Source of the DNA: Gloeomargarita sp. SRBZ-1_bins_9
Lineage (GTDB): Bacteria; Cyanobacteriota; Cyanobacteriia; Gloeomargaritales; Gloeomargaritaceae
NCBI GenBank assembly: GCA_039794565.1
Contig: JAUQVX010000010.1
Span: 1-64,000, forward strand
DNA: 64,000 bases
Direction of reading: 5' to 3'
Below the pieces are notes generated by a model. The model saw nothing but the letters and a program-made list of their open reading frames with translations, searched no databases and was not told the DNA's origin. Both the position numbers and the translations under genes were made by a program. Each line of letters opens with the position of its first letter. The first letter of the stretch is position 1. Of the stretch, positions 1 to 64,000 are shown one piece after another.

Positions 1-264
1 CTTGATCGCCTCCTCCAGCGCCTCGTCCGGGCTGGAAAACGAGAGCCCCCTGGCAGCCACAATGCTCCTGAGGATCCGGTAGAAACGCTTTCGTTCGCGC
101 TCCCTTAACCCCTCTGTAAAGGGCCTTGCCAGCCCTAGAATGCGCTTGGGCAACCCCCCCAACCGTTGCCCCGCCGCGGGGCGGGCCACCTCCCAGACGT
201 GGGGGGTACTCTGGGCATCTTGGCAGAACCGGCCCCCTAGGTCTGGCAAACAGCACAATGACTT
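1..264 (-). CDS. possible partial coding frame, function unknown
   Basis: An open frame of 88 codons runs leftward off the window edge, bounded on its 5' side by a TAA at 265-267. The translation is rich in Arg, Leu and Glu, with a helical-looking stretch containing RERERKRFYRIL and ending in a run such as SPDEALEEAIK, so it reads like protein rather than noise. There is no ATG; the only nearby starts are TTG at 258 or 249 and GTG at 186, none with a convincing ribosome binding site. It may be the 5' end of a small gene or a decayed remnant. I do not recognise a family. The rest of 265-339 holds only the leader of the next gene. Confidence 0.3.
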
Positions 265-339
265 TTATGTGAGTTATGCCATGCTGCTAGTGACCAACCG
301 GAACAGATACCCGCTATGAACTTCGACCGGGAATAAGTG

Positions 340-1386
340 ATGCCACCCAAACTCACCAACGATCGACTCCTGCGCTATCTGCTGCTGCTGGCCTTGGGAT
401 GGGCCATTTGGCAAGTTTTTAATTATCTCGCGCCGGTACTGGTGATATTTATATTGGCCGGAATCATTGCCTTTCTACTGCACTACCCGGTGGAATATGT
501 ACGACGATGGTTGACCAAGGCCCTGGCAGTGACCCTGGTAACCACCATCAGTGGGTTGCTCCTGTTGGCCCTGCTACTCACCATTGGATTTACGGTCCTG
601 GCCCAGGCACAGGATGTCCTGAATCGCTCCGATGAGATCATCAACTCCATTCTCAACCTACTCGACGAAGCGGAGAAACTGTTGGCCCGCTTACGGTTAT
701 CGGTTGATTTAGGGCTGGTTGAGAAGGCCATTAAAGATAACTTACTCACCTTGACCAGTTGGGTGCTCACCGCCATCCAAAAATTGGCCTATAGCTTGCT
801 CTATTTCATTGTCATTATCATTATTGCCCTGTTTATGTTGTTTGAGGGGGCCAAGGTTTGGTGGTTTTTGGTGAGTTTTGTCCCGGAACCCTGGCGGAGT
901 CGCCTCACACCGGCTGTGCAAAAAAACTTGATCGGTTTTTTTTGGGGACGATTCGTACTCTCTTGTTTCTTTGGGGCTTCGGTGTTTGTGGTGTTTTGGC
1001 TGATGCGGCTGGAACAGGCCTTGTTTTTGGCAGTGATTGCCGGTTTGTTTGACCTGATTCCGGGAGTGGGGGCGACAATAGGAGTGACTTTGGTAGCTTT
1101 GATTGTATTACCTCAGGGACCACTGCTCAGCCTGCTGGTGATCCTGGTCTGCGTGGTCATGCAGCAAATTGAAGAGAATTTACTCCTGCCCAAAGTGATG
1201 AAGGATTCGTTGAATATTAACCCTGTCGTGATGTTTTTTGCCTTACTGATCGGCGCCCGTGCGGCGGGTTTGATTGGCGTATTTTTGTCCATTCCCATAG
1301 CCGGGGTTCTGGTGAGTCTGCTGGACTTGGAGGCTCTCAAGAGTGGATCGGCTGCCGATCAAAACCGCCGACTTCCGCCACCGTAA
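340..1386 (+). CDS. AI-2E family transporter (PerM/YdiK-like permease)
   Basis: A 348-residue polytopic inner-membrane protein of the AI-2E/PerM family (PF01594). A pair of N-terminal helices starts near residue 15, a central amphipathic stretch (about 90-140) follows, then another hydrophobic pair around 150-175 and a dense C-terminal membrane block from about 205 to 335. The conserved region around [14 protein letters not shown] and the [10 protein letters not shown] segment are typical of the family. Family members are exporters or permeases of uncertain substrate, so the AI-2 label should not be read literally. ATG at 340 is preferred over the adjacent GTG at 337, with GGGAA just upstream. 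The 3' end overlaps the convergent glycosyltransferase by 50 bp. Confidence 0.85.
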
Positions 1387-2284
1387 AGAGGGGACGGGCT
1401 TTGACTTCGTCGTAAATGCGGCCAATATATTCCCCCAAAATGCCGATGGCCATTAGTTGCACAGCACTGAGAAACAGGACGGCCAAAATCACCAGCGTGT
1501 AACCCGTCAAGGGGGAATCCGGTAGAAATAGTCGCCAGTACAACACTAAAAACAACATGATGATCGCGACCAATCCGGCTAAGAATCCTAAGTAGGTAGC
1601 CAAGCGTAACGGCACCCAGGAGAAAGACACCAGGGCGTTCATCGCTAGGGCCCAACTTTTCAGCCAGGTGTACTTGGCTTGACCGGCATAGCGGGGTGGG
1701 CGCTGGTACAAAAGGGGAGCTTGCCGAAAACCTACCCAGGCCCGCAGACCCCGGACATAGCGCTGGCGCTCGGGCATGCTATTCAAAATGTCCACCACCT
1801 GCCGGTCCAACAAACAAAAATCGCCACTGTCGGGGGGAATGTCCACACTCGCCAGGTAGGTCAACAGCCGGTAAAACACATGGGCGCACAACCGTTTGAA
1901 CCAATGGTCTTGCCGCTGGATGCGCTGCCCATAAACCACCTGATACCCCTGCTGCCAAAGGTCAATCATATTGGGGATCAATTCCGGCGGGTCCTGTAAA
2001 TCAGCATCTAAAATCACCACTGCCTGGCCCCGGGCAAACTGTAAGCCGGCACTGATGGCAATTTGATGGCCAAAATTGCGGGCCAGGGCGACATAACAAA
2101 CACGGGGGTCTTTTTGGCGCAATTCCCGCATGAGATGGAGGGATTCATCCCGACTGCCGTCATCGACCAAAATCAATTCCGCCGGACCATCCAGGCTATC
2201 CATAATGGGGCACAGGCGCCGATAGAGATGGGGCAGATTGGCGGCTTCGTTATAGACCGGTACCACCAGGGAATAACGCACCAT
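1337..2284 (-). CDS. GT2 family glycosyltransferase, polyprenyl-phosphate sugar transferase-like
   Basis: A 315-residue protein with an N-terminal GT-A fold and two C-terminal membrane helices (about 230-255 and 263-290). Visible motifs are VDDGSRDES near residue 41 (nucleotide-binding Asp pair) and DADLQDPPE near 93 (the DXD metal-binding motif of DPM1/GtrB/ArnC relatives). Such enzymes move a sugar from a nucleotide donor to undecaprenyl or dolichyl phosphate at the cytoplasmic membrane; the sugar cannot be read from sequence. The ATG start at 2284 lies 3 bp beyond the minE stop (2288), so it probably belongs to the end of the min transcript. Its 3' end overlaps the upstream permease gene tail-to-tail. 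Confidence 0.9.
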
Positions 2285-2287
2285 ACC

Positions 2288-2578
2288 CTAGGATTCCAGC
2301 AACTCGCGCCGCACCCGTCGGATGGGGACATTGGCAATGAGGGCGGTCACCCGCTCATCCATTTCCAGGGAAAACTCCATGCCTTCAGCGTCAAATTCCA
2401 CATAACGGCCAATCACTTCCACAATTTCCTGGCGCATTTTCTCTAGCATTTCCGGCGTTAAGTCCGTCCGGTCGTGGGCTAAGACCAATTGCAGGCGGCG
2501 TTTAACCTCGTCCCGGCTACCGGTGGATCGGGGAAACCAGCGCTCGAATAACTCGCGAAGGGCATGCAAGACCGGCAT
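2288..2578 (-). CDS. minE: cell division topological specificity factor MinE
   Basis: A 96-residue MinE. The N-terminal helix ([11 protein letters not shown]) is the anti-MinCD and membrane-contact segment; the C-terminal half, about 45-90, is the topological specificity domain. MinE binds MinD, stimulates its ATPase and drives the oscillation that keeps the FtsZ ring at mid-cell. The open frame extends further upstream inside minD, but family length and the position of the N-terminal helix fix the ATG at 2578. That start sits 1 bp after the minD stop, which implies translational coupling. Confidence 0.95.
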
Positions 2579-2579
2579 A

Positions 2580-3377
2580 TCAACGGCTAAAGAAACGGCG
2601 CAAGCGACCCATAAGCGTATTGTAGGGGGCATCCAGGTCCAACAAGGGCACCTTTTCCCCTTCCAACCGCCGGGCAATGTTCTGAAAGGCCATTCCCGGG
2701 AGGGACAAATTAGCCTCCAGTACCAGGGGTTCGCCGCGGTTAGTCGAGATAATCACCCGCTCATCATCGGGGATCAAACCGACCAAGGGAATGGCCAAAA
2801 TTTCCTGCACGTCGCTGACGGACATCATGTGGTTGCTCTGCACCATCTGGGGCCGGATACGGTTGACGATTAAGCCGATTTTGCGAATGCCGTGGGCCTC
2901 TAATAACCCGATCACCCGGTCGGCATCCCGCACGGCGGCAATTTCTGGGGTGGTCACCAATAAAGCTTCCTGGGCCGGGGCAATGGCATTTTTGAACCCC
3001 GTTTCGATCCCCGCCGGGCAGTCAATCAATACATAGTCAAATTTTTCGCTCAATAAACCGGCCAAATGGCGCATCTGGTCCGGGGTAATGGCATCTTTAT
3101 TGCGGTTTTGGGCCGCCGGCAGCAGGGCTAAATTGGGTTGGCGTTTGTCCCGCACCAGGGCCTGTTCTAAGCGACAATCTCCCGCCAAGACATCCAACGC
3201 CGTATAGACCACCCGGTTTTCTAAACCCAACAGCAAGTCCAAATTGCGCAGGCCAAAATCGGCATCAATCAAGGCCACCGTCCGCCCCAAACGCGTCAAA
3301 GCCATGCCCAGATTGGCCGTCGTTGTGGTTTTGCCAACGCCCCCTTTGCCAGAGGTAATGACGATCACCCGCCCCAT
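2580..3377 (-). CDS. minD: septum site-determining ATPase MinD
   Basis: A 265-residue ParA/MinD-family ATPase. The deviant Walker A motif GKGGVGKT occupies residues 10-17 with the signature Lys11, switch I is near DFGLRNLD, and Walker B is [10 protein letters not shown]. The C-terminus (GRLRRFFSR) is the amphipathic membrane-targeting helix. MinD dimers on the membrane recruit MinC to block FtsZ and are released by MinE. It lies between minC (33 bp upstream) and minE (1 bp downstream), the usual cyanobacterial order. Confidence 0.97.
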
Positions 3378-3410
3378 CTACGTTGCCAACCTAACCGCTG
3401 GATTTGTCTA

Positions 3411-4088
3411 TCAGAATACCCCCCCGAGGGCCGTTCTGCCAAAGTCTCGGGCCGGCTGTAAAAGAATTTCATCCCCCTGGACAACGGCCACTTCTGGGTA
3501 AACGGCGGATTGGGGGGGCAGCCGCGCTACTCGGTCGCCAATGCGGATTTGGGTCGCCGCCATTTCCAGGGCCATAATCAACCGGCGAGTATCCCCCTGG
3601 GCACCGGCATGGGCCACCCCCCGCAACCGCCCCCACACCAGAATGTCGCCATCGGCCACGATGTACCCCCCAGGATTGACATCGCCGACCACCACCACTG
3701 TACCGGGATGGCGGATCTCGACCCCTGACCGCACCGGTTGCACGACATACAGGGGGGGCGCAGCGGCTACCGCCGGCGTTGTTTCTAAGCTGGGTTGTTC
3801 CACGGAAAAACCGGCCATCGCTGCCGCCACCGCCGTCGAACGCACCAGGGAGCGCACGGTGGTCAACACCAGTTGTCGCTGCCGAAGTAAGGTTGCCAAC
3901 CACTGCCACTGGTCGGTGGTGACCATCCGTTCCCCGGCCAGGACGCGCACCGGACTGTGGGGGGGCCACCAGGGATCGGTGAGTTGGAAGTAATGCTGCA
4001 ACAACTCCTGGAGGTAGGGCCAGTCCGGCTCCGGGGGCAATAGCAAATCCAGCCCATCGGTTCCCGGTTGCACCAGAGGCAGGGTCAT
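3411..4088 (-). CDS. minC: septum site-determining protein MinC
   Basis: A 225-residue FtsZ assembly inhibitor. The N-terminal domain (about 1-100) is divergent. A Pro/Ala-rich linker follows, and the C-terminal beta-helix domain (about 125-215) carries the family hallmarks: the RSGVEIRHPGTVVVVGDVNPG segment region and a later GRLRGVAHAG turn that binds MinD. The ATG at 4088 overlaps the TGA of the upstream gene as ATGA, so it is favoured over upstream in-frame starts that would lie within that gene. First member of the minC-minD-minE run. Confidence 0.93.
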   Translation of the reverse strand: MTLPLVQPGTDGLDLLLPPEPDWPYLQELLQHYFQLTDPWWPPHSPVRVLAGERMVTTDQWQWLATLLRQRQLVLTTVRSLVRSTAVAAAMAGFSVEQPSLETTPAVAAAPPLYVVQPVRSGVEIRHPGTVVVVGDVNPGGYIVADGDILVWGRLRGVAHAGAQGDTRRLIMALEMAATQIRIGDRVARLPPQSAVYPEVAVVQGDEILLQPARDFGRTALGGVF

Positions 4089-4852
4089 GGGGTCCCTATC
4101 CGCAGTCGCCGGGTGATGATGGTAATGCCCCCCTGGCGCACCAATACTGCCGATAACCATTGACTACCCGGCGTTGGGGGAGCCTGCCCCGTTTTGAACA
4201 GCCCGCCGGCGGAGAGCACCTCCAGTTTCAACCGGGGATGGTCCAGTAACTGGGTAGGCTGTACCGGCTCGGCCACCGCCGTTCCCAGCAATTGGTCGTC
4301 CTGGAGCGGTTCCTGCACAATCACGTCAAATTCATACTGCTGACCGGGCGCCACCACCTCTGGAAGATTCACCGTCACCCGGGGCGGTTCCTGGCCGGAG
4401 GTCAATTGGGTTTGTTCGCTGAGAATCTCCTGGCGCTGGATTTGCCCTTGCAGAACTGTCTGGCGGGTTTTCAGGACGCTGGTCAGGTCAAATCGGCGAT
4501 TTTTCTGGGTCTCCGTCCCCCGCAAGGTCATTTGCACATCCACTACAAAGCCCTGGTCTCGGGGTTGCCAGTCCAGCAATTCAACCCGGTAAGTCAGGTT
4601 GGGAAAGCGCTGCCACAGGCGGGTCAGGGCCTTGGTCATCAAGTCCCGGTTGAGGCCATCCCCGTGGGTAAAATTGGGGCTGTACAGCTGTAAGACGGCG
4701 TCAGGGTTGCGCTGGTTGAGGGTCTCCTCCAGTCGCCGCACCAAGGCCTTTACCGGTTCCGGGGCCGTCTCCGGGGGGAGCGCCTGGGCTACACCGTTGC
4801 TGAGACACCCGAGCCACACCCCTACGGCCATCCATCTCGTGCATCGGCCCAT
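4085..4852 (-). CDS. exported NTF2/SnoaL-like protein upstream of minC
   Basis: A 255-residue protein with an N-terminal signal peptide (hydrophobic stretch about 8-24, probable cleavage after AQA). Residues about 35-130 resemble an NTF2-like cone fold, including LNQRNPDAVLQLYSPNF, followed by a beta-rich C-terminal part. No catalytic residues are evident. The gene overlaps minC by 4 bp (ATGA), so it leads the min operon and may act at the envelope during division; that role is inference. It is divergent from speA with 82 bp between the chosen starts. Confidence 0.7.
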   Translation of the reverse strand: MGRCTRWMAVGVWLGCLSNGVAQALPPETAPEPVKALVRRLEETLNQRNPDAVLQLYSPNFTHGDGLNRDLMTKALTRLWQRFPNLTYRVELLDWQPRDQGFVVDVQMTLRGTETQKNRRFDLTSVLKTRQTVLQGQIQRQEILSEQTQLTSGQEPPRVTVNLPEVVAPGQQYEFDVIVQEPLQDDQLLGTAVAEPVQPTQLLDHPRLKLEVLSAGGLFKTGQAPPTPGSQWLSAVLVRQGGITIITRRLRIGTP

Positions 4853-4899
4853 GGCTATGCCTGCCCAAGTGGTCGCCCTTCATTTTAGCGATGAATCGG

Positions 4900-4905
4900 T
4901 ACAAT
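4900..4905 (+). promoter_or_regulatory. candidate -10 box for speA
   Basis: TACAAT lies 30 bp before the chosen speA ATG in the 82 bp divergent spacer with the min operon. No good -35 hexamer is visible at 17 bp. Its position favours the 4935 start over longer upstream starts. Confidence 0.35.
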
Positions 4906-4934
4906 TTGTCATGTTGGGCGCAGGGAAGGCAGCC

Positions 4935-6884
4935 ATGACGACAGGGGGGGCCTTGACAGTCACCAAGATGGCAGCGGATTGGAGCATCGAAGACAGCGAG
5001 GAACTCTATCGCATCCGGGGGTGGGGTGACCCCTATTTTTCCATCAACGCCGCCGGCCATGTGACGGTGTCGCCGATGGGGGAACGGGGCGGCTCCCTGG
5101 ACCTGTTTGAACTGGTGCAAGCCCTGCAAAAACGCAATATCCAATTGCCCCTGCTCATTCGTTTTCCCGACATCTTGCAAAACCGCATCGAGCGCCTCCA
5201 TGCCTGCTTTGCCAAGGCCATTGCCCGCTATAACTACAACGGGGTTTACCGGGGGGTTTTTCCCGTCAAATGTAACCAACAGCGGCATCTCGTAGAGGCC
5301 CTGGTGCGCTTCGGTGAACCTTTCCACTTTGGCTTAGAAGCGGGGTCGAAACCGGAATTGTTGATTGCCCTTTCGATGCTACCGGCCGGTCAAGAGGACA
5401 ACCCCCCCCTGTTGATCTGCAACGGCTACAAGGACCGGGAGTACATCGAAACTGCCATGCTCAGCCGCCGCCTGGGGCATCATACCATCATTGTCCTAGA
5501 GCAACTGGCGGAATTGGAATTGGTGATTCAGACCAGCCGACAACTGGGGATTCGTCCCGTGCTGGGGGTGCGGGCTAAACTCAGCACCAAGGGGGTCGGT
5601 CGCTGGGGCAACTCGGCGGGGGAACGGGCCAAATTCGGCTTGACCATCTCGGAAATTCTGGAAACCGTTGAGCGTCTCAGGAGCGAAGATTTACTCGATT
5701 GTTTGCAGCTGCTGCACTTCCATATTGGCTCGCAAATTTCCGCCATTAGCGTGCTCAAGGACGCCCTCAAAGAGGCGGGCCAAATTTATACCGAATTGAT
5801 GGCCTTGGGGGCGCCAATGGGGTATTTGGACGTGGGGGGCGGCCTGGGGGTGGACTACGACGGCTCCAAAACCAATTTCTATGCCTCGGTCAACTACACC
5901 ATGCAAAACTATGCCAATGATGTGGTGGCCGCCATTAAAGATGCCTGTGTACAGAAAAATTTGCCGGTGCCCACGATTATTAGTGAAAGTGGCCGGGCGT
6001 TGACAGCCCATCAGTCGGTGTTGGTGTTCAACGTGCTAGGGACGAGTGAAGTTTGGCAAGGCATCCCGACGCCCCCTGATCCGTCATCCCACCTAGTGTT
6101 GAAAAATCTCTACGAAACCTACAGTACCATTCGCCCAGATAACTATCAGGAGGCCTACCACGACGCCACCCAGTTCAAAGACGAGGCCATTAGCTTGTTT
6201 AACCTGGGGTATTTGAGTCTACGGGAACGGGCGGAAGCGGAACGGTTGTACTGGGCCTGCTGTCAAAAAATTCTGGAGATTACCCAGCAGCAGGATTACG
6301 TGCCCGATGACCTGGAAGACCTGCCCAAAACCATGGCGTCTATTTACTACATCAACCTGTCGGTATTTCAGTCGGCGCCAGACACCTGGGCCATTGACCA
6401 ATTGTTTCCCATCATGCCGATCCACCGGTTGAATGAACGCCCCCGTTGTCGGGGAACCTTGGCGGATTTGACCTGCGACAGCGACGGTAAAATTGACCGG
6501 TTCATTGATTTACGGGATGTCAAATCCTGGCTGGAACTGCACCCCTACCGGCCCGGCGAACCCTATTACCTGGGGCTATTTCTCGGTGGGGCCTACCAAG
6601 AGATCATGGGGAATTTGCACAACCTGTTTGGCGATACCAATGTGGTGCATATCCGCCTGTCCCCGAATGGTTATCAAATTGAGCATGTGGTCAAAGGGGA
6701 TACCCTGCGGGAGGTGCTGGGTTACGTGCAGTACAATGCCGACGACCTGTTGGAGCAGTTGCGTCGCCAAAGTGAAGCGGCCCTGCAAGCCAAACGCATT
6801 ACTCTGGAGGAGGCCCAACGCCTGCTGTCCCACTACGAACACAGCTTGAACCGCTACACCTACCTCAGCGATGGCATGGCCTAG
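4935..6884 (+). CDS. speA: biosynthetic arginine decarboxylase
   Basis: A 649-residue PLP-dependent fold-III decarboxylase making agmatine from arginine, the entry to polyamine synthesis. The PLP lysine is Lys112 in PVKCNQQ, the beta/alpha barrel covers about 90-370, and the C-terminal domain carries the catalytic cysteine Cys514 in LTCDSDG. Length matches the family. The open frame extends upstream to 4599, but that part overlaps the opposite-strand min leader gene; ATG 4935 has GGAAGG at a good distance and a TACAAT box upstream. The 3' end shares a CTAG stop overlap of 4 bp with tsaD. Confidence 0.95.
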
Positions 6885-7915
6885 GCAACATAGAGACGGG
6901 CTACTTCCGTCAGGGACAGGCGGGATTGGCCGACCAAGCTCAAGGGGGACTGCTGCCCCCGGGACAGGCGCATGACCGCCGCACAGCCGATCATGGCCCC
7001 ATTGTCGGTGCAGTACTTCATGGGGGGAATCACCACCCGGATGCCCTGTGCTGCCGCGGCTTGGGTGATGGTGGTCCGCAGTTCCCGATTGGCGGCTACC
7101 CCCCCGGCGACCACCAGGGTTTTCAGGTCGTGATCCAAAGCGCAACGGATGGCCCGGTGGGTCAGGGTCTGGACTACGGTGTACTGGAAACTGGCGGCCA
7201 AATCGGCAGTGGGCAACGGGGGAGGGAGTTGGGCCACCAGCCGCCGGACAGCGGTTTTCAGGCCGCTAAAGCTCATGTCGTAGGGGTGATAACCGCCCTG
7301 GGGCAGGGAAATTTTCCCCTCCGGCAGCGCAAAGGCCTGGGGGTTGCCCTGGGCTGCCAAGCGGTCGATGGCCGGGCCGCCGGGATACCCCAGCCCCAAC
7401 AGACGCGCCACCTTGTCAAAGGCTTCGCCGACCGCATCATCCCGGGTTTGCCCAAGGGGTACATAGGTTTGCCAGTCCCGCACCGCCACCAGGCTGGTAT
7501 GGCCTCCAGACACCAGCAGGCACAAAAATGGCGGCGTCAAATCCGGTTCCGTGAGATAGGCGGCGCAAATGTGGCCCTCCAGGTGATGAATCCCCAAGAA
7601 CGGTCGCCGGTACAGAACGGCCAGGGTTTTCGCCGCCGCAAGTCCTACGTTCAAGGCCCCCACCAGCCCCGGTGCACAGGTCGCCGCGATGCCATCTATT
7701 TCACTCCAGCGATACCCTGTTTCCGCCTGGACTTGGGCGAGCAAAAAATTGATCACCTCCAGATGCTGGCGGGAGGCAATCTCCGGCACCACTCCCCCAT
7801 AGGCTTGATGCTGGCGAATTTGGGAGGCCACTGCTTCTGAGAGCACCTGCCGGTCTCGCACGAGGGCAACAGCGGTTTCGTCGCAACTGGTTTCAATGGC
7901 TAAAACGGTGGTCAC
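6881..7915 (-). CDS. tsaD: tRNA N6-adenosine threonylcarbamoyltransferase TsaD
   Basis: A 344-residue Kae1/TsaD protein that, with TsaB and TsaE, transfers threonylcarbamoyl to A37 of ANN-decoding tRNAs. Signature features: [10 protein letters not shown] at the N-terminus, the metal-binding HHLEGH near residue 110, and [10 protein letters not shown] near the C-terminus. Start chosen as GTG 7915 because family members begin (M)[12 protein letters not shown]; the frame continues upstream to 7990 with unlikely sequence and no ribosome site. Convergent with speA, sharing the palindromic CTAG stop. Confidence 0.95.
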
Positions 7916-8030
7916 GGTGATGGGTGGGCTAGGACGTTGTGATTTGCTTAATTTCTTATGGTAAAAACTGCCCAACCCGGGGGGCGGCATGGCCGTATGC
8001 TAGGGTGAGAGTAATGACGCTGCCCCCGGC

Positions 8031-10343
8031 ATGAACTGGAACCTGACAGACGCCCATAAGGTTTGTACTTACGCCCTAGTGGCTATGGCATTTGCCGCCC
8101 TGGTCCTGGCCAATGCTACCCATCCAGTGGCCAACGGCCTGTTTTTGCTGCTGGGGGTGGCAAGCTGGTTCTGGGAACCGCCCCGGATTCGCTGGGAGTC
8201 CTATGCCCGTCTCTGGCTGCCCTTGACGGTGGGGGTGCTGGTCGTTTTGGTGGGGGGGACCATTCTGTTGCGGGCTAATCCCCTGGATGCGGCGCTTTAC
8301 TTGCTGCTTTATCTGACGCTGGCGAAATTATTTCAGCGGGAACGCCCGGAGGATTACAACCAGGCGATGGCTCTGTCGTTTTTGCTGTTGGCGGCAACCA
8401 CGGTCTACACGAGCGATATGTTGTTTGGGTTGATCTTTGCCCTGTACGTGATTTTGGGGGTGGTGAACTTTACCCTATATCACTTGCGGGTACAGGTGCG
8501 GGAGCATCCCAAGGCGGCAGCCCAGTCTGGCCGGTTTGGCCCCCGAGGGTTGATGGCTTTGGTGTGGGTGGGGCTGGCGACGTTGGTGTTATCGGTGGGG
8601 TTGTTTTTCTTGTTTCCCCGGATTGGGTTGGGTTTTTTTGGCCGGGGGGGAGCTGGGCAGCACCAGGCAACCCGAGGGTTTGGGGAGCAGGTGCGGTTAG
8701 GGGAGCACGGGCGCTTGCCCCAGGATACCCAGGTGGTGATGCGGGTGGAGTTTCCCGAAGGCCGACCCCCTTTGCTCCTGCCCCTGTACTGGCGGGGGGT
8801 CAGTTTTGACCGCTATGACGGCCAGACATGGTCGCGCACCCGCTTGGATGGGGAATTGCGAGTGGCCCAAGACCAAGTGGTGGAACTGCGTCAACCGGCA
8901 GCCCATCTTTCCCTCATTCGCCAGGACATTTATTTGGAGCCGTCGCCCCATCCGGTGTTGTTTGCCCTCCATCCCCTGTACCGGGTGCGTCTGCCGGAGA
9001 CAGCCCAAGGACTGCGGGTGCAGGTGGGAACCCTAGGGGAAACCCAGCAACGGGCGAAAATTATTCGGCAGCGGGGACGGTCGCTCTATGTAACCCGCAC
9101 CGGCGATGTGTACTACGGCTATAGGGGCGATGTGGGTTATCAGTACACCGCCTGGAGTCGCCCGATTTTTCCTAGCGCCAACGATTTGCGCCGGGTGGAC
9201 ATGGCCCAGACCCTGCAACAGGTGGCCCAGGCGGGGCTGCTGGATATGTATTTGCAGTTACCCGGTGACCTGAACCCCAGGATTCGGGAACTGGCTGCCG
9301 ATGTGACCCGCAACGCCCCAACCCTGTTTGACAAGGTCGAGGCGATTCGTCGTTATTTGGCCGAGTCTAAAACTTTCGCCTACACCACCGACCTGCCAGA
9401 CCCGGGGGCTGAACCGGTCTTGGATGCCTTTTTATTTACCCACCGGCGGGGCCACTGCGAGTACTTTGCGACGGCCATGACGGTGATGTTACGCAGCATC
9501 GGGATTCCGGCGCGGTTGGTAAACGGTTATCTGGGGGGACGGTGGAATGCCTACGACCGGTATTTGGCTGTGCAAGCCGCCCATGCCCACAGTTGGGTGG
9601 AGGTGCCCTTTGCTGGTTACGGTTGGCTGACCTTTGACCCGACACCGCCCGGCCCCTTACCCCAGGCGGGGAACTGGTGGTCGGATTTACTGGATGCCCT
9701 GCGGTTCCGCTGGAACAAATATGTGCTGGATTATGACCTGGATACCCAAATGGAGACCCTGCAGCAGGTGCAGTCCTGGTTACAACTACAGCCCCAAAAG
9801 TCGGCGAAAGCCTTGGATATGCAGATGGTTAGGCGAACGGGGGCTGTACTGGTTCTCACCCTCACGGGCGGCTTGTGGGGATATCGCCGGCGGGGACGGG
9901 CGTGGGGCTGGCGAGACGGTTTGGGCTTGGTTGTACTGACCGGGGTGGCCGGTTGGGTGGCGGAACCCCTGCCCTGGCCCTGGAGTGGACTGTTGGGGGG
10001 CGTGGCGCCGCCGTTAGCCTACTGCGTGGCCCGCTATCTCCAGGAAAAACGGACAAACGTGGGTGTGCCTCCTGTAGCCCGTTTGTACTTGCAATTGCGG
10101 CAGGCGCTGGTGGAACAGGGGTTCGGGATCACGCCGGAGATGGGCCCCTTGGCCGTGCGCCGCTGTCTCCAAACCAGCTATCTACCGGACCGGGAAACAG
10201 GGGTGCACCTGATTAACACCTACATGGACGTCCGTTTTGGGGGGCGGTCCCTTAGCCCCGGGGAGTTCAGGGCCTATCGGCAGCAGTTGCGCCGTCTATT
10301 GCACCGGTGGCGAACCTGGCAAGGGCAGAAAGTCCTGCACTAG
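8031..10343 (+). CDS. transglutaminase-core membrane protein (TgpA/DUF3488 family)
   Basis: A 770-residue protein with five or six N-terminal membrane helices (about 10-200, DUF3488), an extracytoplasmic region, a transglutaminase-like core (about 410-545) and C-terminal helices followed by a DUF4129-like tail. The catalytic triad is visible: Cys476 in GHCEYFATAM, His520 in HAHSWVEV and Asp536 in FDPTPPG. The Pseudomonas member TgpA is an essential protease/transglutaminase-type envelope enzyme; the substrate here is unknown. Start is ATG 8031. Divergent from tsaD (115 bp); 3' overlap of 48 bp with the next gene. Confidence 0.88.
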   Translation: MNWNLTDAHKVCTYALVAMAFAALVLANATHPVANGLFLLLGVASWFWEPPRIRWESYARLWLPLTVGVLVVLVGGTILLRANPLDAALYLLLYLTLAKLFQRERPEDYNQAMALSFLLLAATTVYTSDMLFGLIFALYVILGVVNFTLYHLRVQVREHPKAAAQSGRFGPRGLMALVWVGLATLVLSVGLFFLFPRIGLGFFGRGGAGQHQATRGFGEQVRLGEHGRLPQDTQVVMRVEFPEGRPPLLLPLYWRGVSFDRYDGQTWSRTRLDGELRVAQDQVVELRQPAAHLSLIRQDIYLEPSPHPVLFALHPLYRVRLPETAQGLRVQVGTLGETQQRAKIIRQRGRSLYVTRTGDVYYGYRGDVGYQYTAWSRPIFPSANDLRRVDMAQTLQQVAQAGLLDMYLQLPGDLNPRIRELAADVTRNAPTLFDKVEAIRRYLAESKTFAYTTDLPDPGAEPVLDAFLFTHRRGHCEYFATAMTVMLRSIGIPARLVNGYLGGRWNAYDRYLAVQAAHAHSWVEVPFAGYGWLTFDPTPPGPLPQAGNWWSDLLDALRFRWNKYVLDYDLDTQMETLQQVQSWLQLQPQKSAKALDMQMVRRTGAVLVLTLTGGLWGYRRRGRAWGWRDGLGLVVLTGVAGWVAEPLPWPWSGLLGGVAPPLAYCVARYLQEKRTNVGVPPVARLYLQLRQALVEQGFGITPEMGPLAVRRCLQTSYLPDRETGVHLINTYMDVRFGGRSLSPGEFRAYRQQLRRLLHRWRTWQGQKVLH

Positions 10344-11066
10344 GCGATAGACCTGCTCGCGCGGGACATCCCAAGTGAGGATGTGATTCCCTTCCTCCAG
10401 CCAATGGAAGACCTTGTGGGGACTGCCGAGTTGTTGGAACCCCTGCCAGGTCGCGCTTGGGTCCACTACCCGGTCGTAGCGGGATTGAATCACCAGGGTG
10501 GGTACCGTGACGCGAGGCAACAGGGCGCGGACTTGACGTTGCAGGGCCAGGGCGCTGCGGACAGCCGTCAGGTTGAAGTCCCGGAAAAACGTGCATTGCC
10601 AGGCTTGGCGCTCCAGCACCGGGTCGCTGATGGGCAACCGGAGACGGGGCAGACTGGGCAGGAGATAACCCAAGCTGTAGAGCAAGGGCCACTGCCAAGC
10701 CCACATTCCCAAAAAGGGCGCCAGTAGGACTAAGCGGTACACCGGCAAGTGGGCAGCCAGATAGAGGGCTAACAAGCCACCGTTGGAAAACCCCACCACA
10801 GCCACCTGGTCATGGGTTTGGCGCAACTGAAGGTATTCCTTTTGCACACAGGCGACCCATTCCGGCCAGGTGGAGACGGGCATCTGGGGAGCCGGTTGGT
10901 CGTGCCCCGGTAAGTTCATCCCCCGCACCGTCCAGCCCTGCTGATGGAGCCGTTGGCCTAGGGGGTGTAACTCATACACACCGCCCCCCAGCCCGTGAAT
11001 GAGCAGGCAAGCCCCCTGTCCCCTGCCCGGGTAATAAAACGGCTGATTGCCCATCGGTGACTGCAT
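10296..11066 (-). CDS. alpha/beta hydrolase, carboxylesterase-like
   Basis: A 256-residue serine hydrolase. The oxyanion-loop HGLGG is near residue 24, the nucleophile elbow is GFSNGG near 91-96, the acid is likely Asp in SRYDRVVD near 216, and the histidine is in EEGNHIL near 241. This layout matches the Est30/thermostable carboxylesterase and monoacylglycerol lipase-like group; substrate not predictable. ATG 11066 has a GGGGT tract just upstream. Overlaps the preceding transglutaminase gene by 48 bp tail-to-tail and diverges from the TldE-like gene. Confidence 0.85.
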   Translation of the reverse strand: MQSPMGNQPFYYPGRGQGACLLIHGLGGGVYELHPLGQRLHQQGWTVRGMNLPGHDQPAPQMPVSTWPEWVACVQKEYLQLRQTHDQVAVVGFSNGGLLALYLAAHLPVYRLVLLAPFLGMWAWQWPLLYSLGYLLPSLPRLRLPISDPVLERQAWQCTFFRDFNLTAVRSALALQRQVRALLPRVTVPTLVIQSRYDRVVDPSATWQGFQQLGSPHKVFHWLEEGNHILTWDVPREQVYRLVQDFLPLPGSPPVQ

Positions 11067-11131
11067 ACCCCGACCCTACCATGAAATCCCTTGCGTTAGC
11101 ATGAATAAGCCTCTGTGGTCGGTGATGTCTT

Positions 11132-12433
11132 ATGGAACAGGCCCTTTTGTTGGAAAAACTGCTGGACCTGGCCCGCCCCCGCGCCGAGGGAGTGGAGGTC
11201 TATTACCTGCGCAGTTACAGCCGCCCCGTCCTGTTTGAAAACAATCGCCTCAAATCCCTCGATAGCAAGGCGATGCAGGGGGTGGCCCTGCGGGTGATTG
11301 CCCAGGGACGCCTGGGGTTTGCCGCCAGCACGGACCTCACCCGCCTGGAGGAGGTGGTCAACGTGGCCCTAGACACGGCAACGGTCGGCGACCCAGTAGA
11401 GATGGACTTTGCCGCTGCTCAACAGTGGGAGGACACCCGCCCGCCGGTGGAATTGCCGACGACGGCAGCGCTGGTGGAGATCGGTCAAGGCCTGGTCGAA
11501 CAAGTCCATGCCTATAATCCCGAGATTCTGGTGGATGTCTCGTTGCAGCCCAGTGCCGGGGAGGTGCAGATTCTCACCGATAAAGGTGCCTATGCCCGTT
11601 ACCAACGGCAATCCCTGAGCGTGGGTCTGGGGGGCAACTGGGTACGGGGGGAAGACTTTTTACAGATTTACAGCTATCAGGTCACGGATGGATCCCCCCC
11701 GGACTACCAGCGGCTGGTGCAGGAGGTGGTGCAAAAGTACCGCTGGGCGGAGCAAACGACTTCAATCACCGGGGGTAACTTGCCGGTTTTATTCACCCCC
11801 CGGGCGGTCGCCAGTGTGTTAGCCGGACTGTTTGAAGCCATGCTGTCGGGGCAAGCGGTGGTGCAAAAGGCTACACCCCTGGCGGACCGGGTCGGGCAGC
11901 GGGTGTTCGACCCCCAGTGGACGATTACCGAAGACCCCACCGCCGGGGTCAACGCCCGCCGATTTGACGATGAATGCACGCCGACTCAGACCCAAACGTT
12001 GATCGAGCAGGGGGTGGTGCGGGGCTTTTACTGGGACCGCCTGTGGGCGCAGCGGGCCGGTGGTGTTTCCACGGGTAATGGCTACCGGGGTGGCCTATCC
12101 CGACCCGGCCCGGAATTACTGAATCTCTGCATTGCCCCAGGGATGGTTCCTTACGCCGAGTTAGTGGCCCAGATCCGCGACGGGGTAATGGTGGACCAGG
12201 TGCTGGGGGCAGGCCAGTCCAATCAGTTGGCCGGGGAATTTTCCGTGAATCTGGACCTGGGTTACCGGGTGGTCAACGGCGAAATCGTCGGGCGGGTGAA
12301 AAACACCATGGTGGCCGGGAGCATCCTGGAGGCACCGGTGGCGGCCATGAGCCGGGAACGGGAATGGGTCGGCGGCAGCGTTTACAGCCCGGCGATTTTG
12401 TTTGCCTCCCTAGGGGTTGCGACCCGGAGTTGA
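11132..12433 (+). CDS. TldD/PmbA family protein, PmbA (TldE)-like
   Basis: A 433-residue member of the TldD/PmbA family. The HExxxH metal motif that marks the catalytic TldD subunit is absent, so it is better read as the PmbA/TldE-type partner. The conserved C-terminal pattern (NTMVAGSILE, GGSVYSPAILF) is present. In enterobacteria TldD and TldE form a protease that matures peptide antibiotics and degrades CcdA; in cyanobacteria the role is open. No tldD lies beside it here. Confidence 0.85.
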   Translation: MEQALLLEKLLDLARPRAEGVEVYYLRSYSRPVLFENNRLKSLDSKAMQGVALRVIAQGRLGFAASTDLTRLEEVVNVALDTATVGDPVEMDFAAAQQWEDTRPPVELPTTAALVEIGQGLVEQVHAYNPEILVDVSLQPSAGEVQILTDKGAYARYQRQSLSVGLGGNWVRGEDFLQIYSYQVTDGSPPDYQRLVQEVVQKYRWAEQTTSITGGNLPVLFTPRAVASVLAGLFEAMLSGQAVVQKATPLADRVGQRVFDPQWTITEDPTAGVNARRFDDECTPTQTQTLIEQGVVRGFYWDRLWAQRAGGVSTGNGYRGGLSRPGPELLNLCIAPGMVPYAELVAQIRDGVMVDQVLGAGQSNQLAGEFSVNLDLGYRVVNGEIVGRVKNTMVAGSILEAPVAAMSREREWVGGSVYSPAILFASLGVATRS

Positions 12434-12571
12434 CCAAAGGGTTAAAATGGCTACAGATTGCAGCTCAACTTCGGTCCGTACGCCAATTTGGGTCGGTTAA
12501 CCCCCACCGATTTCTGCATTGACAAGGTACGATAGAAGTGTCTGCACAACCGGCTCAGGGCAGGGAAGGTT

Positions 12572-15049
12572 ATGTTTGAACGTTTCACGGAAAAGGCCAT
12601 TAAGGTCATCATGCTCGCCCAGGAGGAAGCCCGTCGCTTGGGGCATAACTTCGTGGGCACCGAGCAAATCCTCCTGGGGTTGATTGGCGAGGGCACTGGG
12701 GTGGCCGCCAAAGTGCTCAAGTCTATGGGTGTAAACCTGAAAGATGCCCGGATTGAGGTGGAAAAAATCATTGGTCGGGGTTCGGGCTTTGTGGCGGTCG
12801 AAATTCCCTTTACCCCTCGAGCCAAACGGGTTTTGGAATTGTCGTTGGAGGAGGCCCGGCAGTTAGGCCACAATTACATCGGTACTGAACACCTGTTGCT
12901 GGGGTTGATCCGGGAAGGGGAAGGGGTGGCCGCCCGGGTGTTGGAAAACTTGGGCGTGGATTTGTCCAAGGTGCGGACCCAGGTGATCCGCATGCTGGGG
13001 GAAACGGCGGAGGTGACCGCTGGCGGCGGCAGTACCCGTACCAAGACCCCCACGCTGGACGAGTTCGGAACCAACCTCACCCAGTTGGCGGCGGAAGGGA
13101 AATTAGACCCAGTGGTGGGTCGGGAGAAGGAAATTGAGCGGGTGATCCAAATCCTGGGGCGCCGGACCAAGAACAATCCGGTGTTGATTGGGGAACCGGG
13201 GGTAGGCAAGACGGCGATTGCCGAGGGTTTGGCCCAGCGCATTGCCAATCGGGACGTGCCGGACATTTTAGAGGACAAGCGGGTGGTGACCCTGGACATT
13301 GGCCTGCTGGTGGCGGGTACCAAGTACCGGGGGGAATTTGAAGAGCGGCTCAAGAAAATCATGGACGAGATTCGCCAGGCGGGGAATGTCATCCTGGTGA
13401 TCGATGAAGTCCATACGTTGATTGGGGCCGGTGCGGCGGAAGGGGCCATTGACGCGGCCAATATCCTGAAGCCGGCCCTGGCGCGGGGTGAGTTGCAGTG
13501 CATTGGGGCCACTACTTTGGATGAATACCGCAAGCACATTGAGCGGGATGCGGCTTTGGAGCGTCGGTTCCAGCCGGTGATGGTAGGGGAACCCTCGGTG
13601 GAAGAAACCATTGAAATCCTATTTGGCCTGCGGGAGAAGTATGAGCAGCACCACAAGCTGAAGATCACAGACGAGGCGCTACGGGCGGCGGCCAAGCTGG
13701 CGGATCGGTACATTTCTGACCGGTTCTTGCCGGACAAGGCCATTGACCTGATTGACGAAGCGGGGTCGCGGGTGCGGCTCATCAATTCGCAACTGCCGCC
13801 AGCGGCCAAGGAACTGGACAAGGAGCTGCGGCAAATCCTGCGCCAAAAGGACGATGCGGTGCGCGCCCAGGACTTTGAGCGGGCCGGGGAATTGCGGGAC
13901 CGGGAGATCGAAATCAAGGCGCAGATCCGAGCTATTGTCCAGAGCAAGAAAGCGGAGGCCCAGCAAGGGGGCGGCGAAACCCCAATGGTGACGGAGGAAG
14001 ACATCGCCCAAATCGTGGCTTCCTGGACGGGGATTCCGGTGAGCAAGCTGACGGAGACGGAGTCGGAACGCCTGCTACACATGGAGGAAACTCTGCACCA
14101 GCGGATCGTAGGACAAGAGGAGGCGGTGCGGGCCATTTGCCGAGCGGTGCGGCGGGCGCGCGTGGGTCTCAAGAACCCGAACCGGCCGATTGCCAGCTTC
14201 ATCTTCTCCGGGCCAACGGGGGTGGGCAAGACGGAGTTGACCAAGGCGCTGGCGGCCTACTTCTTCGGCTCCGAGGAGGCGATGATCCGCCTGGATATGT
14301 CGGAGTATATGGAGCGGCACACGGTCTCTAAGTTGATTGGCTCACCGCCGGGTTATGTGGGCTACAACGAGGGGGGCCAATTGACGGAGGCGGTGCGGCG
14401 CCGGCCCTATACGGTGGTGTTGTTTGACGAGATCGAAAAGGCCCACCCGGATGTGTTCAACCTGCTGCTGCAAATCCTGGAGGATGGCCGGTTGACCGAT
14501 GCCAAGGGGCGCACGGTGGACTTTAAGAACACGCTCATCGTGATGACCTCCAACATCGGCTCTAAGGTCATCGAGAAGGGCGGTGGCGGCTTGGGGTTTG
14601 AGTTGAGCGAAAACCAGGAGGATTCCCAGTACAACCGGATTCGCAACCTGGTGCATGAGGAGCTCAAACAATACTTCCGCCCCGAATTCCTGAACCGGAT
14701 TGATGAAATTATCGTCTTCCGGCAACTGACCAAGGACGAGGTGAAGCAAATTGCCGACATCATGCTCAAGGAGGTCTATGGGCGGCTGGCCGAGCAAGGG
14801 ATTACTTTGCGGGTGACGGAGGCCTTCAAGGACCGGCTGGTGGAGGAAGGCTACAACCCGTCCTACGGAGCGCGGCCTTTGCGGCGGGCGATTATGCGGT
14901 TGCTGGAGGACTCCCTGGCGGAGGAAATCCTGTCCGGGCGCATCAAGGCGGGGGATACGGCCATCGTGGATGTGGACCCGGAGACCAAGCAGGTGAAAGT
15001 GCTTGGCGAACCAACCACCCGCGAGCTGTTACCCCAGTCCACCAGTTAA
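12572..15049 (+). CDS. clpC: ATP-dependent Clp protease ATPase subunit ClpC
   Basis: An 825-residue Hsp100 unfoldase that feeds the ClpP/ClpR core, essential in cyanobacteria and related to plastid ClpC. Two Clp_N repeats (about 1-150), AAA1 with GEPGVGKT near 207-214, a middle UVR-like coiled region near 415-450, AAA2 with GPTGVGKT near 546-553, and a C-terminal D2-small domain. The ATG 12572 follows AGGGAAGG. The 138 bp leader contains an inverted repeat (GGGTTAA 12439-12445, TTAACCC 12497-12503) and a TTGACA at 12519-12524, but no matched -10 was found. A clear terminator follows the gene. Confidence 0.97.
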
Positions 15050-15080
15050 ACGAATAGGTACATCCTGAAACGGCAAGAGA

Positions 15081-15101
15081 CCCTGGTATCCAGGGCTTTT
15101 T
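15081..15101 (+). terminator. rho-independent terminator after clpC
   Basis: Perfect 6 bp stem CCCTGG (15081-15086) and CCAGGG (15090-15095) with a 3 nt loop, followed by C and five T residues. It sits 32 bp after the clpC stop and 11 bp before the convergent recG stop, so it ends clpC transcription. Confidence 0.85.
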
Positions 15102-15111
15102 GTAACTGCGC

Positions 15112-17505
15112 TTAACTCAACACCACTCGACCGGTGAGCTGTTCCCAGCGGCGTTGCAGTTCGGCGGTTAGGAGGGGATGTCGGCGCAAATCCGGGTCCT
15201 GTTGCAGCAGGTGTTCTGCGGCGCGGCGGGCCGTTTCCAGCACCTCCTGGTCTTCAATGAGACTGGCCAGGGCTAAATCCGGCAATCCGGCCTGTCGCGT
15301 CCCTAAGATTTCTCCCGGCCCCCGCAGGCGCAGGTCCATCTCAGCGATAAAAAAGCCGTCCTGGGATTGGGTTAGGACCTGTAGGCGCTGCTGGGTGTCT
15401 TCCCCTTGGCTGTGGGCGACCAAGATGCAGTAGGAGGGGTGCGTTCCTCGGCCTACCCGTCCCCGCAGTTGGTGCAGTTGGGCCAAGCCGAATCGTTCAG
15501 CATTCTCCACCAGCATCACTGTGGCATTGGGCACATCCACGCCCACCTCCACCACGGTGGTGCTGACCAGAATTTGAATCTCCCCATCTCGGAAAGCTCG
15601 CAGGGTGGCTTCTTTTTCGGTGGCGGACTGGCGCCCGTGGAGTAACCCCAAGCGCAACCCCTTGAAGGTCATTTCCTGCAACCTTTGGTACTCGGCGACG
15701 GCGGCCCGGGCCGGTAATTTTTCCGACTCCTCCACCAGGGGCAAGATGATGTAGGCCTGACGACCCTGGGCCACCTCCCGGCGAATCAAGTCATAGGCAA
15801 AGTGGCGTTGACTGCCGGAAATCACCGTCGTTTGAATGGGTTGGCGACCGGGGGGCAATTCATCGAGCTGACTCACATCCAAATCGCCGTGGAGGGCCAG
15901 GGCCAGGGTGCGGGGAATGGGTGTGGCCGTCATGGTCAGGACGTGGGGGGCCATCCCTTTTTGTTGCAACAGGGACCGTTGTTCTACGCCGAAGCGGTGT
16001 TGTTCATCAATCACCACCAGCCCCAAGCGGGCAAACTGCACCTGCTCTTGGATCAGGGCATGGGTCCCCACCACCAACGGCACTTCCCCAGTGGCCAACT
16101 GGGCCAGGATTCGTCGGCGTTGACTGGCCTTGGTCGAACCCGTGAGCAATTCCACCGGGATGTGCAGGGGCGTCAACCATGTCAGCAGTTTTTGGTAGTG
16201 CTGTTCAGCCAGCACCTCCGTCGGGGCCATCATCGCCACCTGATAGCCCGCTTCAATCGCCGCCAGCATGGCCATAACCGCCACCACCGTCTTGCCGGAA
16301 CCCACATCCCCCTGCACCAGACGCTGCATGGGTCGGGGCTGGCGCAAATCCTGAAGAATTTCTTGAATTACCCGTTCCTGGGCTCTGGTCAACTGAAACG
16401 GCAGGTGTGCCCGAAACCTTTGCAACAGTTCTCCTTCGGCTGACAGCGCCGGACTCGGATACTGCCGTTGCTGTTGCCGTCGTTGCAAAAAACTCAGTTG
16501 CAGGTAGAAAAATTCATCGAACACCAAGCGATAGCGGGCCCGTTTTAACGCCTGAGCATCAGCGGGGGCGTGAATGTCCTGGTAGGCCGTTGCCAGGGAC
16601 ACCAGATGGTAGCGCCGGCGCAAGGATTCCGGTAAGGGATCGGGCCAGGAGCGCACCAAGGGTAAAACGGCATGGATGGCCTGGCGCACCCAACTGGCCT
16701 TGAGTTCCCCCTTGAGGGCATACACCGGCACCATCTTGGCAACGGCATCTTCGGTTTGCTCGTCAATGACTTGGATTTGGGGGTCGGTCAGGGTTTTGCT
16801 GAACTTTGTCCCCTTGACCAATCCCGACACGGCGATCAATGTCCCGGGGGGATACTGTTTTTTTTGCTGTTCTTGCCAGGCTTTATTGGCATAGCGTTTC
16901 CCCATGACATAGCGATTGATTTTCAGACGCCCGGACCGGTCGGCCACCCACCATTCCAGGATGGTCAACTGGGGATTTTTCGGGCTGGTGAAACAACGAA
17001 AACTGCGAATCGTGGCAATCACCGTGACGGTGTTCCCCGGCTGTAAATCCTTGATCAGCAGGTGCTGGGAGTAATCCACATAGCTGCGGGGGTAATAGCG
17101 TAAAACGTCCCCGAGGGTTTGCAGCCCCAATTGCTGGAGATATTTCTTCTGCTGCGGTTTGAGAACCTCCAATTGGCGAATAGGGGTATCGGCTGTAACC
17201 ACCGGCGCTGGTTTGTCTAGCACCCCCGGTGTAGGGACGGGTTGGCGGATGTGGGGTAAAAAGGTGGCGATGCGCTGGAGTAGGGCTTCCCGCTGGTCGC
17301 CAGTCAGATGGGGGTAGTGGTGCAGCTCTGCCAGTAGGATTTCCCATTGGTTGATCTGGGCAGCCGGTAGCCAATCCAGGGGTACCAGGCGCAGTTGTTG
17401 CAGGAGAAACTCGGAAAACCGGTACTGGCGGCCCTGCAGGTTGGGATAGCCCGCCTGTTGTTCCACGGCCAACGCCTGAGCCACCCGCGCCGCATCCCAG
17501 GTCAT
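15112..17505 (-). CDS. recG: ATP-dependent DNA helicase RecG
   Basis: A 797-residue branch-migration helicase acting on stalled replication forks and Holliday junctions. An N-terminal extension of about 120 residues, common in cyanobacterial and plastid forms, precedes the wedge/OB domain (about 150-270). Helicase motifs follow: GDVGSGKT (I), DEQHRFG (II, DEQH box), TATPIPRT (III) and the QLRGRVGRG region (VI). ATG 17505 is preferred; the frame extends to a TTG at 17538 without support. Convergent with clpC, divergent from yidC with a short spacer. Confidence 0.95.
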   Translation of the reverse strand: MTWDAARVAQALAVEQQAGYPNLQGRQYRFSEFLLQQLRLVPLDWLPAAQINQWEILLAELHHYPHLTGDQREALLQRIATFLPHIRQPVPTPGVLDKPAPVVTADTPIRQLEVLKPQQKKYLQQLGLQTLGDVLRYYPRSYVDYSQHLLIKDLQPGNTVTVIATIRSFRCFTSPKNPQLTILEWWVADRSGRLKINRYVMGKRYANKAWQEQQKKQYPPGTLIAVSGLVKGTKFSKTLTDPQIQVIDEQTEDAVAKMVPVYALKGELKASWVRQAIHAVLPLVRSWPDPLPESLRRRYHLVSLATAYQDIHAPADAQALKRARYRLVFDEFFYLQLSFLQRRQQQRQYPSPALSAEGELLQRFRAHLPFQLTRAQERVIQEILQDLRQPRPMQRLVQGDVGSGKTVVAVMAMLAAIEAGYQVAMMAPTEVLAEQHYQKLLTWLTPLHIPVELLTGSTKASQRRRILAQLATGEVPLVVGTHALIQEQVQFARLGLVVIDEQHRFGVEQRSLLQQKGMAPHVLTMTATPIPRTLALALHGDLDVSQLDELPPGRQPIQTTVISGSQRHFAYDLIRREVAQGRQAYIILPLVEESEKLPARAAVAEYQRLQEMTFKGLRLGLLHGRQSATEKEATLRAFRDGEIQILVSTTVVEVGVDVPNATVMLVENAERFGLAQLHQLRGRVGRGTHPSYCILVAHSQGEDTQQRLQVLTQSQDGFFIAEMDLRLRGPGEILGTRQAGLPDLALASLIEDQEVLETARRAAEHLLQQDPDLRRHPLLTAELQRRWEQLTGRVVLS

Positions 17506-17578
17506 AGTTCCAGTGTAGCCACCAAAAAACGGCCACAAAGGTTAATATCAGAGGGAGTACGCCATTGGGATACAGCTT

Positions 17579-18724
17579 ATGGACCTGTTCGGCACAAACT
17601 TCCTGTCCAACAACCTGATGCTACCCATTCTGGACTTCTTCTACCAGGTGGTGCCGAGTTACGGGTTGGCCATTGTGGCGCTGACGCTGGTGGTGCGGCT
17701 GGCCTTGGCGCCGATTAGTGCCGGGCAGATTCGCAATATGCGGCGCATGAAGGTAGCCCAACCGGTGATGCAAAAGCGGGTGCGGGAAATCCAGGAGCGC
17801 TACAAAAACGACCCCGCCAAGCAACAGGAGGAAATGGCCAAGATTTATCAGGAATTTGGCAATCCCCTGGCCGGTTGCTTACCCCTGCTTTTGCAATTGC
17901 CCATCCTGTTTGCCCTGTTTGCCACCCTGCGGGGTTCGCCTTTTGCCGATGTGTCCTATCCGGTGGAATTGGAAATTGTACCCCGCGACCAAATCGTCCA
18001 GTCTCAACCCCTTAACTCCCCATCCCACAACATCTATGTCCAGCCGGGTTTACACTATCCCATCCGGGTGGTGAGCACGGCAGGGAATAAATTGCCTGTG
18101 GGGGAAGAGACCGTTCTTGATTTCCGCACCCCCGATGGCCGTAGCCTAACCAGCATTATCCAGGAGGTGAACCACCCCGAACTCATGCCCCGCTGGACGG
18201 TGAAAAACGGTGCTGATTTGGTGGAACTGGTCACGGAAAACGGCCAAGCTCGACTCAAAGCTCTCCAACCAGGCAAAGTTTCTCTTGTTGGCGTCGTGCC
18301 GGGCTTAGCAGCTAATGAAGGCTTTTTGTTCATCTCTGCTCTCGGTCAAGTCGGGGCTGTTGATAGCAAGGGTGTAATTCACTGGGATACGTTGATTTTG
18401 GTGGCCATCTTTGCTGCCAGTACCTACGTCAGTCAGCTGATTACTAGCCAGGGTGATGTCATCAAAAATCCCCAGCAGGATCAGGTGAACAAATCCCTGC
18501 CCTTGATACTGGCGGTGATGTTTCTCTTTTTCCCCCTACCTGCCGGGGTACTGATGTACATGGTCGTGGCCAACCTCTTCCAAACGCTGCAAACCTTTAT
18601 CCTCTCCCGGGAGCCGTTGCCGGAAAATTTGCAGAAAATTGTGGAGGAGCAGAAGAAAATGCTGGCCGCCCAAACGGAAACCCTACCCTTTGAACGGCAG
18701 CGGCCTAAGAAGAAGCCGAGCTAA
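17579..18724 (+). CDS. yidC: membrane protein insertase YidC/Oxa1/Alb3
   Basis: A 381-residue insertase. The first hydrophobic block lies at about 10-45, the cytosolic basic hairpin with MRRMKVAQPVMQKRVREIQERY-type sequence near 55-85, and later helices at about 95-120, 275-295 and 310-345. A region of about 150 residues between helices is probably the lumen/periplasm-facing loop. In cyanobacteria YidC inserts thylakoid and plasma-membrane proteins, including D1. It is not beside rpmH/rnpA here. The last 20 bp overlap the convergent GT4 gene. Confidence 0.93.
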   Translation: MDLFGTNFLSNNLMLPILDFFYQVVPSYGLAIVALTLVVRLALAPISAGQIRNMRRMKVAQPVMQKRVREIQERYKNDPAKQQEEMAKIYQEFGNPLAGCLPLLLQLPILFALFATLRGSPFADVSYPVELEIVPRDQIVQSQPLNSPSHNIYVQPGLHYPIRVVSTAGNKLPVGEETVLDFRTPDGRSLTSIIQEVNHPELMPRWTVKNGADLVELVTENGQARLKALQPGKVSLVGVVPGLAANEGFLFISALGQVGAVDSKGVIHWDTLILVAIFAASTYVSQLITSQGDVIKNPQQDQVNKSLPLILAVMFLFFPLPAGVLMYMVVANLFQTLQTFILSREPLPENLQKIVEEQKKMLAAQTETLPFERQRPKKKPS

Positions 18725-19925
18725 GGGAACGGTACAGATCAACATACTGCTGCACCACCACCGGCAAGCTAAAGCACCGCTCCACCTTCTGTCGGGCGGC
18801 TTCTCGCAACGCTACCCCCTGGTGCACCACCCAAGCCATCCCTTGCGCCAAATCCCGGGGGTCAAAGGGCTGAGCCAGATAGCCGTTTACCCGGTGGTCC
18901 ACGATGTCCTGCACCCCCGTTCCGGCAAACCCCACCACCGGCGTCCCACAGGCCATGGCCTCCGTAGCGACCTGCCCAAAGGCCTCCTGTCGTGACGGCA
19001 CCACCAGCACATCGGCAGCGCTGTAGGCCAACACTAGAGCCACCTCATCCGTTAATTTGCCCAAACACCGGACCGGTAACCCCTCCAGACCCGGCGCCTC
19101 CTGCTGCCCAAACACCAACCAAAGAGCGTCCACCTGCGACCGGAGCACCTGCGCTGCTGCACACAACACATCCCAGCCCTTGTGGGGTTCCTTGAGCAAA
19201 CCCAAGCCACCGGTCAGGACAATGGGCGCATCGGGTGGTAGGCGGAGCACCTGGCGCGCGATGGGCGGGGGAATCGGGTAATACCGGTCCGTATCCAGAC
19301 CGTTGGGGATCACCTCGACCGGACAATGCCCCAGCAAGGAACTGCGTTTCACGGCATCGGCCAGCCAGGCACTGGGGGTAACTATCACCGGTTGAAAATT
19401 CCGCCAGGCCCGTTTTTTGCGCCGCCAGAGCCAGTGGGATACATCCTGTTTTTGCGTACTTTTTAATTGGGGGCAACAGCCGCATTGAGCCGTGAAGGAA
19501 TCGCAACCTTGACTGCAATGGCATCCCCCAGTGATAGCCCACATATCGTGGAGCGTCCACACCAGCGGTTTGGTGGTTAGGTGGGGGAGGGCTTCAGGGG
19601 TGAGAAAACGGCTGACCCAGTGGAGATGCAAAAGGTCAAAATCATGTTTGTGGATGTGTCGCGTTACCCCATTGGGCGTCCAATGCACGGAAAAAGCGCG
19701 GGCGTGTTCGGGATAAAAGCGCAAGGGCCATTGGTCGGCAATGGAGCGCAACCGGCGCAGCCAACGGGGTTCGGGGTATTCGACAACCATCGGGTCCTGG
19801 CTGTGTTTCTGGAGCACCAACTGTTGGGAATCAATCCCTGCCTGGCGCAACCCCTGATGCAGACGATAGGCCGCCCGCGCCGCACCGCCAAACGTGTCGT
19901 AGGTACTCAAATGCAAAACTCTCAT
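18705..19925 (-). CDS. GT4 family glycosyltransferase
   Basis: A 406-residue GT-B enzyme. The N-terminal part starts VLHLSTYDTFGGAARAAYRL, typical of colanic-acid/WcaL-like GT4 enzymes. A Cys-rich insertion (GGCHCSQGCDSF, CGCCPQL) lies at about 130-155. The C-terminal Rossmann domain has LGKLTDEVALVLAYSAAD and the EX7E-like PSRQEAFGQVATEAMACGTPVVG pattern near 305-330. Donor and acceptor are unknown; surface polysaccharide is likely. ATG 19925 overlaps the bciB TGA by one base (TGATG), a re-initiation arrangement. Confidence 0.88.
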   Translation of the reverse strand: MRVLHLSTYDTFGGAARAAYRLHQGLRQAGIDSQQLVLQKHSQDPMVVEYPEPRWLRRLRSIADQWPLRFYPEHARAFSVHWTPNGVTRHIHKHDFDLLHLHWVSRFLTPEALPHLTTKPLVWTLHDMWAITGGCHCSQGCDSFTAQCGCCPQLKSTQKQDVSHWLWRRKKRAWRNFQPVIVTPSAWLADAVKRSSLLGHCPVEVIPNGLDTDRYYPIPPPIARQVLRLPPDAPIVLTGGLGLLKEPHKGWDVLCAAAQVLRSQVDALWLVFGQQEAPGLEGLPVRCLGKLTDEVALVLAYSAADVLVVPSRQEAFGQVATEAMACGTPVVGFAGTGVQDIVDHRVNGYLAQPFDPRDLAQGMAWVVHQGVALREAARQKVERCFSLPVVVQQYVDLYRSLSSASS

Positions 19926-21112
19926 CAATCCTGGGGCAAGCGATACTGGCTGACAATTTTTTTAGCGAACTCCGGCACATGGCGCACCAATTTTTGGGGG
20001 TAGTGCCGGCGGACATAGAGATAGTTGCGGGTGAAATGGGAGTCAATGGAAAAACGGGCATACTCCAGACCTTTGGGGCCTAATTTTTCGATCACCACCC
20101 CCATCAATCGGGCCGCCCACATAGGCAACGTTACTCCCTGGTCATAGGCCGCGATACTTTGTTGCACCGCTTCCTGGCGTCGTCCTTGACTGGTCACCGG
20201 CTGTAGTTCCAGTTCATCCTTGACCAAATCCAACATCTCCTGACCCCGAGCGTTGCGCACCACCAGCCATTGCCAGCCAAAAGGTGCCCCCATATAGCCC
20301 ACCACCAAATCCGCCAATCCGTTGACATAATCAAAACAACTCAAACAGGACGGCGCAAAGATATCCTTCAGCTCCCGCGTTTTCAACCCAAAAAACGGTA
20401 CTTTTTCCACCGAGCCATCTGCATGTTGGAAATGCACATGGTAGTCCTGCATAAATTCGTAGTGGACCACGGTGTGGGGTGAGCGGCTGGTGGTTTCCAG
20501 AAACTTTTGCAAACCGGCCCGGGTGACATTATCCACACAGGGCGTTCCCAGAACATACAGCTTTTTCAAACCCAACTGTTTTTCTACTGCCCGCAGGGCC
20601 TGAATTTGACACCCCACGCCAATGACCAGCAATCGGCGGATGCCCGACCGTTCGATGGCATCCAAGAGATTCAGGTTCGGCGACAGGGTGGGCTTATTCA
20701 CCCGGGCGGCCAACACCTCTGCGGGGGTGCGGGCTAGGACAGGTTTGGGCTGGAAACGGTCCTCCGGTGTATTTTGCACACAAACGACAGCTTCCACCCA
20801 ATTTTGCTGCAACATCCGCATGCCAATGGTAGTGACAATCCCCGTCCACTGGGCGCCGGCAATCGGTTGCTTTTTGCGGGCCGCCACCATCAGGCGATAG
20901 ACCCCAAAATAGCACTCATCCATATCGTCCACATGGCGGCAGCGGCCGTGGGTTTGGGTTTCTAAGCGGTCAAACTGCTGTTGCAAAAAGGCGCAGGCGG
21001 ACTTGACGTAATGGATGTAGGACGTATCGCACAGGCCGCACTCACTGCAGAGTTCCTTGGCCGGGCGGGGACGACCCGGAGGCAGGGGGCGAGCCTTGTG
21101 ATGGGGAGCCAT
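19925..21112 (-). CDS. bciB: 3,8-divinyl (proto)chlorophyllide a 8-vinyl reductase BciB
   Basis: A 395-residue F420-hydrogenase beta-subunit-like (FrhB) iron-sulfur flavoprotein, closely resembling Synechocystis slr1923. It reduces the 8-vinyl group using ferredoxin, giving monovinyl chlorophyll a. Cysteine clusters: Cys22, Cys25, Cys28 (CSECGLC) and Cys256, Cys259 (SCLSC), candidate [4Fe-4S] ligands; also Cys168 and Cys192. The plant relative HCAR is a possible alternative reading. ATG 21112 matches the family; a GTG lies at 21142. The downstream glycosyltransferase is coupled by a 1 nt overlap. Confidence 0.9.
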   Translation of the reverse strand: MAPHHKARPLPPGRPRPAKELCSECGLCDTSYIHYVKSACAFLQQQFDRLETQTHGRCRHVDDMDECYFGVYRLMVAARKKQPIAGAQWTGIVTTIGMRMLQQNWVEAVVCVQNTPEDRFQPKPVLARTPAEVLAARVNKPTLSPNLNLLDAIERSGIRRLLVIGVGCQIQALRAVEKQLGLKKLYVLGTPCVDNVTRAGLQKFLETTSRSPHTVVHYEFMQDYHVHFQHADGSVEKVPFFGLKTRELKDIFAPSCLSCFDYVNGLADLVVGYMGAPFGWQWLVVRNARGQEMLDLVKDELELQPVTSQGRRQEAVQQSIAAYDQGVTLPMWAARLMGVVIEKLGPKGLEYARFSIDSHFTRNYLYVRRHYPQKLVRHVPEFAKKIVSQYRLPQD

Positions 21113-21150
21113 AGCGCCAGGGAACCGATTGCACAGATACACCTTCTTTA

Positions 21151-21187
21151 CTGTAAACCCTGTCAGCAGCCTGCGCCACCTGTAAAC
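21151..21187. repeat. direct repeat CTGTAAAC in the bciB/barrel spacer
   Basis: Two exact copies of CTGTAAAC at 21151-21158 and 21180-21187, 29 bp apart, in the 160 bp divergent spacer. On the other strand each contains TTTACA, the core of one RpaB/HLR1 half-site, but the copies are not in the 2 nt-spaced arrangement of HLR1. Possible regulator site; unproven. Confidence 0.35.
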
Positions 21188-21197
21188 TGCCCTCTGA

Positions 21198-21203
21198 TAT
21201 AAT
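21198..21203 (+). promoter_or_regulatory. consensus -10 box for barrel/GH5 operon
   Basis: Exact TATAAT about 70 bp before the ATG at 21273. The expected -35 position has no consensus, so an activator binding the CTGTAAAC repeats just upstream is conceivable. Confidence 0.45.
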
Positions 21204-21272
21204 CAAGCTGTTAACTTAAGATTTCGCTGACCTCACACCAGTTATCACGCATTGAAGGAGGCATCTAACATC

Positions 21273-22040
21273 ATGGGCAAGCTCAATTTCTGGGCTGTTG
21301 TTGGGGTCAGTTTTTTCCTCTATGGCGCTCATGCTTATCCCTCTTGGGCGGGGGGATTTACCCAACCGGAAGGGGGTGCTTTTGTGAGCACGACATTTCG
21401 CACCCTGGACAGTGGCAGCTTTGAAAAATTAGAAATAGAGGCCTACGCTGAATACGGCCTCAAGGACAACATTACCCTCCTTTTCAAAGTCCCTTATCAA
21501 TGGATTCGCGATGAGCAGTTCAACCCTGCTCGCACCAATAGTGGGTTTTTCGATGCCGAAGTCGGGGTACGTTGGCGGTTCACTCAAGACCCTCGCTGGG
21601 CCGCAGCATTGCAGGTGACGCCCATTATTCCCTTGGGGTATGATCCCAATGCCCCCTTGCCCTTATCCCGGGGGGGAGTGGGCCTGGATGTGCGGGTGCC
21701 GGTAAGTCGTACATTTCCGGTTGGCAAGCGGTTTGGTTATTGGACCCTGGAGGTGGCTTATCGCCCCTACTTCAGTAAACGTTCGGATGAGTTTCGCACC
21801 TTTGCTGAAGTGGCTATTCCGGTCACCGATCGTCTGGATGTCGCCACCCAGATTGACAGTATTATCGGCACCCAAGACCGGGAGGCAGATTTTACTAAAG
21901 TGGTTGGGCAATTGCGCATCAAAGCCAACGACACCATCCGCATTGTACCGGCAGCCTATAAGCAAATTGACGGCCCGGGCTATGGCTTTGAACTCGGTCT
22001 ATGGTTCACCTTTGGCGGCGCCATTGCTACCGGTAAATGA
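21273..22040 (+). CDS. exported outer-membrane beta-barrel-like protein
   Basis: A 255-residue protein with a signal peptide (about 1-25, ending near YPSWA) and alternating polar/hydrophobic strands throughout, ending in an aromatic strand (GFELGLWFTFGG). The pattern resembles the PF13557 (phenol meta-degradation-like) barrel group; that is a resemblance, not a firm assignment. ATG 21273 has an AAGGAGG ribosome site about 11 nt upstream; a TTG at 21252 would place that site inside the coding region. Its TGA overlaps the ATG of the GH5-like gene (ATGA), so the two proteins are likely made together. Confidence 0.7.
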   Translation: MGKLNFWAVVGVSFFLYGAHAYPSWAGGFTQPEGGAFVSTTFRTLDSGSFEKLEIEAYAEYGLKDNITLLFKVPYQWIRDEQFNPARTNSGFFDAEVGVRWRFTQDPRWAAALQVTPIIPLGYDPNAPLPLSRGGVGLDVRVPVSRTFPVGKRFGYWTLEVAYRPYFSKRSDEFRTFAEVAIPVTDRLDVATQIDSIIGTQDREADFTKVVGQLRIKANDTIRIVPAAYKQIDGPGYGFELGLWFTFGGAIATGK

Positions 22041-23386
22041 ATCCCCTCTCCCGACGAATTGTTTTATCAGGGGCAGTCGCTTACTCTCTGGCAAATAGTT
22101 TTTCATCTTGCTTGTCCCAAGCCGTGGAGCAAATGCCCCGCCTTTATGGCGTCAATGCCTACTACCTATTGGTTGAAAGCTACCGCCAGGCGAGGGAGCA
22201 ACCAGGACGGGCTTTGAAGGATGTGGTCATGGACTACCTGACCCAAAGTTTGCGCCTGGATATGCTTCGTCGCAACAGTCGTATCAATGCCCTGCGGTTT
22301 TGGGCCTTCAATGATTACCCTATTTCTGCACCGGAGGTGCCACCGGGGGTTTTTGATGGCGCCCTGTGGCAAGCTCCTAATCAACCGGTGGAATTCGTCT
22401 TTCGCCTTCTCGATACATTAGTTGCCTGCCTAAGCGAACTGGGTTTTTGGCTGGTTGCCGTCCTGGGCAATTACTGGTTGTCCTATGGTGGGATTTTGCG
22501 CTATTTAGAATGGGCCGAAGCTGTTCCACCCGGTACGTGGCTCAATGCCTTTTTAACCCTAAAAGACCAGGATAAATATCTCCAATACGGCCCAGAGTTT
22601 TATCTCAACAAAAAAGTAGAGCAAATTTTCCAGAGTCACACCGGAGAAGTCCTAGGGATTCTTGGAAAATATCCCAGTATCATTGCTATTGATATCCTTA
22701 ATGAACCCAGGGGCAAAGGGATATACGCCCAGGAAAACCGTCCGGTCAAACCTAATGTTTTCATGCAACAAATTGTGGCAGACTGGTTGCAGAGGCAGGC
22801 CGTTTTTATCCAGGGTCAAATCCCCCGTCGTATATGGGTAAGTTCTGGGGAAGAAGGATGGTTGAATCAACCGCCCCGGTTATCCCTCAACTACCTGCGC
22901 GCCGAACCCCAATTTTATGAGGGCATTGACCTGGCGCTCAATATGACCCGTCCGGCTCTGACCCTGGGCAGTATTCACATGTACACCCATCCGGCCGTTG
23001 AACTGACCAAAACTACCATCCTTGGGCTACCATTCCTAGACCGGCGCGGTTGGGATTTTCTGCTGCGTTCTGACCGTCCGCCTACGCGTCAAACCTACCG
23101 CCAGTTAGGGGATGAATGGTTGCGTTCCCGCGCGCTGGCGATGCACCGCAAACCTTGGTATCTGGGGGAGTTAGGATGGTGTCGTCCCCGCAGCCTCACC
23201 AATAGACGCCCCCTATCGAGCCACGCCTTGCAAAGCGAGCGGATAGTTCTCTACCGTCACTGGGCAGAATTGGCCTTTAATTTGGGTGCGCGGGGGGTGT
23301 TCCTTTGGTTACTCAACGGCCGACAACACCAGGATGAGTTTTACGGCATGACTCCTGCCCAAATCCAAGCCATCTTTCCCCGCTAA
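22037..23386 (+). CDS. Tat-exported GH5-like glycoside hydrolase
   Basis: A 449-residue protein with a twin-arginine leader (SRRIVLSG near 5-12). The rest fits a (beta/alpha)8 clan-A hydrolase of the GH5 mannanase/cellulase type: Arg87 in ALRFWAFND, acid/base Glu223 in LNEPR, His314 in SIHMYTH, and nucleophile Glu378 in YLGELGW. Both catalytic glutamates are present, so it should be active; mannan, cellulose or the cell's own exopolysaccharide are possible substrates. It overlaps the upstream barrel gene by 4 bp and ends 8 bp from the convergent membrane protein gene. Confidence 0.8.
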   Translation: MNPLSRRIVLSGAVAYSLANSFSSCLSQAVEQMPRLYGVNAYYLLVESYRQAREQPGRALKDVVMDYLTQSLRLDMLRRNSRINALRFWAFNDYPISAPEVPPGVFDGALWQAPNQPVEFVFRLLDTLVACLSELGFWLVAVLGNYWLSYGGILRYLEWAEAVPPGTWLNAFLTLKDQDKYLQYGPEFYLNKKVEQIFQSHTGEVLGILGKYPSIIAIDILNEPRGKGIYAQENRPVKPNVFMQQIVADWLQRQAVFIQGQIPRRIWVSSGEEGWLNQPPRLSLNYLRAEPQFYEGIDLALNMTRPALTLGSIHMYTHPAVELTKTTILGLPFLDRRGWDFLLRSDRPPTRQTYRQLGDEWLRSRALAMHRKPWYLGELGWCRPRSLTNRRPLSSHALQSERIVLYRHWAELAFNLGARGVFLWLLNGRQHQDEFYGMTPAQIQAIFPR

Positions 23387-23394
23387 TGTCGCTC

Positions 23395-24870
23395 CTATTG
23401 CCGCTGCCATAACTGGTAGAAATCATTGCTGGCAATGTTGATAAATGCCCCCCCCAGGGGAAGATTGTCCAGTTGCAGTTGGTCGGCCGAGGGTTCGAGG
23501 TCCGTTCCGCGCCGCAGTAAAACATAGCTCACCACCTCCTCCGGTTGGGTCAAAGCCAAGTTGAATTCGTACTGATGGGGTAGGACAAACAGATGGGGGT
23601 TGTGCAGGAGATAAATAAAGCTGAAATTGACGGCATCATCGAGTAAAATTCGCTGGTCTGGTCGTAATCGCTCGAACAAGACCTGGACGATGGTCTGTTG
23701 CGCCCTTTGTTTTTGCTGCCAACGCCTAACCCCAGAACCGGCGCTTTCCCTGGGGCCAGCGATCTGCTGCCACACCACCTGTTCCGTCGGCACTAAATCG
23801 GCTGAGGCCAACAGGTGCCCGCTACTATAAAGCGTCAGCCCCAAAACCGCTACAATCGGCAGCAACTGAACCGGCTGCCACTGACGCCCTTGCAACAACA
23901 TCACCGGCAGTAAACTCACCAGGGCGCCACTGCTGGCTAACTGGGGGAGAAAATGGCCCTGCCACAGCATGACCGCCAACAGCAGCGCAGGAAGCGCCAA
24001 CAGCAGCGCAGACGGTAGCCAACGATGCCGACCTGTCCAGAGCGTCAGAGCCGCCAGTACATAATAAGCGGGCAGCGTTTTTGCCAACCACAGCAGACTT
24101 TCGGCCAGGGCCTGCCAACCCGGGGCTGAGGTCAACCACAAGCCCATCTCCGGCCAGCGCAAGCCGTTGCCCGGGGCTTGGAGAAAGTAAAAGGCATCCC
24201 CCGCGATTAACCAATTCACGTACAGAAAGCCCAAAACCGCAATGATGGGCATAAAGCTGATGACCAGAACCACCGTGAGCTTCAAGGGGATATAGGATTC
24301 TTTGAGGGCAAACCAACTGACAACCATCAGCACCGGCAATAGCCACCAGAACTCATACCGCAGGAGCATCAGGGGGGTCAGCGTCAGTCCCAATAGAACC
24401 AGATTCACACTCAAGGGGTAGTGGGGGTCCCGCGGCTGAATCAGTTGCCAGTACAGGAGAACACTCAGACCTAAAAACAGGCTAATGGCCGTCCAGGTCG
24501 GACTGGTCAGGACCATGACCACAAAAGCCGGATTGAACAACAGCATCCCCAAAATGACCCGCCGCCACAGAGGCCGACAGGGCAATTGGGCCACCAACCA
24601 TCCGAGCCAAAAGACTAACCCCGCCACCAACAACACCTGTGTAGTTATAGGGGAGCCAAGCAGCATAGTCAGGTAAATCAGCAAAGGGGGAAAGGCATAA
24701 CCGATAGCACTCAAGCGGGGGTCTGGCCCTTGTGCCGCAATCAAACCCTTAGCCCCCAGAAAGTGAAATTCCTCACTGAGTAAATTATGTGTATCTAAAA
24801 AGATCAAGCCAAACGTCAAGAGCAGGCTGTAGCCCAGAGCCAACGCCAAATGACGATTCCCAGCAGACAT
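23395..24870 (-). CDS. polytopic membrane protein, GT-C-like
   Basis: A 491-residue protein with about ten hydrophobic helices from residue 8 to about 360 and a soluble C-terminal domain of about 115 residues. The topology, an early periplasmic loop with acidic residues (LDTHNLLSEEFHF) and a C-terminal extracytoplasmic domain resemble GT-C lipid-linked glycosyltransferases (GT39/ArnT-like). No motif settles this. It lies 28 bp downstream of nblS on the same strand and may be cotranscribed. Convergent with the GH5-like gene. Confidence 0.6.
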   Translation of the reverse strand: MSAGNRHLALALGYSLLLTFGLIFLDTHNLLSEEFHFLGAKGLIAAQGPDPRLSAIGYAFPPLLIYLTMLLGSPITTQVLLVAGLVFWLGWLVAQLPCRPLWRRVILGMLLFNPAFVVMVLTSPTWTAISLFLGLSVLLYWQLIQPRDPHYPLSVNLVLLGLTLTPLMLLRYEFWWLLPVLMVVSWFALKESYIPLKLTVVLVISFMPIIAVLGFLYVNWLIAGDAFYFLQAPGNGLRWPEMGLWLTSAPGWQALAESLLWLAKTLPAYYVLAALTLWTGRHRWLPSALLLALPALLLAVMLWQGHFLPQLASSGALVSLLPVMLLQGRQWQPVQLLPIVAVLGLTLYSSGHLLASADLVPTEQVVWQQIAGPRESAGSGVRRWQQKQRAQQTIVQVLFERLRPDQRILLDDAVNFSFIYLLHNPHLFVLPHQYEFNLALTQPEEVVSYVLLRRGTDLEPSADQLQLDNLPLGGAFINIASNDFYQLWQRQ

Positions 24871-24898
24871 GGCACCCCCTCACCCCCCAAGCGCCATT

Positions 24899-26767
24899 TT
24901 ACCCCGGAACGCCCTGGGCGGGTTCGAGGTCAAACCAGAAGGTACTACCAATGCCCACTTCACTAATCAGATGAATGTCCGTGTGGTGCTTTTGCAGAAT
25001 GCTTTTGACAATGGACAACCCCAGACCCGTGCCCTCCAGGGTGTGCACCCGATTTTCCACCCGGAAAAACCGGCCAAAAATGGCTTTTTGGTGTTCTGGC
25101 GCAATGCCAATTCCCGTATCACTGACCTCCACCCGCACCCGTCCTTCCCAGGGAAACGCCCAAATGATCACATAGCCCCCTGCCGGTGTAAACTTCAGAG
25201 CGTTACCCACCAAATTGGCAAACACCTGGAGCAATAGGTCATAGTGGCCAATCACATCCGGTAAATCCGGGTCCACCACCGCTGTCAAATGAATGCCCTT
25301 GTCCTTAGCCGTCAGACGATGGGCACGCAGCGTTTGCTCAATCACCGCGCTTAGGGAAGTGGGACTCAAAGGATAGGGTTTGCCCGATTCTAAACGGGAG
25401 ATGTCCAGGACGTCATTCACCAAACGGGTTAGCCGGTCCGTCTCCCGATTGACCGTTTCCAGAAAATCTTGTTTTTGCTCCTCCGTTAGACTATGGCCGT
25501 ACTCATACAGCGTCTCGATAAAAGATTTGATGTTGAATAGGGGCGTGCGCAACTCGTGGGAGACATTGCTGATGAAATGGCTTTTGGCCTCATTGAGTTC
25601 CATTTCCCGGGTGACGTCCTGAATCGTAATGGCAATGCCCTGGAGTTGGTTGCGCACCTGGTCAAAAACAGTCGTCAGGAGAACCTTAAGGATGCGTTTG
25701 TAAGGGGACTCCAGAGCAATGCAAAACTCCAGGGGTTCAGCCAAGGGTGCTTTTTTTTCAATCAGGTCGGCCAGGGGCTGTGCCAAGGTAGTAGCGACTG
25801 GTTCCGGCAAAACATCCATTGCCAGCTGTCCTAGAACCGTCTGACCCGACCAACCAAACAGGCGCTCCGCTGCCGGATTTACCAGCACAATTTTCAAATC
25901 CCGGTCCAGCAAAATTGCACCATCGGCGATCGTGGACATCAAGGTATCCAATTTCGCCTTTTGGGCCGTGATTTCTTCAATGTTTTGCTCCTCATAACGG
26001 GCCAGGCGTTCCGCCATGTCGTTGAAGCTGTCGATGAGTTCGCCAAGCTCTCCCCCGAAGGGTAAGTCAATCCGCTGACGGAAATTCCCCGAGGCAATAT
26101 TCTTCACACCGATGAGTAATTCCCGAATCGGGCGGGTGATGGTAATGGCATTGAACACTCCCCCCAGAATCACCAGAATCCAAATGGAAATAAAAACAGC
26201 TAAGGTAATATTGCGGGTGAGTAAGGAAGCATTCAAAATCGTCGGGTTGGGATTGATCCCCAGCGCTAAAATGCCAAGGTACTCACCTTCGTGCACCAGG
26301 GGCACAAAAATGTCAGCGATGAGACCATCAGGCGTGAGGTGCTGGCGCACAAAGGGTTTGTCGGGGGTAGTCGGTTCCGGTAACTGAATGCGTCGGCGCA
26401 GGGTTAACGAATTTTGCACCTCCACCGCTGAAAAGGGAATGCCGAAGTAGATTTCCCCTTCTTGATCGGCATACAAAATGTAGCGAATGCTGGAGGTGCT
26501 GTTGTAGAACTTTTCCGAAAGACGCGCCAGTTCATTGCGTTTATCTTGGGCTACCAAGGGTGCGACGTTTGCTGCCAACAGTAACCCCAAATCCCGACCA
26601 AAGCGGGTGTCATTCAGCCGGGCATCCTGCTGGATACTATGAACGGCCCAAAAGGTCAACAAACTCATCAGCAACGAAACGACCAGTGTCGCCGCTGCCA
26701 TGAGCCGCGTTTGCAGCGTGAAATCGGACCACCACCGAACAATCAGGTTGATGAATCGCTGGAACAA
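24899..26767 (-). CDS. nblS: sensor histidine kinase NblS (Hik33/DspA/Ycf26)
   Basis: A 622-residue kinase. TM1 about 22-44, a sensor loop about 45-185, TM2 about 186-208, HAMP about 209-262, PAS about 270-385, HisKA with His404 in SNVSHELRTPLFNIK, and HATPase about 505-615 (NALKF, DTGIGIAPE, GTGLGLSIVK). The segment HELRTPLFNIKSFIETL is distinctive for NblS. It controls high-light, nutrient and cold responses through RpaB/NblR. Start ATG 26767. The GT-C-like gene follows after 28 bp; bolA is divergent across 122 bp. Confidence 0.93.
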   Translation of the reverse strand: MFQRFINLIVRWWSDFTLQTRLMAAATLVVSLLMSLLTFWAVHSIQQDARLNDTRFGRDLGLLLAANVAPLVAQDKRNELARLSEKFYNSTSSIRYILYADQEGEIYFGIPFSAVEVQNSLTLRRRIQLPEPTTPDKPFVRQHLTPDGLIADIFVPLVHEGEYLGILALGINPNPTILNASLLTRNITLAVFISIWILVILGGVFNAITITRPIRELLIGVKNIASGNFRQRIDLPFGGELGELIDSFNDMAERLARYEEQNIEEITAQKAKLDTLMSTIADGAILLDRDLKIVLVNPAAERLFGWSGQTVLGQLAMDVLPEPVATTLAQPLADLIEKKAPLAEPLEFCIALESPYKRILKVLLTTVFDQVRNQLQGIAITIQDVTREMELNEAKSHFISNVSHELRTPLFNIKSFIETLYEYGHSLTEEQKQDFLETVNRETDRLTRLVNDVLDISRLESGKPYPLSPTSLSAVIEQTLRAHRLTAKDKGIHLTAVVDPDLPDVIGHYDLLLQVFANLVGNALKFTPAGGYVIIWAFPWEGRVRVEVSDTGIGIAPEHQKAIFGRFFRVENRVHTLEGTGLGLSIVKSILQKHHTDIHLISEVGIGSTFWFDLEPAQGVPG

Positions 26768-26889
26768 CGGCGTTGTCAGTACAGGTCAACTCTATATATT
26801 ACGTTACGCCATCGCTCCCTTGGGCTGGCGAGACGGGGTTCCCCCTTCGGAGCTAACTGGCATAATAGGATTAGGGTTGGACTGGACGG

Positions 26890-27153
26890 ATGCTCTCGCC
26901 CCAGAGAATTACCCAACTGATTCAGGCCCATCTGCCGGACGCCCGGGTGGACCTGCAGGACCTGACAGGAGGCGGTGACCATTGGCAGGCGGTGATTGTC
27001 TCTGAGGCCTTTGTGGGCAAAAATCGGGTCCAGCGGCACCAACTCATCTATCAAGCGCTGCAAAGTGTCCTGGCGACCAACGAACTCCACGCCCTGACCA
27101 TGAAAACCCTCACACCGGCGGAGTGGGATGCCCTGACGCAGCACTCCCGATAG
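26890..27153 (+). CDS. BolA family protein
   Basis: An 87-residue BolA/IbaG-type protein. Family features are the N-terminal IxxLIQAHLPDARVDLQDLTGGGDHW segment region, the invariant His near residue 59 in LHALTMKTLTP, and the compact size. BolA proteins pair with monothiol glutaredoxins to bind [2Fe-2S] clusters and report iron or redox state. The monothiol partner is not adjacent; the glutaredoxin in this window (46.3 kb) is a dithiol CPFC type. A CATAAT box lies at about 26861 in the nblS-bolA spacer. Confidence 0.88.
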   Translation: MLSPQRITQLIQAHLPDARVDLQDLTGGGDHWQAVIVSEAFVGKNRVQRHQLIYQALQSVLATNELHALTMKTLTPAEWDALTQHSR

Positions 27154-27285
27154 GATTGGGCAATTCCTAGGTGATAACCCTGGCTTACTTAAACCAATTT
27201 CATAAACCCGTAGCAACATAACTGGTACTAAGCCACTCGCCCATGATAGTTTTTGAGTAGGGGGGGCGCGTCAGGGGTGAAAAAA

Positions 27286-27732
27286 ATGATCAGCATTAAA
27301 CGTTTTTTGACGGGCATATGCGTTGTGGGTTTGGTCTTAGGATTCGGCATCCGTGCTCAGGCCAATCCCTTTTTACATAGCATCAGGGAGCAGTTGCAAC
27401 TGGTGGCAAGAACGTTGGGTTGGGATGGCTATCGTCTATCCCATGAGCCTTTCACTGGTGTCCTGCGGCAAGGGGAAACTGATTGGATTGCTATTCGACT
27501 TCGTTCAGGCATCGAGTATGTGATAATTGCTGTCTGCGACCAAGATTGCCGAGACATTGATCTGCGGCTATATGATGAAAATGGGTATCTGATTGACGAT
27601 GATTTGGCTTTGGATGATGTTCCTGTTGTCACGGCCATCCCTAGGCGGACGGCTACATTCCAGATTGAGGTCATCATGAGTCGCTGTAGGACGCGCGATT
27701 GTGTTTATGGAGTGGGGGCCTTTGCCCGCTAA
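27286..27732 (+). CDS. small exported protein, unknown
   Basis: A 148-residue protein with an N-terminal signal peptide (IKRFLTGICVVGLVLGFG, likely cut after AQA). The mature part looks beta-rich, with FTGVLRQGETDWIAIRL and an acidic stretch, and resembles a single pre-peptidase C-terminal type beta-sandwich; two Cys pairs (CDQDC, CRTRDC) may form disulfides. ATG 27286 is preferred with GGGG 8-12 nt upstream; a GTG at 27277 is possible. The 132 bp before it shows no clear promoter. It overlaps the next gene by 26 bp. Confidence 0.65.
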   Translation: MISIKRFLTGICVVGLVLGFGIRAQANPFLHSIREQLQLVARTLGWDGYRLSHEPFTGVLRQGETDWIAIRLRSGIEYVIIAVCDQDCRDIDLRLYDENGYLIDDDLALDDVPVVTAIPRRTATFQIEVIMSRCRTRDCVYGVGAFAR

Positions 27733-28375
27733 TGCCGCATTGACCCAGCCTTTAGCTGCGCTGCTGCGCTGGTGGATACGCCAACAAGTGACGCAGGCGG
27801 TTGAAGTGCAAGTGTACCTAGGAGACATGACGTCGCTGTGGCGGTCGGGTCGTCTACCCCTTATCCAGGTGAGTGCCCACAACGTCATTTACCGCCAAGT
27901 TCACTTACAGCAGGTGGTACTCCAAGCTCAAAATATCCAATTTCATTGGCCTTTTTTCCGTCAATACAAAGAACCCTTTATCGAACCAATTGCTGTTGCC
28001 ATCACGGCCACCATCACCGAACAAAACGTGAATCAATCCCTGTCTGTATTGCAGGACTTTTTACAGCCCTATCTCCAGGAATTGACCGGTCAGAGGTCCA
28101 GAATTCAGGAACTCCATATCCGCGAGCAATATATAGATTGGTGCTTGGCCAACGGTCACACCTACAGGACCCAAGTAACTTTGGTTTCACCTTGGGAATT
28201 GGAACTGCAAACCCTGGCGCCAGAACCGAAAACCACCCGGATTTCCCTGGGTTCCGATGGGCAAATAGATAAGTTGAATATCGAAACGGGAACTATCTAT
28301 CTATCGGGGCAATTAGTCATCCGACCAGCAGGGGCACCAGCAGGGTCACAAAGTAATAGGCCAGGGGAGCCGTAA
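27707..28375 (+). CDS. DUF2993 (LmeA-like) lipid-binding protein
   Basis: A 222-residue protein of the DUF2993/LmeA type common in cyanobacteria: an N-terminal helix-rich segment (LAALLRWWIRQQVTQAVEVQV), then repeating beta strands with NVNQSLS in the middle. Such proteins are thought to bind phospholipid at the membrane or periplasm face. No signal peptide is obvious. The start is uncertain: ATG 27707 overlaps the preceding gene by 26 bp, whereas TTG 27722 has GGAG 8 nt upstream. The 3' end overlaps cdsA by 59 bp, the longest such overlap in the window. Confidence 0.7.
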   Translation: MEWGPLPANAALTQPLAALLRWWIRQQVTQAVEVQVYLGDMTSLWRSGRLPLIQVSAHNVIYRQVHLQQVVLQAQNIQFHWPFFRQYKEPFIEPIAVAITATITEQNVNQSLSVLQDFLQPYLQELTGQRSRIQELHIREQYIDWCLANGHTYRTQVTLVSPWELELQTLAPEPKTTRISLGSDGQIDKLNIETGTIYLSGQLVIRPAGAPAGSQSNRPGEP

Positions 28376-29195
28376 AGACATAGCTATCGGCGCGGTCCAA
28401 AATCCCCCCATGCCCCGGAATAAACTGCCCGGAATCTTTGACGCCGGCATCCCGCTTCATCATGGATTCCGTCAAATCCCCCAGCAAACTGGTGACCCCC
28501 GTCATCCAGCCCAACACCAAACCTAAGCCCACCGGCCAGGCTAATTGCACTGCCCCCATGGCTCCTACTCCCATACTGGCCAGTACCCCAAAAACGGCCC
28601 CCTCCACTGTCTTTCTGGGACTGATTTCCGAAAGTTTCGTCTTGCCAAAGGCCCGTCCGAAAAAAAAGGCGCCAATGTCCGCTGCCCAAATACAGCCAAA
28701 GGCCAGCAACGTCACCTTTAAGCCCAAGGGCCACTCACCGCCGTCCGGCCAAAAGCCCAACAAAGGCAAGTTGCTGTAGGCGCTTTGCTCCACCCCCCGT
28801 AACCGCACCCAAAAACTGGGCAGATATCCTCCGTAAAACAACCCCAAAATTGATGTGGCAATGTCGGCAATGGTGGCCAACTTCGGCTGAAAGAGCAAAT
28901 AAAAACAAATCCAGCTCCCACCAATCGGTAATACGGCGTCGGCTAAATTGGGAGCGATGGTGGCTGTGATGATTAATAGTTGGCTCACTACCAGGGTAGT
29001 TTTCGTCGCTGGGAGGATGCCTTTCCGTTGCGCCAAGGCAAAGTACTCCCGCTGTCCCCAAAACACCAAAGCTGCTACTCCCGCACTAAAATACCAGCCC
29101 CCCAAAATCACCCACACTAGCGCCAGCAGCAAGGCCACGGCACCGCTGATAATTCGCACTCCTGGAATGGATGCCCAGCGAGACCAGTCCTTCAA
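28317..29195 (-). CDS. cdsA: phosphatidate cytidylyltransferase CdsA
   Basis: A 292-residue integral membrane enzyme forming CDP-diacylglycerol from phosphatidate and CTP, the branch point to phosphatidylglycerol, the only phospholipid of cyanobacterial thylakoids. About seven membrane helices. The family signature is clear near the C-terminus: MMKRDAGVKDSGQFIPGHGG followed by ILDRADS. Start is TTG 29195, with AAGGTGAG about 8 nt upstream inside the 3' end of the MCP gene, whose stop is 1 bp away; the two are probably coupled. Confidence 0.92.
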   Translation of the reverse strand: MKDWSRWASIPGVRIISGAVALLLALVWVILGGWYFSAGVAALVFWGQREYFALAQRKGILPATKTTLVVSQLLIITATIAPNLADAVLPIGGSWICFYLLFQPKLATIADIATSILGLFYGGYLPSFWVRLRGVEQSAYSNLPLLGFWPDGGEWPLGLKVTLLAFGCIWAADIGAFFFGRAFGKTKLSEISPRKTVEGAVFGVLASMGVGAMGAVQLAWPVGLGLVLGWMTGVTSLLGDLTESMMKRDAGVKDSGQFIPGHGGILDRADSYVFTAPLAYYFVTLLVPLLVG

Positions 29196-29196
29196 C

Positions 29197-32100
29197 CTAG
29201 CTCACCTTGAATTGGGCCACATTTTTCTGTAATTCCGCCGCCACCCCCACCAAATGGGTAAAGGAATCCGCCACCGCTACCGACTGCTGGGACGTATGAT
29301 TGGCAATCTGGGCCACGTCCTCCATCGTACGACTGACCACCGCGGAGGTTTCCGACTGGGCCTGGGCCGCCTGGGCGATTTCCGCCACCAAACTGCTGAT
29401 TTGGGCTGTAACTTCGGCAATGCGACTCAGTTTCTGGCGCGCCTCAGCCACCAGTTGCGTCCCCACTACCACCTGCTCCGTCCCCGCCTCCATCGCCGCC
29501 ACCACCTCATTGGTTTCCGCCTGGATTTCCTCCACCAGTTGCTCGATTTCCCCAGTAGCGTTAGCGGATTGCTGGGCCAGGGAGCGTACCTCCTCCGCCA
29601 CCACCGCAAACCCGCGTCCCTCTTCCCCCGCCCGCGCCGCCTCAATGGCCGCATTCAACGCCAGCAGGTTGGTCTGGGCGGCAAAGTTACTGATGAGACT
29701 CACCACCCGGGAGATTTTTTGAGAAGCCTCGCCCAGGCGCTTGACCTTCTTAGCCGTGGCCGCCACCGTCTCGCGAATCGCTGAAATCCCCGCTACAGTA
29801 CGGTTCATGGCCTCGTCCCCCTCCCGGACCGTTTCGTTGGCCCGCTGCACCTGCAACTCGGCGCTGTGGGCATTAGCCGCCACCTGCTGAATCGACCGCA
29901 CCATCTGCTGGATTTGGGCTAGAGCAGCTTGGATGGCCTCCGCCTGCCGGGCCGCCTCCGACGACAGGGCATGCACAGAAGGCGCACTGTGTTGGGCTGT
30001 GTCAGTCACTGCCTGGGCCGCCACCTGCACCTGTTGCACCAGTTGCTGCAGGCTTTCGATGATGGCGTTGAAAAAGTCGGCGACCGTCCCCATTTCCCCC
30101 GACGTCACCCGCGCTCGCACCGTCAAATCCCCCTGGAAGGCACCCTCAATATCCGCCAGGAATTGCGCCAATTGCCCCTGGAGAGCTTCCCGCTGCTGCC
30201 GCTGCTCCTGGGAGACCGCCTCCGCCTGTTGCCGCGCCTGCTCCACCTGCTCCAGCAAAATGGCCTGGTCCAGGGCATAGCCCACCTGCAGCGCCACCTG
30301 CCGCAGCAAATCAACCTCTAACGCCGTCCACTGACGCGGACCGCTGCACTGATGGGCAATCAGCAACCCCAGCAACTTCCCCTCCGCCAGGATCGGGGCC
30401 ACCAAGTTCGCCTTCACCGCAAAGGGTTCTAACTGTTGCAGGTGACAGGGCGTCAACCCGGCTTGGTAAATGTCCGGCGTCGCCTGCACCCGTCCCTGAC
30501 GGTACTTCTCCACATAGCCCTCGGCAAAGCAGGGGTCGTCAATCTGCGCTCCTAAGGCTTTGGGCCAACCACCCGTTACGGCCTCCGCCACCACCGTCCC
30601 TTGCCAGTTCTCGTCAAACAGATACACAATGCACCGGTCGCACTGTAGGGCTTGGCGCACCTCCTGCACCGCCGTGTTGTAGATGGCCGAGCGCTGTAGA
30701 CTCTGGCGAATTTTCGACGTGATGGCATTGATGCGTTGGGCCTGGGCCGCCGCCAATTCCTGCTGCCGTCGCAGGGTCGCCTGTTCCTCCAGGGCCACCG
30801 CCTGGTCCAGGGCATAGCCCACCTGCAGCGCCACCTGCCGCATCAGGTCAATCTCCAACGCCGTCCACTGGCGGGGACTGTCGCACTGGTGGGCAATCAA
30901 CAACCCAAACAGCTTATTCCCCAGCAAAATCGGCGCGACTAAGTTGGCCTTGACCCCAAACGGCTCCAGTTGCTGCAAATGACAAGGTGTCAAGCCGGCT
31001 TGGTCAATATCTGGTGTAGCTTGCACCCGCCCCTGCTGGTACTTCTCCACATAGCCCTGGGCAAAGCAAGGATCGTGAATCTGCGCCCCCAAAGCCGGCG
31101 GATACCCAGGCGTCACCGCCTCCGCCACCACCGTCCCCTGCCAGTTCTCGTCGAACAAATACACAATACACCGGTCGCACCGCAGGGCCTGGCGCACCTC
31201 CTGCACCGTCGTCTCGTAAATCCGTTGCCGCTCCAGGGACTCCCGAATCCTAGACGTAATGCGGTTGAGCAACTGCTCCTGCTCCGCCTTGGCCCTTTGC
31301 TGCGCCAGGAGATTGGCCTGGTCCAGGGCAAACCCCACTTGCAGCGCCACCTGCCGCATCAGCTCAATTTCCCCCTCTTGCCACTGGCGCGGACCACTGC
31401 ACTGGTGGGCAATCAGCAAGCCAAAAAGTTTATTCCCCAGCAAAATCGGCGCCACCAGATTGGCCTTCACGGCAAAGGGTTCCAACTGCTGGAGATGACA
31501 CGCCGTCAATCCTGCCCGATAAATATCCGGTGTAGCTTGCACCCGCCCCTGCTGGTACTTCTCCACATACCCTTCGGCAAAACAGGGGTCATAAATCTGC
31601 GCCCCCAACGCCCGCGGCCATCCCGGCGCCACCGACTCCGCCACAATCCGTCCCTGCCATTGCTCATCAAACAAATACACCACGCAGCGGTCGCTTTCCA
31701 GGGCCTCCCGCATTTGCTGCACCGTCGTCTGGAAAATCGCCTGCTGGTCCAAAGTCTGGCGAATGCGCAGGGTGATGTCATTGAGCAACTGAGCCAGGTT
31801 GGCCTTGGTCTCCTGTTCCCGCCGCAACTGCTCCTGCCGCTCCAGGGCAATGGCCTGGTCCAGGGCAAACCCCATCTGCAGCGCCACCTGACGGATCAGT
31901 TCAATTTCGTGGGGCTGCCACTGGCGGGGACCCCTGCACTGGTGGGCAATCAACAACCCCAGCAACTTCCCCTCCGCCAAAATCGGCGCCACCAAGTTGG
32001 CCTTGACCTGGAACGGCTCCAACTGCTGCAAATGGCACGCCGTCAACCCCGCCTGATAGATATCCGGCGTCGCCTGCACCCGTCCCTGACGGTACTTCTC

Positions 32101-33333
32101 CACATACCCTTCGGCAAAGCAGGGGTCATGAATTTGCGCCCCCAGCGCCCGGGGAAACCCATTGGCCACCGATTCGGCCACCACCGTCCCCTGCCACTGC
32201 TCATCGAACAAATAGACAATGCAGCGGTCCGCCTGCAGGGCCTGGCGCAACTCCCGCACGGTGGTGTCGTAAATGCGTTGACGGTCCAGGGACTCCCGCA
32301 TCTTGACAATCAGGTGATTGAGCAGGGCCGCCTGGGTCATCTGCACCTGTTGCGCCTGCCACAACCGCGCCTGCTCCAGGGCCACCCCCAGTTGCAAAGC
32401 CACCTGGGCCAAAAACTCCTTTTCCCCTTGGGTCCAAGCCCGGGGTTCGCCGCACTGGTGGGCAATCAGCAACCCCAACAACTTCCCCTCCACCAGGATC
32501 GGCGTCACCAGATTGGCCTTGACCTGGAACTGCTCCAGGATGCGCACATGACAGTCTTGGAGACCCGCCTGGTGGATATCCGCCACCGCCTGCACCCGTC
32601 CTGCCTGGTACTGGGCCAGATACCCCCCCCGAAAACAAGGGTCATCAATTTTTTCCTGCAGCGCCGACCGCCAGCCCGACCCGACGGATTCCGCCACCAC
32701 CGTCCCCACCCCCTCGGCATCCAACTCATAGACCACCACCCGGCCGCAACGCAACACCCGCCGGGCCTCTTGTACCACCTGGTCCATGATCGCCTGGGGG
32801 TCATGGGTCTGGCGCAATCGCTGGATCAAATCCCGCAGCGCCTGGGCCTGCTCCTGCTCCGCCTGTTGTTGCTCCGCCATCTGTTGCAGGTGGGCCGCCA
32901 GGGCGTTAAGTTCCTGGGCCATCCCCACCCAGCCATCGCCACCGGTTAGCGCCACCCGCGCCTGCCAATCCCCCCGCCGCAACCGCTGCACCATCTGCAC
33001 CAACAACCAGGCCGGTTGAGTCAAGCCCTGCCCCAAGAGCGCCGCCGCCGCCAAGCCCAACACCAGGCCCACCACCGCTGCCGCCCCACCTGCCCACATC
33101 TGCCGTTGTTCCCCAGGCGCAGGGCTGGCCGAATTCACCGCCTGGTAGGTCACCGCACCCCCCACAGCCCCCGCCAACCCAGCCAACACCGCCAGCGTGA
33201 CCACTTGCCGCGCCAAAGCTCGAGTAAGATTCCCTGCCGGTGCAGGCTCCACCACCGGGGCTGCCCCAGCCTGGGTTGGCGCTGCAGGAGGCATCTCGAC
33301 AAGCGTGGGGCGGGGGGACGTCTGAGTCATCGC
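29197..33333 (-). CDS. methyl-accepting taxis receptor with five DXCF-type cyanobacteriochrome GAF domains (PixJ-like)
   Basis: A photoreceptor-type MCP. Residue numbers here count from an upstream in-frame GTG at 33414; subtract 27 for the ATG 33333, preferred because AAGGAA lies upstream. Two membrane helices (about 66-92 and 106-128) flank a tiny periplasmic loop. A HAMP-like segment (about 130-185) precedes five GAF domains (about 196-352, 368-524, 547-703, 719-875, 898-1054). Each GAF has a DPCF cysteine (260, 432, 611, 783, 962) and a Cys-His cysteine (288, 460, 639, 811, 990), always 28 apart, as in TePixJ (Cys494/Cys522). A second HAMP (about 1080-1135) and an MCP signalling hairpin follow. 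Known family members bind phycoviolobilin and steer phototaxis. No pix or che operon is adjacent; ftsH3 lies upstream. Confidence 0.9.
30259..32829 (-). repeat. five tandem GAF-encoding DNA repeats
   Basis: Five copies of a roughly 0.5 kb coding unit with strong nucleotide similarity (for example CACCCGTCCCTGACGGTACT-type stretches recur). Spacing alternates 172 and 179 codons, so every second copy is offset by 351 codons. Copies 2 and 5 share AEGKLLGLL and YRQGRV; copies 3 and 4 share LGNKLFGLL and YQQGRV, a mosaic pattern. Confidence 0.85.
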
Positions 33334-33419
33334 TGTTCCTTGGCCGGTCACCTTTTCCATCTTGCCCCGCTGTTGGCTCCACCGCCCAACCCTTGTAACG
33401 TTTTGTTGCGACACGGGAA

Positions 33420-35255
33420 CTAACTCAAAGGCGCCATGACCACCTCGTGGCTATCAATCAGCGCCTGCAGCTCCTCCGCGTCCACCGTTTCCTTTTCCAC
33501 CAGTAGTTGCGCCAGCTTGTCCAGGAGCGCCCGGTTGTGAGTGAGCACATACTTGGCCTTTTGATAAGCCCGCTCCACCAACGCCCGTACCTCCTCGTCA
33601 ATCAGGGCCGCCGTTTCCTCCGAGAAATCCCGCTCCAGGGCAATTTCCCGCCCCAGGAACATGCCACCTTGACTGCGCCCCAAAGACACCTGCCCCACCC
33701 GCTCGCTCATGCCGTAGCGCATCACCATCTGCCGCGCCACCCGCGCCACCTGTTGCAGGTCATTGGCCGCTCCGGTGGTCACCTCCTCTTCCCCAAAGAC
33801 AATCTCTTCCGCCACCCGGCCCCCCAAAGCCACCGCCATCTGGTTTTCCAGGTAACTGCGGCTATACAGCCCCGAGTCCATCCGGTCCTCGTTGGGGGTA
33901 AACCAGGTCAGCCCACCGGCCCGCCCCCGGGGGATAATACTGATCTTCTGCACCGGGTCGTAATCCGGCGTCAAAGCCCCCACCAGAGCATGACCAGCTT
34001 CGTGGTAGGCCACCAGGGTTTTGCGCTTCTCGCTCATCACCCGGTCCTTTTTCTCCGGCCCTGCCAGGATACGGTCAATCGCGTCGTTGATTTCATCCAT
34101 GGAAATTTCCGTCAGGGAGCGCCGGGCCGCCAGGATAGCCGCCTCGTTGAGCAAGTTGGCCAAATCCGCCCCCGTAAACCCCGGCGTGCGACGCGCAATC
34201 TTTTCCAAATCCACATCCGGTGCCAGCACCTTCCCCCGGGCGTGCACCTTGAGAATCTCCAGCCGTCCCTTGTAGTCCGGGCGGTCCACCACCACCTGCC
34301 GGTCAAACCGTCCAGGCCGCAACAGGGCCGCATCCAGCACATCGGGCCGGTTGGTCGCCGCAATCACAATAATGCCACTGTTGCCCTCAAACCCATCCAT
34401 TTCCGTGAGCAACTGGTTCAGGGTCTGCTCCCGCTCGTCGTTGCCACCCCCCAAACCAGCCCCCCGTTGGCGACCCACCGCATCAATCTCATCAATGAAC
34501 ACAATGCAGGGGGCATGTTGCTTGGCCTGTTCAAACAAATCCCGCACCCGAGACGCCCCCACCCCCACAAACATCTCCACGAATTCCGAACCCGAGATAC
34601 TAAAGAAGGGCACCCCCGCTTCCCCGGCCACTGCCCGCGCCAGCAACGTTTTCCCGGTCCCCGGCGGTCCCACCAGCAGCACCCCCTTGGGAATCTTGGC
34701 CCCTACCGCCGTAAAACGCTCCGCATTCTTGAGAAAATCCACCACCTCCGCCAATTCCAGCTTCGCCTGGTCAATCCCCGCTACGTCGGCAAAAGTCACC
34801 TGGGTTTGGGGTTCCATGTGCACCCGGGCCCGGGACTTGCCAAAATTCATCGCCTGGGAGCCGGGACCCGCCTGCGCCCGCCGCAGCAGGAAAAACAACC
34901 CCAGCAGCAACAGCACTGGCAAAAACAGGCTGCTCAACGCCCGGAACCAGAACCCTTCTTCCCGCCGGGGCACTACAGAAATATCCACATTCTTCTCCGT
35001 GAGGATGTTGATCAAATCCGGGTCATTGGGCAAATTCACCATCACCCGGGTGCCGTCCTGGCGCACCACCTCCGCCTGAGTTCGGTCCGACGTGATGCTC
35101 ACCTTGGCCACCTGCCCCGCCTGCACCGCATCAATAAATTGGCTATAGCGCCACACCTCCACCTGCGGGCGCCGGTCTAAAAAGGCCGTCCCAAGAGCCA
35201 CCACCACAATCGCCAGCAACACGTACAGCCCAACGTTGCGCCACCGCTTGTTCAC
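33420..35255 (-). CDS. ftsH3: ATP-dependent zinc metalloprotease FtsH3-like
   Basis: A 611-residue AAA protease most like Synechocystis slr1604 (FtsH3), starting MNKRWRN. Two N-terminal membrane helices (about 8-26 and 105-123) flank the lumenal/periplasmic domain. Walker A GPPGTGKT, Walker [17 protein letters not shown] with RPGRFDRQ, and zinc motif HEAGH at 418-422. In cyanobacteria FtsH1/3 form a complex needed for viability and iron/Fur control; FtsH2/3 repairs photosystem II. GTG 35255 has TAAGGAG 8 nt upstream; another GTG at 35264 would overlap that site. Confidence 0.92.
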
Positions 35256-35316
35256 CGAACCCACTCCTTAGCCCAACTGTCTTTGTTTTGATGTTAACGC
35301 AAGCCAGAGTAATGTG

Positions 35317-35326
35317 AACAATTGTT
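35317..35326. promoter_or_regulatory. 10 bp palindrome upstream of ftsH3
   Basis: Perfect palindrome AACAATTGTT in the 78 bp spacer between the UbiB-like gene and ftsH3, 61 bp before the ftsH3 start. Could be an operator; no known site type is matched. Confidence 0.3.
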
Positions 35327-35333
35327 ACGATTC

Positions 35334-37043
35334 TCAGAGAGAAAGGGGGGTGTTTGACTGGGTGCTGGGGGTCTGGGGCGTAGGTTGCCCATTGGCAGAC
35401 CGCTGGTGGCCATTAAGCAGCAGCGATTCCCACAGTACCCTTGGCCGGAGGTATCCCTGCACTAGACGCCACAGCCGCCCCACCTCCTCCAGGTGCAACC
35501 GGTCATCTTCCGTCAGGGCCAAAACCAGCTGGGTTCGCAAAAATCGCCCCTCTTCCGACAACAAGTAACGCAGCGCCGGTCCCAACAGGGGTTGCAGGTT
35601 GAGGTCCCCCGCTTCTTGGGCCACCGCGAGTAAACTTTCCAGCCGCTGCCATTGGAACCGATTGTCCTTGAATAAGACCTCCATCAGCCGCCGCCGGAAG
35701 GCCGGAGTTTCCCCGGTGAGCAAACGCTGGGCCACATAGGGATAGGCCGCATCCACAATGCGAAAATTCGGGTCCAAGGTCATGGCTATCCCCTCTTGGG
35801 TCACCAGGGAGCGAATGATCAAGGCAAAATGGGCCGGCACCCGAAAGGGGTAGCGATACATTAAATCGGAAAACTCATCCGTGGCCTGCTTGAAGCGAAA
35901 ATCCCGCAGTTGGGTCCCTACCGCATGCTGCCACAGGTTTTCCAGGGCCGGCACGATGGGGGTGATGTCCGTATCCGGTGGCAAAAATCCTAGCCTTACA
36001 AAATCCTTGGCCAATTCCACGTAATCCCGGTTGACCAGATGCACCAGGGCATCGGCAATTTGTTCCTTCGCCTCCTGGGTCAACTGGTCCATCATACCAA
36101 AGTCAATGTAGGCCAATTTGCCGTCGGTGGTGAGAAATAAATTGCCCGGGTGGGGGTCAGCGTGGAAAAAGCCGAACTCCAACAACTGCCGTAGTCCCGC
36201 CCGCACCCCAATTTGCACGAACTGGTGCATTTCGATCCCAACTTTTTTCACCACCTCCGCATCGGTGAGTTTATAACCGTGAATCCACTCCAGGGTCAAC
36301 ACCCGGTGGTTACTATAGGCCCAGTAAATTTTCGGGACTTTAATCGTCGGGTCATCCCGAAAATTGTCGGCAAATTTTTCCGCATTACAGGCCTCGTGCA
36401 GGTAATCAATTTCCTCAAACAACTTACGGCCAAATTCATCCACAATGGAGCGCAAATCGTCCTTCATGTGAATGGGTAACCAGGGCTGCAACCAGTGGGC
36501 CAGCTCCCGCAGGATATACAGGTCCAGGGTGAGAATGGGGATCAGGCCCGGTCGCTGCACCTTGACCGCTACCTCTTCCCCCGTGCGCAGGCGCCCCCGA
36601 TAGACCTGCCCCAAACTGGCCGCCGCCACCGGTTCCGGCGATAACTCTTCGTAGATTTCCGACACGGGCCGTCCCAGTTCGCTCTCGATAATTTGGTAGG
36701 CGACGGCGTTGGGAAAGGATGGCAACTGGTCCTGCAGTAACGTTAGTTCCTCCAGATAATCCCGCCGCACCAGGTCAGGCCGGGTGGACAGGGCTTGCCC
36801 CACTTTGATGAAGGTTGGCCCCAAGTGGGTAATCAATTGCCGCAGTTGCGCCGCCCGCTGGGGCCGATTTTGGACTTCTCGCCCCGTGAGACGGTCCCAC
36901 CCCAGCGCCGCCAGAAACTGGGCCATGGCCCACCCCACCTGGATCAACCGCCCCCAGACCCGCCAGAAGCGCCACCGGTAGTAAGCTGCAATCACCTTGG
37001 GGTCATACCGTCGCAGGTGATCAATCCCGCCCCGCTTGCTCAT
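35334..37043 (-). CDS. ABC1/UbiB/AarF family atypical kinase
   Basis: A 569-residue member of the ABC1 (UbiB/Coq8) protein-kinase-like family. The signature KxGQ motif is FIKVGQALSTRPDLV near residue 78, the Ala-rich loop is AAASLGQVYRG near 140, invariant Lys in VAVKVQRPG near 158, and the metal site region HADPHPGNLF and YIDFGM near 290-315. Family members support quinone synthesis; plant and cyanobacterial relatives affect plastoquinone/tocopherol metabolism. ATG 37043. Same strand as the symporter upstream and ftsH3 downstream. Confidence 0.9.
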   Translation of the reverse strand: MSKRGGIDHLRRYDPKVIAAYYRWRFWRVWGRLIQVGWAMAQFLAALGWDRLTGREVQNRPQRAAQLRQLITHLGPTFIKVGQALSTRPDLVRRDYLEELTLLQDQLPSFPNAVAYQIIESELGRPVSEIYEELSPEPVAAASLGQVYRGRLRTGEEVAVKVQRPGLIPILTLDLYILRELAHWLQPWLPIHMKDDLRSIVDEFGRKLFEEIDYLHEACNAEKFADNFRDDPTIKVPKIYWAYSNHRVLTLEWIHGYKLTDAEVVKKVGIEMHQFVQIGVRAGLRQLLEFGFFHADPHPGNLFLTTDGKLAYIDFGMMDQLTQEAKEQIADALVHLVNRDYVELAKDFVRLGFLPPDTDITPIVPALENLWQHAVGTQLRDFRFKQATDEFSDLMYRYPFRVPAHFALIIRSLVTQEGIAMTLDPNFRIVDAAYPYVAQRLLTGETPAFRRRLMEVLFKDNRFQWQRLESLLAVAQEAGDLNLQPLLGPALRYLLSEEGRFLRTQLVLALTEDDRLHLEEVGRLWRLVQGYLRPRVLWESLLLNGHQRSANGQPTPQTPSTQSNTPLSL

Positions 37044-37108
37044 GGGTCACCGCACCGCCCGCCTCTCTTAATCTAGTTAAGAATTGTTTTGGCTCCCATT
37101 AAGAAATT

Positions 37109-38839
37109 CTATTGTTTCTGGGGCTGTCCCCGGCGTTGCAGGCGATGCAGCCACCAGCCGGAGAGCACCGCCAGGCTCCAGCAGGTCCAGCCGGTTATCG
37201 GTTGCCAGAGCAAGACCCCCCCCATCCCCAGGAGCGTCCCCAGGAGCAGACCCACCCCGGCGAGGGTGCGTTGCACATCCCAGCCCAAGTCCTGTAAAGG
37301 GGGCAATCCCGTTGCTTCCCGTTGTCGCCGCCATCCCGGTCCCCCAGGGCGAATCCGGCGGTAGAAGGCATTTAAGGTCTCTTCCCTTTCCGGGGGCGTG
37401 CAGTACATCACCACCGACCAGGCCAGGGCCGTTAACCCCGTGGTGACCAGCAATCGCCAGCCAAAATCTTCGATGCGGATAAGGGGCGCCACCGTTGTTC
37501 CCAGGCCAATCCCTAAGCCCGCCACCAGGGCCGTCCATTCCGCCGCCGCGTTGATGCGCCACCAAAACCAGCGCAGGATGAGCACCAAACCCGGCCCCGT
37601 ACCCATGGCAATCACCAGGCGAAACACCGTCGTCACCTCCTGGGCATAAAATGCCGCCAACCCCGCCAACGCCGTCACCAGCACCGACGAGAGCTGCCCG
37701 ACCGCCACCAATTCCGCCTGGCTGGCCTGGGGGCGAAGAAAGCGCTGGTACAAATCCCAGGTCAGGTAGGACGCCCCCCAGTTAATCAGGGTGGACATGG
37801 TGCTCATAAACGCCGCCAGCAGGGAGGCCACCACCAGTCCCAACAGCACCGGCGGCAGGAAATCCCGCATCAGGCGGGGGTAACCCAACTCCGGGTCCGG
37901 CAAATCCGGGTAGAGCATGCGAGCCACCAGGGCCACGATCACCCAGGGCCAGGTGCGCACCACATAATGCAGCAAGTTAAACCACCAGGCGGCCCGTTCG
38001 GCTTCCTGTTCATTGCGGGTGGCGGCCAGGCGTTGGATGAATTCTCCCCCACCGTCGCTGCGTCGGAAAGCCCACCACTGCACAAAGACATAGGCCAACA
38101 AGGTGCTGGCGGACAGTCCGGCCTGTTCCCCCCAGGGCCAGAGCTGCAACATGGCCGTGCCCTGGAAATGGGTCACTACTTGGGCCATGCCCCCTACCCG
38201 TTGCAGCGCCGCCACCGCCACCACCACCGCTCCCGCCAGGGCCAAGACAAACTGCAGCAAATCCGTCACCACCACCCCCCACAGACCCGCCACCCCGGCG
38301 TACACCAGCACCAGGAGGCTGAGGGCTATCACGCTCCACAGCTTGCCCTGGGGTCCCGGGTCTATCCCCAAGCTGGTCCAGATATCCAGCCCATCCATAA
38401 CCTTGACAGCCGCCAGGATCCCGTAGCCCATGCCGATACAGTTCAGAGGCACCGCAAACAAAAACGCCTTAGTAGCCCGTAAAAGCGCTGCCCCCCTACC
38501 CCCATAGCGCAGTTCCGTCAATTCCGCATCGGTGATGATTGCCGCCCGCCGCCACAGCCGCGCAAACAGGTAAATCAGCACCACGTGGGTCAAGGCGAAA
38601 CTCCACCATTCCCAGTTGCCTGCCACGCCCCGTTTGGCCACCAAACCGCATACGTACAGGGGGGTATCGATGGAAAAGGTCGTGGCCGCCATGCTGGTAC
38701 CGGCTAGCCACCAGGGCAGTGCCCGCCCCGACACAAAAAACTCCTCCAGGTTGCGGCTGCCCCGGCGCGCCAGGTACAGCCCTACCGCCAGACTGCCCAC
38801 CAGATAAAGCCCCACAACCACCCAATCGGCAACGGTCAC
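37109..38839 (-). CDS. sodium:solute symporter family (SSS) transporter
   Basis: A 576-residue transporter with about thirteen membrane helices and the LeuT-like SSS fold. Supporting sequence: FFVSGRALPWWLAGTSMAAT near residue 35 and SLLAAFMSTMSTLINWGASY near 335-355, the latter matching the conserved Na2-site Ser/Thr helix. Substrate could be a sugar, amino acid or organic acid; sequence alone does not tell. Start GTG 38839 with GAGGG upstream. A 177 bp spacer separates it from the ferredoxin gene and shows GC-rich inverted repeats but no clear terminator. Confidence 0.88.
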   Translation of the reverse strand: MTVADWVVVGLYLVGSLAVGLYLARRGSRNLEEFFVSGRALPWWLAGTSMAATTFSIDTPLYVCGLVAKRGVAGNWEWWSFALTHVVLIYLFARLWRRAAIITDAELTELRYGGRGAALLRATKAFLFAVPLNCIGMGYGILAAVKVMDGLDIWTSLGIDPGPQGKLWSVIALSLLVLVYAGVAGLWGVVVTDLLQFVLALAGAVVVAVAALQRVGGMAQVVTHFQGTAMLQLWPWGEQAGLSASTLLAYVFVQWWAFRRSDGGGEFIQRLAATRNEQEAERAAWWFNLLHYVVRTWPWVIVALVARMLYPDLPDPELGYPRLMRDFLPPVLLGLVVASLLAAFMSTMSTLINWGASYLTWDLYQRFLRPQASQAELVAVGQLSSVLVTALAGLAAFYAQEVTTVFRLVIAMGTGPGLVLILRWFWWRINAAAEWTALVAGLGIGLGTTVAPLIRIEDFGWRLLVTTGLTALAWSVVMYCTPPEREETLNAFYRRIRPGGPGWRRQREATGLPPLQDLGWDVQRTLAGVGLLLGTLLGMGGVLLWQPITGWTCWSLAVLSGWWLHRLQRRGQPQKQ

Positions 38840-39016
38840 CTGCCCTCACCGGCAAAACCATTGATTCACTATACCTTGGCCTGGGATGAAGGCTGGTGAC
38901 CGGCAGGCCTCACGGGTGGCCGTTTCCCACCGGTGGTTAGGACGGGATTTCAGGGAAAACAACCCCCGACTGCAACCATCCTCATCCCCATACACGAAGA
39001 CCTGATTTTTGGGAGC

Positions 39017-39358
39017 CTAGGACTTGGCTGCCTTTTGTTTTTGAAACTGGCCGAACTGCAATTCGTAAACCGTTTCTTCCTGGTCCGTTTCCAGCACCAA
39101 GGGTGAACGGGGATAGGCCACACATAACAAGGCAAACCCCTGTTCCACCAGGGCCGGGCTTAAGCCCATGGCATCCGGTTGATCCACGGTGCCGCTGATC
39201 AGGCGGGCTGCACAAGTCGTACAAATGCCGGCGCGACAGGAGGACGGTAACTCCACGCCAGCAGCTGCAGCGCTATCCAAAATTGTCCGGTCGGCTGGCG
39301 CCTGGATGGTAAACACCTGTCCCCGATGGCGAATCTCAACCGGAAAGACCGCAGTCAT
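39017..39358 (-). CDS. plant-type [2Fe-2S] ferredoxin
   Basis: A 113-residue ferredoxin. The [2Fe-2S] ligands are visible as Cys-x4-Cys-x2-Cys (SCRAGICTTC, near residues 41-49) with the fourth Cys in FALLCVAYPR near 79. The C-terminus has an extra Lys/Gln-rich tail of about 15 residues. It is more diverged than photosynthetic PetF and likely supports a minor electron pathway. ATG 39358; divergent from mutS2 with 92 bp between. Confidence 0.88.
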   Translation of the reverse strand: MTAVFPVEIRHRGQVFTIQAPADRTILDSAAAAGVELPSSCRAGICTTCAARLISGTVDQPDAMGLSPALVEQGFALLCVAYPRSPLVLETDQEETVYELQFGQFQKQKAAKS

Positions 39359-39450
39359 CGTCGTTCTTGCTCTCGGTCATTTCACCTAGGCTTCATTATA
39401 GGACATGACCCCCACGCTAGGATCAAAAGCAGTGCCGGGTCGGAAGTGGG

Positions 39451-41754
39451 ATGGGGAACAGTCTGGAGATTCACCGCGAGACGCTGGAGTTGCTGGAATG
39501 GCCGCGCCTGTGTGAACACCTAGCCACTTTTGCCCAAACCAAAACTGGACAGCGGGCCGCCCGTCATTGGCAACCGGTAACCGACCAGGCCACCGCCCTG
39601 CACCTACTGGCGGAAACCCAGGCCCTAGACACTCTGGCGGAACGGGGGGTGCGCCTGGATTTGACCAAGGTGGAGGATGTTCTCCCGACCTTGGAACGGG
39701 CTGAGCGGGGGGGGGTGCTCAGTGGCCACGAACTGCTGTCTCTGGCTTACTTGTGTCAAACGGCCCGGCAGGTGCGGCGGCAGATTGCTGGGCAGCGGGA
39801 CATCCCGGTTTTACAAGATCTAGTGGACCCCTGGCGCACCCATCCTGATCTGGAGCAACAGATTTTCCACTGCATTGACGACGGGGGAGAGGTGACCGAC
39901 CGGGCCAGTCCCGCCCTAGCCCAAGCCCGCCAGCAATGCCGGTACACGGAAGAACGCATCCGGCAAACCCTGCAACAGCTCATGCACAAACACCCCCAGG
40001 CACTCCAGGAACCCCTGATCACCCAGCGCCACGACCGGTATGTATTGCCCATCAAAGCCAGCCACAAGGACGCCATCCCCGGTCTGGTCCACGATACCTC
40101 GGCGTCAGGGGCCACCTACTATATCGAACCCCAGAGCTTAGTTCCCTTGAACAACGAGTGGCGCATCCAGCAGCAACGGGTGCAGGAACTAGCCGAGGCC
40201 GTGCGGCGGGAATTGAGCCATCAGGTGGCTGCCGTTGCCGATGACCTGCGTCTGTTGGCCGAGGGGTTAACCCGTCTGGATGTGGCCTATGCCCGGTGTC
40301 ACTACAGTCGCTGGCTAAAGGGCCATCCCCCGGTCTTGGGCGAGGCGGTGCAACTGCGCCAGGTGCGTCATCCCCTGCTAGTGTGGCAGGCCCAGCACGA
40401 AGCGGGTCGGCCCGTGGTCCCCATTGATATCCTGATCCCGGCAGAGGTGCGGGTGGTGGTGATCACCGGCCCCAACACCGGTGGCAAAACCGTCACCCTA
40501 AAGACCTTGGGACTGGTCGCGCTCATGGCCCAGGCAGGCCTTTATGTCCCGGCGGCGGCTCCGGCGCAACTGCCCTGGTTTGACCAAGTCCTGGCCGACA
40601 TCGGCGACGAGCAATCCCTCAGCCAGAATCTCTCCACCTTTTCCGGCCACATCACCCGCATCAACCGCATCCTCCAGGCGGCCACCCCCACCTCCCTGGT
40701 GCTGTTGGACGAAATTGGCGCCGGCACCGACCCCACCGAGGGTACGGCCTTGGCCCGGGCGATTCTAGAAACCTGCGCCGAGCGGGTTCGTTTGACCTTA
40801 GCCACCTCCCACTACGGCGAACTGAAGCTGCTCAAATACCGCGACCCCCGTTTTGAGAACGTTTCCGTGGCCTTTGATGAAGTCACCCTAGCCCCGACGT
40901 ACCATCTGCTCTGGGGCATTCCCGGCCGGTCCCAGGCCCTCCAGATTGCCCGACGGCTCGGCGTGGACCCCACTATTCTGGAGCGGGCGGCATCCTACCT
41001 GCACAGCCACCACCGGGAACTCAACGACCTCCTCCAACAAATCGAGCAACACCGTCAGGAACAGGTGGCGAAAAATCAAGCTGCCGCTGACCTCCTGGCC
41101 CAGGCGGAACAGCTCTATCAGCAAATCCGGCAACAGGCCCAGGAACTCCGGCGGCAAAAACAGGCCCTCGCCGAACAGCATACCCAAGCGGTGGAGGCAG
41201 CCATTGCCCAAGCCAAGCAGGAAATTGCCCAAGTGATTCAAAGGCTCAAGGGTCGGCGAGTAACCCCCCAGCAAGCCCACCGAGCCAGCGCCACCCTGGG
41301 CGAGATTCAAAGACGCCATCAACCCTCCCCTCAAACCATTACCGTCGGCTTTAACCCCCAAATTGGGCAGCCAGTGCGGGTACTGGGGCAAGTGGGGCAA
41401 GTGCTCAGCCTACCGGATGCGGACGGCAAGATGACGGTGCGTTTGGGACAACTGCGGGTGACCGTCAACGCCAAGGATGTGACCTCTTTAGACGGACAAC
41501 CCGTGGCCCTACCCTCACCGCCACCGGTGCAAACGCCGGACAACACCATTGACCTGCGGGGGCTGCGGGTGGAACAAGTCCCCGACCAACTGAACCAGCG
41601 GCTCCATGGGGGGCAACGGGCCTGGTGGATTATCCATGGCCAAGGCAGCGGGCGACTCCGGCAAGCGGTCCAGACCTATCTAGCACAGCACCCCCACATC
41701 CAACGCTGGGAAACGCCTGACCCCACCACCACCGTCGCCTATTGGCGCCCATGA
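39451..41754 (+). CDS. mutS2: MutS2 endonuclease/ribosome-collision ATPase with Smr domain
   Basis: A 767-residue MutS2 (RqcU-type). Core/clamp region about 1-310, ATPase domain with GPNTGGKTVTLK near 340 and LLDEIGAGTDP near 420, a long coiled-coil about 505-610, and a C-terminal Smr domain (IDLRGLRV, HGQGSGRLRQ). MutS2 suppresses recombination and, in Bacillus, splits collided ribosomes. GGAAG precedes the ATG. The stop overlaps the tilS ATG (ATGA), linking it to tRNA modification. Confidence 0.93.
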   Translation: MGNSLEIHRETLELLEWPRLCEHLATFAQTKTGQRAARHWQPVTDQATALHLLAETQALDTLAERGVRLDLTKVEDVLPTLERAERGGVLSGHELLSLAYLCQTARQVRRQIAGQRDIPVLQDLVDPWRTHPDLEQQIFHCIDDGGEVTDRASPALAQARQQCRYTEERIRQTLQQLMHKHPQALQEPLITQRHDRYVLPIKASHKDAIPGLVHDTSASGATYYIEPQSLVPLNNEWRIQQQRVQELAEAVRRELSHQVAAVADDLRLLAEGLTRLDVAYARCHYSRWLKGHPPVLGEAVQLRQVRHPLLVWQAQHEAGRPVVPIDILIPAEVRVVVITGPNTGGKTVTLKTLGLVALMAQAGLYVPAAAPAQLPWFDQVLADIGDEQSLSQNLSTFSGHITRINRILQAATPTSLVLLDEIGAGTDPTEGTALARAILETCAERVRLTLATSHYGELKLLKYRDPRFENVSVAFDEVTLAPTYHLLWGIPGRSQALQIARRLGVDPTILERAASYLHSHHRELNDLLQQIEQHRQEQVAKNQAAADLLAQAEQLYQQIRQQAQELRRQKQALAEQHTQAVEAAIAQAKQEIAQVIQRLKGRRVTPQQAHRASATLGEIQRRHQPSPQTITVGFNPQIGQPVRVLGQVGQVLSLPDADGKMTVRLGQLRVTVNAKDVTSLDGQPVALPSPPPVQTPDNTIDLRGLRVEQVPDQLNQRLHGGQRAWWIIHGQGSGRLRQAVQTYLAQHPHIQRWETPDPTTTVAYWRP

Positions 41755-42710
41755 ACCTGCAGCGACGGGTGCAGCGATTTCTCCGGCAATCCCACGCCCT
41801 ACCCGCCCAAAGCCGCGTGCTAGTGGCCGTCTCCGGTGGGCAAGATTCCCTATGTCTCTTAGATGTGCTGCACCATTTGCGTCCCCGCTGGGGCTGGGTG
41901 CTGGGGGTAGCCCACTGCGACCACGGCTGGCGCCCCGATAGCACTGCCAACGCCCAGTACGTCGGGGAATTAGCGCAACGCTACGGCTACCCGTTTCACC
42001 TGGTGCAAGCCACCGACTTACCCCAGCAGGAAGCCGCCGCCCGCCAATGGCGCTACCAGGCCCTGGTGCAGATCGCCCAACAACACCAGTACACCTACAT
42101 CGCCACCGGCCATACCGCCAGCGACCGAGTGGAAACATTTTTGTTTAACCTGTGGCGGGGCAGTGGGCTGAGCGGGTTGGTGGCCCTGGTTCCCATACGG
42201 CCATTAACGCCCGGCATTCAGTTGGTCCGGCCCCTGTGGGACATCACGCGGGAAGAAACCGCCGCCTATTGCCAGCACCAGGGGTTAACCATCTGGCCCG
42301 ATAGCACGAATCAAACCCTCCAGCACCGACGCAACCGCATTCGCCATGAGCTAATCCCTTACCTACGCCGCCATTTCAACCCCCAAATCGAGCGACAGCT
42401 GCTGCAAACCCTCGACATCCTCACCGCCGAACAGCAGTTTTGGCAACAGTGGGTCAACCAGGTCTGGCCCCAGCTCTACGACCCCCAGCGGCAAGCCCTA
42501 AACCGACGAAAATTGGCACAGTTGCCCTTGGCCGGCCAACGGCATATCTTGCGGGTTTTTCTGCAAAAACAACTGGGTCGCCCCGTGACCTTTTACCACA
42601 TCGAGCAGGTGCGACACCTGGTAACCGCAGGCCACCGCTCCCAAACCGCTCCCCTCCCCGGAGGCAAACGGGTAATGGTGCAAAGGGACGTTTTCGTGAT
42701 GACCGATTAA
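41751..42710 (+). CDS. tilS: tRNA(Ile)-lysidine synthetase TilS
   Basis: A 319-residue N-type PP-loop ATPase that converts C34 of tRNA-Ile(CAU) to lysidine. The PP-loop is SGGQDSL near residue 27, followed by AHCDHGWRPDS and the ATGHTASDRVETFLFNLWRG region. The C-terminal substrate domain is short, as usual in cyanobacteria and plastids. ATG 41751 overlaps the mutS2 stop; the 3' end overlaps hmpF by 4 bp through TTAA. Confidence 0.93.
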   Translation: MNLQRRVQRFLRQSHALPAQSRVLVAVSGGQDSLCLLDVLHHLRPRWGWVLGVAHCDHGWRPDSTANAQYVGELAQRYGYPFHLVQATDLPQQEAAARQWRYQALVQIAQQHQYTYIATGHTASDRVETFLFNLWRGSGLSGLVALVPIRPLTPGIQLVRPLWDITREETAAYCQHQGLTIWPDSTNQTLQHRRNRIRHELIPYLRRHFNPQIERQLLQTLDILTAEQQFWQQWVNQVWPQLYDPQRQALNRRKLAQLPLAGQRHILRVFLQKQLGRPVTFYHIEQVRHLVTAGHRSQTAPLPGGKRVMVQRDVFVMTD

Positions 42711-44380
42711 CCCTGAAGGACTTGCTGTATCAGCCCCAGTAATTCATCCACAACGGGGGCCTGACCCTGCCCAATCCCCTGATTGACCTGGTGATAGCAC
42801 GCCCAGAGCTGACGCAGGTGGTCCTGGCAGGGGGGCAATAACTCCTGGTAAGCCTGGATCCGTCCCAGCAATTGTTCCAGTTGCTGCTGGGTTTGCTCCC
42901 ATTCCTGCTGTTGGTGGGCCAAGGCCTGCTGCCGCTGGCTCTGGGCCTCCCGTTCCTGCTGCATCTGTTCCCGCAATTGATGCAACTGGGCCTGACGGGC
43001 CTGAAGCTGCTGCTGACAGACCTGCCGCTCTTGACTCAGGCGTTGCCACTGTTGCTCTGCAGCCTCCAGGATAGGTTCGAGGTCCGACGTTTGGTCCTTA
43101 ACCGGGGTGTGTCCCAAGCGTTGTTCCAGAATCTGTCGGTAGGCGCGGGCGATCGCTTCCCGCTCCGCCAAGGTTTCCCGCTGCCCCTGGAGAGAGGCCT
43201 CTAAAAGTTGGTAACTCTGCTGCTCACTTTCCAGTTCAGTTTCCAGGTCAATGCGCTCGTAGTCATTGGCGTGCTGAATCCTGGCGCGAATTTCATCAAT
43301 CGCCTCCTGTTGCATCCGTAGCTCCTCTTCCTGCTCCCGCAAATAATCCCGGAGTGTTTGAACCGCCTGTTCCTTCTCTTGCACTTCCTTTTCCAGTTCC
43401 GTTAAGTCCATCGCCATCAACGCCCCTCGATCCACCAGGGCGCCGGCACCTACCAAATGTTTGAGTCGTCTACAGGTCTGTTCCTGGTCATGGACCGCCT
43501 GGTCAAGCCCCTGCAACCGTTGCCGGAGTTGTTCGCTCTCCGCCTGCCAATGTTCCACTAAACGTTCCCGGGCCAGCAATTCGGCTTCCTGGGAGTACCA
43601 TTCCGCCCATTGGGGTTGCAGGTGCTGTAGCCGTTCTTGTAAGGCATATACCTGGGCCTGAGCTTGGTCGAGCCAATGGTGTTGCTGCTCGAGGAACTGC
43701 TGCTGCTGCACCAAGAGGTCATGCCAACGCTGGAGACTGCCTGCAACCAGTGGCACCTGGCGTAACTGGTCAACGCAACTGATGATCTGCTGGGCCATGT
43801 CGTGGGTGAGGATTCCCGCCCGGTTGGCTTCCCACTGCTCCCGTTCCCGCTGGAGTTCCTCCCAGGCCCGCCTCAGAGCTGCTTCCTTCTGCTGGATTTC
43901 TACTTGCAGCGCCTCGACCTCCGCCTGGATGGCCTGTAGCTGACGTTGCTGTTCCTCTAAATCCTTCAGCGCCTCCTCCGCTTGCTCCACCTGGGCCATC
44001 CGCTCCTCTAGCTCCATCTGCCGCCGGTGGAATTCCTGCGCCTGGAGCATGAGGGATTGCTGCATCTCCTCCGACTCCTGCTCCACCCGCTGCACCCGCT
44101 CCTGCAGTTGGTTGATCTGGCGCAGAATGTTCAGAACATGCCGCTTGCCGTCCTCTATTTGTAGTATCTTGTTATTGCTATCGGTCTCGACAATCACCAG
44201 AGCGCCGTTGCCGTAGGTATTCTCCAGACGTTTTTCGTCGGCAGAGGCCACAGTCAGGGTGGTGGTGGTCATGGCCCACAGTTCCCCCCGTTGGACTGCC
44301 AAAACGTTCAACTCTGTACTGGTCGTCGTCCCTAAAAACCCGGTCTTGGTCCGTCGCTGAATTTCCGCTAGATACCGCAC
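42707..44380 (-). CDS. HmpF-like coiled-coil pilus motility/taxis protein
   Basis: A 557-residue protein: a conserved N-terminal domain of about 75 residues (RYLAEIQRRTKTGFLG, LAVQRGE, GNGALVIVE) then near-continuous coiled coil to residue about 520. This layout and N-terminus match HmpF, which is needed for type IV pilus-driven gliding and phototaxis in filamentous cyanobacteria and occurs in unicellular ones. Start GTG 44380 is chosen because HmpF begins with xRYLAE-type sequence; the frame extends to a TTG at 44458 without support. Two CheY-like genes are divergent. Confidence 0.8.
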   Translation of the reverse strand: MRYLAEIQRRTKTGFLGTTTSTELNVLAVQRGELWAMTTTTLTVASADEKRLENTYGNGALVIVETDSNNKILQIEDGKRHVLNILRQINQLQERVQRVEQESEEMQQSLMLQAQEFHRRQMELEERMAQVEQAEEALKDLEEQQRQLQAIQAEVEALQVEIQQKEAALRRAWEELQREREQWEANRAGILTHDMAQQIISCVDQLRQVPLVAGSLQRWHDLLVQQQQFLEQQHHWLDQAQAQVYALQERLQHLQPQWAEWYSQEAELLARERLVEHWQAESEQLRQRLQGLDQAVHDQEQTCRRLKHLVGAGALVDRGALMAMDLTELEKEVQEKEQAVQTLRDYLREQEEELRMQQEAIDEIRARIQHANDYERIDLETELESEQQSYQLLEASLQGQRETLAEREAIARAYRQILEQRLGHTPVKDQTSDLEPILEAAEQQWQRLSQERQVCQQQLQARQAQLHQLREQMQQEREAQSQRQQALAHQQQEWEQTQQQLEQLLGRIQAYQELLPPCQDHLRQLWACYHQVNQGIGQGQAPVVDELLGLIQQVLQG

Positions 44381-44434
44381 TGTTGCCGCCCTCTGGATGC
44401 CTTGCGACCGTAAGCTGGGTTGAGACGTAAAGAC

Positions 44435-44440
44435 AGTATA
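44435..44440 (-). promoter_or_regulatory. candidate -10 box for hmpF-like gene
   Basis: TATACT on the minus strand, 54 bp before GTG 44380. A TTGACT lies upstream but only 12 bp away, too close for a normal spacer. If used, it rules out the longer TTG start at 44458. Confidence 0.35.
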
Positions 44441-44481
44441 GCAGGTTTCTAGAGTCAACTTGAGGGCCTAGGAGTTCTGTG

Positions 44482-44487
44482 TAAAAT
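44482..44487 (+). promoter_or_regulatory. candidate -10 box for the CheY-like pair
   Basis: TAAAAT 29 bp before the first CheY-like ATG at 44517, divergent from the hmpF-like promoter. No clear -35. Confidence 0.35.
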
Positions 44488-44516
44488 AGAGGTACATCGA
44501 TAGGGCCGGGGTCCTT

Positions 44517-44915
44517 ATGGCGACAGTATTGGTGGTGGAAGATCAGCGCACCCAGCGGGAAATGATGGCCGAAACCCTGGCGAGGGATGGCCTACAGGTG
44601 ATTGCCGCAGCCGATGGCCGGGAAGCCCTGGAAAAGCTGAAGACGATTCGCCCGGACGTGATCGTTCTGGATGTGGTCATGCCCAATATGAATGGCTATG
44701 AGCTATTGCGGGAAGTCCGCAAGCGCCCCGAGCTCGCCAAGGTACCGGTGGTGGTGTGCAGCGTCAAGGGGGAACAGTTTGACAAACACTGGGCGCAGCG
44801 GTTGGGGTCTAATGCCTATGTCGTCAAGCCCTTTGAACCGCAGGTGTTGGTCGGCACGGTGCGCAGTCTGTTACGGGCCAGTCAACAGCACGGCCAGGGC
44901 CTCCATTCGGTGTAA
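44517..44915 (+). CDS. CheY-like single-domain response regulator (first copy)
   Basis: A 132-residue receiver domain. Phosphorylation site Asp52 in VIVLDVVMPNMNG, acidic pair near residues 8-9 (VEDQ), and Lys in YVVKPFEPQ near 102-107. No output domain. The KGEQFDKHWAQR segment between beta4 and alpha4 is like receivers of pilus/taxis systems (PilG/PixG/PixH types). Located 137 bp from the hmpF-like gene, divergent, and 35 bp upstream of a second receiver. Confidence 0.9.
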   Translation: MATVLVVEDQRTQREMMAETLARDGLQVIAAADGREALEKLKTIRPDVIVLDVVMPNMNGYELLREVRKRPELAKVPVVVCSVKGEQFDKHWAQRLGSNAYVVKPFEPQVLVGTVRSLLRASQQHGQGLHSV

Positions 44916-44950
44916 AATCAGGGAAACCAGCCAAAGGAACAGGTAGGGTC

Positions 44951-45319
44951 ATGGGAACGGTTCTAGTGGTTGAAGACAGCGTCCCCCAGCGAGAGATGAT
45001 CGTAGGTTTGTTGCGGGACAACGGCTTAACTGTCATGGCCGCCAGTAACGGGAGTGAAGCCCTCGAGTGCCTTAAGCAAGCTATCCCCCAGTTGGTGATT
45101 ACCGATGTGGTGATGCCGGTCATGAATGGCTATGAATTGATCCGCCAGTTGCGTAAGCCCGAATCGGCGACGGCGGAGGTGCCCATTTTGGTCTGTTCGT
45201 CGAAGGGGGAACCCTTTGATGAGCAATGGGCCAAGCGGCAGGGGGCAACGGATTATATCGTCAAGCCCTTTGAACCCCAGCAATTGCTCGCCAAAGTCAA
45301 AGCCCTGTTACAGGGGTAG
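44951..45319 (+). CDS. CheY-like single-domain response regulator (second copy)
   Basis: A 122-residue receiver with Asp52 in LVITDVVMPVMNG, VVEDS at the N-terminus and IVKPFEPQ near the C-terminus. It matches the first copy at many positions (TVLVVED, QREM, DVVMPxMNGYEL, KPFEPQ), so the two probably arose by tandem duplication. AAAGGAACAGG lies upstream of the ATG. Its 3' end overlaps gshB by 23 bp. Confidence 0.9.
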   Translation: MGTVLVVEDSVPQREMIVGLLRDNGLTVMAASNGSEALECLKQAIPQLVITDVVMPVMNGYELIRQLRKPESATAEVPILVCSSKGEPFDEQWAKRQGATDYIVKPFEPQQLLAKVKALLQG

Positions 45320-46295
45320 GACTTTTCCCCGTCCCTAAACATTTTTCCTCCAGCCAGGCCATCACCACCTGCCCCAACTGGGTGCCGCTGAGCCGGTCAA
45401 TTTCACGGATGCCCGTAGGGCTGGTGACGTTAATTTCCGTTAAGAAACCGCCAATCACATCAATCCCCACCAAATACAATCCCGCTGCTTGCAAAACCGG
45501 TTGCAAACCGGCCGCAATTTCCCGGTCCCTGTCGGTGATCTCGGCCGCCACGGCTTGACCGCCAACTGCCATATTGCCGCGAAAGTCATGACCGGTAGGG
45601 ATGCGGTTCACGGCGCCGATGGGTTCCCCGTCGAGCAAAATAACCCGTTTATCCCCCTGGCGAATCGCCGGCAAGTACATTTGCACCATCACCGGCAACC
45701 GACCCCCCGCCGTACTCAATTCCACCAGCGATGCCAGGTTGCGGTCCGCCGGGTCCAAATACAGGATGCCTTCCCCCGCCTTGCCCCCCAGGGGTTTGAG
45801 GACCGCCGGCCCATAACGCGCCAGAAATTTGCGGATCAGGGCCAGTTGACTGGTGACCAGGGTAGGGGGCAGCAGGTGGGCAAAGCGCAGGGCGTACATT
45901 TTTTCGTTAGCTGCCCGCAAGGCGCTGGGCCGATTGATCACCATGGTGGTAGGGGGCACGTAGTCGAGCAGGTACGTCGCCCACAGATAGGCCGTATCCA
46001 CTGGCGGGTCTTTACGCATCCACACCGCAGCCATTTCCCCCAAAGCCAAATAGGCCGGTTCCCCCAGGCGATACCAGGGTTGGGGAATCTCATAGCGTCC
46101 CTGCCGGATGCGCACCGGTTGTATCTGAACCGGCCATAGCCAGGCCCAGGTTTGTCCCCCCTGCACAGTGAGTTGGTCAATGGTGGTGACCCAGACCTCA
46201 TGCCCCCGTTGGTTGGCTGCCTCCATTAAGGCCACCGTTGAGTCATGGCCTGGGTCCAACTTCTCCAGGGGGTCAATCACAAAGGCCAATTTCAT
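45297..46295 (-). CDS. gshB: glutathione synthetase
   Basis: A 332-residue ATP-grasp enzyme adding glycine to gamma-glutamylcysteine. N-terminal VIDPLEKLDPGHDST, ATP-grasp loops with LKPLGGKAGEGILYLD near 165, and the C-terminal LVGIDVIGGFLTEINVTSPTG metal-binding segment (Glu and Asn). ATG 46295 overlaps the glutaredoxin TGA (ATGA), placing it third in a ferritin-like/grx/gshB operon. Confidence 0.95.
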   Translation of the reverse strand: MKLAFVIDPLEKLDPGHDSTVALMEAANQRGHEVWVTTIDQLTVQGGQTWAWLWPVQIQPVRIRQGRYEIPQPWYRLGEPAYLALGEMAAVWMRKDPPVDTAYLWATYLLDYVPPTTMVINRPSALRAANEKMYALRFAHLLPPTLVTSQLALIRKFLARYGPAVLKPLGGKAGEGILYLDPADRNLASLVELSTAGGRLPVMVQMYLPAIRQGDKRVILLDGEPIGAVNRIPTGHDFRGNMAVGGQAVAAEITDRDREIAAGLQPVLQAAGLYLVGIDVIGGFLTEINVTSPTGIREIDRLSGTQLGQVVMAWLEEKCLGTGKSPTPVTGL

Positions 46296-46549
46296 GCCTG
46301 CAACAGCCGATCCAGTTCCCCCGCCCGCTCTAGAGCGTACAGTTCCTCACAGCCGCCAATGGGCTGACCATTGATAAAAATCTGGGGCACCGTACGCCGA
46401 CCCCCGGCCCGCTCCGCCATCCGCTGCCGCGCCTGCTCATCCCCATCAATCGCGTATTCGACATAGGGAATCCCCTTGCGGTCCAGCAGCGCCTTGGCCC
46501 GGAGGCAAAATGGGCAGGTACGCCAGGTGTAAATTTCCACCTTCTTCAT
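46292..46549 (-). CDS. grxC: glutaredoxin 3, dithiol CPFC type
   Basis: An 85-residue glutaredoxin. Active site CPFC at about residues 13-16, cis-Pro in TVPQIF, glutathione-binding GG in PIGGCEEL. The start ATG 46549 follows the family; the frame runs further upstream within the neighbouring gene. It overlaps the upstream ferritin-like gene and the downstream gshB by 4 bp each, which argues for coordinated glutathione-dependent redox function. Confidence 0.93.
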   Translation of the reverse strand: MKKVEIYTWRTCPFCLRAKALLDRKGIPYVEYAIDGDEQARQRMAERAGGRRTVPQIFINGQPIGGCEELYALERAGELDRLLQA

Positions 46550-47430
46550 GGGCGTTGTCTGCTTGGGGGTGAGGGGGGATGGGGATTGAGGAAAAGAGGA
46601 ATAAACCGCTCGATGAACTTTTGGGGGTCCCGCTGCCAGGCCCGCTGCAGGATGTCTATACGGGTGCGCTGCAAATCGGGCGCCAACAGGGCCGACGGCA
46701 ACCGCTCGATCAAATAGCCCGGCCGTTCCCACACCGGTAGGGTGCTGGCAATGTTCACCAATCGCTCAACCCGCCGCAGTTCCGCCCCCAACGTAATATC
46801 CATACCCGCCTCGAAGGCCGCCTGCTCAATCGCACTATAACGCCGCTTGGCCTGCTCGACTAACCGCCGGTGTTCTGGACTTTGGCGCGCCAACTGGGCC
46901 AGCCACCGATTCCCCCAACGCACGTGGGCCGCCTCCTCCGGGAAAATCCGTTCCAGAGTCGCCCGGATAGCCACATTTTCCGCCGTCTGGGGTGCTTGCC
47001 GCAAGGCCGCAATATGAGCGGAAAAATACTCACATCCCCGCTTCTCGGTCACGTTAATCGCCGCCAGGGAGGAAATGATAAATTCATCGGTGCCCGGGGT
47101 ATGGGCGTCAGCATCCAAGAGGGCCTCAAACTGGTCAATGTAGCTCGTGCCGGGGGGCTTGCCCACAGGAGCGCCCAAGTCGCACAGCAAATCTGTCAAC
47201 CACATGGCGTGGCGAGCCTCGTCGCTGATATGCCGCGATAAATCCCGCACCAGTTCCGGGGGCCGACCGTCCAGGCGCTCCACCAGATCCGTCAAGTCCT
47301 TGCAACTGCGCTGCTCACTAAACCGGTAACGATTGAGGGTGATTAAATGAATCTCCCGGTCCCGTACCACCTGATCCAAAACAGCCCGGGCGCTCCATTC
47401 TCCGAACTTCCGGGGATAAGCGACGGTCAT
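46546..47430 (-). CDS. ferritin-like diiron-type protein in a glutathione operon
   Basis: A 294-residue helical protein. ExxH-type motifs ISDEARHAMWL near residue 65-75 and FPEEAAHVRWG near 165-175 indicate a four-helix ferritin-like fold able to bind a diiron centre; a further Glu in VTEKRGCEYF fits another ligand helix. It resembles the DUF455/ferritin-like group; the function is not established. ATG 47430 has a GGGGTG site upstream; a GTG lies at 47439. It is the first gene of an overlapped set with grxC and gshB, so an oxidative or iron-related role is inferred. Confidence 0.7.
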   Translation of the reverse strand: MTVAYPRKFGEWSARAVLDQVVRDREIHLITLNRYRFSEQRSCKDLTDLVERLDGRPPELVRDLSRHISDEARHAMWLTDLLCDLGAPVGKPPGTSYIDQFEALLDADAHTPGTDEFIISSLAAINVTEKRGCEYFSAHIAALRQAPQTAENVAIRATLERIFPEEAAHVRWGNRWLAQLARQSPEHRRLVEQAKRRYSAIEQAAFEAGMDITLGAELRRVERLVNIASTLPVWERPGYLIERLPSALLAPDLQRTRIDILQRAWQRDPQKFIERFIPLFLNPHPPSPPSRQRP

Positions 47431-47593
47431 GGCGTTCACCCCAACGCGGCAGCAGTAGATTGCGTTTTGTAAACCAGCCTCATCTTACCGTGTTTTTCCC
47501 GCTGGCGACAACGGGTAGGGTTTTCCTCCCCCGACCTTTGGTCCGGCGGCTCGACTATACTGGTAAACAAGAGATGGGCTGAAATTGGCAGAT

Positions 47594-49480
47594 ATGGCGA
47601 TAAAAAAATCTCCCCAAGTTCCCGGCCCCCGGGCCATTGGTAACATTCTCTTTCTCATCGGTATTGGCTTTTTACTGCTGAATCTATTTTTGCCGGGGTT
47701 ACTGGGGCCTCGCATCCCCCAAGTCCCCTACAGTCTGTTTATTCACCAGGTGGAGGAGGGCCAAGTTGCCCGGGCTTCCGTTGGTCAAAATGAGATTCGC
47801 TACCAGTTGCGTCCGGAGTTTGGCGGTCAAGTGCTAGCCACAACGCCGATTTTTGACCTGAACCTGCCCCAGCGGTTAGAGGACCATGGCGTGGAGTTTG
47901 CTGCTGTACCGCCGCCGCGCAATAACTGGTTGACCAGTCTGCTGGGGTGGGTGTTGCCGCCGCTGATTTTTGTGGCCATCTGGCAGTTTTTCCTGGGTCG
48001 CGGGGCGGGGGGTCCCCAGGGTGCCCTGTCCATCAGCAAGAGCCGGGCCAGGGTCTATGTTGAGGGGGAAGTGGGCAAGGTTACCTTTGCGGATGTAGCC
48101 GGTTGTGACGAGGCCAAGGCCGAGTTGGTGGAAATTGTGGACTTTCTCAAGTCGCCGGAGCGCTATATCCGCATTGGGGCCAAAATTCCCAAGGGGGTGC
48201 TGCTGGTGGGACCGCCGGGAACCGGGAAAACCCTCTTGGCCCGGGCGGTGGCGGGTGAAGCCAAGGTGCCGTTTTTCAGCATTTCCGGTTCGGAGTTTGT
48301 GGAATTGTTTGTGGGGGTCGGTTCGGCCCGGGTGCGGGATTTGTTCGAGCAAGCCAAGAAGCAGGCCCCTTGCATTATTTTCATTGACGAGTTGGACGCC
48401 ATCGGCAAATCCCGCAGCAGTGTGGGGTTCTACGGCGGTAATGACGAGCGGGAGCAAACCCTGAACCAGTTACTTACCGAGATGGACGGGTTTGACAGCT
48501 CCAAGGCGACCGTGATTGTCCTGGCGGCTACCAACCGGCCCGAAACCCTCGACCCGGCGCTCCTGCGACCTGGACGCTTTGACCGGCAAGTGCTGGTGGA
48601 CCGGCCCGACCTCGCCGGACGGGAGGCCATCCTCAAAATCCATGCCGCCAAGGTGAAATTAGGACCGGATGTGGACTTGCACAAAATTGCCGCCCGGACG
48701 CCCGGTTTTGCCGGTGCGGATTTGGCTAATTTGGTCAACGAAGCGGCGTTGTTGGCGGCCCGGAACCAACGGGACCAGGTGACCATGGCGGACTTCAGCG
48801 AGGCCATTGAGCGGGTGGTGGCCGGTTTGGAGAAAAAGAGCCGCGTGCTGACCGAGAATGAAAAACGCATCGTCGCCTACCACGAGGTGGGGCATGCCCT
48901 AGTGGGTTCCCTGATGCCGGGGTCGGGTAAGGTGGAGAAAATTTCCATCGTCCCCCGGGGTATGGCAGCCTTGGGCTACACGTTGCAACTGCCGACGGAG
49001 GACCGTTTCCTGCAAACGGAGCCGGAGTTGCGGGGACAGATTGCCACCCTGTTGGGCGGTCGAGCTGCCGAGGAGCTGGTGTTTGGGCAAGTGACCACGG
49101 GCGCCAGCAATGACCTGCAACGGGCAACGGACCTGGCCGAACGAATGGTCACGGCTTTCGGCATGAGCAAGGTCTTGGGTCCGCTGACTTTCCAGCAGCG
49201 CCAGCAAAACCTGTTCCTGGGCAATGCCATGGAAATGCGGCGGGCCATGAGCGAAGAAACCGCCCGGTTGATTGACCAGGAAGTGCGGGAAATCGTGGAT
49301 CAGGGGCATCAACAGGCCCTAGAGATCCTCCGGTACAACCGGGAGATACTGGAAGCGATGGCCCAGGAAATCCTGGAAACGGAAGTGATCGAGGGGGACA
49401 AGCTGCACCACTGGTTGAGCCAGGTCAAAATGCCGCCTAGCCTCGCGCCTGCGGTCGAACCCACACCGGTAGCGGTTTGA
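47594..49480 (+). CDS. ftsH4: ATP-dependent zinc metalloprotease FtsH4-like
   Basis: A 628-residue FtsH closest in sequence to Synechocystis sll1463 (FtsH4), beginning MAIKK. Two membrane helices (about 16-38 and 112-130), Walker A GPPGTGKT, Walker [14 protein letters not shown], zinc motif HEVGH at 430-434. FtsH4 forms homohexamers and is linked to assembly-stage photosystem II quality control and high-light acclimation. ATG 47594 is used instead of a TTG at 47585. Divergent from the ferritin-like gene (163 bp spacer). Confidence 0.92.
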
Positions 49481-49495
49481 AGCCAATCGAGGGGG

Positions 49496-49540
49496 CTGAG
49501 GGCATCCCGACTCTCCTTAGGGGCATCAGTTACCCCTCAG
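49496..49540. terminator. possible bidirectional terminator between ftsH4 and alpha-E gene
   Basis: Nested inverted repeats: CTGAGGG (49496-49502) with CCCTCAG (49534-49540), and AGGGG (49519-49523) with CCCCT (49533-49537). No T-run follows either arm, so this may only be RNA structure at the convergent 3' ends. Confidence 0.3.
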
Positions 49541-50502
49541 GCTTGGCCGGCCGGTTCAGGACGCAGGGCAAAAAAAGTCTCGAAAATGGTGTCATCCAGG
49601 CGATTAAACTCCACCAGGAGTCGGTCGAGGAATTCGTGCAACCCCCCCTGGATAATCTCATCAATCGTGATGTACTCTAAATCGGCACACAGGCGACCCA
49701 GGCGACGTTCCACGGCGATGTGCCAGTCCGGTAGGGCCGTGCCCGTGATCCGCCGCAGGGAATGGTCCAATTGGCGCAGGCAAAACAGGACCGACCGGGG
49801 AAACTCCCGATTCAGGAGTAAAAACTCGGCCACCAGCCTAGGCGTAATCAGATGGCGTCCCTGCTTGCGGTACATTTCGTAGGCGCTGGCCGATTTGAGT
49901 AGGGCGATCCACTGAATTTCATCCAGCGTGGTTCCCACATCCTGCACTGACGGCAGCAATACGTAGTACTTTACATCCACAATGCGCGTTGTTTTATCTG
50001 CCCGTTCTAACAGACGCCCCATCTGGCCAAAATGCCAGGCTTCGTTGTGGGACATGGTGGCGTCCATGACACCGGCAAAGCGATGGCTCGACCGTTTGAC
50101 CTCTTGGAAAAACTGATACAAATCCACCTCCTGACTGTGGGCCGCAGCCTCTTGCACCATCAAGTAAAAGGAATTCACCTCCTGCCACATTTCTGAGGAA
50201 ATGATTTCCCGCACGGAACGGGCATTTTCCCGAGCCATGTATAGGCAAGAGACGATAGAGTTTGGGTAATCGGCATCGAAGGTCAGAAACTGGATCACCT
50301 GTTCTTGGGTGGGTAGTCCATAGCGTTCCTGGAACAGGGCCAAATCCCCGGTGACCATGACCAACGGTTCCCACTGGGTGACAGATGGCTGGGGCAAATC
50401 CAGGATTAAATTCAGATTGACATCTACAAAACGGGCGACATTTTCGGCGCGTTCGATGTAGCGATTTAGCCAGTAAATGGCATGGGCCACACGACTCAAC
50501 AT
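49537..50502 (-). CDS. alpha-E domain protein (DUF403)
   Basis: A 321-residue all-alpha protein beginning MLSRVAHAIYWLNRYIERAENVARFV, the hallmark of the alpha-E/DUF403 family. The domain is a known genomic partner of circularly permuted ATP-grasp enzymes in proposed peptide-ligation/tagging systems. ATG 50502 overlaps the ATP-grasp gene by 7 bp, giving coupled translation. No Anbu-type peptidase or transglutaminase gene is beside them here. Confidence 0.88.
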   Translation of the reverse strand: MLSRVAHAIYWLNRYIERAENVARFVDVNLNLILDLPQPSVTQWEPLVMVTGDLALFQERYGLPTQEQVIQFLTFDADYPNSIVSCLYMARENARSVREIISSEMWQEVNSFYLMVQEAAAHSQEVDLYQFFQEVKRSSHRFAGVMDATMSHNEAWHFGQMGRLLERADKTTRIVDVKYYVLLPSVQDVGTTLDEIQWIALLKSASAYEMYRKQGRHLITPRLVAEFLLLNREFPRSVLFCLRQLDHSLRRITGTALPDWHIAVERRLGRLCADLEYITIDEIIQGGLHEFLDRLLVEFNRLDDTIFETFFALRPEPAGQA

Positions 50503-51941
50503 GGTGCGGACTCCGCCAAGACCCACGTATCCTTACTGCCCCCCCCTTGGGAGGAATTGACCACCAATGACCCTTTTTTCAGGGCCACGCGGGTCAAGCC
50601 GCCGGGATGCACGTAAATCTCTTGCCCGTGCAGGACATAGGGACGCAAATCCACATGACGCCCCTCAAAATGGTCATTCACGATGGTGGGCACACGGGAT
50701 AAGGGAATGACCGGTTGAGCGATATAGTTGCGGGGAAAACGCTGAATTTTCTCGGCAAATGCTGCTCGTTCCTCCGGGGTAGCCGTATGACCCATTAACA
50801 TCCCGTATCCTCCCGACTCATTGGCAGATTTAACCACCAATTGATCCAGATGCTTTAATACATAGTCCCGGTCCGCTTCTTGCCAGCACAAATAGGTGGG
50901 CACATTGGGCAGGAGCGGTTCCTCCCCCAGATAGTAACGGATCATATCCGGCACATAGGCATAAACCACCTTGTCATCGGCCACACCGGTCCCCGGGGCA
51001 TTGGCCAAGGCCACCCGTCCCTGGCGATACACCTCCATCAGGCCCGGGATCCCCAGCAGGGAATCGGCGCGAAACACCTGGGGGTCGAGAAACACATCAT
51101 CTATACGGCGGTAGATCACGTCCACCCGTTGTAGCCCCCGGGTGGTGCGCATTTGCACATAGCCATCAACAACCACCAAATCCCGCCCCTCGACCAACTC
51201 CACCCCCATTTGTTGGGCCAAAAACGAGTGTTCAAAGTAGGCGGAGTTATAGACCCCAGGGGTGAGCACCACTACGCAGGGGTCATCGAGATAGCCTGGT
51301 GCCAAGCTCAGCAACATCTCTAGCAGGTGGCCCGGATAATCATCGGTGGGGCGAATGTTCAGCATGCGAAAGACCTTAGGGAAGGTATTTTTCATCACCC
51401 GCCGGTTTTCCAGGACGTAAGAGATGCCCGAAGGTACCCGCAAATTGTCCTCTAGAACCCACCAATGACCCTGCCGGTCCCGAACCAGGTCACTGCCAGT
51501 GATATGACACCAGATACCCCCCGGGGGGGAAAGTCCTTGACAGGCCGGTAAGTAGCCCTGGGATGAATAAATGACATCTGCCGGAATTACCCTATCTTTG
51601 ATGATTTTTTGGTCGTGGTAAACGTCCTGCAGGAATAAATTCAGGGCCGCTACCCGTTGTTTAACGCCCCGTTCTAAATAGGCCCATTCCTGCGCCGTAA
51701 TCACCCGGGGGATGACATCAAACGGCCAAATCCGTTCCCGGGCAGCGGGGTCGTTATACACCTGAAAGGTCACCCCCATTTGCATCAAAACGGCTTGGGC
51801 TGCTTGTTGACGTTGACGGAGTTCACCAGGAGGTAGCTGATTAATGCGTTCTACTAAAGCGGCAACGTGGGGGCGGGGTTCTCCCTTACGCACAAACCAT
51901 TCATCGTAAAAGTCGCCAGGGTCATAGTCATGAAAGTGCAT
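50496..51941 (-). CDS. circularly permuted ATP-grasp family protein (DUF404/DUF407)
   Basis: A 481-residue circularly permuted ATP-grasp protein. N-terminal DUF404-like part with YNDPAARERIWPFDVIPR, then ITGSDLVRDRQGHWWVLEDNLRVPSG, NSAYFEHSFLA and VVKSANESGGYGMLMG. These blocks match the family found with alpha-E proteins and thought to form amide bonds in short peptides. Substrate unknown. The coupled alpha-E gene follows with a 7 bp overlap. Confidence 0.9.
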   Translation of the reverse strand: MHFHDYDPGDFYDEWFVRKGEPRPHVAALVERINQLPPGELRQRQQAAQAVLMQMGVTFQVYNDPAARERIWPFDVIPRVITAQEWAYLERGVKQRVAALNLFLQDVYHDQKIIKDRVIPADVIYSSQGYLPACQGLSPPGGIWCHITGSDLVRDRQGHWWVLEDNLRVPSGISYVLENRRVMKNTFPKVFRMLNIRPTDDYPGHLLEMLLSLAPGYLDDPCVVVLTPGVYNSAYFEHSFLAQQMGVELVEGRDLVVVDGYVQMRTTRGLQRVDVIYRRIDDVFLDPQVFRADSLLGIPGLMEVYRQGRVALANAPGTGVADDKVVYAYVPDMIRYYLGEEPLLPNVPTYLCWQEADRDYVLKHLDQLVVKSANESGGYGMLMGHTATPEERAAFAEKIQRFPRNYIAQPVIPLSRVPTIVNDHFEGRHVDLRPYVLHGQEIYVHPGGLTRVALKKGSLVVNSSQGGGSKDTWVLAESAPC

Positions 51942-52012
51942 ATCGGCCCGTCAAACACCTGATCCCATTCTAAAATTAGCGGAGCAGGTGCCCGTCAGAT
52001 GGTTATTTTGAG

Positions 52013-52018
52013 TACAAT
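52013..52018 (+). promoter_or_regulatory. candidate -10 box for a small ORF
   Basis: TACAAT in TTTTGAGTACAATCA, 38 bp before the small ORF start at 52057. No clear -35. Confidence 0.3.
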
Positions 52019-52056
52019 CATCAGACCAACTCATCCAGTAAAGGGGGACCAGGAAA

Positions 52057-52182
52057 ATGGGTAGCCGGGGAATTAACTACAGGGCCCCCCAGTCAAGGGC
52101 AGCCGTCCTCGCCGAAAAAGTAGGGTTAAAACCAACAAAGGACAAGGTGACCGTAAGGAGCACAGATGGCATTGCTGATTAA
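52057..52182 (+). CDS. candidate 41-residue small protein
   Basis: A short frame (MGSRGINYRAPQSRAA at the N-terminus, basic in the middle) with AAGGGGG about 10 nt upstream and a TACAAT box 38 bp upstream. Its TAA overlaps the convergent gene's stop by exactly 4 bp through TTAA, the same geometry as tilS/hmpF. No family recognised. An even shorter frame (9 codons, ATG 52165) with a strong TAAGGAG site overlaps it out of frame. The region 51942-52178 has no other content I can name. Confidence 0.35.
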   Translation: MGSRGINYRAPQSRAAVLAEKVGLKPTKDKVTVRSTDGIAD

Positions 52183-52517
52183 CGACACAGATTGATCGTT
52201 GCCGCCAACAAAATCTCAATCAGCTCTGTCTCACTGTGGTTGCGTTCAATGGTCTGGATGAGGCGCGGGATAGAGTCGTGGTCTTGCCGACGAAGGGCCT
52301 GGCTGAGGGCGTCAATCTCAACTTGGATACTGGGCACGCGGGGAGCGCCGGCCGCCGGTATGGGGGACTCGGGGGATAGGTGACCGGTTTCCGTCCCGTT
52401 GTCCTGGCTAACTGCAGGTGAGGCAGATGTTGCCACTGAAGGAGCTAGACTTTCCCCTTGATTTAACCAGGCCGCCCAACTGTCGAGGGTCTGATTACCG
52501 CTTGGAGCTTGGGCCAT
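52179..52517 (-). CDS. small protein of unknown function
   Basis: A 112-residue soluble protein. The N-terminal half is low-complexity (Ser, Pro, Ala, Gly) and probably disordered; the C-terminal 45 residues look like two helices (DALSQALRRQDHD, SETELIEILLAATINL). ATG 52517 follows GCGAGAGG. Divergent from the SmtB-like gene. Not recognised. Confidence 0.55.
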   Translation of the reverse strand: MAQAPSGNQTLDSWAAWLNQGESLAPSVATSASPAVSQDNGTETGHLSPESPIPAAGAPRVPSIQVEIDALSQALRRQDHDSIPRLIQTIERNHSETELIEILLAATINLCR

Positions 52518-52600
52518 AAACCTCTCGCTTTTTCTTTAACCATAGCAGAATCCCTATCGCCTAGTCCTGGCCACCTACCTGGAAGCCAGCAGGACGGGCA

Positions 52601-52620
52601 ACCTATACTCAGAGGTAGGT
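52601..52620. promoter_or_regulatory. inverted repeat overlapping a -10-like box upstream of smtB-like gene
   Basis: ACCTA (52601-52605) and TAGGT (52616-52620) flank TATACT (52604-52609), 38 bp before the ATG. An operator over the promoter fits autoregulation by a SmtB/ArsR repressor; arms are short and differ from the classical 12-2-12 site. Confidence 0.35.
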
Positions 52621-52657
52621 CCGCTTTTGGCTCGCAGTCGGCGGGAACTTGCCCACG

Positions 52658-53026
52658 ATGACCATGGCCCTTACTTCTGATGTAGAAATTTGCAGTGCAT
52701 CAGACCATCCGACCCGACCGCCTGTTACGGTTCTCGATATGGCGACGGCACAGCGCATGGCCCAATGGCTGGCTTTTTTAGCCGACCCAAACCGGTTACG
52801 GATTTTGTCCATTTTGGCGACGGGACCCCACTGCGTCGGGGATTTGGTGAATTTGCTGCAAATGAGCCAATCGGCGGTTTCGCACCAGTTGCGTACCTTA
52901 CGGGCGATGGGGGTAGTGCAGGGACAACGCCAGGGTCGCCACGTCATTTACCGGCTCCACGATGACCATGTGTTGACGATTTACGAAACGGTGCGCCAGC
53001 ATTTACGAGAACTGAACCTGATTTGA
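52658..53026 (+). CDS. ArsR/SmtB family metal-sensing repressor (zinc-sensor-like)
   Basis: A 122-residue winged-helix repressor. Numbering from an upstream TTG (52649), the SmtB alpha5 zinc ligands are all conserved: Asp105, His107, His118, Glu121. The alpha3N set is also plausible: Cys62 and Asp65 in HCVGDL plus N-terminal Cys15 and His20. Recognition helix SQSAVSHQLRTLR. The pattern favours a SmtB/ZiaR-type Zn sensor over an arsenic sensor. ATG 52658 is preferred. A hypothetical exported protein starts 22 bp downstream. Confidence 0.88.
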   Translation: MTMALTSDVEICSASDHPTRPPVTVLDMATAQRMAQWLAFLADPNRLRILSILATGPHCVGDLVNLLQMSQSAVSHQLRTLRAMGVVQGQRQGRHVIYRLHDDHVLTIYETVRQHLRELNLI

Positions 53027-53048
53027 GCGGGTAGCTGGGACAGGGGTT

Positions 53049-53603
53049 ATGGCCATGGATAGGGGCGGGGCCAGGGACATCCAAAGGATCAGCCGTCGCT
53101 GGTTGACTTGGGGATGGGCTGCTTGGTTGCTGTTGGTCCCTTTTAGAGCGCTTACCCAACCATTTCGTACTGTACAAGAACACTTTTTAGGGATTCCGGA
53201 GACGGTGCTGCCCTTGGGGTCTTCTGCCAACCGCCAACGCTATTTACAACAGGCCCTGGTGGATACGGACCATGGCTACATCCGCTATCAGGCGAAGGAT
53301 AACCCAGAACGGTTTGAGTTTGCCATTTTTCGCAAGCGCAACGGCCAGTACCTGGCAGCCTTTAGCGTACCCTACAACCCGAATTTCGGCGACCGATCGG
53401 GGAAATCCCTCCTGCTCCTATTGGACTATCAACAGGGCCAGTGGCGCAATGTGACCCGGCAATTGTTGCCTGTGCCCTTTGACCCTACCTTGACCTACCA
53501 ATTACCCCGGGTGGGACGGGATGTGGTGGTCGTCAATGCTCGTAACCAACGCCTCTATCGCCTGCGCTGGCAAGATGACCGCTTTATCCATTTGCCGTTG
53601 TAA
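53049..53603 (+). CDS. exported protein of unknown function downstream of smtB-like gene
   Basis: A 184-residue protein with an N-terminal signal anchor (basic SRRWLTWGW then hydrophobic to about 35). The remainder is beta-rich (GYIRYQAKDN, FEFAIFRKRNGQYLAAFSV, SLLLLLDYQQGQW) and ends cleanly. It has no cluster of Cys or His that would suggest metal binding. Located 22 bp after the zinc-sensor-like gene and probably cotranscribed. Not recognised. Confidence 0.65.
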   Translation: MAMDRGGARDIQRISRRWLTWGWAAWLLLVPFRALTQPFRTVQEHFLGIPETVLPLGSSANRQRYLQQALVDTDHGYIRYQAKDNPERFEFAIFRKRNGQYLAAFSVPYNPNFGDRSGKSLLLLLDYQQGQWRNVTRQLLPVPFDPTLTYQLPRVGRDVVVVNARNQRLYRLRWQDDRFIHLPL

Positions 53604-53614
53604 CGCTCCCACAA

Positions 53615-53642
53615 CCCAATGCTAGGATAGCGATGGATTGGG
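53615..53642. promoter_or_regulatory. inverted repeat in the pnp leader
   Basis: CCCAAT (53615-53620) and ATTGGG (53637-53642) flank a TAGGAT -10-like box (53623-53628), 15 bp before the pnp ATG. It could be a leader hairpin or operator; PNPase leaders in enterobacteria are processed hairpins, but homology is not implied. Confidence 0.3.
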
Positions 53643-53656
53643 AAAGAGAGTGAGCG

Positions 53657-55801
53657 ATGCAAAAGTCAATATTGTTTGACGGAAGGGAGATCCGTCTGCG
53701 CTTGGGTGAGTTGGCGCCCCAGGCGGGGGGTTCAGTGTTGGTTTCTTGTCAGGATACGGCGGTTTTGGTGACGGCAACCCAGGGAACTGCGCGGGAGGGG
53801 GTGGACTTCTTGCCCCTGATGGTGGAATACGAGGAACGCTTGTATGCCGCCGGTCGGATTCCTGGGGGGTTTTTGCGCCGGGAAGGACGGCCTCCGGAAA
53901 AGGTGATTTTGACCAGCCGATTGATCGACCGGCCCCTACGCCCCCTGATCCCGGATTGGCTACGGGAAGACATCCAGGTGGTGGCCACAACCCTGTCCCT
54001 GGATGAGGAGGTGCCCCCGGACATCTTGGCTATTTTGGGGGCGTCTTTGGCAGTGGCCACGGCGGGGATTCCTTTCCTGGGGCCGATGGCGGCGGTACGG
54101 GTGGGCCTGTTGGGGGATGAATTTATTATCAACCCTACCTATGCGGAAATCGAGGCCGGCGACCTGGACTTGGTGGTGGCGGGTTCGCCCCAGGGGGTGG
54201 TGATGGTGGAATGCCGGGCCAACCAACTGCCGGAGCAGGACATGATCGAGGCCATTGATTTCGGTCACGAGGCCATCCAGGAGCTGATCCGGGCACAGCA
54301 GGAGTTGTTGGCGGAGATGGGCATTACCCTGACTGTGCCCCCGGCGCCGGAACCCCCAGCGGACCTGGTGGAATTGGTGGAACAGACGGCGGCGGCAGAC
54401 GTTCAGGCAGTGCTGGACCAGACGATTGCCGATAAGCAACAGCGTAACCAAGCCCTGGAGGCGATCAAGGCCAAGGTGACGGCGGCCCTGGACACCTTAC
54501 CGGAGGAAGACCCCCGACGACAAGCGACCGCCCACGACCCGAAGCTGGTGGATGTCCTGTTCAAGGCGCTGACCAAGAAACTCATGCGCCGCCATGTGCT
54601 GGAAAAGGGTATTCGGGTGGATGGCCGGAAGGTGGACGAGGTGCGGCCCATCTACTGTGAAGTGGGCATTCTCCCCCGGCGGGTGCATGGGTCGGCCCTG
54701 TTCCAGCGGGGTTCGACGCAAATTCTCTCGGCGGTGACCCTGGGAACGCCAGCAGATGCCCAGGAGTTGGCGGATGACCTGCACCCGGAGGAGGAAAAGC
54801 GTTACCTGCATCACTACAATTTCCCGCCCTACTCGGTGGGGGAAGCGCGGCCATTGCGGGCACCTTCACGCCGGGAAATTGGGCATGGGGCGCTGGCGGA
54901 ACGGGCGTTGGTGCCGGTGTTGCCCAGCAAAGACGAATTCCCCTATGTGTTGCGGGTGGTGTCGGAGGTGCTCTCTTCCAATGGTTCCACCTCCATGGGG
55001 TCCGTCTGTGGGTCAACCCTGGCGTTGATGGATGCGGGGGTTCCCCTCAAACGCCCCGTGAGTGGGGTGGCTATGGGGTTAATCAAAGAGGGGGACCAGG
55101 TGCAGGTGCTGACGGACATCCAGGACATCGAGGATTTCCTAGGGGACATGGACTTCAAGGTGGCCGGCACTGACACGGGGATTACGGCTTTGCAGATGGA
55201 CATGAAAATCCCTGGTTTGGACGTGGCTACCCTGGGGCGGGCGATTCACCAGGCGAAGGCCGGGCGGCTATTCATTCTGGAAAAGATGTTGGCGGCCCTG
55301 GCGGCTCCCCGACCGAGTTTGTCCCCCTACGCCCCACGCCTGCTGACTCTGAAGATTGACCCCGAACTGATCGGTGTGGTGATTGGGCCGGGGGGCAAGA
55401 CCATTCGCGGCATCACCGAGGAGACGGGGGCCAAGGTGGACATTGAGGAGGATGGAACAGTCACCATCAGCGCCGTGGATGAGGAGAAAGCCCAGAAGGC
55501 CTACCGGATCATTGACGGCATGACTCGCAAGCTGAATGAGGGGGATGTGTACGCCGGTCGGGTGACGCGGATCATTCCCATTGGGGCGTTTGTGGAAATC
55601 CTGCCGGGGAAGGAAGGGATGATCCACATCTCCCAGTTGGCGGAACACCGGGTGGGCAAGGTGGAAGACGTGGTTTCCGTCGGCGATGAGGTGATTGTGC
55701 GGGTGCGGGAGATCGATAGCCGAGGCCGGATTAACCTGACCCGCCTGGGGATTCACCCGGATGAGGCGGCGTCGGCCCGACAACGCAGTAGAATGACCTG
55801 A
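53657..55801 (+). CDS. pnp: polyribonucleotide nucleotidyltransferase (PNPase)
   Basis: A 714-residue 3'-5' exoribonuclease and polymerase, the polyadenylating enzyme of cyanobacteria, which lack poly(A) polymerase. RNase PH domain 1 about 10-215, helical linker, PH domain 2 about 310-520 (with TSMGSVCGS), KH about 550-610 ([11 protein letters not shown]) and S1 about 620-690. AAGAGAGTGAG precedes the ATG at 53657. A small inverted repeat sits in the leader. Confidence 0.97.
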
Positions 55802-55851
55802 CTCTATACTGACTGTTAAGGAGGGGAGCGTTACGGGAGGAGACAGGTCGG

Positions 55852-56517
55852 ATGGGACGCTGGTTATGGGTTGGGGTATTGGTTTTATGGCTGTGGTTGG
55901 GGGGGATGGCAGCCGCCCAAGCCACGGCCGTCAGCGACCTGCCAGCGACACCACCCGCCAGTTGGGTCTTCGACGAAGCCGATGTGTTTAGCCCCAGCAC
56001 CGTCAACCAGGTCAACCGCATCCTGACCCAACTCAGTCAAGACACGGGTTTTCAGGTCCACGTCGTCAGCCTGCGCCGTCTGGATTATGGGGAAACCGCC
56101 AACAGTTTTGGCGAAAAACTGTTTCAACGCTGGTTCCCCGATGGGGGCGCCAGACAGGTTTTGGTAACCCTGGTGGCTCGGACGGCAACGGCGGATTTGC
56201 AGGCCGGCGCCGAGGTGCTTCCCCTGTTACCGTCAGCCACGGCGGTCAGTGTGGTGGAAGAAACGCTGCTGAAACCGGTGCGCAATAACGTTTACAACCT
56301 GGCCCTGGTGAACACGGTAGCCCGCCTGCAAGCCATACTCTCGGGTCAACCCGACCCCGGCCCGCCCCCGGAAGAGGTGGAACGGATCGAAGGGACCTTT
56401 GCCACGGCTGCTGAAACTCGCCAAAGCAGGGACATCTGGACGGCGGTGGTGATTGTCCTGTTGATCCTGGCGACCGTGATTCCCATGGTGACCTACTACT
56501 GGTACGTCCAGCGATGA
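55852..56517 (+). CDS. psb32: photosystem II repair protein Psb32 (TPM domain)
   Basis: A 221-residue TPM-domain protein: signal or membrane anchor at about 5-25, TPM fold about 38-170 with VFDEADVFSP and VHVVSLRRLDYGET, and a C-terminal membrane helix about 193-215. This matches Synechocystis Psb32 (sll1390) and plant TLP18.3, which protect and repair photosystem II under light stress. AGGAGACAGG precedes ATG 55852. The stop overlaps the comB start (ATGA). Confidence 0.88.
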   Translation: MGRWLWVGVLVLWLWLGGMAAAQATAVSDLPATPPASWVFDEADVFSPSTVNQVNRILTQLSQDTGFQVHVVSLRRLDYGETANSFGEKLFQRWFPDGGARQVLVTLVARTATADLQAGAEVLPLLPSATAVSVVEETLLKPVRNNVYNLALVNTVARLQAILSGQPDPGPPPEEVERIEGTFATAAETRQSRDIWTAVVIVLLILATVIPMVTYYWYVQR

Positions 56518-57245
56518 GGTGTTGGGTGTACCATACGCCGGAGCAGGTGCCGGAGGGGGACTGGCCGGACTGTGCGGTCGTGGTGGATGTCCTGCGGGCA
56601 ACAACCACCATGGCGGTGGCTTTAAACGCCGGGGCAACGGCGGTGCAGGTGTTTGCCGACTTGGAAGAACTGTGGCGGGTGAGCGAACAGTGGCCGGCGG
56701 AGCAACGGTTGCGGGTGGGGGAACGGGGGGGCCAGGTGGTCAGCGGCTTTGACATGGGCAATTCCCCCCTGGATTGCACACCGGACCGGGTCAAGGGGCG
56801 ACGCTTGTTCATGAGCACAACCAACGGCACGCGTGCCCTGGCTCGGGTGCAAGCCGCCCCCTGTGTCCTCACCTGTGCATTAGTCAACCGGCAGGCCGTG
56901 GCGGAATTTCTGCGACAGCACCAACCTGAACGGGTATGGGTGGTGGCGTCTGGCTGGGAGGGGTCCTTTTCCCTAGAAGATACGGCTTGCGCTGGCGCCC
57001 TGCTGATGGGGCTAGGAGACCAGGTGACCACCGGCAATGACGAAGCCGTGGGAGCTTTGGCGCTTTTCCGGCAGTGGCAGGAGGACTTGCTGGGGTTGTT
57101 GCAGCGGGCTAGCCACGGGCAACGGCTGTTGAAGCTGGGGCAGGGGGCGGATTTGCGCTTTTGTGCCCAGTTAGATTGCCTGACCACCATCCCGGTCCAG
57201 ACGTCACTGGGCCTTTTAACTGCCAGGGCGGGGGGGGTGTTGTAA
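56514..57245 (+). CDS. comB: 2-phosphosulfolactate phosphatase family protein (ComB)
   Basis: A 243-residue ComB-family protein. Blocks VVVDVLRATTTMAVALNAGA near residue 22, MGNSPLDC near 82, STTNGTRAL near 103 and TGNDEAVGAL near 178 are characteristic. In methanogens ComB makes sulfolactate for coenzyme M; cyanobacteria have no coenzyme M and the actual substrate is unclear. It overlaps psb32 by 4 bp. Confidence 0.88.
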   Translation: MRCWVYHTPEQVPEGDWPDCAVVVDVLRATTTMAVALNAGATAVQVFADLEELWRVSEQWPAEQRLRVGERGGQVVSGFDMGNSPLDCTPDRVKGRRLFMSTTNGTRALARVQAAPCVLTCALVNRQAVAEFLRQHQPERVWVVASGWEGSFSLEDTACAGALLMGLGDQVTTGNDEAVGALALFRQWQEDLLGLLQRASHGQRLLKLGQGADLRFCAQLDCLTTIPVQTSLGLLTARAGGVL

Positions 57246-57249
57246 ATGT

Positions 57250-57255
57250 TATATT
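57250..57255 (+). promoter_or_regulatory. candidate -10 box before pentapeptide gene
   Basis: TATATT in an AT-rich 37 bp spacer between comB and the pentapeptide gene, 28 bp before its ATG. Confidence 0.3.
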
Positions 57256-57282
57256 CTTTATTACTTTTAGACAGGGGTTTCC

Positions 57283-57789
57283 ATGGCGGCCAAGGAAATC
57301 AGCGGGGAAGAACTGTTACTTCGCTATGCGGAGGGAGAACGGGACTTCACCGGTGCTTACCTCAAGGAAGTAGATCTGAGCAATAAAATTCTCAGCCGGA
57401 TTATATTGGTGGAGGCCAATTTAGAACGGGCCAACCTGATCGGCACCAATTTTTTGGGCGCCAATTTTCGGGGAGCGGTCCTTAACCAAGCGCGCATGTA
57501 TAACTGCAATCTCAGCGGGGCGAATTTGGTGGACGCGCAACTGTGGCGGGTGGACCTGCGGCGGGCCTACCTGCGGGGAGCCAATTTAACGGGGGCCTAT
57601 ATGAGCGAATGTGACCTGAGCGGGGCCAATCTGGGGGATGCGATTTTGAAACTGGCCCGGCTGCGGGACGCCAATCTCACGGAGGTGCGCTGGCGGGGTG
57701 CGGACTTGACCGAAGCGGACCTACGGGGGGCCAAATTGACGGGGGTGGATCTGACCCAGGTTTCCCTAGAGCGGGCGTTACTGCTCTGA
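57283..57789 (+). CDS. pentapeptide repeat protein
   Basis: A 168-residue protein whose residues about 25-165 are A(D/N)Lxx-type pentapeptide repeats, forming a right-handed quadrilateral beta-helix (for example LRRAYLRGANLTGAYMSE). The first 20 residues (GEELLLRYAEGERDF) are helical. No signal peptide, so it is cytosolic. Function of such proteins in cyanobacteria is mostly unknown. Its last 12 bp overlap csaB. Confidence 0.9.
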   Translation: MAAKEISGEELLLRYAEGERDFTGAYLKEVDLSNKILSRIILVEANLERANLIGTNFLGANFRGAVLNQARMYNCNLSGANLVDAQLWRVDLRRAYLRGANLTGAYMSECDLSGANLGDAILKLARLRDANLTEVRWRGADLTEADLRGAKLTGVDLTQVSLERALLL

Positions 57790-58827
57790 AGGGTCAAAAA
57801 CTTGCCGGAGCAGTTCCCCGTGGAGGAGCGCCCGGTCGGCCCAGGTTTGGATTTGGGCTGGGGACAGTCCCTCTCCGTTGACATACAGGTCCAGCCACTG
57901 GCGGCTCAGGTCCTGGGGCGTGGGCGGCGGCTGGTGTAAATCCCACCCCGGTACACCTAGATCCTGTTGCAACTGGGACACTTTCGGGTCATAGCTCAGG
58001 CTAAAGCAGCGACAACCGGCAGCAGCCCCCATAACCAACCCGTGGTAGCGCATGGTCACCACCAGGTCCAGATACCGAAACACCCCCTTGAGTTGGGCCG
58101 GATGGGGCGGTTCCAGGAGAGCACTGCGGTCCCCCACTCGCCGTTGCAAATGCTGGGCCAAGGCCCGGTCGGTTGCCGGTTGAAACGGTAGAAACACCAC
58201 CCAAGCCCCAGTCGCTTGTTGGAATTGCCGGAGGGCCAAGGCCAGAACCTCTATCCAAGGGGACGTCAGCAGGGGATGGGGACGCAACACCACGGCCAGG
58301 CGCGGCGCCGGCACATCCCCCAGAGGCCAGTAGGGTTGGTCCGGCAAGGCCCATACCGGGTCCGGGGCCAGCAGAGCGCCACGCCCCCAGCGCCGGAGTT
58401 GTTCGGCTGCCGGTTTGTCCCGCACGCTCACCCCCTGACAGCGCCGGAACACCCAGCCCGCCAAAGCCCGTAACCACCGGCGTTCCAAGGGGCCAATCCC
58501 CTGGGCCCAGGCCACCGTGCGTTTCCCGAGGAGTTGGGCCATCGCCATTAACCCCAGGTAGTACAGGGGACTGGCCCAACTGGTTTTGTCCTGAATCAGA
58601 CTGCCGCCGCCCCAGATGAAACCCTGACTGCGCAGCAACTCCTTGACAACGGCCCCTAGATGCCAACGGTGGCAGGCCGGGACCCCATACTGCTGACGGG
58701 TTATCTCAGGTTGGGCCGAGAGGACAACGGGTTGCACCTGGGCCGGTAGCATTTGCAGCAAGGTGGTCAATAGCGCCTCATCCCCCCCGTTGCCCAAGCC
58801 GTAGTAACCGCACAGCAGCACCCGCAT
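57778..58827 (-). CDS. csaB: polysaccharide pyruvyl transferase CsaB
   Basis: A 349-residue pyruvyltransferase of the CsaB family: N-terminal VLLCGYYGLGNGGDEALL, GGGSLIQDKTS near 88, RYHGLVMGAAAGCR near 270. It adds pyruvyl ketal to cell-wall-linked sugars, which anchor SLH-domain surface proteins. ATG 58827 begins the conserved N-terminus; it is 1 bp after the ftsH2 stop, so the two are translationally linked. The 3' end overlaps the pentapeptide gene by 12 bp. Confidence 0.92.
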   Translation of the reverse strand: MRVLLCGYYGLGNGGDEALLTTLLQMLPAQVQPVVLSAQPEITRQQYGVPACHRWHLGAVVKELLRSQGFIWGGGSLIQDKTSWASPLYYLGLMAMAQLLGKRTVAWAQGIGPLERRWLRALAGWVFRRCQGVSVRDKPAAEQLRRWGRGALLAPDPVWALPDQPYWPLGDVPAPRLAVVLRPHPLLTSPWIEVLALALRQFQQATGAWVVFLPFQPATDRALAQHLQRRVGDRSALLEPPHPAQLKGVFRYLDLVVTMRYHGLVMGAAAGCRCFSLSYDPKVSQLQQDLGVPGWDLHQPPPTPQDLSRQWLDLYVNGEGLSPAQIQTWADRALLHGELLRQVFDPSEQ

Positions 58828-58828
58828 C

Positions 58829-60712
58829 TCAGGCCGGCATCGCCGTTTTCTCCGGCAGAGGTGTGTACTCGGCGACAATCCGCCGGAACTCCTCCCCGTC
58901 AATGGTCTCCTTCTCGATAAGCAGGTCCACCAGCCGGTCGATCACCACCCGGTTTTCGCGAATGATTTGGCAGGCTTTTTGGTAGCAGTCGTTAACGATG
59001 CGCCGCACTTCGGCATCCACCAGGGCCGCCAATTCGTCGGAGTAATCCGAACGAGCCACCAAGTCCCGCCCCAAAAATACTTCCCCCACCTGACCGTCCA
59101 GGGACAACAGCCCAAAATCCGACATGCCAAAACGGGTCACCATTTGCCGGGCCAAGGCCGCCACCTGTTGCAGGTCATTGCCCGCGCCGGTGGTCACCTC
59201 CGATTCGCCGAATACCACCGCTTCGGCTGCCCGACCGCCCAGCGCCCCCGTGATGCGAGCCAACAACTGTGCCCGCGACAGAAGCATCTGCTCTTCCCCC
59301 GGCACGAACCAGGTCAACCCCCGCGCCTGTCCTCGGGGAATCAAGGTCACCTTCTGCACCGGGTCGTGGTGAGGCAACAGAGTGCCCACAATGGCATGCC
59401 CCACCTCGTGGTAGGCAATTAACCGCTTGCTCTTGCTGTCTACTAGGGGCGTGCCCTCCATCCCGGCGATCACCCGGTCAATGGCCGCGTCAATTTCACT
59501 GGCCCCGATGGCTTCTTTACGTCGCCGGGCCGTGAGAATGGCCGCCTCGTTGAGCAAGTTGGCCAGGTCGGCCCCGGAAAACCCCGGCGTCCGTCGGGCG
59601 ATCATTTCCAGGGAAATGGTGTCGTCGAACTTCTTGTTGCGCGCGTGGACCCGCAGGATGGCCAAGCGACCGTTGATGTCCGGTACGTCCACCGTGACCT
59701 GGCGGTCAAAGCGTCCGGGGCGCAACAGGGCCGCATCCAGCACATCGGGACGATTGGTGGCCGCAATCACGATCACCCCCGTATTCCCCTCAAAGCCATC
59801 CATTTCTGTGAGCAATTGATTGAGGGTCTGCTCCCGCTCGTCGTTGCCGCCGCCGATGCCCGCGCCCCGTTGCCGGCCCACCGCATCAATCTCGTCAATA
59901 AACACAATGCAGGGGGCATTTTCCTTAGCCTTGCGGAACAAATCCCGCACCCGGGACGCGCCCACCCCCACGAACATTTCCACAAACTCCGAACCGGAAA
60001 TGCTGAAAAAAGGCACCCCCGCTTCTCCGGCAATGGCCTTGGCCAACAAGGTTTTCCCCGTCCCCGGCGGCCCCACCAGCAACACCCCCCGGGGAATCTT
60101 GGCCCCCACTGCCGTAAACCGCTCCGGCTGCTTGAGAAACGTCACCACCTCCTGCAGTTCCTCCTTAGCCTCATCCACCCCGGCTACATCGTCGAACTTC
60201 ACCCCCGTTTTAGCCTCCATCTGGAACCGCGCCCGAGATCGCCCAAAATTCATGGCCTGGCCCGGCCCACCGGGAAGGGAGTTGGAACGCCGCAACAAAA
60301 ACACCAACCCGCCCAGCAACAGCAGCGGAAACACCAGATTCCCCACCAGCCCCCACAGGGCTAAGTTCGTGTTGCGATGGTTGTGAATATCAAAATCCAC
60401 ATGGGCCTGGCGCAACCGGCTAATCAGCTCCGGCCCGGCTGTCGGCAAATCCACCCGAATCCGCTGGAACCGGCTGGTCAACTCGGGGTCTACAATTTCC
60501 ACCACTGCCGTGCGGCCCCCGTCATACAAATCCATACGCAGCACCTGGCCCGCTTCCAAATACTCCAAAAACCGCCCGTAGGTCATCCGCGCCGTTGCGG
60601 CGTTCAACCCCGTCTCCCGCCAGACCGGCCCCATAGTGCCCTGCCAGAAGAAAAAGCCGATAATCACCACCGGCAACAACCACAGCAACGCCATCCGCCA
60701 CGAAAACTTCAT
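58829..60712 (-). CDS. ftsH2: ATP-dependent zinc metalloprotease FtsH2-like (VAR2 type)
   Basis: A 627-residue FtsH closest to Synechocystis slr0228 (FtsH2), starting [11 protein letters not shown]. Membrane helices about 5-22 and 112-132; Walker A GPPGTGKT, Walker [14 protein letters not shown], zinc motif HEVGH at 435-439. FtsH2/FtsH3 hexamers degrade photodamaged D1 in photosystem II repair. ATG 60712 has GGAG about 8 nt upstream; the frame extends to 60826 without family support. csaB follows 1 bp downstream. Confidence 0.94.
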
Positions 60713-60891
60713 CACCGAACTCCTGCCAAGGGCGTAGAGAACCTTAAAAATTTGTTTATTATTCTTAATACTAACGCTAAACCATGCCGATGGCGAGCGC
60801 TCAGGGTCGGATATTTGGGTAGTCACCCCCGAGATGCCTCGCCTAGGATGAAGATGGAGTTCCCGACGGAGCGACGGGTTGGGCGCGCGAC

Positions 60892-61821
60892 ATGACCAGT
60901 ACGAACTTTAAGGATTACTATGCGGTGTTGGGGGTTAGCCGGGACGTGTCGCCTGAGGAATTGAAGCGGGTGTACCGGCGGTTGGCACGGCAGTATCACC
61001 CGGACGTCAACCCTAACAATCCGGCGGCAGAGGCTCGGTTCAAGGAGATTAACGAGGCCTACGAGGTGCTGTCGGACCCGGAGAAACGCCGCAAGTATGA
61101 CCAGTATGGACGCTACTGGCAGCAAGTGGGGGACCGGGGCGCCGGCCCAGACATACACATGGACTTCGATTTTGACTTTGGCCGCTACGCCACCTTTGAG
61201 GATTTCATCAACGAATTGCTCGGGCGCATGGGTGGCCCCACCACTGGTCGCAGTACCCGTTACCAGACCTATCAAACTTACACACCGCGCGAGGTGCCTG
61301 TTACCTTGACCTGGGGGGAAGCCTTCCGGGGTACGGAAAAGTCCCTGCAAGTGGGGGGCGAAACCATCCGGGTACGGATTCCGGCAGGCGTCAAACCGGG
61401 CACCAAAATTCGCGTACGGGGACAAGGGCCGGTGCAACCGTTGACCGGACAGCGGGAAGACCTGTTCCTCATCGCCCAGTTGCCGGATCATCCCTTCTTC
61501 CGGTTTGAGGAGGGCACCAGTAACTTAACTGCCGAGGTACCTATCACCCCGGACGAAGCGGTGCTGGGCGCCAAGATCGAAGTCCCTACCCCCGATGGCC
61601 CAGTAACGGTGACCGTGCCGGCGGGTATCCGCTCGGGACAAACGCTGCGGTTGCGGGGGAAAGGCTGGCCCCAGGCCCAAGGGGGTCGCGGCGACCTACT
61701 CCTGAAGGTGCAAATCGTCCCGCCCAAGGACCTGTCCCCCACCGAGCGGGAGCTGTACGCCAAATTGGCCGGCATCCGCACCTTCAACCCCCGCCGTCAC
61801 CTCCAGGGAATGACCCTCTAG
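60892..61821 (+). CDS. DnaJ-like co-chaperone without zinc finger (CbpA/type II)
   Basis: A 309-residue J-protein: J domain about 8-72 with HPD in QYHPDVNP, a G/D-rich linker, and two C-terminal substrate-binding beta domains (about 120-300). The CxxCxGxG zinc-finger repeats of DnaJ are absent, giving a type II/CbpA-like protein. Partners Hsp70. Divergent from ftsH2 by 179 bp; the 3' end shares CTAG stop overlap of 4 bp with the metallophosphoesterase. Confidence 0.92.
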
Positions 61822-63020
61822 GCCACGCAGAGTTCAGCGCTCAGGTGCCGTTCACACTCCCGCTGCTCACGAGCGCTCAGACGGTCCACATCCCGGCGCA
61901 ACACCACCCCATTGTGCCCGGCAATGTAACGGGGTAAGAGGGTTTGGTCAATCACCCGCATCGTCTGCATGTCGTAGGTGGTGTAGGTGGTCAGTTCGGG
62001 GCTGTCAAAGCGAATGTCCAGGATGGTCAGGGTTTTCCAAGGGGGGGTGTTGCCCGCCAGCAGGGGTCGAGGACCAGCGCCCAAAATCCCCATGTGCAAT
62101 AGTTGCAACTTCCCCTTGTGGGCCGGGTAGTAGGCGTGGTGATGGCCGCTGATGTAGGTGTGCACGTTGTACTTCTCCAGCATGGCCCGCAGTTGGTCGG
62201 CGTTTTCCATCACTTCCCCCGGGTCGTTACGCCCAACAGCCACCGCGTACAGGGGTAAATGGCCCAGTAAAATGCGCATTTTGGCCTGTTGCGCCCGGGG
62301 ACTGGCCAGGGACTTTTCCACCCATGCTAACTTTTCCGGGGGGATGTGGTGGGAAGAGCCATCCCACACCAGGAAGAAAATGTCCTTGAACTCAAAGGTG
62401 AAGTAGAAGGGAAATTCGTACTTATCCACGAAATTCAGGCCCGGGTCGTGCTGCGGGTCGCGCCAGTATTCCGCCGCCACATCCCGCTCCCGCTGGAACA
62501 AAAAGGTTTTGGTGACGCTCAGGGCGCTGGAGGCATCGTGGTTGCCGATGGTAAAGCCGTAGGGAATCTTCAACCGGCGAATGGGGGCGGCTACTGTGCG
62601 GTCAAAGGCTTCCCACATAGCCCGCAGTTGCGCCTCGGTCAAGGAGGGAAATTGCCCCGCCACCATGTCCCCGCTGCACACAATCATGTCCGGCTGCCAA
62701 AAGGGAATGAGTTTAATCGCCCGGGTGACCTCCGGCGCATAGGTGGTGGCTCCGTAGGCATCGTTGAGGTCGCTAATCACCATCAGGCGCACGTCCCCCC
62801 GGGGCGGGTTTTGGATTTGGCCAAATTGGGCTAGGACTTCTCGGGTTTCCGGGGGAAGTTCGGGGGGACGGGAGGCAGCGGCGGTCGGCGTAGGGGATGC
62901 TGGTGAAGAATTCACGGGTACCTGTGGCGTGAACCCCAGCAGGGCGTGGACCCCCAAGGCCAAACTGACCCCCACCACCAGTCCCCACAGGACCTGCAAA
63001 CTCAACCGGCGCCAGCCCAT
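61818..63020 (-). CDS. exported metallophosphoesterase
   Basis: A 400-residue calcineurin-like phosphoesterase with an N-terminal membrane/signal segment (about 8-30) and a Pro/Ser-rich linker. Metal motifs: SDLND near 83 (Asn where DxH is usual), CSGDMV near 115, TIGNHD near 157, GHLPLY and SGHHHAYY further on. Binuclear metal enzyme of the envelope; substrate unknown. ATG 63020 has GAGGGG upstream. A TATATT box at 63049-63054 (minus strand) may drive it. Confidence 0.85.
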   Translation of the reverse strand: MGWRRLSLQVLWGLVVGVSLALGVHALLGFTPQVPVNSSPASPTPTAAASRPPELPPETREVLAQFGQIQNPPRGDVRLMVISDLNDAYGATTYAPEVTRAIKLIPFWQPDMIVCSGDMVAGQFPSLTEAQLRAMWEAFDRTVAAPIRRLKIPYGFTIGNHDASSALSVTKTFLFQRERDVAAEYWRDPQHDPGLNFVDKYEFPFYFTFEFKDIFFLVWDGSSHHIPPEKLAWVEKSLASPRAQQAKMRILLGHLPLYAVAVGRNDPGEVMENADQLRAMLEKYNVHTYISGHHHAYYPAHKGKLQLLHMGILGAGPRPLLAGNTPPWKTLTILDIRFDSPELTTYTTYDMQTMRVIDQTLLPRYIAGHNGVVLRRDVDRLSAREQRECERHLSAELCVA

Positions 63021-63048
63021 GATTTCACCCCTCAACCCTCTTGCCATG

Positions 63049-63054
63049 AATATA
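63049..63054 (-). promoter_or_regulatory. candidate -10 box for metallophosphoesterase
   Basis: TATATT on the minus strand 29 bp before ATG 63020; divergent from the TATAAT at 63091. Confidence 0.35.
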
Positions 63055-63090
63055 GCACCCGTAGCTGTCATCAGGGCCGGTCCATCGCAG

Positions 63091-63096
63091 TATAAT
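63091..63096 (+). promoter_or_regulatory. consensus -10 box for right-edge pentapeptide gene
   Basis: Exact TATAAT, 40 bp before ATG 63137, in the 116 bp divergent spacer. No consensus -35. Confidence 0.45.
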
Positions 63097-63136
63097 TGCA
63101 GGCAAAATCCGGTATTTTGGCAGGGGAGAGTCGGCC

Positions 63137-64000
63137 ATGCGGACAGCGGTGTGGGGTGTTCTGGCTATCGGGTTGGGTTTCATGGTGGGGCCACGGCTAC
63201 AGGCGGCCAATCCAGACCATCTCCAGCAATTGACTAGCACTAATCAATGCCCCAAATGTGATTTGTCAGGGGCGGATTTGCGGGGGATGGTCCTGGCGGG
63301 TGCCAATCTGGGGCATGCCAATCTTCAAGGGGCAAATTTGACCGGCGCCAATTTGGAAGGGGCCAAGCTATTTAACGCCAATTTACAGGGGGCTAATTTG
63401 GGCAACGCCAACCTCAAACAGGCGGATTTGGGCAATGCTAATCTGAGCAAGTCGGTGTTGATTCGCGCCAATTTAGAGCGGGCCAATTTGAACGGGGCCA
63501 ACCTGGCCTATACGGATTTCAGTGAAGCCAATTTGCGGCGGGCGTCCCTGAGTTTGGCGACGTTGGCAAAGGCGAATCTGGCGGAGGTGAACCTGAGGGA
63601 CGCTGACCTGACCGGTGCGGTGTTGACGGGGGTGAACTTGTCCCAGGCGCGCTTGACCCATGCGGTGCTCAACCAGGCCAAGTTGGACGGGGCGGATCTG
63701 ACGGATGCCCACCTGGAAGGGGTACGCCTGCGGGGGGCCAGTTTGGTGGGGGCCTTGTTGCCGCGGGTGCGCCTGCAACGGGCGGAACTGGTGGAGGCCA
63801 AATTGGGGGGCACCAATCTGCGGGAGGCGGATTTGCGCCAGGCGGATTTGACACGGGTGGATTTGACGGGAGCACGGTTGGACCGGGTGGATTTATCCCA
63901 GGCGAATTTGGAGGGGGCAACCTTACGTCAGGTGAGTCTAGTCAGCGCGAATTTGCCCTCGACGAACCTCACCCAAGCGGACCTGAGCAACAGCGATTTG
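63137..64000 (+). CDS. exported pentapeptide repeat protein, partial at right edge
   Basis: At least 288 codons without a stop, continuing past the window. Residues about 1-24 form a signal peptide (VWGVLAIGLGFMVGP, cut near LQAA). A short CPKC motif near residue 38 precedes more than 45 pentapeptide repeats (ADLRG, ANLGH, ANLQG). The CPKC-DLSGADL arrangement recurs in exported cyanobacterial pentapeptide proteins. Location is therefore probably periplasm or thylakoid lumen, unlike the cytosolic pentapeptide protein at 57.3 kb. Confidence 0.85.
   Translation, partial: MRTAVWGVLAIGLGFMVGPRLQAANPDHLQQLTSTNQCPKCDLSGADLRGMVLAGANLGHANLQGANLTGANLEGAKLFNANLQGANLGNANLKQADLGNANLSKSVLIRANLERANLNGANLAYTDFSEANLRRASLSLATLAKANLAEVNLRDADLTGAVLTGVNLSQARLTHAVLNQAKLDGADLTDAHLEGVRLRGASLVGALLPRVRLQRAELVEAKLGGTNLREADLRQADLTRVDLTGARLDRVDLSQANLEGATLRQVSLVSANLPSTNLTQADLSNSDL

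Follow-up and report, generated by a model that had tools for sequence, protein, structure and literature searches.

The window, a stretch of 64,000 nucleotides from Gloeomargarita sp. SRBZ-1_bins_9 (contig JAUQVX010000010.1), carries a pixJ-like gene on its minus strand. Reading of the open frames gave a single frame at 29197-33414, which comprises 1405 codons and encodes 1405 aa from a GTG. When an ATG at 33330 was used as the start, the receptor had 1377 aa (29197..33330, minus strand). In an alignment with six congeners, this ATG coincided with the N-termini of the congeners (MTRTSPRP/MTRTPTKP), and an AAGGA motif was located upstream. These results suggested that the ATG at 33330 is most likely the true start, with the GTG at 33414 as the alternative. 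The Pfam search detected five copies of the GAF domain (E 9e-114), together with an MCP signalling domain (E 3e-44). From the N- to the C-terminus, the protein consisted of two transmembrane (TM) segments, a HAMP-like region, five tandem GAFs, a HAMP-like segment, and the MCP signalling domain, all encoded on the minus strand. TM segment 1 (residues 43-61, 33148..33204), which is conserved in the congeners, and TM segment 2 (residues 81-100, 33031..33090) were assigned by hydropathy. The HAMP-like region (residues 101-154, 32869..33030) was assigned by position and motif, its Pfam HAMP score (E 0.37, 11.6 bits) being below the cut-off. A second putative HAMP-like segment (GDLTVRARV..., 30046..30159) was read by eye between GAF5 and the MCP domain and had no Pfam match. 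The MCP signalling domain (Pfam MCPsignal) was located at 29305..29847. The receptor thus combined the two TM segments, HAMP, bilin GAFs, and MCP tip of a PixJ receptor, with a HAMP match that is weak and below the Pfam cut-off. Pfam, the motifs, and the PDB matches together confirmed that the locus contains one taxis-type ORF with five tandem DXCF GAFs and an MCP domain, as the preliminary description had proposed.

The gene directly downstream of the receptor is cdsA (CTP_transf_1, 28317..29195, minus strand), which is not a chemotaxis gene and starts about 2 bp after the receptor gene. It directly follows the receptor gene in the congeners as well, and because the pair was retained in all seven genomes of the genus, pixJ and cdsA are probably co-transcribed. 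The ftsH gene preceded the receptor gene in the window and in the closest relatives only. With ftsH and cdsA as neighbours, the receptor gene was located outside any che operon; the che genes were found on other contigs, and the CheY, CheW, and CheA genes of the pixG/H/I/L type were not encoded with it. The genome of the window has a size of 2.22 Mb in 21 contigs and is 99.98% complete, and Gloeomargarita sp. SKYG116 is a relative at 89% identity. A full-length five-GAF protein was present in all six other sampled Gloeomargarita genomes at 78-88% identity. In the sister genome G007, at least four dual-Cys GAFs were found, together with a fifth that was truncated at the contig end.

Bilin-site residues of the five GAF domains

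The five GAFs were located in tandem on the minus strand, and their Cys pairs are given here in ATG numbering: GAF1 at 32344..32859 (Cys232/260, codons 32635-32637 and 32551-32553), GAF2 at 31828..32343 (Cys404/432, codons 32119-32121 and 32035-32037), GAF3 at 31291..31806 (Cys583/611, codons 31582-31584 and 31498-31500), GAF4 at 30775..31290 (Cys755/783, codons 31066-31068 and 30982-30984), and GAF5 at 30238..30753 (Cys934/962, codons 30529-30531 and 30445-30447). As stated before, every GAF contained DPCF and a Cys-His motif with the two cysteines 28 apart; the earlier numbering (260/288, 432/460, 611/639, 783/811, and 962/990) is correct for the GTG start at 33414 and does not apply to an ORF ending at 33333. 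The best PDB matches of the receptor were TePixJ GAF chains (E 2e-50), with the GAF3 region as the best-scoring part, and each of the five GAFs was homologous to TePixJ far beyond chance. The AlphaFold2 model was superposed by Foldseek on the TePixJ GAF (4glq/6p58), and the prediction matched with an rmsd of about 1.0 Å over 143 residues. The Asp-X-Cys-Phe motif, the Cys-His 28 residues on, and the TePixJ-like predicted fold of DXCF dual-Cys GAFs were therefore all found. TePixJ of Thermosynechococcus, whose GAF is of the blue/green PVB type, shares the DPCF/CH spacing of 28, the MCP domain, and this predicted fold at about 1 Å, but has a single DXCF GAF (locus L023, 941 aa ORF) compared with five in the Gloeomargarita receptor. 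The earlier statement that TePixJ has far fewer bilin GAFs was therefore correct.

To evaluate the individual residues, we compared the five GAFs across seven Gloeomargarita genomes. The equivalents of TePixJ D492, P493, C494, F495, R507, C522, and H523 were invariant in 35 of 35 GAFs, which argues that all five look competent for bilin binding. GAF2-5 were mutually 72-79% identical and had the same residue at every key site tested, whereas GAF1 was only 52-53% identical to them. GAF1 also differed throughout the genus by an Ile at the Gln526 position and a Val or Ile at the Leu524 position. In TePixJ, Q526 and D492 are located where the chromophore slides upon photoexcitation (PMC6955287), so GAF1 may be tuned differently from GAF2-5. 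The predicted set of up to five blue/green switches was supported by the conservation of all five sites, but the divergence of GAF1 indicated that five identical switches would perhaps be too simple a picture.

Two other readings of the array have to be considered, and both appear doubtful. The first is that only some GAFs are photoactive, and that the rest, with GAF1 as the first candidate, serve as structural spacers or dimerisation units. Synechocystis PixJ1/TaxD1, which shares the two TM segments, GAFs, and MCP domain with the receptor and functions in phototaxis (PMC5812497), would be a precedent; it differs in that it has two GAFs, carries bilin on the second only (PMC5812497), and is encoded in the tax1 operon. 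The 52-53% identity of GAF1, its lack of Gln526, and the long branch of the window's copy in the tree (0.36) are consistent with this possibility. However, spacers would be expected to lose bilin-site residues, and all ten cysteines as well as D492, R507, and H523 were invariant in the 35 GAFs, GAF1 included. The second, held with similar reserve, is a spectrally mixed array, in which the photoproduct colour varies among the GAFs (blue/green, blue/teal, and GAF1 different again) and the receptor compares colours like PtxD. PtxD of Nostoc punctiforme (NpF2164) is likewise an MCP with a long tandem bilin-GAF array; it has seven GAFs, is involved in phototaxis, and photoconverts between six colours (PMC5812497). 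The fixed differences of GAF1 (I instead of Q at 526, and V or I instead of L at 524) would fit such a receptor, but the high identity of GAF2-5 and their shared key residues count against it. Moreover, PtxD is a polychromatic mix of GAF types and is linked to the ptx che cluster, whereas all five Gloeomargarita GAFs belong to the DXCF dual-Cys class. The reading that all five GAFs are bilin-binding DXCF switches, GAF1 possibly with different tuning, is the one adopted below.

In addition, further cyanobacteriochrome-like GAFs were observed elsewhere in the same genome at L048 (G000:C11:21043) and L049 (G000:C4:155543), the latter with DPCF and Cys-His.

Inter-GAF spacing and origin of the arrays

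The spacing between GAFs was measured from the conserved HQ of one GAF to the conserved FD of the next. The values were 84, 91, 84, and 91 in the window receptor, and 84, 91, 91, and 91 in G007. Among 335 tandem cyanobacteriochrome-type GAF pairs, a spacing of 84 was found in 241, 91 in 58, and 98 in 3, and multiples of seven accounted for 303 of the 335. After clustering at 50% identity, multiples of seven accounted for 45 of 55 (84 in 33, 91 in 11, and 98 in 1), and since the sequences are related, these tallies do not represent independent events. For the GAF2-GAF4 monomer, AlphaFold2 (mean pLDDT 87.6, pTM 0.53) predicted a continuous helix of 51 residues from GAF2 to GAF3 (31762..31914, minus strand; spacing 91 = 84+7) and one of 44 residues from GAF3 to GAF4 (31246..31377, minus strand; spacing 84), so that the two predicted linker helices differ by one heptad. 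PDB 6OAP was aligned at equal length across GAF3, the linker, and GAF4 (query 309-518 vs chain 96-305). It belongs to a dual-sensor histidine kinase (6OAP, 6OAQ, and 6OB8) whose tandem GAFs also lie along one long helix and for which logic-OR signal integration has been reported (PMC8584932); that protein senses light and phosphorylation and, unlike the Gloeomargarita receptor, is not an MCP. The heptad spacing, the continuous predicted helices, and the equal-length 6OAP alignment suggested that a helical spine most likely carries the states of the five predicted blue/green switches to the single MCP tip. We do not present the heptad spacing as a new discovery, because the regular spacing of tandem cyanobacteriochrome GAFs and its coiled-coil reading were stated earlier (PMC6798134).

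Previous studies have reported one to five GAFs in PixJ proteins (PMC13383048), and four reports describe PixJ_Se of Synechococcus elongatus UTEX 3055 as an experimentally studied blue/green receptor for bidirectional phototaxis (PMC10781874, PMC12652804, PMC9239245, and PMC9090330). The novelty implied by the preliminary description could thus not be maintained: PixJ_Se already has the same layout and has been studied experimentally, which largely amounts to prior characterisation of this layout, and PtxD has an even longer array. The search of cyanobacterial genomes for MCPs with at least five DXCF GAFs also indicated that the Gloeomargarita layout is not unique, since, in the S. elongatus-like genomes, five were found in a protein of G037 and six in one of G018. 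G037, which we take to be S. elongatus, encodes its five dual-Cys GAF protein in a row with PATAN-CheY, CheY, CheW, and CheA. PixJ_Se reportedly has five GAFs (Yang et al. 2018, PNAS), a number consistent with the range of one to five in PixJ proteins and with the G037 protein. At the S. elongatus-like locus L065, the order was PATAN-CheY, CheY, CheW, five-GAF PixJ, CheA (PixL), and a CheW-like ORF. PixJ_Se (Synpcc7942_0858) and the Gloeomargarita receptor share the TM segments, tandem DXCF GAFs, and MCP domain, and the latter likewise has five DXCF GAFs in one MCP. They differ in that the two proteins are about 52% identical, underwent separate GAF expansion, and are spaced at 84 throughout (as in the S. 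elongatus-like proteins generally) vs 84/91/84/91; moreover, PixJ_Se lies in a six-gene pix/che operon, whereas the Gloeomargarita gene is an orphan beside cdsA.

The GAF trees placed the S. elongatus copies in one clade beside TePixJ, and Gloeomargarita GAF2-5 grouped with G007. In the AU tests, a clade of the first GAFs of Gloeomargarita and S. elongatus was rejected (p 0.005), as was a clade of the last GAFs (p 2e-43). Inheritance of the array position by position from a five-GAF ancestor shared with S. elongatus was thereby rejected, and this rejection of positional orthology indicates that the two long arrays arose separately, by in-place duplication. Across the seven Gloeomargarita genomes, the GAFs grouped by position (GAF5 was unresolved as a single clade in the careful tree), from which it follows that the array is older than the sampled genus; for the same reason, concerted evolution within Gloeomargarita was unsupported. 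The five Gloeomargarita GAFs as an exclusive clade were marginally rejected (p 0.042), and with G007 added the grouping was not rejected (p 0.18). MCPs with at least four dual-Cys GAFs were found in Gloeomargarita, G007, two S. elongatus-like genomes, and G364, among the best-scoring loci read from 390 genomes of the class, a sample rather than a census. The five-GAF layout was already known from S. elongatus, and its independent origin in Gloeomargarita is the added point. A five-GAF PixJ is accordingly not peculiar to S. elongatus but has arisen separately, with every cysteine kept across the sampled Gloeomargarita genus, and two independent natural arrays are available for comparison, which makes the question of why a receptor should carry many copies of one sensor testable.

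Two further arrays were observed. The S. elongatus-like PixJ at L064:3842-8683 has six dual-Cys DXCF GAFs, of which the third and fourth are almost the same in sequence, suggesting a recent in-place duplication. L179 (G364:C119), from a different cyanobacterial family, is an MCP ORF of 1470 aa whose GAF pattern, DnDDDD, represents a further long DXCF array.

Candidate signalling partner and proposed function

The genome of the window encodes one ferredoxin-dependent bilin reductase, seven CheW-domain matches including three CheA proteins, PATAN/DUF4388 proteins, and type IV pilus ATPases (PilB/PilT-type). Two of the three CheA genes adjoin other MCPs, and the third is solitary. The latter (G000:C8:16501-20541, L067:8501-12541) has no che neighbour and encodes a protein of 1347 aa in which Hpt, kinase, CheW, and receiver domains were present. 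With the S. elongatus-like PixL as the query, this CheA was the best match (483 bits), closely followed by the C3 CheA (416 bits). Its solitary location and this match make the unlinked PixL-like CheA at G000:C8 a likely candidate for the partner of the receptor, a guess insofar as the receptor gene lies apart from any che operon. No match to CheR or CheB was found in the 99.98% complete Gloeomargarita genome, so that the pair of enzymes that goes with a classical methylation-adapting MCP was missing; the S. elongatus control genome was likewise without both. Methylation-based adaptation of the receptor is therefore unlikely, and "methyl-accepting" serves here purely as the name of the family. 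How such receptors adapt is a question to which both the orphan location and the missing CheR and CheB are relevant.

Based on its domains, the receptor very likely functions in phototaxis or a related light response, and we consider it quite probable that it is a phototaxis receptor of the PixJ type, anchored in the membrane and equipped with five DXCF cyanobacteriochrome GAFs; its bilin, colours, partner, and behaviour are what we infer. In the proposed mechanism, the two TM helices and the HAMP-like region would anchor a cytoplasmic rod of five GAFs. Each GAF would most likely bind phycocyanobilin via the Cys-His cysteine and isomerise it to phycoviolobilin, and the DPCF cysteine would be added to or released from C10 of the bilin, so that the dark state would absorb blue light and the photoproduct green or teal light. 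The GAFs would be arranged on one continuous helical spine, and because the inter-GAF lengths vary by whole heptads only, a twist or tilt could transmit the state of each GAF in register to the HAMP-like segment and MCP tip. The tip may then control the autophosphorylation of a CheA, probably the C8 protein, which would act through CheY/PATAN regulators on type IV pili. The output would be set by the blue/green ratio across the five bilins, presumably with no adaptation by methylation. The path-averaging or light-integration role suggested earlier for the five GAFs is speculation.

That the receptor instead acts outside directional phototaxis, for example in photophobic accumulation or in surface/biofilm control via another CheA system, is unlikely. 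Three observations would favour such a role: a linked pix operon is lacking, PixJ of Phormidium regulates photophobotaxis negatively (PMC13383048), and in Nostoc, phototaxis was reported not to depend on PixJ (PMC9090330). Against it, a receptor with this domain layout governs directional phototaxis in S. elongatus (PMC10781874 and PMC12652804). Returning to the PixJ-type phototaxis receptor, we offer one broader idea as a long shot. Among unicellular cyanobacteria capable of phototaxis, arrays of at least five same-colour DXCF GAFs might have evolved several times, each time independently, because identical sensors in heptad phase on one helical spine might provide gain or a threshold beyond that of a single GAF (multi-photon counting at the light-focus spot), with the copy number tuned by duplication of a register-preserving unit.

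On the contig of the solitary CheA, a protein of 428 aa (L068:6645-7928, G000:C8) was also observed whose match to the MCP signalling domain is weak and partial and in which no sensor domain was recognised; it is a cytoplasmic or degenerate receptor.
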